Assembly (NCBI GenBank): GCA_027082775.1
Contig: JALWUI010000165.1
Span: forward strand, 1-43,276
Length of the DNA: 43,276 nt
From: Candidatus Kapaibacterium sp.
Lineage (GTDB): Bacteria; Bacteroidota; Ignavibacteria; Kapaibacteriales; WFXC01
Direction of reading: 5' to 3'
A program made the translations under genes and the position numbers. Below the pieces are notes generated by a model, which did no database searches, had not been told where the DNA came from, and saw nothing but the letters and a program-made list of their open reading frames with translations. The first letter of the stretch is position 1. Each line of letters opens with the position of its first letter. Positions 1 through 43,276 of this stretch are shown in pieces.

Positions 1-139
1 GCATAACCGTTGCTCCCGGCAGCGGTTTGCCCTTCTCATCGGTCACTTTGCCCGTTAAGGTTCCGTAGATCCCTGCCCAGAGGGCTGCGGGCATTAAGAA
101 ACCCAATCCCACCAGAATTACAAACAATCGTTTCATCAT
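1..139 (-). CDS. N-terminus of a secreted protein with a carboxypeptidase-regulatory-like domain (possibly a TonB-dependent receptor or similar), truncated by window edge
   Basis: Reverse complement reads MMKRLFVILVGLGFLMPAALWAGIYGTLTGKVTDEKGKPLPGATVM..: signal peptide followed by the GxVtDekGkPLPGAtV motif of CarboxypepD_reg domains. Too short for the supplied ORF track. Confidence 0.75.
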   Translation of the reverse strand, partial: MMKRLFVILVGLGFLMPAALWAGIYGTLTGKVTDEKGKPLPGATVM

Positions 140-320
140 TCAGTCCCCGTTATTTATGGACAAACTCCTCTTATGACTTTCAGTCCACGTTACCAAATGT
201 TTTTCAGGATCCCCAATCGCAGCACAGAGCTTTCCACCCTTTTTCTTTCCCTCAAAAAATCCTCTCACCACCCACGCGAAACGTTCCCTATCTTTCCCGC
301 TTTCAGCGCACCAGCATCAC

Positions 321-366
321 AACAAAAAGGGGAAGGTAAGGACAATGTGTCCTTGACTTTCCCCTT
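321..366 (-). terminator. Intrinsic terminator downstream of the BNR/T9SS gene
   Basis: Minus strand AAGGGGAA..AAGGACA-cat-TGTCCTT..TTCCCCTT followed by TTTTTGTTG. Confidence 0.7.
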
Positions 367-433
367 GCACTTCTGTTATATACTTCCGGTTGCCCTCACC
401 GAGCACCTCCGAAGCTGCTGACGCAATCCGCTT

Positions 434-2395
434 TTACCGCACAACCTTCAGAAGCAGCGTCACACTCCGCTGTCCTGCTGTAATCGTGCAATAGTACGAT
501 CCAGTGCCCATCTCATATTCCTGCGTCTTCAGCCACAGCAGGTGCGTCCCCGGCGTTTGCACACCTTTGTCAAAGGTAGCAATGGTTCGACCCAGCAGAT
601 CGGAAATCCGGATTTGCACCGGCACCGTCTCATTCAGGGTGTAGTAAATCCGCACTGCTTCCCGCGCCGGATTCGGTGTCGCATAAGCGCGCAATTTCAG
701 ATCCGTCGTTTCCCGGACATCGCTTACACCTTTGAGATTGCTCGTCGGAAATGCCAAAAACATCACCTTGGTCGGTTGATCGGTCGGATAGCCACCGGTA
801 ATCAGCGTACCGGGTGCATCATCTGCCTGATAGCCAATGTACAGATGATCCGTGACCGTGTTGCATAGAGTTCCATACAGGGCATCCACACCATCCGGGG
901 TCAATGGTGTTGGCTCACTCCACTGACCGGCACTGGCATCGAAGTAGGTCGCATACAAATGTCCATAGAGGTAGTTTGTTGTATCTCCCGACTGCTCATC
1001 GATGTGCTGCGCTATATCTCCATTTTTCACAGAAGTGTACACGCAATAGAGTGTTCCATCTTCTCCAAAGCCTAACTGCGGATAACGTGACATTGAGAGC
1101 CAGGGACCTCCGTAGAGAGTCCACTCACCCTCGCCGTCCCACTGTCCTCCCGCCGGCGGCGCCATTGGAACAATCGTTTGGGTTCCCTCTTTGTAATAGC
1201 CACAGCCAATTTGCAAAATGCCAGCGCCAATATAAAACAATGTGTCAGTACCCGGCACTGCGCTCAACTGCCCATTTTGCCAGACCGCTCGCCCCTTAAT
1301 GAAGGTAAAGACAATCTGGGCTACATAGTGCGCCATTCCATCAGCATCCAACAACATATCGATGTCAATACCGACTGCCGGCACTGTATCGGTCACATAA
1401 ACAACCGTGTCTGCATTCACTGTATCAACTACCGTAACTTGCTCGCTGTACTGCGGACCAAAAATCGCCTGCGGTTCTCCCCAGGTTTCCCCATTATCCG
1501 TAGAGCTGACCGTCCACAACGTCGAGCTTTCATCGACCCATGCAATGCGCACCAAATCGCCCTGCGCTTCCACTACATAGCAATCGGCGGAGATGAGGGC
1601 AGGCATGTTTGCATTGAAAATAACTTCATTATCCAGTGACCAGGTTTGCCCACCATCCGTAGAGCGGACATACCCCAATCGCATCACATTTGCACCGCCA
1701 GCATAGGTATAAATGGCGTGCAAATACCCTTTGCCGTCAATCGTAACTCGGGGCCAGAGCGAACCATTTCCTTCAGCATCCTCCGGACCAGCCTGGTAGG
1801 TTGTCCATACATCGACCCCAACTTCATCATTGCGAGTAAAAATTACCGGCGTGTGCGATACGGTTCCGATCGCGCCATTATCGAACTGCACAATTTCGGG
1901 CCACCCTTTCCGTGCTGCTTCCATCCGCGTCCATCCATTTTGCGTTTCCACCGGCACTGGTTCATCCCCGCTGATATCCAGCAGCGCATAGTAACTTCCA
2001 CGAGTATTTGTTTCCGGATCTACTGCCGCCATCCAGACCATCTGGGCTAAGCCTTCATCGGGATAGATCACTACCCGATCTGGCATTGCATAATTGGTCT
2101 GGTAATCATAGTACGTAAATCCAACCGAATCCCCCGGCGCCTGCAGAACAGCGCTCCGCACTCCCTGAATGGCTGTACCAGATTTCACTGTCCGATGAAT
2201 GGGCTCCGTTCCCGTCAATGCTCTGGCTCGCAGCGGTTGTGCCTTGATATTTTTTGGCAACACGATCGGCTGTTGCAACTGCAATGTCGCTAACGGCTTA
2301 ATCTGTGGACGCAAACTACGCAACTGCGCCGTTTGTTGCGCCATCACTGGCACGACCAGTAAAACTGCTGCTAATACAAGAACCACTCGCTTCAT
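434..2395 (-). CDS. Secreted BNR/Asp-box (sialidase-like) repeat protein with T9SS type A sorting domain
   Basis: Signal peptide MKRVVLVLAAVLLVVPVMAQ; Asp-boxes STDGGQTW and STDNGETW; C-terminal ATPNPAREAVRIYYTL...GTGSYYCTITAGQRSVTLLLKVVR. Start placed at the internal M rather than the ORF-track start 2431. Confidence 0.8.
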   Translation of the reverse strand: MKRVVLVLAAVLLVVPVMAQQTAQLRSLRPQIKPLATLQLQQPIVLPKNIKAQPLRARALTGTEPIHRTVKSGTAIQGVRSAVLQAPGDSVGFTYYDYQTNYAMPDRVVIYPDEGLAQMVWMAAVDPETNTRGSYYALLDISGDEPVPVETQNGWTRMEAARKGWPEIVQFDNGAIGTVSHTPVIFTRNDEVGVDVWTTYQAGPEDAEGNGSLWPRVTIDGKGYLHAIYTYAGGANVMRLGYVRSTDGGQTWSLDNEVIFNANMPALISADCYVVEAQGDLVRIAWVDESSTLWTVSSTDNGETWGEPQAIFGPQYSEQVTVVDTVNADTVVYVTDTVPAVGIDIDMLLDADGMAHYVAQIVFTFIKGRAVWQNGQLSAVPGTDTLFYIGAGILQIGCGYYKEGTQTIVPMAPPAGGQWDGEGEWTLYGGPWLSMSRYPQLGFGEDGTLYCVYTSVKNGDIAQHIDEQSGDTTNYLYGHLYATYFDASAGQWSEPTPLTPDGVDALYGTLCNTVTDHLYIGYQADDAPGTLITGGYPTDQPTKVMFLAFPTSNLKGVSDVRETTDLKLRAYATPNPAREAVRIYYTLNETVPVQIRISDLLGRTIATFDKGVQTPGTHLLWLKTQEYEMGTGSYYCTITAGQRSVTLLLKVVR

Positions 2396-2470
2396 CACGC
2401 GACTCCCATCTTTGTTAAACTTAAGCCTCAACAGTTTAAAGCTTCACCCCGGCTTCTTCTTTCGGGTTAG

Positions 2471-2501
2471 CAAAATTACGAAAAGTTTCGGAAAAGACAA
2501 A
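2471..2501 (-). promoter_or_regulatory. Bacteroidota-type promoter (-33 TTTG / -7 TAATTTTG, 19-nt spacer)
   Basis: Minus strand TTTG-TCTTTTCCGAAACTTTTCG-TAATTTTG, about 75 nt upstream of the 2395 start codon. Confidence 0.65.
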
Positions 2502-2544
2502 ACCTCAACCACTTTTGCCCCTCAAAAATGTCAGCATTTAACTC

Positions 2545-2564
2545 TTTTTCCTGAGCAGGAAAAA
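2545..2564 (-). terminator. Palindromic hairpin just downstream of mreD (possible weak terminator)
   Basis: TTTTTCCT-GAGC-AGGAAAAA; no clear U-tract follows it. Confidence 0.3.
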
Positions 2565-2577
2565 TGTCTTTCCATAG

Positions 2578-3126
2578 CTACCGATCGTATCGACGAGCAA
2601 CAATCATCCACGGAAATACTGCCATTCCAACAGTATATAGCACATTTCCACCAAGTTCGATTGCGAAGTCTCCCGCAGCCAGAAGATTTGATGGATAGAG
2701 GACAAACAGAGCAACAATCAGGTTCTGGATGAGCGCTGCCAGCAACACAATACCAAAGAACCGCGGTCGGGTCAAATTCAAATCGATGGCGCTTTCCGAA
2801 TAAAAATATCCTGCTGCAAACGTTGCCAGCATCCACGCTAAGGCATCAACGCCCAGAATCCGCAAAGCCGCAAAATCATAGAGCAATCCAGCGACAAATC
2901 CATAAAGCATTCCTGCCATCTGTCCTTCCCGGAGTGCTATCATCACACAGAGAATGAGCGGTAAATTCGGAATAGCTGCACCGATGGCAATCAACGGCAC
3001 CAGCGCCACCTGTACAAAGACCAGCAGTAACATCCCAATAGCATAGAAAAGATGACGCAATCGAGGATCGGTTGAGGCGGCAGGAAGTAATTCGATGCGG
3101 GACGATGTCGTGCGAAATATGGGCAT
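2578..3126 (-). CDS. mreD: Rod shape-determining protein MreD
   Basis: Small polytopic membrane protein directly after mreC. Start MPIFRTTSS chosen to avoid the 58-bp overlap with mreC implied by ORF-track start 3189. Confidence 0.8.
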   Translation of the reverse strand: MPIFRTTSSRIELLPAASTDPRLRHLFYAIGMLLLVFVQVALVPLIAIGAAIPNLPLILCVMIALREGQMAGMLYGFVAGLLYDFAALRILGVDALAWMLATFAAGYFYSESAIDLNLTRPRFFGIVLLAALIQNLIVALFVLYPSNLLAAGDFAIELGGNVLYTVGMAVFPWMIVARRYDR

Positions 3127-3131
3127 AGACG

Positions 3132-3965
3132 TTACGGGTGATCCTGATACTGCTGAAAAATCTCCTGCAACTCCGTTGTCATTCTCCACCGCACTACACC
3201 CACCCAGTGTAGCCGGTCGAAAGCCGCTAACGGAGCTAATTGAATCACATGATCCAGTCGATCTGGCGTATCCTGCACACGCTGTACCACTCCGATCGGC
3301 AAATAGGGAGGATATCGCGTGCTCACAGGAGAAGTCACAACCCGATCTCCAACGTCAACCGGATATGATTGACTGACATCTTCAAGGTGTAGCTCCTGAT
3401 GATCATTCCAGCCCACAACTCCCTGATACTGCGTGGATTCCAGCATCCCCGCGATTCGGGTTTTCCGATGAAGCAATGACCGAACGACGGCGAAATGATC
3501 CGTCACCTCGACAATATGTCCCACCACACCGTCGGGGGAGAGCACACACATATCTGGCAACACACTATCGCGGCGTCCGACGTTGAGAACAAACAACAAA
3601 TTCCCGGGTACGCCTATCCGCCCGACAACTTCTGCCGGTTTCACCGGATACGGGATCGCATCCTTCAACTGCAATAATTGCCGAAACTGCTGATTTTCAA
3701 TTACTGCCTGCCGCGCTCGCAGCGCCTGCTGCATCAATTGCAGGCTAATACGGCGCAAAGCAGCATTTTCATTCTCTAAGCCCACAGGATTTGGGAAACT
3801 TCCCACGACCTGCTGCACTGCGGCTACACCACCAATGACGACACCGCGAAGGTGGGAAAGGTGGACAGCATCACTTAAACTCATCAGGGCAAAAGCAATA
3901 ATGCTCAGCAGGATCAGGACAACATACTCCTTGAAACGCTCGATCCACTGGAGCAAGAACCACAT
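3132..3965 (-). CDS. mreC: Rod shape-determining protein MreC
   Basis: N-terminal TM plus MreC-type beta domain (AEVVGRIGVPGNLLFVLNVGRRDSVLPDMCVLSPDGVVGHI) between mreB and mreD. Confidence 0.9.
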   Translation of the reverse strand: MWFLLQWIERFKEYVVLILLSIIAFALMSLSDAVHLSHLRGVVIGGVAAVQQVVGSFPNPVGLENENAALRRISLQLMQQALRARQAVIENQQFRQLLQLKDAIPYPVKPAEVVGRIGVPGNLLFVLNVGRRDSVLPDMCVLSPDGVVGHIVEVTDHFAVVRSLLHRKTRIAGMLESTQYQGVVGWNDHQELHLEDVSQSYPVDVGDRVVTSPVSTRYPPYLPIGVVQRVQDTPDRLDHVIQLAPLAAFDRLHWVGVVRWRMTTELQEIFQQYQDHP

Positions 3966-3975
3966 TGATTCACTC

Positions 3976-5007
3976 TCAATATCGCTGGCTTTTCAGCAAG
4001 ACCTTGGAATAGCTATACAAATTCTCCAGCACTTTTCCTGTTCCCCGAACCACCGCCGTCAGGGGATCATCCGCCACGTGGACAGGAAGATCTGTTTCCA
4101 GCCGGATCCGTTCATCCAGTCCCTGCAGCAAAGCTCCACCTCCCGTCAGCATAATACCGCGATCGTAAATATCTGCCGCCAGCTCCGGCGGTGTCTTTTC
4201 CAGCAACGCCCGAATAGCTTCAATAATCATCCGAATTGAATCCCCAAGTGCTTCCCGCACATCCGTCGACGTTGCCCGTACCATCTTCGGCACTCCAGAA
4301 ACTAAATCCCGTCCTTTGACCTCAATTTCCACCTCCGGATCCAGCGGCATTGCCGATCCAACGCGGCACTTAATCGCCTCTGCCATCTGCTCCCCAATCA
4401 GCAAATTGAAGTTTTTCTTAAAATACTGAATGATGGCATTGGTCATCTCATCGCCTGCAATCCGCAGCGATTCCATTACAACAATGCCAGATAAAGCGAT
4501 CACCGCAATCTCCGTCGTTCCTCCTCCAATATCCACAATCAGGTTACCCGCAGACTCTGTCACATCCAGCCCTATGCCAATAGCAGCCGCCATCGGTTCG
4601 GCTATCAAATGCACCTCTTTCGCTCCAGCGTGCTCCGCACTATCTCGCACAGCTCGTTTTTCCACTTCGGTAATCCCGGAAGGAACGCAAATCACCACAC
4701 GGCGGGCAGGTTGCCACGTTGGCGAGACTTTGCGAATAAAGGCTCGAAGCATTCCTTCAGCAATCTCAAAGTCGGCGATCACGCCATCTCGCATAGGACG
4801 CATCGTCCGCAAGTCGCGATGCGTCTTTCCAATCATTGCCTTGGCTGCATTCCCAATAGCGACAATCCTTTTGGTGGTCCGATCATAAGCGACAACGGAG
4901 GGCTCGTTCAAAACAATCCCCTTCCCCTTGAGCCAGATCAGCGTGTTGGAAGTTCCTAAGTCGACGGCAATGTCATTCGACAAGGAAAAAAATCTCAAGA
5001 ATTTCAT
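3976..5007 (-). CDS. mreB: Rod shape-determining protein MreB (actin homologue)
   Basis: IAVDLGTSNTLIWLKGKGIVLNEPSVVA; VDIGGGTTEIAVI; LTGGGALLQGLDE. Confidence 0.97.
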   Translation of the reverse strand: MKFLRFFSLSNDIAVDLGTSNTLIWLKGKGIVLNEPSVVAYDRTTKRIVAIGNAAKAMIGKTHRDLRTMRPMRDGVIADFEIAEGMLRAFIRKVSPTWQPARRVVICVPSGITEVEKRAVRDSAEHAGAKEVHLIAEPMAAAIGIGLDVTESAGNLIVDIGGGTTEIAVIALSGIVVMESLRIAGDEMTNAIIQYFKKNFNLLIGEQMAEAIKCRVGSAMPLDPEVEIEVKGRDLVSGVPKMVRATSTDVREALGDSIRMIIEAIRALLEKTPPELAADIYDRGIMLTGGGALLQGLDERIRLETDLPVHVADDPLTAVVRGTGKVLENLYSYSKVLLKSQRY

Positions 5008-5211
5008 AAGACACCGAAAAGCGTTTTTATCATTGCTTCATTCTTTCTGTCTGCGCCCGTTTCATTTCGCCGGCAATACGCCCCCGATTTTCCAAAAGCT
5101 AACTAACGAACAATAACTTAAAACAGTGAATGAGCAACCTGATTTAGCCCGGTGTAGCGAAAAACACTATAGATATCTGAAATTCGATCCCGTTGCGTAA
5201 GCAGTTCAATA

Positions 5212-6507
5212 ATGATAGGACAGATGGAAGAGCTGTTGCAACAACTTTCGCCGCCATTAAGCGATCTGGTACGCATCATCATTACGGCTGCTATTGGTTT
5301 GCTCATTGGACTGGAACGGGAGCAGGCACTCTTTGCCCGGGAAGAAGAGCTCTTTGCGGGGGTCCGCACCTACCCGCTGATCACCCTGTTTGGATATTTA
5401 GCCGCAATGGTCGCTGCGAATACGCATCCCCTCATTTTTGCACTGGGCTTTGTTGGGTTCCTCCTCTTCGTTACCGTTTCCTACTATCTCCTTGCGCAGC
5501 GTGGTGAAATTGGTGCAACCACCGAAATCTCTATTTTCATTGCTTTTCTGCTGGGAGCGCTGGTATACTTCCACTACACGCTGATCGCCATTGCTGCAGC
5601 GGTCCTGATCACTCTGATTCTGTCGCTGAAACTTCAGTTTCAAACCCTGATCCAGAAATTATCCCGGGAAGATATTTACGCTACCCTGAAATTCATTGTC
5701 ATCACGGTTTTGATTCTCCCACTGCTCCCCAAGCAACCCATTGACCCTTACGATGCTTTGAGCTTACGTAATCTCTGGTATATGGTCATTCTGGTCTCTT
5801 CCCTGAGCTTTATCGGGTATATCCTGCTACGATTTGGCAAGGCACAGCGCGACATTTTACTTTTAGGCTTCATTGGAGGTATTGCTTCCAGCACTGCAAC
5901 CAGTTGGGAATTTGCACAGCGAAGTCGCGAGCTTCCAGAACTTACGGTACAATATGCTGCCGGAATCATTTTGGCTTGTTACGTGATGTTCATCCGTATT
6001 CTTCTGCTGGTCCTTGTCGTTTCCCCACCACTGGCACAACAGTTAGTCCCGCCAACGCTTGTCGTATGCCTTGCTGGAGGGGGCATTAGCTACTTTTTAT
6101 TAGCCTCCCGACTACGCACCCAGAAAATTATGCCGCAACCCTTAATGAAACTCAAAAATCCCTTTCACCTGGGCAGTGCTCTTACTTTCGGTGTTATTTA
6201 CGGTGCCGTCTCCCTCATCGTTACGATCCTGCAAAAGCAAGTAGGCCTGGAGGCGGTTTACCTGTTTTCGGGAATCTCCGGTTTTGCTGAAACGGATGCC
6301 GTTGCTATCTCCCTGGCGAAACTTTCCCCGCATTCCTTCCCGCTGCCTGAAGCCCGCAATGCTGTGTTCTTAGCCTTGCTGACCAACTCCATTACCAAAT
6401 ACGCGATTACCCTCCTTCGAGGTTCGCGGACGCTGTTCCGCTACACCTCAATGGGTTTCATTCCAATGCTTCTGATTGGCTTTCTGTACCTGCTGCTCGC
6501 CCCGTAA
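5212..6507 (+). CDS. MgtC/SapB-DUF4010 family integral membrane protein
   Basis: N-terminal AAIGLLIGLEREQ (MgtC/SapB signature) followed by a DUF4010-like multi-TM region including SGISGFAETDAVAISLA. Confidence 0.8.
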   Translation: MIGQMEELLQQLSPPLSDLVRIIITAAIGLLIGLEREQALFAREEELFAGVRTYPLITLFGYLAAMVAANTHPLIFALGFVGFLLFVTVSYYLLAQRGEIGATTEISIFIAFLLGALVYFHYTLIAIAAAVLITLILSLKLQFQTLIQKLSREDIYATLKFIVITVLILPLLPKQPIDPYDALSLRNLWYMVILVSSLSFIGYILLRFGKAQRDILLLGFIGGIASSTATSWEFAQRSRELPELTVQYAAGIILACYVMFIRILLLVLVVSPPLAQQLVPPTLVVCLAGGGISYFLLASRLRTQKIMPQPLMKLKNPFHLGSALTFGVIYGAVSLIVTILQKQVGLEAVYLFSGISGFAETDAVAISLAKLSPHSFPLPEARNAVFLALLTNSITKYAITLLRGSRTLFRYTSMGFIPMLLIGFLYLLLAP

Positions 6508-6520
6508 TACACCAGCGAAC

Positions 6521-6540
6521 GCTCGATAAGGTGATCGAGC
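6521..6540. terminator. Hairpin between convergent genes, possible weak bidirectional terminator
   Basis: GCTCGAT-AAGGTG-ATCGAGC between stops at 6507(+) and 6558(-); no U-tract. Confidence 0.35.
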
Positions 6541-6557
6541 AACATCAATGGATGCGA

Positions 6558-7058
6558 TCACGATGAAAAGGAAGCCTTTCGGAATTTCGCCTGCAATAGA
6601 CGCCACACCACAGGCGGAACAAATTCCTGCACATCGCCACCATACCGTGCTACCTCCCGCACAATGGTCGAATTCAGATAGGTGTACTTTTCATTTGGCA
6701 TCAAAAAAACCGTTGTGACCGACGGCGCTAACTTCCGGTTCATCAACGCCATCTGGAATTCATATTCGAAATCACTCACGGCGCGAAGTCCTCGAATGAT
6801 CGCACAGGCGTTTTGTCGCTGTACATAATCGACTAACAACCCGTCGAAGCTATCCACAGTAACATTGGGTAAATGCGCCGTGGCTTCCTGAACCATTTGC
6901 AGACGCTCCTGCTCGGCAAACAGTGGCGATTTCGCCGGATTTTTGGCAATCAAAACGATAATTTCGTCAAAAATCTGGGCAGCACGCTCGATCACATCCA
7001 GATGACCATTGGTAATTGGATCGAAAGTACCGGGATACACCGCTCGTTTAATTTTCAT
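6558..7058 (-). CDS. coaD: Phosphopantetheine adenylyltransferase
   Basis: AVYPGTFDPITNGHLDVIERA; IIRGLRAVSDFEYEFQMALMNRKLAP; YTYLNSTIVREVA. Confidence 0.97.
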   Translation of the reverse strand: MKIKRAVYPGTFDPITNGHLDVIERAAQIFDEIIVLIAKNPAKSPLFAEQERLQMVQEATAHLPNVTVDSFDGLLVDYVQRQNACAIIRGLRAVSDFEYEFQMALMNRKLAPSVTTVFLMPNEKYTYLNSTIVREVARYGGDVQEFVPPVVWRLLQAKFRKASFSS

Positions 7059-7632
7059 CGCTGAATACTTCCGATGCTTCTACAAGCCACAGATCAATCA
7101 GTGTGTCTCCAAACTTCCGACTCCGATAGACAGCGCAATAGGACGGCGGATCCAGCAAAGAGCGAGCACTGCGTTTCACAACGAAAATACTTCCCGGCTG
7201 CACATAGCCAGAGCGCAGCAGCAATGGAAAAACATCGCCATAGGACTGGTGATATGGAGGGTCGTAAAACACCACTTGAAATGCGGTAGGTGCAAATTGC
7301 TGTCGGGGAAGCTGCACAAACCGGCGGACGTTCATTCCAATGACCCGAGCGCGTTGCGCTGCCTGCAATTGTTTCAGGATCTCTTTCAAAACTCGAACGT
7401 TCCCGCGATCCTGTTCCACAAACAGTGCAAAGGCAGCTCCTCGACTCAACGCCTCTAATCCAAAGCTCCCGGAACCAGCGAACAGGTCCAGAACCGAAAC
7501 GCCTTCGAAATCCAGAAGATTGCCCAGCATATTAAACACACTTTCCCGTTGCTGATCCGTTGCCGGTCGTACTTTTCGCAGCTTACCCGTCGGAAGTCGC
7601 CGACTCCGCCATATACCACCCGTAATTCTCAT
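7048..7632 (-). CDS. rsmD: 16S rRNA (guanine966-N2)-methyltransferase RsmD
   Basis: RITGGIWRSRRL...RPATDQQRESVFNML; VLDLFAGSGSFGLEALSRGA; FYDPPY. Confidence 0.93.
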   Translation of the reverse strand: MRITGGIWRSRRLPTGKLRKVRPATDQQRESVFNMLGNLLDFEGVSVLDLFAGSGSFGLEALSRGAAFALFVEQDRGNVRVLKEILKQLQAAQRARVIGMNVRRFVQLPRQQFAPTAFQVVFYDPPYHQSYGDVFPLLLRSGYVQPGSIFVVKRSARSLLDPPSYCAVYRSRKFGDTLIDLWLVEASEVFSDEN

Positions 7633-8561
7633 ACCGTTGCAACTTCAGTTTCCTGTACCTGATCCGCCAGCGCAACGCCAATACACGGGACAAAGAGATG
7701 AGCAGTTCGGGCACAGTAAGCCCGCTCCCGATCTCCCAGGGTTGTCGTCAGTCGCCGAAAAGCATTGAGTCGAAATGCTCGAGCGCCCGGTGCCATATCG
7801 TGCACCAGTTGCTGCAACTGCGACAACAGACCTCGAGTAAGCTGTTCGCCAAAAACCGCAACAGCATCTACAAAGGGCAGATACATCGAGAGCATTTCTT
7901 CCAGTACTGTCTGAATGCTCTCTACCGTTCGGTCTACTTCTGCCTCCGCTTTCTGTAACTTGTAAATCACAGGTGTTCCCTGTCGGAGTGCGGTAATGTC
8001 CAGATACTCCTGCTGAATATGTATCACAACCGCATTTTTTTCCCTGAGTTCTGGATAGTTAAACAGCAAAGCGCTATGAGCTGCATTCTGGGCAATATCA
8101 TACCGGACCAGCTTACCAGATGCCATTTCCGCAATCTGCTCCAGCACTTTGATCACTTCTTTTTCCAGAATAATAACCGCTACCAACCGCCGTTGATCTG
8201 ATCGTGGTGCCAGCGGATAAATCCGTACTTCCAGATCCCGGGGATCATACTCAGCAAATTTCGTCTGTAATTCAGCTTCTACCAGCGTTTCCAGTGCTTC
8301 ATCGGAGGCTTCTTCCGGATAGGGGAAGTGATGAACGAAAGCGTATTCCATTGGCAATGCGATTGCCACCTGTGCAGCCGCTCCCGCAATTTCCTTCAAT
8401 ACCTCTTCCAGCCACTGCTTTCCCTGTAACTGTCCCTGATTGATGAAAACACTATCACTGGTAGCATTCACATACGCCAGCGAAGGATACGCATCCCCAT
8501 CTTCTAAGAGAGCAACATACGTTCGAGAATGCCCTAAAAAGAGCGACAGTATCGGCTCCAT
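7629..8561 (-). CDS. PilM-like / possible DUF3822-type ASKHA-fold protein, function unknown
   Basis: Overlaps rsmD by 4 bp. Two-lobed layout with PYPEEASDEALETLVEAELQTKF and C-terminal FVPCIGVALADQV resembles PilM-like proteins. Family call tentative. Confidence 0.5.
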   Translation of the reverse strand: MEPILSLFLGHSRTYVALLEDGDAYPSLAYVNATSDSVFINQGQLQGKQWLEEVLKEIAGAAAQVAIALPMEYAFVHHFPYPEEASDEALETLVEAELQTKFAEYDPRDLEVRIYPLAPRSDQRRLVAVIILEKEVIKVLEQIAEMASGKLVRYDIAQNAAHSALLFNYPELREKNAVVIHIQQEYLDITALRQGTPVIYKLQKAEAEVDRTVESIQTVLEEMLSMYLPFVDAVAVFGEQLTRGLLSQLQQLVHDMAPGARAFRLNAFRRLTTTLGDRERAYCARTAHLFVPCIGVALADQVQETEVATV

Positions 8562-8576
8562 CGAAACTTCTGCCTC

Positions 8577-9404
8577 TTATTTGTTCACAGTAATCCACGG
8601 TTTTAACTTTGCAAACTTCTTGGGTCCGATACCTTTGACCTGCTGAATTTCTTCAATGTTCCGAAACGGATGACGCTGCCGATACTCGATGATACGACGT
8701 GCCAGCACCGGGCCAATCCCGGGAAGGCGGATCAGCTCTTCTTCGGTCGCCGTATTCAGATCAACTTTCTGGGTGAGCATTTGCGAGGATCTCCGTTTAG
8801 CGGAGTGTTCTGGAATGCTCCCCCGACTTTTCCTTTGGCGCTCTCCTCCGACTCCACCAGCAGCATTGGGGCTCTCCCTGCTGCTTCCATCGAACGCTTT
8901 TACGTCCTCTGTTTCTCCAACTGTAATGTACGGACGCAATCGCTCAAAGGTCACCCGCCCGATGCCGCGGACGCGCATAATTTCTTCAATCCGGCGGAAT
9001 GGATGACGGGAGCGATACTCAATGATGCGACGTGCCAATGCTGGTCCTATTCGCGGAAGCTGCTGCAACTCTTCAAAAGAAGCAGTATTCAAATTGATCT
9101 TGGTTGCTGGCAACTGTTTTTTTCGCCTGGTAGGGAACAAGCTTGCCTCCCGGATCAGCGTATCTCCTGCCACCAGAGCAGCAACTCCTCGCCCCGCCGT
9201 ATCCACTCCTACGCTGTGGGTTAAAGTAACCGCTGCCACACTATCGAAATACGCCTGAAGCCACGGCTGTGGTTGCTCTCCCGATCGACTGCCTCGAAGA
9301 ACCAATCCCACCAGTGCTCCTCCCAATAGCACCAGCGCTGCGATAGCTTCGGTGCGCGTCACCTTCAACCATTGCTGTACCAGATTCAGCATAGAAAAGC
9401 GCAT
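8577..9404 (-). CDS. Membrane-anchored ComEA-like protein with two helix-hairpin-helix domains
   Basis: N-terminal TM (AIAALVLLGGALVGLVL) and two HhH units: INLNTASFEELQQLPRIGPALARRIIEYR and VDLNTATEEELIRLPGIGPVLARRIIEYR. Confidence 0.88.
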   Translation of the reverse strand: MRFSMLNLVQQWLKVTRTEAIAALVLLGGALVGLVLRGSRSGEQPQPWLQAYFDSVAAVTLTHSVGVDTAGRGVAALVAGDTLIREASLFPTRRKKQLPATKINLNTASFEELQQLPRIGPALARRIIEYRSRHPFRRIEEIMRVRGIGRVTFERLRPYITVGETEDVKAFDGSSRESPNAAGGVGGERQRKSRGSIPEHSAKRRSSQMLTQKVDLNTATEEELIRLPGIGPVLARRIIEYRQRHPFRNIEEIQQVKGIGPKKFAKLKPWITVNK

Positions 9405-9426
9405 TAACGCTCTCCAAAAAGTTTTC

Positions 9427-9457
9427 TAAAAATACAAAACTTCCGGTGAATATCAAG
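9427..9457 (-). promoter_or_regulatory. Bacteroidota-type promoter for the HhH/PilM-like/rsmD/coaD operon
   Basis: Minus strand CTTG-N19-TATTTTTA (7/8 of TAnnTTTG), about 23 nt upstream of the start at 9404. Confidence 0.5.
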
Positions 9458-9531
9458 GCAATATACAGCACCTATTGTTTATCCTCTGCAACGAGATGGA
9501 TTGGCTGCTACCACCTACCAAAGAATACTCA

Positions 9532-9561
9532 AAAGATCAAGAAAAAACCTCTTTGATCTTT
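9532..9561 (-). terminator. Possible terminator hairpin at the dnaJ 3' end
   Basis: AAAGATCAA..TTGATCTTT spanning the dnaJ stop; short T run on the minus strand. Confidence 0.35.
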
Positions 9562-10685
9562 CGGAAAAAATCACGTGCTTTTTCCTGAAAGCTTTGTTGA
9601 TTGGGGCGAATATGCTCACATTTCTGAAGCTCTTTGAGCAGTGCTTTTTCACGGGCGCTCAACTGAGTTGGCACATAAACATTGACCCGGATGTACATAT
9701 CCCCAATACCGCCTCCCTGCAGATGAGGAATCCCTTTGCCGCGCAGCCGCAGCAAAGTTCCCGGCTGCGTTCCGGGATCGAGATCCAGTTCAACCGTACC
9801 ATAAAGGGTTGGAATTTCCAGGGTAGTACCCAGCGCTGCTTCCGGGAAACTGATGACCAGATCATAGAAAACATCATCGCCATCCCGTTGAAAGAGAGGA
9901 TGCGGTAATTCTTCGATGACGACATAAAGATCTCCACTTTCGCCGCCGTGCTTTCCTGCATGCCCCTTCCCGCGCACAGGAATGTACTGTCCAGACCGAA
10001 TTCCTGCTGGAATCTTCACCGTAATTGTTGTTTTGCCCCGAACTCGACCGGTACCTTCACAGTGGCTGCACGGATCCCGAATAACGCTGCCTGTTCCCTG
10101 ACATTGCGGGCAAACCGTAATATTGACAAATCGACCAAAGATTGATTGGGATTCCGTTCGGACCTCGCCGGTACCGTGACAGGTGGGACAGGTTGCATAC
10201 CCGCCGCTTCGGGCGCCGCTCCCGTAGCATTGCGGGCATACTTTCCACCGCTCGTATTCGATTGTTTTCTCTGTTCCCTGGGCAATTTCTTCCAGCGTCA
10301 ACTGCACCGTGACGCGCAGATCCTCCCCAGGCTCACCCATAGGTCGCGTCTGCCGCCGTTGCTGATGGGTACCGTGGAAGAAATCCTCGAAAATCGTACC
10401 GCTAAAGATGTCAGAAAAGGCAGAAAAGATATCATCCACTGTCTGGCGTTGCCCGAAGCGCGTTCCAGCGGTTCCAAACCGATCGTAGCGGGCACGCTTC
10501 TCCGGATCACTCAACACCTCGTAGGCTTCCGTAATCTCTTTAAATTTCTCCTCTGCTGCTTTATCCCCCGGATTCCGATCGGGATGATATTTGAGCGCCA
10601 AACGGCGATAAGCACGTTTGATTTCTTCCACGGTTGCCGTCCGGGAAACACCCAGAATAGCGTAGTAGTCCTTGTATTCGGTCAT
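9537..10685 (-). CDS. dnaJ: Chaperone DnaJ
   Basis: J-domain [35 protein letters not shown]; four CxxCxGxG zinc motifs. Confidence 0.97.
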
Positions 10686-10691
10686 CGATGC

Positions 10692-11339
10692 TTATGAATC
10701 CTGTTGCTCTGGCTGATCGTTCGACTTTTTCCCCGCCGAGGTAATGACCTTGGCGTGCCGCAGTACTTTATCCCCGTACATATACCCGCGCTGAATTTCC
10801 TGCACAATCTGTCCTTCCGGAGCTTCGTGTGGCACGTGCATTAATGCCTCGTGAAGTTCAACATCGAATTGTTTGCCAACAGTCTCAATTGGACGGACTC
10901 CTAACCGCTCCAGAATGCCCATCACTTTCGAGTAAATCAACTCGATACCCTGAATCATTGCCTCAAAATTCTGCTGCTGTTTGCCACTTTCTACCGCTCG
11001 ATGCAAATCATCGATGAACGGAAGTAGTTCCAATAGCAGCTTTTCATTGGCATACCGCACAATTTGTTCTTTTTCCTTTTCAACTCGCCGACGAAAATTC
11101 TCCAGCTCTGCTGCCCGGCGAATAGCCAGTTCCTTAAACTCTTCGACCTGCTGCCGAAGACGCTGATTTTCCTCTAACAACTTCAAAGCCGCCTGTCGCA
11201 ATTCGTCAGTTTCCGCTTGCTGAATCCACTGAGCATCAATGGATGTTTCCGTCTGCTCTGTTGGTTCCGATTCCATCGCTTCAACTCCATAAGTTTCTTT
11301 CAAAGTTTCCTCAGAAATTGTCTTCGATGTCTGGTGCAT
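10692..11339 (-). CDS. grpE: Nucleotide exchange factor GrpE
   Basis: Coiled coil then ENFRRRVEKEKEQIVRYANEKLLLELLPFIDDLHRAVE...GVRPIETVGKQFDVELHEALMHV. Start set at MHQTSK, preceded by GGGAGG. Confidence 0.95.
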   Translation of the reverse strand: MHQTSKTISEETLKETYGVEAMESEPTEQTETSIDAQWIQQAETDELRQAALKLLEENQRLRQQVEEFKELAIRRAAELENFRRRVEKEKEQIVRYANEKLLLELLPFIDDLHRAVESGKQQQNFEAMIQGIELIYSKVMGILERLGVRPIETVGKQFDVELHEALMHVPHEAPEGQIVQEIQRGYMYGDKVLRHAKVITSAGKKSNDQPEQQDS

Positions 11340-11425
11340 TTGTTCGCCTCCCTTTTGTTCTACCGCCCTTTGCAAAGCATACAACGTGAAAGGAAATGGC
11401 TTTATTTTCTGTCAATTGTCCACCG

Positions 11426-11986
11426 CTACACTTCCATTACTTCCGCTTCTTTCTTCTCAAGATATTCGTTGATTTTCTCGATATACCGATCGGTCAACTT
11501 TTGTACCTGCTGCTCTGCCCGCCGTCGTTCATCTTCCGACATATGTTCCTCTTTTTCCAGCTTCCGCAATTGATCCAACATATGGCGGCGAATGTTCCGA
11601 ACCGCTATGCGTGCTTCTTCTGCTAACTTCCGACACAGCCTGACAATTTCGTGCCGTCGCTCCTCCGTCAATGGTGGAATAGGAACTCGAATAACCGTGC
11701 CGTCATTTGCGGGATTTAAGCCCAATTCTGATTCCAGAATTGCTTTCTCAATCGCTCCAAGGGAAGTCTTATCCCACGGCTGAATCAACAGCGTGTGCGG
11801 ATCCGGTGCCGTAATGGTTGCTATCTGCTGCAACGGAACCTGGGTTCCGTAATATTCCACTTTGAGCTCTTCCACCAACGCTGGAGTAGCACGCCCCGTC
11901 CGGATTTTCTGCAATTCCATATGGAAATGCTCTACGCTCTTGCGCATGTGATCTTCGCCAACCTGAAAAACGTCCTGTACTGGCAT
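11426..11986 (-). CDS. frr: Ribosome recycling factor
   Basis: KIRTGRATPALVEELKVEYYGTQVPLQQIATI; IRVPIPPLTEERRHEIVRLCRKLAEEARIAVRNIRR. Confidence 0.97.
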   Translation of the reverse strand: MPVQDVFQVGEDHMRKSVEHFHMELQKIRTGRATPALVEELKVEYYGTQVPLQQIATITAPDPHTLLIQPWDKTSLGAIEKAILESELGLNPANDGTVIRVPIPPLTEERRHEIVRLCRKLAEEARIAVRNIRRHMLDQLRKLEKEEHMSEDERRRAEQQVQKLTDRYIEKINEYLEKKEAEVMEV

Positions 11987-12023
11987 TGGTCTGTCCCCGC
12001 TTTTATCTTACTTCTTCAATGGA

Positions 12024-12740
12024 CTATGCTGCTACGACTGTTGTTCCCACAGATTCACCCTGCACTACTCGCAGAAGATCCCCGGGATTTTGCAGATTGT
12101 AAACGACGATAGGAATGCCGTTCTCCTTTGCCAGCGTTATCGCTGTAAGATCCATCACCCGAAGTCCCAGCTTTAAAACCTCTTCATACGTAATAGTGGC
12201 GAACTTCTTCGCTGTCGCAACCTTCAGCGGATCAGCGTCATAGACTCCATCGACTTTGGTGGCTTTAATAATGACTTCTGCATTAATTTCGATAGCGCGC
12301 AGCGACGCCGCTGTATCGGTCGTAAAATAGGGGCTGCCCGTCCCGGCACCGAATAATACAATGCGTCCTTTCTCCAGATGCCGAATAGCACGCCGCCGAA
12401 TAAACGGCTCTGCAATCTGTTGCATCATAATCGCTGTCTGTAGACGGGTTGGTATCTGATGCTTCTCCAGAACATTCTGCAACGCCAGCGCATTGATAAC
12501 GGTCGCCAGCATTCCCATATAGTCACCCGTGACCTTATCAATGCCCTGCTCCTTAGCGTGAATGCCACGGTAAATATTCCCTCCACCGATCACGATGCCA
12601 ATTTGCACCCCCTGTTCATAGACGGTTTTAATCTCCCCTGCCAGATACCGCAACATCTGCGGATCAATCCCATAATCTCGATCTCCCAATAATGCTTCCC
12701 CGCTCAGCTTGAGCAAAATTCTTCGGTATTTCATCGCCAT
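12024..12740 (-). CDS. pyrH: UMP kinase
   Basis: [72 protein letters not shown]. Confidence 0.97.
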
Positions 12741-12760
12741 TGAACTTTCCTTCCGCTATT

Positions 12761-12801
12761 CAAACAAAAAAGCCTCAAAAGGAAAACTCCTTTTGAGGCT
12801 T
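12761..12801 (-). terminator. Intrinsic terminator between tsf and pyrH
   Basis: Minus strand AAGCCTCAAAAGGA-GTTT-TCCTTTTGAGGCTT then TTTTGTTTG: perfect 14-bp stem with a T-rich tail. Confidence 0.88.
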
Positions 12802-12878
12802 ACTCTCTGCACCTTCTGCCGCTATTGCTTTCCACAGTGCCCTGTCACTATCCATTTTCCCAAGGCACTCTGCCTCTG

Positions 12879-13757
12879 TTACTGTTCAACTGGTTGTTCC
12901 ACCTGTTCACCTAACTGATATCGCCAGAATCGACGAATAGTGACCGGCGATCCTTGTTTTTCTGAAAGCTCTTCCAGATACTTTTGCACCGTAATGTCGG
13001 GATTTTTGACAAAGCTTTGCTCAATAAGCGCTACTTCCTGATAAAATTTGTTCATTTTCCCTTCGACAATGCGCTCTGCAATATGTTCCGGCTTTCCCTG
13101 CTGTTGTACCTGTTCCCGATAGACCGCCTTTTCTTTCTCCACAACCGCTGGATCCAGATCTTCTCGACCCACTGCTAACGGCGACATTGCTGCGATTTGC
13201 ATCGCAATATCCCGATATCCCTGCGCTACCTCATCGCTGGCAGGAGCCTGGTTAAATTCAACGACAACGCCCAATCGATTACCGGGATGAATATAGCTGG
13301 TTAAATAACCGTCGGTCTCAATCACGGAAAAGCGTTTAATCACAATTTTCTCACCAAACTTTGCCAGCGTCTCGTTCAGCGCATCTTCAACTGTCTTGCC
13401 ATTGATGGATGCCTGCAATAATTCCTGCAGGGTTTGCGGCTTCTGCCGTAAAGCAGCTTCAGCAATCGCTCTGGCAAAGTCGGCAAACTGCTCATTGCGT
13501 GCCACAAAGTCCGTTTCACAATTGACCTCGACCAGAGCAGCAGCCGTATGGTCGGGATTTTCTGCAATCCAGATCAATCCTTCATCGGCGGATCGATCCA
13601 CCCGCTTTGCCGCAGCGGCTGCGCCCTTTTTCCGGAGATATTCTACCGCCGCTTCCATATCACCATTGGTTGCTTCCAGCGCTTTTTTGCAATCCGTCAT
13701 TCCAGCACCTGTCAGCTCACGCAGCTTTTTAATCTGCTCCAGTGTTACCGCTGCCAT
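12879..13757 (-). CDS. tsf: Elongation factor Ts
   Basis: IKKLRELTGAGMTDCKKALEATNGDMEAAVEYLRKKGAAAAAKR; VEVNCETDFVARNEQF. Confidence 0.97.
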   Translation of the reverse strand: MAAVTLEQIKKLRELTGAGMTDCKKALEATNGDMEAAVEYLRKKGAAAAAKRVDRSADEGLIWIAENPDHTAAALVEVNCETDFVARNEQFADFARAIAEAALRQKPQTLQELLQASINGKTVEDALNETLAKFGEKIVIKRFSVIETDGYLTSYIHPGNRLGVVVEFNQAPASDEVAQGYRDIAMQIAAMSPLAVGREDLDPAVVEKEKAVYREQVQQQGKPEHIAERIVEGKMNKFYQEVALIEQSFVKNPDITVQKYLEELSEKQGSPVTIRRFWRYQLGEQVEQPVEQ

Positions 13758-13760
13758 CGC

Positions 13761-14681
13761 TTATTCCTCCGTTTGTTCCTGTTGTTCACCCTGTGTCTCC
13801 GCTTCTGCGGTTTTAGCCGGCTGATCTTCTGCATCCGATGTTGAAACTGTCTGCTCCCCCGCCGGTGCAGGAGTCTCTACCGCCCGCTTCCGCCGACGCC
13901 GCAAACGTGGCCGCTCGATTGGCTCTCCCGAGACTTCCCCGACAGGTACCGCCTGGGGCTCCGGTGCCATCGCCTGCTGAAGCTGGCGCTCTTTTGCGAT
14001 ATGGGAACCTTCTAAGATTGCGTCAGCTATGGTTTTGGTAATCAGCTCAATGGTTTGCACCGAATCATCATTGGCAGGAATCGGATACCGAATCAACGTC
14101 GGATCGCAATTGGTGTCGACCAGCGCAATAATCGGAATATCCAGCTTCCGCGCTTCGGCTACGGCTAAATGCTCCCGCTTGATATCCACGACGAACAGAG
14201 CACCGGGCAGGACATTCATATCCCGAATTCCTTCAAAGACTTTCAATAGTTTTTGCTTCTCTCGCTGCAGCATCAGCCGCTCTTTCTTCCGCAACTTTTC
14301 CAGCGTCCCATCCTCTTCCATCTTCTCAATAGTTTCCAGACGCCGAATGCTGCTTCGAATCGTTACAAAATTCGTCAACATACCGCCCAGCCATCGCTCG
14401 ACAACGTAGTAAGCACCACACCGCTGGGCTTCACGACGGATGATCTCTTTTGCCTGCGGTTTCGTTCCTACAAACAAAAACTTCTTCCCTTCCGCTGCTA
14501 AATTCAGCGCTGCATCGTAAGCAATATCCAGCAGCACCTTTGTTTTCCGAAGATCAATGATGTGAATCCCATTGCGTTCCATCAAAACAAAAGGCTCCAT
14601 TTTGGGATTCCACCGGCGGGTCAAATGCCCAAAGTGAGCACCCACTTTCAACAAGTCCTCAACTGTGACGGGAGATGGCAT
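13761..14681 (-). CDS. rpsB: 30S ribosomal protein S2 with long C-terminal extension
   Basis: LLKVGAHFGHLTRRWNPKMEPFVLMERNGIHIIDLRKT; PGALFVVDIKREHLAVAEARKLDIPIIALVDTNCDP. Confidence 0.97.
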   Translation of the reverse strand: MPSPVTVEDLLKVGAHFGHLTRRWNPKMEPFVLMERNGIHIIDLRKTKVLLDIAYDAALNLAAEGKKFLFVGTKPQAKEIIRREAQRCGAYYVVERWLGGMLTNFVTIRSSIRRLETIEKMEEDGTLEKLRKKERLMLQREKQKLLKVFEGIRDMNVLPGALFVVDIKREHLAVAEARKLDIPIIALVDTNCDPTLIRYPIPANDDSVQTIELITKTIADAILEGSHIAKERQLQQAMAPEPQAVPVGEVSGEPIERPRLRRRRKRAVETPAPAGEQTVSTSDAEDQPAKTAEAETQGEQQEQTEE

Positions 14682-14728
14682 TCTTCAAACTCCTTTTTTG
14701 TTTGTGTTGTTCTACTGCACCCTTCATC

Positions 14729-14777
14729 TTATCCGACCAACACTACCAAACGACGGGTAGTGCCACACATCGGATAA
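14729..14777 (-). promoter_or_regulatory. Composite hairpin in the rpsB leader, possible autoregulatory RNA
   Basis: Minus strand TTATCCGA-TGTGTGG-CACTACC-CGTCGTTT-GGTAGTG-TTGG-TCGGATAA: 8-bp outer and 7-bp inner perfect stems; no U-tract. Confidence 0.5.
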
Positions 14778-14806
14778 TCCAGGTGCATGATTCGTTAAAA
14801 AAGATT

Positions 14807-15196
14807 TTATCGCTTCGAAAACTGGAATCGCTTTCGTGCTTTCTTGCGCCCGTATTTTTTCCGCTCTACCATCCGCGGATCTCGGGTCAATAACCCGGCA
14901 GGACGCAAAATCTCTTTCAGTGAAGCATCATAGTTCACCAGGGCACGTGCAATTGCCAGTCGCATAGCTTCTGCCTGCCCCGTCGTTCCTCCACCTCGTA
15001 TTCGGGCTTTGATAGCAAAATTGTTCACCAGGTTCGTTAACTTCAAAGGTTTCAGAATCTCGTCCCGCACGATGGCAATAGGAAAGTATGTTTCAAAGCT
15101 TTTTCCATTGACTTCTACCTGCAATTGATTACTGGGACGCAACCATACACTGGCTGTAGAGGTCTTTCTTCGCCCCGTTCCGTGATATTGCACCAT
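14807..15196 (-). CDS. rpsI: 30S ribosomal protein S9
   Basis: GTGRRKTSTASVWLRP; RGGGTTGQAEAMRLAIARAL; C-terminal ERKKYGRKKARKRFQFSKR. Confidence 0.97.
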   Translation of the reverse strand: MVQYHGTGRRKTSTASVWLRPSNQLQVEVNGKSFETYFPIAIVRDEILKPLKLTNLVNNFAIKARIRGGGTTGQAEAMRLAIARALVNYDASLKEILRPAGLLTRDPRMVERKKYGRKKARKRFQFSKR

Positions 15197-15232
15197 TACT
15201 CCGCTATCCTTTATTTCTCAACTTCCTGCTGA

Positions 15233-15703
15233 CTACGCCCGAAATGGCAATTCCAACTTCTCTGGTTTCTGTGCTGCGTGAGGATGCTCAGGACCACGAT
15301 ATACTTTGAGCTTTTTCAACATCTTGCGCCCAAGGCGATTTTTTGGCAGCATTCCCCACACTGCCCGTTCAATGATCAGTTCTGGATGACGACGGCGGAG
15401 GTGCAGAAAACTTTCCGTTCGTAATCCTCCCGGATAGCCGGTGTATCGGGTATACACCTTCTGCTCCGCCCGCTTTGGCGCCAATGCTACTTTCTCAGCA
15501 TTGATGACAATGACAAAATCGCCGCAATCCACATGCGGTGTGTAGTATGGCTTATGCTTGCCTCGCAAAATGGCTGCTACCTGTGATGCTAATCGCCCCA
15601 GCGTCTTCCCGGCGGCATCAACAACATACCATCGCCGCTCTACATCTGTGGGGCGAACAGCTTTTGTCATTCGATCGGTCGGATGCTGAATTTTTCGTGC
15701 CAT
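15233..15703 (-). CDS. rplM: 50S ribosomal protein L13
   Basis: [72 protein letters not shown]. Confidence 0.97.
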
Positions 15704-15735
15704 AGGTCGCTACTTTTCCTTTGTTGCGAAATTTG

Positions 15736-15767
15736 CAAAGTTACAAATTTACGGAAAATCGATCAGA
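15736..15767 (-). promoter_or_regulatory. Putative Bacteroidota-type promoter for rplM-rpsI
   Basis: Minus strand TAACTTTG (-7), TCTG about 20 nt upstream, about 33 nt before the rplM start. Confidence 0.45.
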
Positions 15768-15993
15768 AAAACAAAGGGCTTTCACGGATAAGCAGAACGG
15801 AAATTTTAAAGCACAGCGAAGCTATCCGCAGCGATGTTCCTGACCTCCAAAGCTCTGACTTATGCTTTGCAGTTTTTCGGATCGCCGCAAACGACACAAG
15901 TACACGCTACATTACTCTGCGAACTTTCAGTAGCAATACCATTAGCAGCAGGATCAGGCGATAAGAATACTACCCGGGCCTTAAAACCTTCTC

Positions 15994-16494
15994 TTATTGC
16001 GTCGTTTCCTTGAGATCCTCGACAACTTCCCGGATGCGCTGGAAATCAGGTAATTGTGTTGCATCTTCCAGCACTTCTGCATAACGGACAATGCCTTGAG
16101 CGTCGATCACAAACGCCGAGCGCTTGGCAACCCCTTGAAAATCCAGCACTCCGGGGAAAAAGTTATCGTAACAGGCACCATAAGCACGGCATACTTCCCG
16201 GTTAAAATCTGACAGCAGTGGAATGGTAATCCCATTTTGCTTCGCCCACGCTTCCTGTGCAAAGGGACTATCCACACTGATGCCCAGCACGGCTGCCCCC
16301 AAGGAAGCGTATTGTTGATACTCATTGCTCACAGTGCACATTTCCTGCGTACAGACATCAGTAAACGCCATTGGGAAAAAGAGTAAGACAACCGTCTGTC
16401 CGCGATAGTCCTGCAAATGTACAGTCTCGATACCAGTTTCGGTTTTCCGCTTGAGCGCAAAATCTGGAGCTGGATGTCCTATCTGAACCGCCAT
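15994..16494 (-). CDS. Peroxiredoxin (AhpC/TSA, BCP/AhpE-like)
   Basis: APDFALKRKTE; VVLLFFPMAFTDVCTQEMCTVSNEY (peroxidatic Cys with second Cys at +5); LGISVDSPFAQEAWAKQNGI. Confidence 0.92.
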   Translation of the reverse strand: MAVQIGHPAPDFALKRKTETGIETVHLQDYRGQTVVLLFFPMAFTDVCTQEMCTVSNEYQQYASLGAAVLGISVDSPFAQEAWAKQNGITIPLLSDFNREVCRAYGACYDNFFPGVLDFQGVAKRSAFVIDAQGIVRYAEVLEDATQLPDFQRIREVVEDLKETTQ

Positions 16495-16644
16495 TGCTCA
16501 TCCTTTCGTTACTTTCACGAAACTCACTCTGGATTTCGGACGGAATCACGTGTGGTCACGATCTTTATTTTGCCCTTGCAATCTCATATCAACACTCCAT
16601 TTAAACGTCAAACACCCTATGGCGGAAACAGGGTTTTGCAAAGA

Positions 16645-17511
16645 ATGAGCAATCTTTTACAGGATCCTCGCTATCAGAACCTGCGGATGAAGCGGGATCA
16701 GTTGAGCGCTGAACTCAAGCTTCTTCTGGATGAGTGGTGCTGGATCACGAACGTTCTCAATCCCGCACTGCGCCGCCAATATGACCATCTCTTTGGTGCG
16801 TTAGAACGTCAACTTCAACATTACACGCTTCGATACCTCCGCCTTCAGCGCTTTGCTGAGTTGCTCCAGCACCATCTTGAACGTCGCACATCTATCACCA
16901 TATCTTTGCTCCAGACGCTCCAGCGCTTTGTGCTCCAGTGTTATCCAGATCCTCAGCCATCAACAACTGGTGAACCACCTCCCCCTGAAGGCTCATCCGC
17001 TGAACATCACCGGCAACTCTATCTGGAACTGGTTAAGCGACTGCATCCCGACCGTACAGGTGTGGAAAGCGATGCTTATCGTAAATACTGGAACACGGTA
17101 CAGTCCGCCTACCGAGATGGCAACACAGCGCTGCTACGTACCATTCTGCAGCTTGTGGAAACGCCTTCGCCGGCAGGTACTACTCTGTCCCTGGAAGAGT
17201 TGCAAACGGAAATTGCAACACTGGAATGCCGGATTGCTTACCAGCGGAAAAAAGTGGAACAGCTCAAATCAGATGTCCCCTATCGATGGAAAGACTGCAT
17301 CAATGATCCTGAGTGGCAACGCGAGCACCGGATCGCTTTAAAGGAGGAAATTGCAGAAGTGAAACGTCGTATCGTCCGGCTCCAGCAGCAACTGGAGCAG
17401 TGGTTTGGGGATCCAGTGAGAGCATTTCTCCAATCTGAGGATGCGGAAAATCAAGAAGCAGCTTCAATCCAATCGCAATTTGTTGCAACAACATACTTTC
17501 AACACCGATGA
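16645..17511 (+). CDS. Coiled-coil protein with J-domain-like HPD segment
   Basis: LYLELVKRLHPDRTGVESDAYRKYWNTVQSAYRDGNTALL resembles J-domain helix II/HPD/helix III. Start MSNLLQ chosen over upstream 16417, which would overlap the divergent peroxiredoxin. Confidence 0.7.
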   Translation: MSNLLQDPRYQNLRMKRDQLSAELKLLLDEWCWITNVLNPALRRQYDHLFGALERQLQHYTLRYLRLQRFAELLQHHLERRTSITISLLQTLQRFVLQCYPDPQPSTTGEPPPPEGSSAEHHRQLYLELVKRLHPDRTGVESDAYRKYWNTVQSAYRDGNTALLRTILQLVETPSPAGTTLSLEELQTEIATLECRIAYQRKKVEQLKSDVPYRWKDCINDPEWQREHRIALKEEIAEVKRRIVRLQQQLEQWFGDPVRAFLQSEDAENQEAASIQSQFVATTYFQHR

Positions 17512-19373
17512 AACGATATTCAATCGAGCAAAGCGACGAGCAACTGCTGGGTAGTTCTGCGAGTATTCACTACGTTCTCCGTTTTGATCGTGCTGCTGCC
17601 CACCTCATCGACATTCAGCTACGCATCGAAAATGTAGCGGGACCGATCGAGCTGTACCTTCCTGTCTGGACACCCGGTAGTTATAAGATTCGGGACTTCA
17701 TCACCAATGTCGGCGATCTTTATGCTACCGATGGGAATGGGAAACCATTGCACATTGAATGGCTGAGTAAGAACCGCTTCCGGATCGAGCATACAGGCAA
17801 CAGTTCAACCATTGAACTACAGTACTGTTACTTTGCCCACGAACGCTCCGTCCGTACTTCCTTCGTCAACCGGTGGCATGCTTTTTTGATGCCGGGGAAC
17901 TTCTGCTTTGCTATCGCCGGCAGAGAGTACGAACCCCATCATCTCCATCTCCATCTGCCTCCTCACTGGCAATCAGTTGCCACCGCTCTTTCACCTGTTA
18001 CTCCCAATAACACTGACAGCCTTGGCGCTTTGAACTACGACATTCTGGTCGATTCGCCCATTCAAATCAGTCCTGATCCTGTGCACCACTTTTCTGCTGC
18101 TGGCGTCTTGCACCAACTATCCATCTTGGGTGAGTCTCCCTTTACCATCCCCTGGCTTATTGAGCAACTGCAGCGCATTGTGGAAGTCGAAGCCCAGCTT
18201 TTTGGCGGTCTTCCCTACGATCGCTATGTCTTTATGCTCCACTTCTTTCCTGATAGTCGAGGCGGTCTGGAACACGCTCGTTCTTCCGTCTCTGGCTGGG
18301 ACCCCGACAGCCTTACGGATTCGGAAGAAATCCAGCGCTTCTTAACCCTGTTAGCTCACGAATTCTTCCACGTGTGGAACGGAAAACGCATTCGCCCAAT
18401 CGAACTGGGACCATTTGACTATAACCGGGAAAACTATACTTCAATGCTGTGGCTGGCAGAAGGGTTGACTTCTTACTACAACGATCTCTTTCTCTACCGC
18501 TGTGGGTTTGTATCGGAAAAGTCTTTTCTCCGCATCCTTGCTCAGGAGCGAATCCAGCGTTTTCTGGAGCAGCCGGGTCATCGGAAAATGTCCGTTGCCG
18601 ATAGCAGCTTTCTTGCCTGGGTCAAACTCTACCAATCCAATGCTGATTCGCCCAACCGATTCCCCTCTTACTATCTCAAAGGAAGTCTCATCTTCCTGCT
18701 GCTGGATCTCTTTCTTATCCAGCAGTCTGGCGGGAAAGTATCGTTGGATACCGTTGTGCAAGCGCTGTGGCAGCGATATCAACACAACCCGGCGGAAGGT
18801 ATTACGGAAGCAGAGTTCATTGCCATTGCTGAAGCCAGTACCGGGATTCCGATCGGCTCTCTCTTGACGCAGTGGCTCCATACAACGGACCCCCTGCCTT
18901 TTGAAGACTTATTCGAAGGAATTGGGCTACAACTGATCCAGCGCCCTGTAGAACCGGAAACTATTGATCTGGGCGATACACACTTCACCGTGCCGCCTGC
19001 TAAGGTATGGACCGGGATGACACTCAAGGAAGTAAAAAATTCCGTGGTGGTCGAAAAGGTCATTGAAGGTTCACCGGCAGATGCTGCCGGCATTGGCGTT
19101 GAAGATACGATCATCGCTATTGCTGGTCAACGGGTCTGTACGCCAGCTCAGGCAATTGCCCAATTTGCTCGCCATCTCCATCAACCAGTTTCCATTACAG
19201 GAAGCTGCGATGGGAAGCTGTACACCACGCAACTGACGCCCGAACCAGCGGTGGAATACTTTTTAGAACCGCTTTCCAGCGCTCCTGATCCGGCACGGCA
19301 CTGCTACCAGCGCTGGCTGGAGCGTCCAATACGACATATTTACTCTGACACCGAGGTTCTTTTAGGTCGTTGA
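17508..19373 (+). CDS. M61 family metallopeptidase with C-terminal PDZ domain
   Basis: LLAHEFFHVWNGKRIRP...LWLAEGLTSYY (HExxH, M61 glycyl aminopeptidase-like); PDZ VVEKVIEGSPADAAGIGVEDTIIAIAGQRV. ATGA overlap with the upstream gene. Confidence 0.9.
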   Translation: MKRYSIEQSDEQLLGSSASIHYVLRFDRAAAHLIDIQLRIENVAGPIELYLPVWTPGSYKIRDFITNVGDLYATDGNGKPLHIEWLSKNRFRIEHTGNSSTIELQYCYFAHERSVRTSFVNRWHAFLMPGNFCFAIAGREYEPHHLHLHLPPHWQSVATALSPVTPNNTDSLGALNYDILVDSPIQISPDPVHHFSAAGVLHQLSILGESPFTIPWLIEQLQRIVEVEAQLFGGLPYDRYVFMLHFFPDSRGGLEHARSSVSGWDPDSLTDSEEIQRFLTLLAHEFFHVWNGKRIRPIELGPFDYNRENYTSMLWLAEGLTSYYNDLFLYRCGFVSEKSFLRILAQERIQRFLEQPGHRKMSVADSSFLAWVKLYQSNADSPNRFPSYYLKGSLIFLLLDLFLIQQSGGKVSLDTVVQALWQRYQHNPAEGITEAEFIAIAEASTGIPIGSLLTQWLHTTDPLPFEDLFEGIGLQLIQRPVEPETIDLGDTHFTVPPAKVWTGMTLKEVKNSVVVEKVIEGSPADAAGIGVEDTIIAIAGQRVCTPAQAIAQFARHLHQPVSITGSCDGKLYTTQLTPEPAVEYFLEPLSSAPDPARHCYQRWLERPIRHIYSDTEVLLGR

Positions 19374-20435
19374 TCCCTCTTCGTCCAGATATAAAGCGTC
19401 CGTTTGGATAGGCTCGTTCCACCGGGTAAATCCGGGCAGCGTTTCAATGCGATACCAGAACGAGCGATACCAGATGGTCCGGGGTGGTTGCTTTACAGGA
19501 GCAATTCGCGCTGCTAAGGTTTCAGAATGGTAGGGCCAATTCATATAGTGGTTGAAATTGCGGATTATATCGGTCACCACGACGCCCAGATCATTCAGGA
19601 GAATACGCTGAAACTCCTGCCAGCGAAAAATGGAAGCATCCCGCAAGGTCAAACCAAAATACCCGCTATACCCTTCACCCCGCAGTGTTGCAATGCCGCG
19701 AGCAACAAATGCCCGGAAAGCGCTATGTGTTTCCGGCGGGTCGGTAATAAAAACATCGAAAGCACCAACCCATTCATCGGGCAACGGCTGTCGCAAATCG
19801 AAGACATGAGCTTCCGCGTTGGTTAATCCCAGTTCCGCTATGATGGTACGATCAAATTCAATCAAACGATCGTCAATATCCAAAATCAGCACTCGCCGTG
19901 CCAGATTCGTCATAGCAATTGCCAACCCTGTCAGATCATCTTCAGCACCCAGCACAATGATTTCCTTCTGGTGAAGATCGCCCAAATGCTTCAACATCTG
20001 CACCCGGGCAACCGTGGTCTCCGGTGTTACCGATGCCTGATCATAATTCCGCAGAGGCTTGGGACGATCCTTAGCAATCTCAATGAATCGTCGGTAGAAT
20101 TCTTTGTCCAGCCAATAGGCATAGCCCCGCCCTTCACACGCCGGACAGTGCGCATTGACCGGTGCAACAAGATGAAATTTTTCAACTAATTCTCTCCCCT
20201 GGTCTGTAAGAAAAATGCCGTTTTCCGAATCTATGGTTACATACCCCTGTTGCTCCAGCTCCCGCACAATGAGCACACCGGTAGGAACGGGAACATCGGC
20301 ATAGTCGATCAATTGCCAGAAATCCGACGTTGCCAACAGTGCTGAAAGAACCCGATAAACATTTTTCTCGTGCAACCGCAACTTCTGTGCCGCTGCCTGC
20401 TGTTGCAAATGCGCTACAAGCTCCGACAACTCCAT
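19362..20435 (-). CDS. bpsA: N4-bis(aminopropyl)spermidine synthase-like protein (BpsA, DUF43)
   Basis: N-terminal winged-helix-like part, CPACEGRGY, Rossmann region IIVLGAEDDLTGLAIAMTNLARRVLILDIDDRLI, and DVFITDPPETHSAFRAFVARGIATLRGEGYSGYFGLTLRDAS, typical of BpsA/PF01861. Confidence 0.82.
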   Translation of the reverse strand: MELSELVAHLQQQAAAQKLRLHEKNVYRVLSALLATSDFWQLIDYADVPVPTGVLIVRELEQQGYVTIDSENGIFLTDQGRELVEKFHLVAPVNAHCPACEGRGYAYWLDKEFYRRFIEIAKDRPKPLRNYDQASVTPETTVARVQMLKHLGDLHQKEIIVLGAEDDLTGLAIAMTNLARRVLILDIDDRLIEFDRTIIAELGLTNAEAHVFDLRQPLPDEWVGAFDVFITDPPETHSAFRAFVARGIATLRGEGYSGYFGLTLRDASIFRWQEFQRILLNDLGVVVTDIIRNFNHYMNWPYHSETLAARIAPVKQPPRTIWYRSFWYRIETLPGFTRWNEPIQTDALYLDEEGSTT

Positions 20436-20645
20436 AGTCCTCTCCCTTCGCCAGTTAACAAAACGGCAAATATAGCAAATTCAGCGATCACAATTCCATT
20501 GCTCAGATGATCAAAGAATATACTTGCACTTGCTGCCCCCACGATTTCAGCAGACGAGATTGGCTCTTAGAAGTGCAGCGGAACAGCAAACAGTCCGTGC
20601 CAATCGCAACATCTCCAGCGCCATCATCCGTCAAACACCGGGAAT

Positions 20646-23168
20646 GTGCAAACAAGGAAGCACGAGAAACTGCGTCCAGCAAAACTCCATTGGCACCAGA
20701 TTTGGGGACTGATGTTCTGCCTTTTTGTCCCGCTGTTTGCCCAATTACCCAGTACTTCTTCAACAGTATTGCCAGACACGGTGCAACTTCGTCCCACTAC
20801 CGCATCCTCTCGGAGAAGCATTGATACCCTCATCACCTTTTTCGCCCAGGACACAAACCGATATGAGGTTTCATCCCAAACCCTTGTCCTGGTTGGAAAT
20901 GCGTGGATCCAGTATCGCAACCAACGACTGGAAGCACATCGGATCATTGTGAACTTTCAAACCGGCACATTAATTGCTGAAGCAGACTCGGGTGGTTCGG
21001 CAAGATTTCAAGAAGGATCTGAAACTTTCATCGGCAAGCGTATTGAATACAACTTTCGGACTCGCAAGGGACGAATCCTCATCGGAAAAACACAGCGCTC
21101 AGAAGGACGGTATGGTGGTGCTATCGTGAAACAGGTCTCTCCGACCAGCTACTTCGTTCAGAATGGCATTTTCACCACCTGTACCAATCCTTTGCCACAC
21201 TATGCATTCTTTGCCCCGAAGATGCGCGTTGAACGCAAAAATAAAATCTTTGTCGACCCCTTATTCCTCACCATTGAAGAGTTCCCGGTCTTTGGAATTC
21301 CTTTTGGTATTTTCATCGACGCACAGCGTGGTCGCCGATCCGGGTTTCTCATCCCATCCATTTTCTTCTCCAATGCTCCCGGCTCGCTCAATCGCGGTAC
21401 CATTATCGAAAACTTAGGGTATTACTGGGCAATCAATGATTATCTGGATGCCAGATTTGCGCTCCGGCTCACCACCAAAGGAGGCTTTACGCTATTCCAG
21501 ACAACTCGATACGCCGTTCGCCGCCTGCTCACCGGCTCTATACAGGCAGCATACGGCATTACCCGAACTTCTCCAATCCAGCCGTACACAACAGATTGGA
21601 ATCTCCAGTGGCAGCACAAGCAACAATTAGGGAAAACCACCCGCCTGGACATCGCACTCCGCTTTAGTTCTTCCAATTTTTTCCAGAATGTATCCACAAA
21701 TTTACAGGAGCGCGTGCAGCGCCAAATCCGCTCCGACGCTTCTTTCTATCACCAGTTTCCTGATGGGAGCAGTATCTCCCTTTATTATCAACGAACGCAG
21801 GATCTGGCAACAGGAACTGTCAACGAAACATTCCCCCAATTTACCTTCTCCCTGCCACAGTGGTATCCACTCCGCTCTTTGACAACGCTGGATTGGCTTC
21901 GGAATTTCAACATTCGCTATACAGTCCGTGGCTTTCGGCAACGGTTTGATACAACAACAAAATTTCGGATTGAGCACCGACCTCGCATCGCCCTGCGTCC
22001 CCGATTTCGCTTTTTTACCGTTATCCCCTCCGTTTCTTATTCCGAAAACTGGTACTTCCGGCGAATGATCCGAACAGTGCGGAATGATACAGCGGTTGTA
22101 GACTCGATGGAATCCGGATTTTTCCGGGAATTCCAATACTCTCTGGGACTTTCGCTTTCCACCCGGCTCTACGGCATTGCTTTCCTTCAATGGGGAAAAC
22201 TCGAAGCAGTTCGACATATTCTGCAACCGACGATCACGTGGAATTATACGCCTGACTTTTCTGATCCTGCGCTGGGAATGTACGGCACATTTGTGGATCC
22301 AAAAACGGGACAACAGGTGAAGTATTCCTACTTCGCAAAAGACGGTGGTGGAGTTAATTCGCAATTGCGTCAGTCTGTGCGAATCACCCTTGACAATGTT
22401 TTTGAAGCAAAAATCTGGACAAATGACACAACAACTCGCGTCATCCGGCTGCTCAATCTGGGTTTGAGCACAGCATATAATGCAGCGGCGGATTCTCTGC
22501 AATGGTCCCCAATTACCATAACGGGACGAACCAGCATTGGACGTTTTTTCTCCTTCAGTGGCTCAGCCCGCTTCCTTCTGTATGATCAGGTTCCCGATGC
22601 CGACAATCCATTGACATATCACACTATCAACCGCTTTTTGTGGACAACCGGGAAAGGTCTTGCACGACTCGTTAATGCCAACTTAACAGCAACCCTGACC
22701 ATCGGTCATCAATCCTCTGCATCCGCAGCAACAGAACGATCAGCAGACACAACCCTTTCACCAGCATCAACAGAGAAGCAGCACTATGCACTGGAAGACA
22801 CTTTCTGGGGACAAAATGCTCCGGGCAGTATTCCATTGGCAATTCGCTGGCAGCTAACGGCAACACTCCAACTGGCTTATGCTGCTCCCACGCCCCGGTC
22901 GGTAAGCCGGACAGCAGCGATCAGCCTGGCTGGCTCTTTCGCTATCGCCAATAGCTGGGCACTCTCTGGTGGACTGTCGCTCGATCTGCTCACCGCAGCC
23001 ATTAACGCCCCTTACCTTGAACTCCGAAAAGATCTCCACTGCTGGGATTTCTACCTGCGATGGTATCCAACAGGACTATCTCAGGGCATTTACCTTCGGA
23101 TTGGGATCAAAGCGGCACAATTGCGCGATATTAAGATTGAGAAGCGAACAGGCTCTGTTTATTTCTAA
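20646..23168 (+). CDS. lptD: LptD/OstA-like outer-membrane LPS-assembly protein
   Basis: OstA-like domain ([33 protein letters not shown]) and beta-barrel with [30 protein letters not shown] start is GTG; ATG at 20712 after GGGGA is an alternative. Confidence 0.82.
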
Positions 23169-24343
23169 GACTGCCGCAATAAATTGCGCGCAATAACTAT
23201 CCGTTGAATTTCAGAGGTTCCCTCCCCAATGGTGAGCAGCTTTGCATCGCGATACAGCTTCTCAACGGGATACTCTTTGGTATAACCGTAACCACCGTGG
23301 ATCTGAACTGCTTCTTCAGCCGCTCGCACAGCCAGTTCACTGGCAAAAAGTTTTGCCTGCGCTGCTTCCAGGGTATAAGGCATTCCCTGATCCCTCAGCC
23401 ACGCAGCTTTATAGGTCAGCAAACGTGCTGCTTCAATGTGCGTCGTCAGCGCTGCAAATTTAAATTGCGTCGCCTGAAATTCTGCTATTGGTTGTCCAAA
23501 TTGCTTGCGTTCAAACGCATATCGCATACTATGCTCCACGGCTGCCTCTGCTAAGCCCAGACTCAACGCAGCAATGGTAATACGTCCGCCATCCAGAATG
23601 CGCAATGCCTGAATAAAGCCCTCTCCTTCTTCTCCTAATCGATGGGATACGGGAACCCGGACATTTTCAAAGACCAAACTGGCAGTATCACTGGAGCGCA
23701 TACCCAATTTGTTTTCCTTTTTAGCAGCATAAAATCCCGGCATAGATTTATCAACCACAAAAGCCGAAATCCCCTTTTTTCCTCGATCCGGATCGGTTTT
23801 CGCCATTACTACCGCAATTTCCCCAACGCTACCGTGCGTAATGAAATTTTTTGTTCCATTAAGAATGTAAAAATCACCATCTCTTCGAGCAGTGGTCAAC
23901 ATTGCGCCAGCATCCGATCCAGATCCGGGTTCTGTGAGCGCCCACGCCCCCATCGTTTCACCTGTCGCCAGCCGTGGCAGATACTTTTGCTTTATTTCCT
24001 CACTTCCAAACTGGAGAATATGATTACTGCACAAACCATTATGAGCTGCTACACCCAGCGCAATCGATGGACAGGCTTTGGCAATCTCTTCTACAATAAG
24101 AGCCAATTCTATGGCTCCCATTCCTGCCCCTCCGTATTCTGTCGGGACTAACACTCCTAAGAATCCCAGTTCCCCCATTTTGCGGAACAATTCTGTGGGA
24201 AACTCCTGCGATTCATCATATTCCAGTGCCACAGGTGCAATCTCGTTTTGTGCAAAATTGCGAGCCAATTCCTGAATCGCCTGCTGCTCTTCACTAAACT
24301 CCAGTTGAAATCCTTCATCGTTGACTACATCTAACGGCATCAA
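23165..24343 (-). CDS. Acyl-CoA dehydrogenase
   Basis: [83 protein letters not shown]. Confidence 0.96.
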
Positions 24344-24567
24344 AATCCTCCCCCAATGTTGTTCTCTTTCCAGCTTGCTTGTTCTTTAAGCTTACAAAAA
24401 TACAAAAATCCTCTGCAACCATCTATTCAGGAGCTTCGCCACCACACAGCAATTGAAACCGAACAAGGCAAGATGTCCCCGTCGCTGGATCGCAACTTTC
24501 CGCCTTACCGCTCGTTTGTATGCTTTGCAGTAAGACAGACATTTGAGTTAACAAAGAAGGAAAAACG

Positions 24568-24753
24568 ATGGACTTCTGGAAAAATCTCTTAGCAGGATTT
24601 CTGGCAATCATTGTCGCTTTCATAGCGTTCAAAGTCCTGATGTGGTTCTTAGGCTTTTTGTTTCATTTCACCTTAGGAGTGCTCGCATTATTCATCATTG
24701 GTTTGTTCGCACTGCCGCTGTATTTCCATTTTCGGAGAATGCTCAGCCGATAA
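24568..24753 (+). CDS. 61-aa membrane protein, two predicted TM segments
   Basis: MDFWKNLLAGFLAIIVAFIAFKVLMWFLGFLFHFTLGVLALFIIGLFALPLYFHFRRMLSR, preceded by AAGAAGGAAAA; not antisense to a better ORF. Confidence 0.65.
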   Translation: MDFWKNLLAGFLAIIVAFIAFKVLMWFLGFLFHFTLGVLALFIIGLFALPLYFHFRRMLSR

Positions 24754-24824
24754 TCTAAGCTGTTCTTTGTAAGTTAGCTCCGGTCTTCATAGGGTAGTCT
24801 TTAAGACGAAGCTTCTGCCCTCTA

Positions 24825-25637
24825 TTACCGTTTAATCTTTGCAGTTAAAGGTCCGCGCAATCCCCGATATCCAACCAATTCTGCATAGATACTGCCTATC
24901 AACACTTTCGTTGAAACCTGTACTGGAATTTTGCGTTCATCATCACTGAGCCAGATCAGAATGCTCCCCTCGCTCTTAAACAATCCGCCTTCCTGAACCA
25001 GTGGTTCGATCACAATCGTTCGAAATCGCCCTGCCTCTACATCAACGATTTCACGTCCGCGAATGACAACTTTTAAGTCATACACTCGATCCTTGTAAAA
25101 ATTCTGGAGATACAAAGTATCTCCCGCCCGCATTGTATCCAGCGGCAACGTGCGAACATAGAAAAAGGCGGAAACCACATCGTGGACAAACGGAGGAATC
25201 TGGTAAGCAGTATCTCCAACATAGACCAGGTTCCGGTAATGGTCAAATGCAGCGCGAAAATCGCGCCGGTACCCACCTTCTCGAATATGCTGTTCAAAAT
25301 ACCACGGGAACAACCCATCAACGTCGACCAGTGTGCGATAATAATCGCGCACTCGATACAACCAATCTAAACTCTTCAAAGAGCGAACATAAAACCGAAT
25401 ATCATAACACTGGGGACCGCTATCGCACGAAACAATTTTGGGGAACACTTTAAAAGCCGCTTTGCCCGCAGTTACAAACTCATAACGAATTTTGAAATAC
25501 AGCTCCTCTCCGGCGCCAAAAGCAGTGTTCGACACGGTTCGCAGCGGAGCGCCCTGAACACCACCGCTGCTATCAGCGGCACCCCATCCCCAGATACTGC
25601 TTACCAGCCACAAGATAATGACTACGACAATTCTCAC
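24825..25637 (-). CDS. DUF3108 domain-containing secreted protein
   Basis: Signal peptide; FGAGEELYFKIRYEFVTAGKAAFKV...DVVSAFFYVRTLPL..GDTLYLQNF pattern of DUF3108. Confidence 0.8.
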   Translation of the reverse strand: MRIVVVIILWLVSSIWGWGAADSSGGVQGAPLRTVSNTAFGAGEELYFKIRYEFVTAGKAAFKVFPKIVSCDSGPQCYDIRFYVRSLKSLDWLYRVRDYYRTLVDVDGLFPWYFEQHIREGGYRRDFRAAFDHYRNLVYVGDTAYQIPPFVHDVVSAFFYVRTLPLDTMRAGDTLYLQNFYKDRVYDLKVVIRGREIVDVEAGRFRTIVIEPLVQEGGLFKSEGSILIWLSDDERKIPVQVSTKVLIGSIYAELVGYRGLRGPLTAKIKR

Positions 25638-25676
25638 CGTTGACTCCTTTCTTCCAATCTCTGAACGAACGGTGGA

Positions 25677-26435
25677 TCAGTAGATCAATAACAAAATCCC
25701 CTGCTGCTTTACAGAAAGAACGTACACACCTGAGAGACTCACCGATGGCAATTGCCCTTTCCCTTGCCGAAGAGGAATCTTTGCAACCAGCCGTCCGTTA
25801 AGGTCACGAAGCTCGCCTTGTGCAAAGGGAAACGATCGAAAACGCTGAATCTGTATCCATCGCTGCTCTCTGGGAACGCAAAGCGCTGGAGAAGAAGCGA
25901 AAACTTGAGAATGCTCAACAACCCGACTGACAGAAGCTCGATACCAGATTTGGAGAGATAGTTCCCCAACAGCGTTATTATCAATTACTGCCGAATCCTC
26001 CTTGGTAAGATTATACACATACGCCTCGAACGGGTCAGCCAGGCGTGCCGAATCCACAATACTTGCAACTGTCCACCGAATATGCAGTGGATATCCATCC
26101 CGCTGGATATGAATCTGATGTACAACGCTATCCGACGCATGGGGCACAGGTCGAAAATCCTCCTGCGTCATAATAGGAACGCCCGTGATAGTATCGATAC
26201 AGGGCAACAAAAACACCGGAAACATTCCTTCTGGGGGCAGCAAAGGAATTTCTGCTTCCAGCGCTGTGTCCAGACAAACAGTGGCATCAAGAGCAATCCC
26301 CGCCTGAAGGGTATACTGATAACTGTTCGGACGTTCGCTGGCAAATTGTAGTTCTACTCCTACTTGCTGAGCAAAAATACTCCAACTACCTAAAAGGATA
26401 CAGATCCCAGCAATATATCGACCCTGTTTCCACAT
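25677..26435 (-). CDS. Secreted protein with short T9SS-like C-terminal segment
   Basis: MWKQGRYIAGICILLGSWSIFAQ signal peptide; C-terminal GELRDLNGRLVAKIPLRQGKGQLPSVSLSGVYVLSVKQQGILLLIY. Confidence 0.65.
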   Translation of the reverse strand: MWKQGRYIAGICILLGSWSIFAQQVGVELQFASERPNSYQYTLQAGIALDATVCLDTALEAEIPLLPPEGMFPVFLLPCIDTITGVPIMTQEDFRPVPHASDSVVHQIHIQRDGYPLHIRWTVASIVDSARLADPFEAYVYNLTKEDSAVIDNNAVGELSLQIWYRASVSRVVEHSQVFASSPALCVPREQRWIQIQRFRSFPFAQGELRDLNGRLVAKIPLRQGKGQLPSVSLSGVYVLSVKQQGILLLIY

Positions 26436-26489
26436 TCTCCCTCCCAACTTACTTTGCTCTCTACTTCTCAAACAAGATTCTTTGGTACA

Positions 26490-26530
26490 CAAACAAAAAA
26501 GGCAACCACCCTCATTGGATGGTTGCCTTT
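26490..26530 (-). terminator. Intrinsic terminator after the 1010-aa-class T9SS gene
   Basis: Minus strand AAAGGCAACCA-TCCAATGAGGG-TGGTTGCCTTT then TTTGTTTG. Confidence 0.82.
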
Positions 26531-26562
26531 CCGCTACTTTGCAATCAAATTCTTGACAACCG

Positions 26563-29550
26563 CTACCGTGCAATGACTAATCGCTGGGTAAATTGCTTAT
26601 CTCCCAGGCTGACTCGACACACATAAACCCCTTCGGGCAGATTTGCAACATTCAATTTTATGGTTTGGGTACCGCTATGCACATCATACCGATAGCTTGC
26701 GATTTTCTTCCCTAAGACAGTGATAAGTTCCACCTGTGCCGGTTGATCTTCACGGGCAGTAATTTCCACAAAGACGTATTGTTGTGCTGGAGTCGGATAA
26801 AGAGCAATCCCTTCACCAGACACAACGCCGATGCTCATTAACTGAACACTTTTCACCCGCGGATCTGTAATGACTACCGCTTCGGAACTTCCCTTATCAA
26901 TTGTTCCCAAGACCTCACCTGTAACAGGATTCACAACCTTGTAGGACTGGGAAGGATTCTCAATGGCAACCACGACCGGATACTGTACACCCTGGAATTG
27001 AATCACCGGACTGTTGGCAGCACTTTCCACATAACTACCGCTTCCAAATCGCACATCGAACAATCCTGCCGGAGGAACTGGAGGCAATTCGAACCACTTG
27101 CTGATCCCACTTTCTCGAGAGAGATATAGCCGACCAACGTGATGGGCTTGATCGCGAATGACAACTACATCACTGCTGCGCAGAATGTCCTGCTTCCGGT
27201 CACGAACGACGCCCGAAGCCTTCATCGCATCCAGCCGGAGGTATCCTTCTTCATCGGTCTTTACCCAATATCCCTTTCCGGGCTCCAGCACGCTGACCTC
27301 TTTATACCCTTCGTCGGTCTTGTACCAGTAGACACCTGAAACCCGTGTTGGGATAGGACTCACATCTGTCAACGGATCAAACTGGATGTTATCCACATTG
27401 ACCGGAACGGACAACCCTCCGATCGTATTCCATCCTTTACCCAATCGCACTTGATATTGCGTTTCCCGTCCGACACTGGTTACCCGAGCCCCGGCAATAA
27501 TGCTATCCAGCAACGATCCATACTTCACAAAGTATCCCCGTCCCACCTGCAGATTGTCTTCCTGGTAATAGGCACCTTCAAAGAAGTAGCGAGGCTTATC
27601 CAGCGCATTTGGGAAGACTGTCTTCCAGAACGGATCTGCCGGACGAACGGGAAGCGATACCAGATTCCATCCTTTCTGGAGGAAAGCAAATCGCTCCACT
27701 CTTGGTGTCGCATACTCGATAATAAACGATGTAATACGCGCATCACGAATAGTAAAGGAATAGATCGTTCCTCCCACGTGCGTTGCGTTGCGCATATCAA
27801 CACCAAAAATGGAGCCGTTCAAAGTATCACGGAGGAAGAGCCGGGCGTTTGGCGGAAAGTCGCTGATATCCCAGCTTACAACCACTGGATAATCATTCTG
27901 TTCTGCTTTAAAGCGGCACAGATAAATGATAGTCGTATCGGCGTGGGCATCTCGAATATCACGTGACAGTGAACGTCCGGTCAAATCTCCCATACGAATA
28001 TCCGTTTCCGGTGGATACCATCGTGCCTCAAAGGGCATCAACGGATCAGTTTCTGCAACTTCACCAAACAGTGGATCCACACCATCGGAAGCCTCGGCGC
28101 CAGTACCAAAAATCAGCGTTTGTTGCACTCCCTGGGCACTCTCTAAGGTAATACGAATACCACGCCCTGTCACATCCTGATCCTCAACTAAGATTTCCTC
28201 ATTCGGCTCGATCGGATTCCGCCATATAATGAAAGTTACTCGCAACCGCACAGGGCTCACCAGCATTGTCGGGGAATGGAATGTGATATAGCCAACATAC
28301 ACCCCTGCCGGTCCCGTCACTCGCGAAGGATCACAAATAATCCGCAAACGCAGGGTTGGATCGCTCTGGGTTGGATTCCCCAGCGGATCGTTAATATCCC
28401 CCAGGATCCCTTCATCAATGTAGTCTATATACCCTTCCCGTGAAGGCTGCGGAATGGGGTTTTTCTGTCCAACCGTCTGGAACAACAACCACGGCTGATC
28501 GGACTGGACAAACAAATCGGTAATCCGCGACTGATCAATGATGTTTACGACATCCAATTCCCGGGTAACGACCTGGGGATCCTGCGAAGCAGAGTCAATT
28601 GTCAATGGATCAATCAGCTCCCACAAAGCTTTATTTGTTCCCGGTACTTCTCGAACTACCGCGCTGGGACCAATATCCGGCTTAAATCCAAGCTGTGGAA
28701 TACGGGTTAAACGCACGTATCCCATTCCCTTCAATGTGGGTTCTGTATTGAAGGTTAAAAGATTTTCATTCGTCAAACCGCCGAAAGGTTCTGGTTGCGG
28801 CTGATTGGGCACTGCATCTGGACCCGTCGTTGGGAATGGATATTGCCACGGATCTCGTTCATTCCATCGAATCGTATCTGCAGCAATGATCAATGGAGTG
28901 TTGGAAGCCGTCACATCGCTAATCGTGTTCGTTCCATCATCCTGAATCATTACCTTGAATTTCACGAAAAGCAGAATCGCCCAGTCGAACTGTCCTCGCT
29001 CCCCTGGAGTTGGATTCGTGAAGTTTGTTGGAGACAGAGGTTCCGAAGAAGTTCCGACAATCCGAATCCGCCGACCGTTCGGATCACCAGTATTTCCTGG
29101 AATACGGGTTTTGTAAAGAGGATCTGGACGATCATCCCACTGAATTTGAAAATGCTTCGCAATAGCAAAGGTATCGCTGCCTCGGGTTCCAATCATCTGA
29201 ACCCCAACAGCTTTCAGCGCTCGCTTATCATATCGAATGCTGAACTGAAAACTTTTGATCGGCTCTGCCGAAGCCAAAGTGTTGGAAAGCCAGGGATTTC
29301 GCACATACACCGGCACGATCAAATAATGATCCTCTTTACCCAGAGGGGCAATAGGATACCATATCCGCAGCCCCGGATACCGGATCTGCATATTTTGCTG
29401 GTACTCACCATAAGCTGGCTCTTGCAATACCAAACCAAGCTGAGGCAGCGATGGTGGTTCCACCTGTGCTAAAATGTTACTTGCAGCAACCAGGGCTACA
29501 ACCAGCAATGCGCTAACCTTACGGATAAACGGAGAAAACTTTGCCATCAT
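26563..29550 (-). CDS. Large T9SS type A sorting-domain surface protein with possible cohesin-like N-terminal domain
   Basis: Signal MMAKFSPFIRKVSALLVVALVAASNILAQ after AAAGGAAACAG; ALYPTPAQQYVFVEITAREDQPAQVELITVLGKKIASYRY...LPEGVYVCRVSLGDKQFTQRLVIAR is a T9SS CTD. Confidence 0.85.
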   Translation of the reverse strand: MMAKFSPFIRKVSALLVVALVAASNILAQVEPPSLPQLGLVLQEPAYGEYQQNMQIRYPGLRIWYPIAPLGKEDHYLIVPVYVRNPWLSNTLASAEPIKSFQFSIRYDKRALKAVGVQMIGTRGSDTFAIAKHFQIQWDDRPDPLYKTRIPGNTGDPNGRRIRIVGTSSEPLSPTNFTNPTPGERGQFDWAILLFVKFKVMIQDDGTNTISDVTASNTPLIIAADTIRWNERDPWQYPFPTTGPDAVPNQPQPEPFGGLTNENLLTFNTEPTLKGMGYVRLTRIPQLGFKPDIGPSAVVREVPGTNKALWELIDPLTIDSASQDPQVVTRELDVVNIIDQSRITDLFVQSDQPWLLFQTVGQKNPIPQPSREGYIDYIDEGILGDINDPLGNPTQSDPTLRLRIICDPSRVTGPAGVYVGYITFHSPTMLVSPVRLRVTFIIWRNPIEPNEEILVEDQDVTGRGIRITLESAQGVQQTLIFGTGAEASDGVDPLFGEVAETDPLMPFEARWYPPETDIRMGDLTGRSLSRDIRDAHADTTIIYLCRFKAEQNDYPVVVSWDISDFPPNARLFLRDTLNGSIFGVDMRNATHVGGTIYSFTIRDARITSFIIEYATPRVERFAFLQKGWNLVSLPVRPADPFWKTVFPNALDKPRYFFEGAYYQEDNLQVGRGYFVKYGSLLDSIIAGARVTSVGRETQYQVRLGKGWNTIGGLSVPVNVDNIQFDPLTDVSPIPTRVSGVYWYKTDEGYKEVSVLEPGKGYWVKTDEEGYLRLDAMKASGVVRDRKQDILRSSDVVVIRDQAHHVGRLYLSRESGISKWFELPPVPPAGLFDVRFGSGSYVESAANSPVIQFQGVQYPVVVAIENPSQSYKVVNPVTGEVLGTIDKGSSEAVVITDPRVKSVQLMSIGVVSGEGIALYPTPAQQYVFVEITAREDQPAQVELITVLGKKIASYRYDVHSGTQTIKLNVANLPEGVYVCRVSLGDKQFTQRLVIAR

Positions 29551-29591
29551 TCTGTTTCCTTTGACTTTTATAAACATCCCTTTTTGCTCTT

Positions 29592-30803
29592 CTATTTCCT
29601 GTATATCCACTCAATATGTCGCTCTTGCCCATAGCAAAAAGCAATAGCGTACAATCCACGGCTCCAGGTCATTGTCGGAATCCAGTAATACTGCTTTCCC
29701 GTCTGTATTGGAACATCCAGAATTTTTCGTCCCATACTATCGTAAACTTCAATCTTCGTCATTGGCAACCTGGTGTGAACTTCTATACCATCCGTTCCTT
29801 CCGATATGAGCTTCCATCGCGTTACTGGCTCTGTTTCTACACCACTTATCTGTCGCCATTTGACCACTATACGACTCGTGTCAAACTGCGTAACGCAATG
29901 ACAAACCGGCAACGCCTGAAATATGCCCACTGCAAAGCTCACTGTATCTGCCGACGTCGTATTGAGCACTACCCGCACTGAACACGCTGTCGAGCTCCAG
30001 TTGGAGTCTCCATAACATTGCCATTCATACCGTTGCTGCTCTGCACTCCATTCTGGTTGATCGCACTTTAAATCTCCGATAGGGAACAATTGCAATTGTT
30101 GCACCTCACCACTACCATCCAGTTGCTTGAAATACAGAGCAACCGTATCAACGCGATTGTTAAATATGTTCTGGAGCTCCATTGTGAATTGTAATGTATC
30201 TACCGGGATCGTCAGCACCGTATCATACGGGTATACATTCAATCGAGCTTGCCTGCTGAATTCGTCCCGAATCATCAATACGACAGGATCGACATTCCCG
30301 ATAGTACCCGGCACATCGATAACGGTATTATTATGGAGTCGACCAAAAGTCACCCGGCGCAGCGCAACATAACTCGTATCCGGACATCGAGGCTCACGCA
30401 CATTCCCTGCAATTGCTACCAGCGCTTTCTGAGGTTCAGCATTGTGCAGAAAACGCTGAACATTGCCACCTTCTACGACCACGACGCCATCTTCGACTGT
30501 ATGCATCTGAACAAAGTCCATCATCTCACTCAGCGTATTCGTCTTCAATAGGGTCGTTAGCGCAAACCTCGATGGATCGTACCCAATCTCGACCGCAAAT
30601 GATAGCAAACTATCCTGTACGTGAACCGTACCAACGGTTACCACCAGAATCACTCGCTGCACCGATCCACAAATATCCACCGGCTGACTCTGGATTCCGA
30701 CCACCTGAGCCGCTGTTGGGAAACTCCCACTAACCAAACTCAGGAGCGTTCCCAACCACTTCAATTTCTCAAAGAACTCACAATAAAAAACTCTTTTAAT
30801 CAC
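29592..30803 (-). CDS. Secreted protein, possible cohesin-like domain, degenerate T9SS-like C-terminus
   Basis: Signal-like N-terminus; VQDSLLSFAVEIGYDPSRFALTTLLKTNTL...VVVEGGNVQRF; C-terminal TKIEVYDSMGRKILDVPIQTGKQYYWIPTMTWSRGLYAIAF. Confidence 0.7.
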   Translation of the reverse strand: MIKRVFYCEFFEKLKWLGTLLSLVSGSFPTAAQVVGIQSQPVDICGSVQRVILVVTVGTVHVQDSLLSFAVEIGYDPSRFALTTLLKTNTLSEMMDFVQMHTVEDGVVVVEGGNVQRFLHNAEPQKALVAIAGNVREPRCPDTSYVALRRVTFGRLHNNTVIDVPGTIGNVDPVVLMIRDEFSRQARLNVYPYDTVLTIPVDTLQFTMELQNIFNNRVDTVALYFKQLDGSGEVQQLQLFPIGDLKCDQPEWSAEQQRYEWQCYGDSNWSSTACSVRVVLNTTSADTVSFAVGIFQALPVCHCVTQFDTSRIVVKWRQISGVETEPVTRWKLISEGTDGIEVHTRLPMTKIEVYDSMGRKILDVPIQTGKQYYWIPTMTWSRGLYAIAFCYGQERHIEWIYRK

Positions 30804-30844
30804 AGTCCTACAACTGTTTGCTATACGCTTTGTCTATGACAATT

Positions 30845-32866
30845 TTATCGCTTTGCTACTTGGTAAGTGCCAACAACCTGTCCGTCTTGGACAATCTGCC
30901 AGAAATAGATACCTGTTGCCACTGGATTCCCACTTCCATCTTTACCATCCCAGCGCAACTGCTGCATTTGCCCAGCTTCCAAATGACCATCCCACAGTGT
31001 TCGAAGCTTCTGTCCCAACTCGTTGACGATCTGGACTGTATAATGCCCCGTCTCAGGAGCAACATATCGCATCTGAACTTCGTTCACAAAGGGATTCGGG
31101 AAAATCTGGATCGCGGCTTGCTCCATACCAGCATTTGCAATCATTAAGGTTGTCCCTTTGCGCTGGACGTCGTTAAACCGAAGATCTGAAATCGTCACAG
31201 TGCTACCTGCAGGACGAATAATCAAATATCCCACGATTCCGGGAGCAAAATCTCCAGTTCCTGCTACCGCCACACGGTTTCCACTCCATTGCGTATACAA
31301 TCTCTGATCCCGGCCAGCAACCCCAACGAATTCTTCAATGGTAGCATTGGAAACTGTAAAAGTAAATCCAACGGTCGAATGCACATATCCATTGAGCCGA
31401 ACTGGAATGCTCACCATTCCATTGCCTATTGCTTCGGCTGTTCCAAATTCTATGGTTGTTGCTCGCATTACCGCCGCTGCCTTCCCATATCCCGGAATGG
31501 TATCCAGCAGCCAGGGCAGATCTGGCACTTTTCCGGCAATGTAGTTCAAAATCAATGCAGCATCGTATTCATTTGCCTGGAAGTACAAGTTGTTCCGAGA
31601 ATCATCGGCAGGCAGATCATCATAAACCCCAGCGCTTTTTACTGGCCACTCCCGACGATAGACAACCAAGTTTCCGTCCTGATCCAGGGAATCGCCGCTA
31701 TTATCCAGCTTCCGGGAAGAATACCAGAAACGTCCATTGTGGTTCACATCTGCGTGGTACGCCTGTCGGAACATCAAGCTATCCAGGGGCTGATTCTGCG
31801 CTACCGCCCGGAGAATGGTTAACACGTCATTGAGTGTCACATACCGATTCTGTGGCAATCCCGCATGCAATTGTCCGGGAATTTGAGACATATTGGCATC
31901 ACCATCTCCCCATCCAGCGATACCCGGTTTCGGCGTAGCGATAAATACAATAATGTTGTTATTTGCGCGAGACGGGGGCCAGATGCTGGTCAATCGCTGG
32001 CTCTTGATCACACTATCCTGCCCATCATATCCAGGAATGTAAGCACTGGAAGTGCTATCTTCTATGAAAAGCCCATTCATAAAAGAGGTATTTCCTCCCT
32101 GCGTCAGCGAGACTGACTCCAATCCTACCGCAGAACCACTAATCTTTGTAATACCTGGAATGCCACCAATGATTCCATAATGGAACTCAATATTCCCCTG
32201 ATCGCCCGTTTTTGGCTCGCCAACAGCCGGTGATTCATAGATTTTCACCTGGAAATTGGCAATACTGGAAGGCTGCGGTGCTGGATTAGCTGCGTTGGGA
32301 TTATTAGGATCAGTCGGATCAAAGAAATAATTCACGTTCAAATTCTTCCACTGAATGGTCAGCACCCGTGAACCGGGTTGTCCGGAAATGTAATAAGAAA
32401 TTTCCGACGGCATAAATCCAACGTCACTGGGCGTACGATAATAGTGATCCCCCCAGAACGGAGCAATTACCCCATTAGGAGAGTTCTTGCTGAACATATT
32501 GTTGGGATCATTCGTCCCAAAAACGGCTGGCAAATCCCCTACTTGAACAAAACCATTAACATTGACCTGAATTCGGGTATATCGCTGTCCATCAAATTCA
32601 AATTCAAACGGCAACTCAATGCCGAATTCCTGCGTCACAGGATTATAATAAAATCCATCGTCCGGATCCAGAATACTCGAATTCAAAGGATCCCGAAAAT
32701 CCTCAGCCGGGAGCACTACCCGGTCTGTTGGTAATTCCTGATAGGGTGCATTCTCAATCGTATTGGTAAAGTAAGAATAAATCTGTGCAAAAGTGTTTGC
32801 TACAGGCAACAAAAGAAGCCCTACAGCAAATGCTGCCACAGAAAAAATCCGTTGCTGCAACTTCAT
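30845..32866 (-). CDS. Secreted dockerin-like/cohesin-like protein with FlgD/T9SS-type C-terminal domain
   Basis: DGDAN..VTLNDVLTILRAV, ADVNHNGRF..EYDAALILNYIAGKVPDLP (dockerin-like); MVSIPVRLNGYVHSTVGFTFTVSNATIEEFVGV (cohesin-like); IFPNPFVNEVQMRYVAPETGHYTVQIVNELGQ..GIYFWQIVQDGQVVGTYQVAKR. Confidence 0.82.
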   Translation of the reverse strand: MKLQQRIFSVAAFAVGLLLLPVANTFAQIYSYFTNTIENAPYQELPTDRVVLPAEDFRDPLNSSILDPDDGFYYNPVTQEFGIELPFEFEFDGQRYTRIQVNVNGFVQVGDLPAVFGTNDPNNMFSKNSPNGVIAPFWGDHYYRTPSDVGFMPSEISYYISGQPGSRVLTIQWKNLNVNYFFDPTDPNNPNAANPAPQPSSIANFQVKIYESPAVGEPKTGDQGNIEFHYGIIGGIPGITKISGSAVGLESVSLTQGGNTSFMNGLFIEDSTSSAYIPGYDGQDSVIKSQRLTSIWPPSRANNNIIVFIATPKPGIAGWGDGDANMSQIPGQLHAGLPQNRYVTLNDVLTILRAVAQNQPLDSLMFRQAYHADVNHNGRFWYSSRKLDNSGDSLDQDGNLVVYRREWPVKSAGVYDDLPADDSRNNLYFQANEYDAALILNYIAGKVPDLPWLLDTIPGYGKAAAVMRATTIEFGTAEAIGNGMVSIPVRLNGYVHSTVGFTFTVSNATIEEFVGVAGRDQRLYTQWSGNRVAVAGTGDFAPGIVGYLIIRPAGSTVTISDLRFNDVQRKGTTLMIANAGMEQAAIQIFPNPFVNEVQMRYVAPETGHYTVQIVNELGQKLRTLWDGHLEAGQMQQLRWDGKDGSGNPVATGIYFWQIVQDGQVVGTYQVAKR

Positions 32867-32920
32867 AACTCTTCCCTTTATGTTATTCCAACATTTTAAC
32901 TGTCACCGTTTTATCTGTTC

Positions 32921-32958
32921 TCCGGGAACTCCTTTTTTATACCAAAGGAGCTCCCGGA
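32921..32958. terminator. Strong hairpin between the giant Pmp-like gene and the dockerin gene (partial terminator or processing site)
   Basis: TCCGGGA-a-CTCCTTT-tttatacc-AAAGGAG-c-TCCCGGA: 7+7 bp with one mismatch; no U-tract on the minus strand. Confidence 0.45.
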
Positions 32959-32973
32959 AACATTTTGCCGTAC

Positions 32974-35900
32974 TTACCGCACAACGGTCACTGGATAGAG
33001 CAGCACCTGGTCATCCAACTCAATGCGATAGAAGTACAACCCCGCTGCTACACGTTGCCCGGCCATATTCACAACATTCCACTCATACCGATAAGTGCCA
33101 GCAGCAACTTTTGCCTGCCCAAGCACCTGCACGGTTTGTCCCATCACATCTACCACTTCTACTTTCAAGTGGGTTGGATGGTCCGTTGTAACAACCACCG
33201 TTGCTTGCTCTTCAATCGGATTGGGATAGGTACTAATCCGCACACCTGCTGGCTGATGACCTTCTGCAACGCTAACAGCCGTTGAGGAATCCTTGACGAT
33301 CTCGAATCCGGTAATCTTCGTATCGTAAACTGTGACCGTGATTTGCCCGTTATCATCCTGAATATCAACGCCAGCCGATGCCCGGTAATGACCAGTGCGC
33401 ATATTGATATAGAACACATTCCCCTTGGAATTCGCATCTCGCATATACCAATCAATTCCGGGGAACGGCGATGGCACCGTATTCTTATCCCAGCTAATCG
33501 TCACCGGATAAAGCGCCCCCGATTGATCTCCGTATCCCGCCTGGAACCCTGCTTCCAGTGGCCGATCTGAGGACTTGGGAACGATATTCCGTAAGATTCC
33601 TGTCCGTTCCGGAATCATCCACCGAGCATCGAAAATGTTTGCTGGCGGAATGGGCGGAATTTCAAATTCACAGTAATTGGAATCCAGCTTCCCAATACCA
33701 CCCAGATCTGCGTCCTTCCCGGTCGTCGCATTGATAGCGGTTCCCCATTCCAGAATCTGATAAGCACCAGCGGCATTTTCAATGCGAATTGTGCTGACAA
33801 AATCGGTTTCTTCGGAAACAGCAATCCGATAGGTCAGGGTTGCCTGCTCACCTTCTTTATCCACCGCTACAATTTCAATCGTTACCGTTCCATCCGGATT
33901 GCGCGGTGTATTGTTATCAACCGTTCCTGAGACTGTTACCACAACAGTATCAATTCCACTCCCTGTGACGGTAGAAGGATCAACGGTAAATCCAGACGGT
34001 TGCGTAACAGTCAGCGTAATTTCCTCTACCGCATCATCGGGGAATGTCCGCTTCAGATCCAGATCGGTCAAGGTAATTTGCTCACTATACTGTTCACCCA
34101 CATCGACACATTCCACCAGCGGATCTCGATACAATGCAGGCGGATGATTGACCATCTGAACTTCGATGGGAATCTGCTTGACGTGCGTCAAACCATACTC
34201 ATCAGTTACCAACACCGTGATCGTATCAGCATTGGCGCCCAGGCGTGGCGCATCTTCCACCCGCGGAATTCCGTACAGTCGACCGGTCTCAGGATCAATC
34301 TTCAGCCATCGTGGGGTCTTGGCACGCGACGTGATTTCATCCCAGTTTCCTGCTTCGGGATAGCACGGATCCCGCAGAATACCGGTTGTCGGTTCATACA
34401 ACAACTCAAAGGTATGCCGCTGGTCAAAGTTGGGATCGTAGACCTTAATGACCCGTGTCGTATCGAACAATTGAGCATTATACTCTTCATCCTCTACAGC
34501 AACAGCCACCTGATCGGTTACAATCAACGGTGAGAAGTTAATCAGGATCGGCTTGGTAATCATATTGACCCCACCGTGACCATCGTGGACAACAACAGTA
34601 ATAATCGTATCAGTGTACAACCACTGGTTATACTGCGATATGGGCTTCAACAAAGTTGACCGTGCTGTTGCCGAATCAATCCGAGCCCGCAAGAGGCCTT
34701 TCTCAGTGAACGCAGCAGCATAAGGATCAGGATTGCCACTCTCATCCTGCAAGTACTCTGGAGCTAACCACTGCGGACGCACCTGTGACAATCCGCCAAC
34801 GGCTGTATCTTCCGGATTATTCCGAACACCTACCGTTGCAAATCCATACGCAACCTTCCCGTATCGGAAATCCCATCCCTGGGCAGCAGCTACTGAATCT
34901 TCCGCCTCATCATCCGTATCAAAATCAACGTCGAAGCGCAAGGAATCTGTCACACTTGCAATCAGGGTATCATTAGTCTGGCAGCGAGCATTAACAGCGG
35001 TGAACACCGGAATACTGTCGATAACCAGAATTCGGAATCGATACTCAATGGTATGATCCCACGCATAGTTGACAGTATCCTGTTGCAAGAAGCGCGCATT
35101 ATCGCTATCATAAACAGTAGCGTTGAGATAATCCCGATACAGGTAGATGTACTTAGCGATTTCCTCGTCGCTCAATCCCAATTTCTTCAGGCTATCCACC
35201 ACTTCTGCGGATGGCGCCCAATTGCGGACCCGCACAACTACTTCTTCACCGCCCGGCACAACGAATGGATTCGTTGGCTGTCCTTTAAATTGCAGGTAGC
35301 TGATAGCACCATAGTACGAGGGTACGTTATAGAAGAGCGTATCAGCATCCAGCCAATAGGACAAACCACTACCCGGTGCAACTTCCCACTCATAGGTCAA
35401 CGCCGGGTACTGATCCGGGAAGAACACGGATCGTGGATCATAGAATTTATTGGTGTCCACTGCTGTCGCTGTGAGAATCGAATCCCGTCCAATACCACTC
35501 CCTGCCGGACGTGGATAGCTAATGTCTTCCTTCAACATTATCAGATTCTGCAATTCTGCCGGCTGCACTTCTTGCAGATCCACAATATTCCCCGTCCATA
35601 CCGGTGGCTTCGTAGATGCAGCAATGCGGAAGGTAATTCCCTTATTGATTGCAGCGTTCACGCCCTCACGCCACAATACCGTCCGTGAAACAATCAGGAT
35701 TTCATCCCCAACATTCACTGGCAAAGCAGAATACTTCTCACCAGCGAAATAAACCACATTTTCACCACCATTCGTAGAAGCTGGTAGATCGGGACGGTTG
35801 GAATACTGAAATCCTGTTCCACCCAACCGATCCTCACTGTGTTCATATTTTCGTCCACGCAGCACTGCTAAGTCCTCATTTTGGGCATTACGATAGAGGT

Positions 35901-38900
35901 AATCAAGCAATGTTGCTCCTGAACCAAAGTTTGCTAATCCCTCAGCCGTCCGGCGAATAAACGGATTATTATTCCGATCTGCCGAATCGGGCACAAACTC
36001 AACGCGACCACGGAAAACTTCACTGGTCTTATCAATCTGCTTTAAGTTCACCCGGATAAAGTCACCAGTGTTGTTGTTAATGACAAAGAAGACGGTTTCG
36101 TGGAATGCCCGCTCATCATTGTTGTTCAGCTCCGCTGCTCCAGAGTAATCTGCCCACGCTTCTAAGAAGAGCGGATATCCAATGGGATGATCTCCTACAA
36201 ATTCCGTTTGCAGTGCAGCAATATTGGGATCACTTTCAGCCACAAAAGGATCTCGGGTCCAGCGCCGTACTACTTTACCAGCATAATGCTCGCTATAATT
36301 CGGGTCGTTCGGATCAGCGCTATACGTTCGAAGATGTGGCGGAATACCAACAGCAAAGTCTTCGACCCGTGCAAGTCGCCGCTTCGAGTAATCTGCCGTT
36401 TTAATATCTGTTCCCTTGTCGAAAATGTCATACACAACCCCTTGCTGGAGGTATTTTTCGGGAATGCTCACGGTAAAGTCATCCGAGACCGGAATCGGTG
36501 TGTAAGAGTACTTACTCAAAGACTCAAACGGTCCCTGTTGTTTCCCGCTGCCGCCCTGGACAAATGGCAATTGCGATTCATTCGGATCGCCACCAATAAA
36601 GAAGGTTTCTTGAACCGCGTTCCGATCTACAATGATAGTATGAACATCCGGTCCGGTTTCACCCCAGTAATTCCCCTGGAGCAAATTCACCCCACCATAA
36701 CCGATTCCTGTTGTACCTGCCAGCACTCCCTTTGTATTCGGAGCATCCGGCAGACGAATCAAAAACCGAGCGGAATTGTCATAAATAGCATTTGCCAAAA
36801 CGGAGTAGTCATCACTGGGATACGGTCCTACAACATCACCGTACAACACAGCTCCTGCCAGATCACTGGATGCCTCATTCTGCCCATTTACGTACGGACC
36901 GGTAATAACGTTCTGATCCTTCCCGATCTCAGAGGTTGCAACATTCCCTGTAATCAGGCATCGATTGAACACAAGTGCTAAGTCATAATTATCCGAGTAA
37001 ACAACAGCCCCGGAATATGCTTTGTTGTCCTGGAAGCGGACACGATCAAAGACAAACATATCGCCACGAGAAGCCATTGGTTGATCAACGATATAGATAG
37101 CACCGCCCAATCCGGTTCCATTCTCCGGAATGTTCGTTCCCGGATGGTATCGAGAAACATCACCGGTTTGTGGCTGCGTTGTACCACTCCCCATTTGATC
37201 CATATTGGGAATCGCCTCATTTTCCAGGAACCGGGTCAATGAGCGTACATCCGCATCAACACTGCCACCATAGGTGTAAACATCGTCACCACCAGTAGTG
37301 TAGGTATTGCCGCTGACAGCATCGAAATCCGTCAGGAAATATCGGTTGACGCTGACATCCGGTGCAACGATACACAATGCACCGCCATTACCGTTGTAAG
37401 CTTTATTCCGCAAGAACTCCACAGCGCGGACCGACTTCACTTCGGCATTAAACGCATAGATCGCTCCACCACCACGGACCTGCGCCAAAAGCCCCGAAGT
37501 AATATTGCCAAAATACTTCTTCAAGAACACCGTGTCTCCAACAACGTTATCCTCAAAAAGCACGCGAGTTAAATCAATCGAGCGATCATCAGGATCCAGC
37601 GAGCTAAACGTTACCACACTAATAGCACCACCGGAAAAGCCAGCTTTGTTACCTTTGAACTCTACTCGATAACCTGCACCGTAGTTGATGGTGGTACCAA
37701 ACACGCCTCCTGCCCCGTAAACTCTAACACGCTTCTTGGCATAAATGGCACCACCATCGTGGGAAGCTTCGTTATTAACAAAGCGAATTTTATACCCGTA
37801 TCCTCGGGTAACGGCGGTCGCATTGGATCCACCGATTGTCGGAGAAGGCAACAGATTCACTGCATTGGTTGGAACCAACAGGAACGTATAGATAGCACCA
37901 CCACGTGCTGCCGAATTTTCTTCAAAGACTGTTTCAACCCCACCCTGATCCACATCATAGCTGGAACGCACTTGAATGCGCGGAGAATTCGCTGATGCAT
38001 AGATGGCTCCTCCCTGAGAATAATCGGCAGGATTCGTATTAAAGGGGGTTGAGGTAGAATTATTTTTAAATCGTCCTGCAAAAATGACAGAGGTTGCATC
38101 CCCAACATAAACAGCACCACCTTTTGCTCCCTGGGTTGTCTTTCCGTTATTCGGCGTTACGGGTTGCAGATTGATCGCCTGATTGCCTTCGAAGATCACA
38201 AAATCCCGATCTGATTCGAAGCCTTGATTATCACCCAGCGAAATCTCCATCAAGTTCCGTCCGGCGATATACACCGCGCCACCAAAAGCCTGGTTTTTAT
38301 AGTCGTGATACGGATCCACCGTTGCCGCTTCGTCCATATTATCTTGAATGCCGATGGGCACTCCATTTTGATCATATACTTGCACTACATCTGCCAGCAG
38401 CACTTTATTATTCCGGAAAGTCAACTGCCGGACTCGTCCAAGATAGATGGCTAAACGTCCATCATCCACTGCCTGCCGCTGCAAATCTGTTAATGGCTCA
38501 CTGGTGGGATACATCAACTGATCAATTGCTCGAATCTGTTGATTGATCGGCATTCCAGTTTCCGGATCCGTAACATTAGGATTGACGGCATTCATCGGAT
38601 CGGTGGAATAGTATCCAACGCCCAAATTATCCAGATCAACTGAAGGATACACTGCTGGTGTTCCTCCCGGTCCAAAATCATCTAACGGAGCCTGCAAAAA
38701 TTGGACAGCACCTCCTCGATATCGAGCCATATTGTTTTCAAACACACAATTCACCAACCACGTACGGCTGGAGAACGTGGTCAATGCTCCTCCGGATCCA
38801 TTTGTCATCGACAACAGCCGCTTATTGAAAGCTTCATACTGCGCTGCAACGCCTGGCGTTGGCGGCTGATAAATTGGCACCCGATCAACAGTAGTATCTT

Positions 38901-39609
38901 TACGGAAATTCTTGAAATCAACATCCCGGAAGTACGCTGCTTTGGCTCCCGGCAGCACAATAATGTGTCCCCATTCTCGAGAAAAGCTATTGACCGGACG
39001 CCCTTCAAAAGTGATCCGTCCTGCGACTACATTGACTGATCCTCCACCGGGCCGCGACCACGGCGTTACTTTCAAATTTGGATCGATATCGGCAAACTCA
39101 ATGCGAGAAGCCTTGTAAATAATCGCCTTCCCTGCTGGCAAATTCTGCAATCGGGAATCGGTACTACTCAAATTGATGTTAAAAATATCTTCTCGCTTCG
39201 AAATGTTCACCGTTGGTTCATTGATTACCGAGGCGGAAACAACATTCGGATAGGCGAAATAATCCAGATCCGCGTATCCGTCCTCAAACTGCGTATACTG
39301 TGGATCCAGCGGATCGATCACATTGGGATTGTACGTTGCAGTCACCCGACCATCGGCAATCAATCGACCGCCAGCCCAGACAATAATCCGCCCGTTCGGC
39401 AGAAACTCCACCTTGGTTCCGGGCTCAATAAGCAACGTCCCTTCAATCTTATAAGTACCGCTAATGCGGTACAGCGTATCCTTGAGAAAGATACGCGTTT
39501 GATTACTCGGCAAAACCCCGGAAATTTCTTTAACCGGTTGTGCCAGCAAATGCAAAATGCTGAACAGTGCGACGACAACTACGGAAAAAGTACGAATCCA
39601 CCGTTGCAT
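32974..39609 (-). CDS. Giant (~2.2 kaa) Pmp-like beta-helix surface protein with T9SS type A sorting domain
   Basis: Signal MQRWIRTFSVVVVALFSILHLLAQ after GAGGG; at least 11 GGA[ILV] and about 10 FxxN motifs; C-terminal ISTYPNPIEEQATVVVTTDHPTHLKVEVVDVMGQTVQVL...AAGLYFYRIELDDQVLLYPVTVVR. Confidence 0.9.
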   Translation of the reverse strand: MQRWIRTFSVVVVALFSILHLLAQPVKEISGVLPSNQTRIFLKDTLYRISGTYKIEGTLLIEPGTKVEFLPNGRIIVWAGGRLIADGRVTATYNPNVIDPLDPQYTQFEDGYADLDYFAYPNVVSASVINEPTVNISKREDIFNINLSSTDSRLQNLPAGKAIIYKASRIEFADIDPNLKVTPWSRPGGGSVNVVAGRITFEGRPVNSFSREWGHIIVLPGAKAAYFRDVDFKNFRKDTTVDRVPIYQPPTPGVAAQYEAFNKRLLSMTNGSGGALTTFSSRTWLVNCVFENNMARYRGGAVQFLQAPLDDFGPGGTPAVYPSVDLDNLGVGYYSTDPMNAVNPNVTDPETGMPINQQIRAIDQLMYPTSEPLTDLQRQAVDDGRLAIYLGRVRQLTFRNNKVLLADVVQVYDQNGVPIGIQDNMDEAATVDPYHDYKNQAFGGAVYIAGRNLMEISLGDNQGFESDRDFVIFEGNQAINLQPVTPNNGKTTQGAKGGAVYVGDATSVIFAGRFKNNSTSTPFNTNPADYSQGGAIYASANSPRIQVRSSYDVDQGGVETVFEENSAARGGAIYTFLLVPTNAVNLLPSPTIGGSNATAVTRGYGYKIRFVNNEASHDGGAIYAKKRVRVYGAGGVFGTTINYGAGYRVEFKGNKAGFSGGAISVVTFSSLDPDDRSIDLTRVLFEDNVVGDTVFLKKYFGNITSGLLAQVRGGGAIYAFNAEVKSVRAVEFLRNKAYNGNGGALCIVAPDVSVNRYFLTDFDAVSGNTYTTGGDDVYTYGGSVDADVRSLTRFLENEAIPNMDQMGSGTTQPQTGDVSRYHPGTNIPENGTGLGGAIYIVDQPMASRGDMFVFDRVRFQDNKAYSGAVVYSDNYDLALVFNRCLITGNVATSEIGKDQNVITGPYVNGQNEASSDLAGAVLYGDVVGPYPSDDYSVLANAIYDNSARFLIRLPDAPNTKGVLAGTTGIGYGGVNLLQGNYWGETGPDVHTIIVDRNAVQETFFIGGDPNESQLPFVQGGSGKQQGPFESLSKYSYTPIPVSDDFTVSIPEKYLQQGVVYDIFDKGTDIKTADYSKRRLARVEDFAVGIPPHLRTYSADPNDPNYSEHYAGKVVRRWTRDPFVAESDPNIAALQTEFVGDHPIGYPLFLEAWADYSGAAELNNNDERAFHETVFFVINNNTGDFIRVNLKQIDKTSEVFRGRVEFVPDSADRNNNPFIRRTAEGLANFGSGATLLDYLYRNAQNEDLAVLRGRKYEHSEDRLGGTGFQYSNRPDLPASTNGGENVVYFAGEKYSALPVNVGDEILIVSRTVLWREGVNAAINKGITFRIAASTKPPVWTGNIVDLQEVQPAELQNLIMLKEDISYPRPAGSGIGRDSILTATAVDTNKFYDPRSVFFPDQYPALTYEWEVAPGSGLSYWLDADTLFYNVPSYYGAISYLQFKGQPTNPFVVPGGEEVVVRVRNWAPSAEVVDSLKKLGLSDEEIAKYIYLYRDYLNATVYDSDNARFLQQDTVNYAWDHTIEYRFRILVIDSIPVFTAVNARCQTNDTLIASVTDSLRFDVDFDTDDEAEDSVAAAQGWDFRYGKVAYGFATVGVRNNPEDTAVGGLSQVRPQWLAPEYLQDESGNPDPYAAAFTEKGLLRARIDSATARSTLLKPISQYNQWLYTDTIITVVVHDGHGGVNMITKPILINFSPLIVTDQVAVAVEDEEYNAQLFDTTRVIKVYDPNFDQRHTFELLYEPTTGILRDPCYPEAGNWDEITSRAKTPRWLKIDPETGRLYGIPRVEDAPRLGANADTITVLVTDEYGLTHVKQIPIEVQMVNHPPALYRDPLVECVDVGEQYSEQITLTDLDLKRTFPDDAVEEITLTVTQPSGFTVDPSTVTGSGIDTVVVTVSGTVDNNTPRNPDGTVTIEIVAVDKEGEQATLTYRIAVSEETDFVSTIRIENAAGAYQILEWGTAINATTGKDADLGGIGKLDSNYCEFEIPPIPPANIFDARWMIPERTGILRNIVPKSSDRPLEAGFQAGYGDQSGALYPVTISWDKNTVPSPFPGIDWYMRDANSKGNVFYINMRTGHYRASAGVDIQDDNGQITVTVYDTKITGFEIVKDSSTAVSVAEGHQPAGVRISTYPNPIEEQATVVVTTDHPTHLKVEVVDVMGQTVQVLGQAKVAAGTYRYEWNVVNMAGQRVAAGLYFYRIELDDQVLLYPVTVVR

Positions 39610-39650
39610 AGGTCCCTCACCTTTATAATTGTTACTCACTTTTTGATTCC

Positions 39651-40391
39651 TCATTCCTGTGATTCAATAGTTTCTGGAACAATCGCCTTCCCCAAGCGAA
39701 CCAATCCGGATTTTGCAAATCCAGCGTAATAAGAAAACGGTGTTGTCAAAATAATTTCTCGATACAGTTGCTCTGCTTTTTCAGGCTGCTTTGCTACCTC
39801 GTACAACTGAGCACTATACAAGAGATACCGCTGATATTCACTCCGTTCTTTTGCCTGCTCTGCCATTTCCCCCCATTTTTCCGCTGCTTCAGCATAGTGA
39901 AACGCAGCATCGCTGACAGTCCCTATCCCTCCTAACCCACCTAATCGCACATCAAGTGCCTCACTCTCATACGCTGTCTCGTAATAAGAATTCGCTTCAT
40001 CAAATTTCCCCCGCAGCGTCAATGCATGCCCTGCGAATAAAGCGGCTATCTGAGCACCGGGCGTTCCACTATACTGCTCCACTATTTGCTTCAGTCCAAT
40101 CACCTGTTCTCCTCGAATCCGCTTACCCGGATCACCTTCCAGTGCTTTCTGGTATTCTCCCCGCTCGAAATATGGCAGAATTCTGGACAGTGCGGTCAAT
40201 GCTTTTCGATTTTGCTCGTGGCGATTCTGAACATAGTAAACAATCCCGCCCACAAGCAGTAAGACTCCAACAATCCCCCATCCTATCCAGGGAGCATATT
40301 GCTTCACTTCTTCAACAACTGGTATCCCCTGCTGTCCCTGTTGCTGCTGTTTCCGAACGCGCTGCTTTTCTAACTTTGCAACCTGCACCAT
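39651..40391 (-). CDS. Membrane-anchored TPR-type protein (YfgM-like layout)
   Basis: Single TM (WIGWGIVGVLLLVGGIVYYVQ) followed by TPR-like helices ending EKAEQLYREIILTTPFSYYAGFAKSGLVRLGK. Confidence 0.65.
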   Translation of the reverse strand: MVQVAKLEKQRVRKQQQQGQQGIPVVEEVKQYAPWIGWGIVGVLLLVGGIVYYVQNRHEQNRKALTALSRILPYFERGEYQKALEGDPGKRIRGEQVIGLKQIVEQYSGTPGAQIAALFAGHALTLRGKFDEANSYYETAYESEALDVRLGGLGGIGTVSDAAFHYAEAAEKWGEMAEQAKERSEYQRYLLYSAQLYEVAKQPEKAEQLYREIILTTPFSYYAGFAKSGLVRLGKAIVPETIESQE

Positions 40392-40436
40392 AAACCCCGT
40401 TTGCTCTCTATGCCAACGCTACTATTTGTAATGTCG

Positions 40437-40510
<74 letters not shown>

Positions 40511-40533
40511 CCTGCCGCGAGACTACGAATTGG

Positions 40534-40564
40534 CAAATATACAACCAATTTCTCAAATAACAAT
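40534..40564 (-). promoter_or_regulatory. Bacteroidota-type promoter for the tRNA-Arg gene
   Basis: Minus strand ATTG-N19-TATATTTG, -7 element 24 nt from the tRNA 5' end. Confidence 0.6.
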
Positions 40565-40724
40565 CATTTGTAGCCTCACCAGCAGCGGCACCCACACTCA
40601 ACCGTCGTAGGTCCCCACCTACTGCACACCGCCTCTTTCCTATCAAAAACCATACCATCCGCAACTCACCCCCGACAAAATCCCCTCATTGTCATCCTGA
40701 CTGCCAACCGTTGCTTACGCTTAC

Positions 40725-40742
40725 TGTCAGGAAAACCTGACA
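40725..40742. promoter_or_regulatory. 18-bp palindrome upstream of mdh, possible operator
   Basis: TGTCAGG-AAAA-CCTGACA, with a further TGTCAGG at 40767-40773. Confidence 0.4.
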
Positions 40743-40779
40743 CTGTCTATCCGCTGGACACTTCGTTGTCAGGTGTCTG

Positions 40780-40810
40780 TTCGATGCCTGCCAAAATTTT
40801 TGTAGTTTTG
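40780..40810 (+). promoter_or_regulatory. Putative Bacteroidota-type promoter for mdh
   Basis: TTCG-N19-TAGTTTTG, about 52 nt upstream of the mdh ATG. Confidence 0.5.
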
Positions 40811-40847
40811 TAAGTGCATAATCGTTGCGCTCAACGAAGTGTGATAA

Positions 40848-42434
<1,587 letters not shown>

Positions 42435-42443
42435 CGAGCACAA

Positions 42444-43276
42444 CTACTGCTGTCCTTGTTGGGAAATATTCAGCACGACACCAGCAGCAGCAGCATGGAA
42501 CAGTAAGGATGTTCCCCCATAGCTTACAAACGGCAGAGGCAAACCAGTAGTCGGCAGAACCCCAAGGTTGACTCCGACGTGGACCACTGCGTACAATCCA
42601 ATAGCAAAGGTAATACCAGCAGCAAGGAGATATCCTTCGAGATCTGGACTTTGGGCCGCTATCCGCATCCCTCGCCAGAGAATAATGACAAAGAGAATCA
42701 ACACGCCAGCACAACCAACAAATCCATACTCCTCCCCAATGATAGCAAATACAAAGTCTCCGTAGGATTCTGGTAGGAACAAAGCGCGCTGCACACTATG
42801 TCCGGGACCAACACCGAATATCCCCCCATTTGAAAACGCCAGCAAAGCCTGCTGTATCTGATAACTCGGATAGTGTCCGGTTTCCAGAGCCTGCAAAAAA
42901 GCGTTCAGTCGATCCAATCGATATGGTGCCGCCACAGCATAGGCTGCCCCGATGCCGCCGAAAACCATCCATACTATTGCCAACTGATAAAACGGAACAT
43001 TCCCCAACCACAGGAGAAACAGTCCAATAACGACAATTAACGCCGCAGTCGATAAATTCGGTTGCAGTGCAATCAGCGTTGCAACGCCCAGAATCCACAC
43101 CAGCAGCGGCATCAATGCCCGGCGATAGTCACGGATATACGTTTGCTTCTGGACCAGCAAAAACACCAGATACAGGATCAAAGCAAACTTTGCGAATTCA
43201 GACGGCTGAAACCGCACCGGGCCAATACTCAGCCACCGAGCGGCACCCTTCACTGAGGCGCCCACCACTAACACAG
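42444..43276 (-). CDS. ftsW: FtsW/RodA/SpoVE family protein (FtsW-like), 5' end beyond window
   Basis: VKGAARWLSIGPVRFQPSEFAKFALILYLV; FSNGGIFGVGPGHSVQRALFLPESYGDFVFAIIGEEYGFVG; TTGLPLPFVSYGGTSLL. Confidence 0.92.
   Translation of the reverse strand, partial: VLVVGASVKGAARWLSIGPVRFQPSEFAKFALILYLVFLLVQKQTYIRDYRRALMPLLVWILGVATLIALQPNLSTAALIVVIGLFLLWLGNVPFYQLAIVWMVFGGIGAAYAVAAPYRLDRLNAFLQALETGHYPSYQIQQALLAFSNGGIFGVGPGHSVQRALFLPESYGDFVFAIIGEEYGFVGCAGVLILFVIILWRGMRIAAQSPDLEGYLLAAGITFAIGLYAVVHVGVNLGVLPTTGLPLPFVSYGGTSLLFHAAAAGVVLNISQQGQQ

Follow-up and report, generated by a model that had tools for sequence, protein, structure and literature searches.

A conserved gene cluster of the Candidatus Kapaibacterium lineage probably encoding an enzyme-free, T9SS-exported cell-surface assembly with candidate cohesin/dockerin-like joints

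Cohesins and dockerins are docking modules of proteins that are otherwise familiar from machinery for the digestion of cellulose. In Archaeoglobus fulgidus, a dockerin and a cohesin reportedly reside on one protein, and a second cohesin is said to come from a neighbouring gene. This non-cellulosomal pair (PDB 2xdh) is attributed to Voronov-Goldman et al. 2011, as cited in PMC9705933, and cohesin/dockerin proteins outside cellulosomes are by now established (PMC9012536, PMC9705933). ANME archaea encode extracellular dockerin/cohesin proteins to which no cellulolytic role has been assigned (PMC9012536); in the Cloacimonadota, a T9SS-anchored scaffoldin of Candidatus Stygibacter has been proposed to act as a surface complex (PMC8542988); and the surface coat of Tannerella forsythia, a T9SS-dependent surface layer, is lost in T9SS mutants (PMC4175972). 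A literature search, with most subscription journals outside its scope, returned no paper describing the cluster that we report here.

The window, by which we mean the whole stretch of DNA analysed, is a contig of 43,276 nucleotides (C165) from the genome of an uncultured bacterium, 2.74 Mb in 215 contigs; one of its proteins, A, is 95-98% identical to its nearest named relatives, which are MAGs of Candidatus Kapaibacterium, a genus placed by NCBI in the Bacteroidota, class Eximiradiia. A sequence-only reading of this DNA had proposed that five consecutive genes for secreted proteins, most with T9SS-like tails, could form a cell-surface complex through cohesin-dockerin-like contacts. The five consecutive ORFs are indeed there, all on the minus strand (as are the features placed in them below), and each N-terminus is signal-peptide-like: by sequence, P, A, B, C and D all begin with a hydrophobic stretch ending in AQ. 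P (32974..39654; 2226 aa, its signal peptide beginning with the Met at 39609, as had been read before) combines Pmp-type repeats and He_PIG domains with a T9SS tail and with a domain also found in C and D. A (30845..32866; 673 aa) has nidogen-like, dockerin-like and cohesin-like domains followed by a T9SS/FlgD-type tail, while B (29592..30803; 403 aa), the fastest-evolving member, ends in a T9SS tail after two cohesin-like domains. C (26563..29577; ~1004 aa) consists of an N-terminal cohesin-like domain, two copies of the shared domain, a GWNLLSLPV-type domain and a T9SS tail; its start is most likely at 29577, judged by its relatives, which are 1004 aa long. D (25677..26435; ~252 aa) has one copy of the shared domain and a T9SS tail; its most probable start is the Met at 26435 rather than the TTG at 26573. 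Upstream, overlapping P by 4 bp in the window, lies the first gene of the conserved cluster, T (39651..40391, minus strand), which encodes a TPR protein (TPR_21, 4.4e-6) anchored in the inner membrane by one N-terminal transmembrane stretch.

Like the Archaeoglobus fulgidus pair, this locus places a cohesin-like fold outside any cellulosome; in contrast to that pair, the loops of its dockerin-like module contain insertions, T9SS tails are found on four proteins of the run in addition to A, and five secreted members are kept over an order. The Ca. Stygibacter scaffoldin (PMC8542988) likewise joins cohesin modules to a T9SS-type tail, but it is a 3,755-aa protein with tandem cohesins and dockerin enzymes, whereas the present proteins carry their cohesin-like domains singly or in pairs and no enzymes accompany them. 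The ANME proteins (PMC9012536) are likewise of the dockerin/cohesin type without an assigned cellulolytic role; their sets, however, differ among genomes and include scaffoldin-like proteins, while the Kapaibacterium set is fixed in order and content. For reading the set as a coat, the Tannerella forsythia surface layer (PMC4175972) offers a precedent at the level of its description, in which cohesin-like domains do not feature. On balance, and with moderate confidence, we favour the view that P-A-B-C-D, with T upstream, is a co-inherited cluster of the Kapaibacterium lineage that makes an enzyme-free cell-surface assembly, a coat with cohesin/dockerin-like joints.

The conservation of gene order turned out to be far stronger than could be known from one sequence. 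Among 80 loci from the named genomes, T-P-A-B-C-D is complete in 63, and the incomplete ones are mostly cut by contig ends; the median gaps along the series are 59/72/2/16.5/77 bp, the first of these values coming from the 70 loci in which T adjoins P. The cluster occurs in every sampled family of the order except f7, and two families of the same class beyond the order, f16 and f18, have the identical T-P-A-B-C-D order. In a single-sequence search, A was full-length in 49 of the 61 order genomes; two of the remaining 12 (G044, G053) carry pieces of the cluster at contig ends, and the other ten all belong to f7. In these ten, A and P were not found beyond the tail, and no f7 genome included in the profile search gave a match to the A or C profile. 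No full-length C or A was found in any other sampled family beyond the order and f16/f18. Genomes as small as 1.8-2.0 Mb, in which only 11-19 T9SS tails are recognised, retain the cluster. Since almost the whole bacterial order keeps all these genes in one arrangement, the set probably builds a shared cell-surface structure.

Several further observations concern the surroundings and fringes of the cluster. The neighbours outside T-D are less constant than T-D itself: on the 3' side of D, genes that we read from their sequences as GT2-like, outer-membrane-like (~250 aa) and GT9-like occur in 32-39 of 67 loci, and a DUF3108 gene, E, which adjoins D in few loci only, was rejected as a cluster member. 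The profile of C matches many genomes of the phylum; outside the clade, where the matches cover only its C-terminal half or its tail, we did not take them for C. The f7 genomes without the cluster (G008, G016, G023, G030, G036, G042, G047, G052, G056 and G060) are mostly larger, at 3-6 Mb. One assembly (G040:C1) has two copies of the cluster (L065 and L066), one of them with the match scores of G005, and is probably a mixed assembly.

The close spacing of the genes suggests an operon. Between C and D there is an intrinsic-terminator-like hairpin of 16 pairs followed by a T run (26496..26532, minus strand); hairpins of this kind follow C in 36 of 70 loci, compared to 0-5 of 69-78 loci for each of the other cluster genes, and at the C-D junctions of L090-L169 they often have the stem GGGCAGCAG...CTGCTGCCC. 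Given this recurrence after C, T-P-A-B-C is likely a transcription unit, with D likely reached via read-through or from a promoter of its own; a scan for sigma-70-type promoters found sites no commoner than in shuffles. Treating the five as one set is upheld by the T-P-A-B-C-D order and qualified by the hairpin, which separates D from the other four.

T9SS-like tails had earlier been read on most of the five proteins; all five families in fact carry them. C and P pass the cut-off of the T9SS-tail models (P: TIGR04183, 29.2 bits), A narrowly misses TIGR04183 (22.7 vs 23 bits), and B and D of this genome have no T9SS-tail match at cut-off. However, Por_Secre_tail is found in 24 of 44 B relatives and 28 of 42 D relatives, and hhalign links the tails of all five proteins to one another; it is on these grounds that we assign tails to B and D as well. 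In this genome 39 T9SS tails are recognisable and the translocon gene sprA is present (SprA, 1.0e-38), so that all five families combine a C-terminal sorting domain with a T9SS in the genome, as T9SS cargo does. We propose that P, A, B, C and D would cross the outer membrane via the T9SS and remain at the cell surface, and that T may assist in the periplasmic handling of very long cargo.

The largest member, P, had been taken for a Pmp-like beta-helix, and its Pmp-like repeats are recognised by profile (Chlam_PMP, 1.1e-23), together with He_PIG (8.1e-8). Its residues ~1955-2090 (33385..33792) form the domain common to C and D (hhalign to C3 99%, D1 98% and C5 96%). In C, this domain occupies residues 478-640 (27691..28179; hhalign to D1 98.8%) and occurs again at 26821-27168; in D it lies at 25875-26387 (hhalign to C3 98.8%). 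It has a motif like FGxxxxATDGxDxxxGE...PPxPP, and no Pfam family was reported for it. In other families P can have a YCF48/BNR-type propeller insert (L155:1865-9910, a distant member; PSII_BNR 4.8e-37). At L101:17314-20349, 3' of C in a second copy, a C-like protein with only 17% identity is encoded; one member of the C alignment, possibly this protein, matches IgGFc_binding strongly.

A cohesin-like pattern had been noticed in B and in the N-terminus of C. We compared the domains by hhalign with cohesins that Pfam had identified elsewhere in this order, excluding one B member (L188); the E-values of such one-template comparisons are uncalibrated, and it is the contrast with the other domains that constitutes the evidence. 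Both B domains match, the first at residues 34-190 (30234..30704; B1, 70%; PF00963 in relatives) and the second at residues 185-305 (29889..30251; B2, 89%), and so do residues 50-320 of C, numbered in the ORF from 29610 (28651..29463; C1, 95% over 111 columns). To these A adds a cohesin-like domain at residues 462-580 (31127..31483; 76%, and Foldseek). The nidogen-like domain, the tail, C2-C5 and the D domains all stay below 4%; D, at 3.8%, was accordingly rejected as a cohesin-like protein. The Pfam Cohesin family (PF00963) has no match among the window proteins, and a Pfam search of B and D of the window gave no matches at all; in the relatives of B, PF00963 is over cut-off in two (G048, G010) and at E <= 0.1 in 3 of 44 members. 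Searched against PDB profiles, the second B domain matches cohesins 4dh2 (E 0.049) and 2vo8 (E 0.14) weakly.

Structure prediction points in the same direction. The AlphaFold2 model of B (pLDDT 81, pTM 0.61) matches the solved cohesins 3l8q, 5nrm (TMt 0.73) and 4ums (0.68) in Foldseek; generic adhesin Ig domains score similarly, so that fold alone is unspecific there. The model of A 312-582 matches cohesins 2o4e, 2xdh, 2jh2 and 2vo8, with TMt 0.58 for both 2xdh and 2vo8; 2xdh is the second-best solved match of the cohesin-like domain of A, and the best matches of A are mostly non-cellulosomal cohesins. The one cohesin-like domain of A and the two of B are thus supported by both profile and fold, and the one in C by profile. 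Cohesin-like folds serve as spacers too. Two of the outcomes named beforehand as refuting a surface complex with cohesin-dockerin-like contacts did not occur, since cohesin similarity is found by profile and by fold and synteny is strongly conserved; D has no cohesin-like domain.

On the dockerin side, the candidate is found in A. Its N-terminal residues 28-312 (31931..32785) are a candidate nidogen-like (NIDO) region, recognised through PF06119 in 5 of 37 relatives (best 1.6e-5) and without a match in the window A itself. Residues 318-465 (31472..31915) then form a dockerin-like double EF-hand in which each calcium loop has an insertion, at residues ~327-339 and ~381-429. D323, D347, D373 and D435 are invariant in 48 of 48 relatives, other loop positions being mostly Asp or Asn; the pairs D323/D347 and D373/D435 mark two repeats of calcium loop plus helix, as in a dockerin, and the model places helices at residues 345-356 and 433-443. 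Uninterrupted 12-residue calcium loops are not found in A, and Pfam Dockerin type I (PF00404) reaches only 1 of 37 A members, at E 0.094. With the insertions kept, hhalign of A against dockerins gives 9.6% over 12 columns; leaving out both insertion blocks raises this to 67% over 56 columns, in register. As a control, forty column removals of the same size elsewhere in the A alignment did not exceed 50%, and the two with the highest values also took out most of the second insertion. A alone had no match in the PDB, its profile retrieved FlgD- and T9SS-type tails only, and a PHROGs search gave no matches. The dockerin half of the proposed contacts is upheld in its double EF-hand repeats and weakened by the insertion in each loop and by Pfam's blindness to the module, which from its sequence we would call dockerin-like, short of a dockerin proper.

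The same module admits another explanation, namely that the dockerin-like and cohesin-like domains of A are one rigid unit, a cis pair or a buttress, whose contact is internal, so that any assembly would proceed through other surfaces. The AlphaFold2 model of A 312-582 has pLDDT 91 and pTM 0.89 despite containing two domains, which hints that they pack in cis and is compatible with such packing rather than with a free docking module; the linker L450-P451-W452 is invariant, and large proteins from outside the clade contain part of this region as well. On the other hand, pTM is silent on which faces touch, and the cohesin-like domains of B and C would be left unexplained. We regard cis pairing inside A as a serious alternative for the dockerin-like module, and the rigid unit as a possible, if less than probable, account of it; the weights that we give to the coat assembly and to this account overlap, because both can hold. 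As for the recurrence, proteins of families f15 and f19 (G219, G245, G424, G487), which lie outside the clade and are in some cases large, contain a piece that matches the end of the dockerin-like region of A, its cohesin-like domain and its tail.

The proteins of the cluster do not diverge at the same pace. Purifying selection within the genus is strong for P and C (dN/dS 0.02-0.04), and P, A and C are 95-98% identical between the window and L090 and L091, whereas B is only 72-79% identical, with dN/dS 0.22-0.25. The divergence of B peaks in the second of its cohesin-like domains, with a synonymous divergence close to 1; as synonymous divergence varies along the cluster, recombination may contribute to this pattern. 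For T, A, B, C and D, the distance matrices are correlated with one another (r 0.75-0.87, no permutation being as high), which shows common descent and is by itself silent on interaction.

These rates bear on a view that we consider rather doubtful, in which the five are co-regulated independent adhesins, each exported and anchored separately, with the cohesin-like domains as spacers that bind nothing within the set. A tight conserved interface would predict something other than a B that diverges fast next to an A and a C that do not; every protein has its own T9SS tail and so needs no partner for anchoring, and the similar scores of generic adhesin Ig domains fit this view as well. Strict order and content over many families, plus the two further families, would however be unusual for independent adhesins. 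The remaining alternative, a scaffold like that of a cellulosome, serving enzymes with canonical dockerins from other loci of the genome, is favoured by the few canonical dockerins of the genome, three of them at E <= 0.001, and by the dockerin enzymes of the proposed Cloacimonadota T9SS-anchored scaffoldin (PMC8542988), but we reject it as highly improbable, since the run has no enzyme or carbohydrate-binding module (none of dockerin-bearing glycoside hydrolases, a multi-cohesin scaffoldin or a cellulose-binding module is found in it, and the early observation that no glycoside hydrolase is recognisable among the five genes is confirmed) and since the distribution of canonical dockerins argues against it, the cluster being kept in several genomes, e.g. 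G003, G012, G019 and G031, where none was found at E <= 0.001.

A clade-specific, T9SS-exported, enzyme-free surface assembly appears to us the best supported reading of these sequences; against it count the atypical dockerin-like module, the position of D behind a hairpin, and the fact that f7 lives without the cluster. In such an assembly the proteins retained at the surface would together form a coat that serves adhesion or protection; the beta-helix-type P and the nidogen-like A would be its adhesive parts, and its joints, formed in cis or in trans, would come from the cohesin-like modules of A, B and C and from the dockerin-like, calcium-binding module of A. Joints of the cohesin/dockerin type between the cluster proteins are plausible. 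The bolder version, that five T9SS-exported proteins form a lineage-defining, non-cellulosomal structure of the Kapaibacteria in which a calcium-binding dockerin variant with loop insertions pairs with the cohesin-like domains of its own operon, we put forward tentatively and think unlikely to hold in full.

The cluster offers defined pairs of modules, the dockerin-like module of A against B1, B2, C1 and the cohesin-like domain of A, as well as a domain common to P, C and D for which Pfam has no model. If the modules do pair, assembly of the cohesin/dockerin type would extend to an enzyme-free surface complex exported by the T9SS. That a cluster for very large secreted proteins keeps one fixed order across many families, streamlined genomes included, suggests that its product is a core structure of the cell surface in this lineage, which is known mainly from metagenomes.
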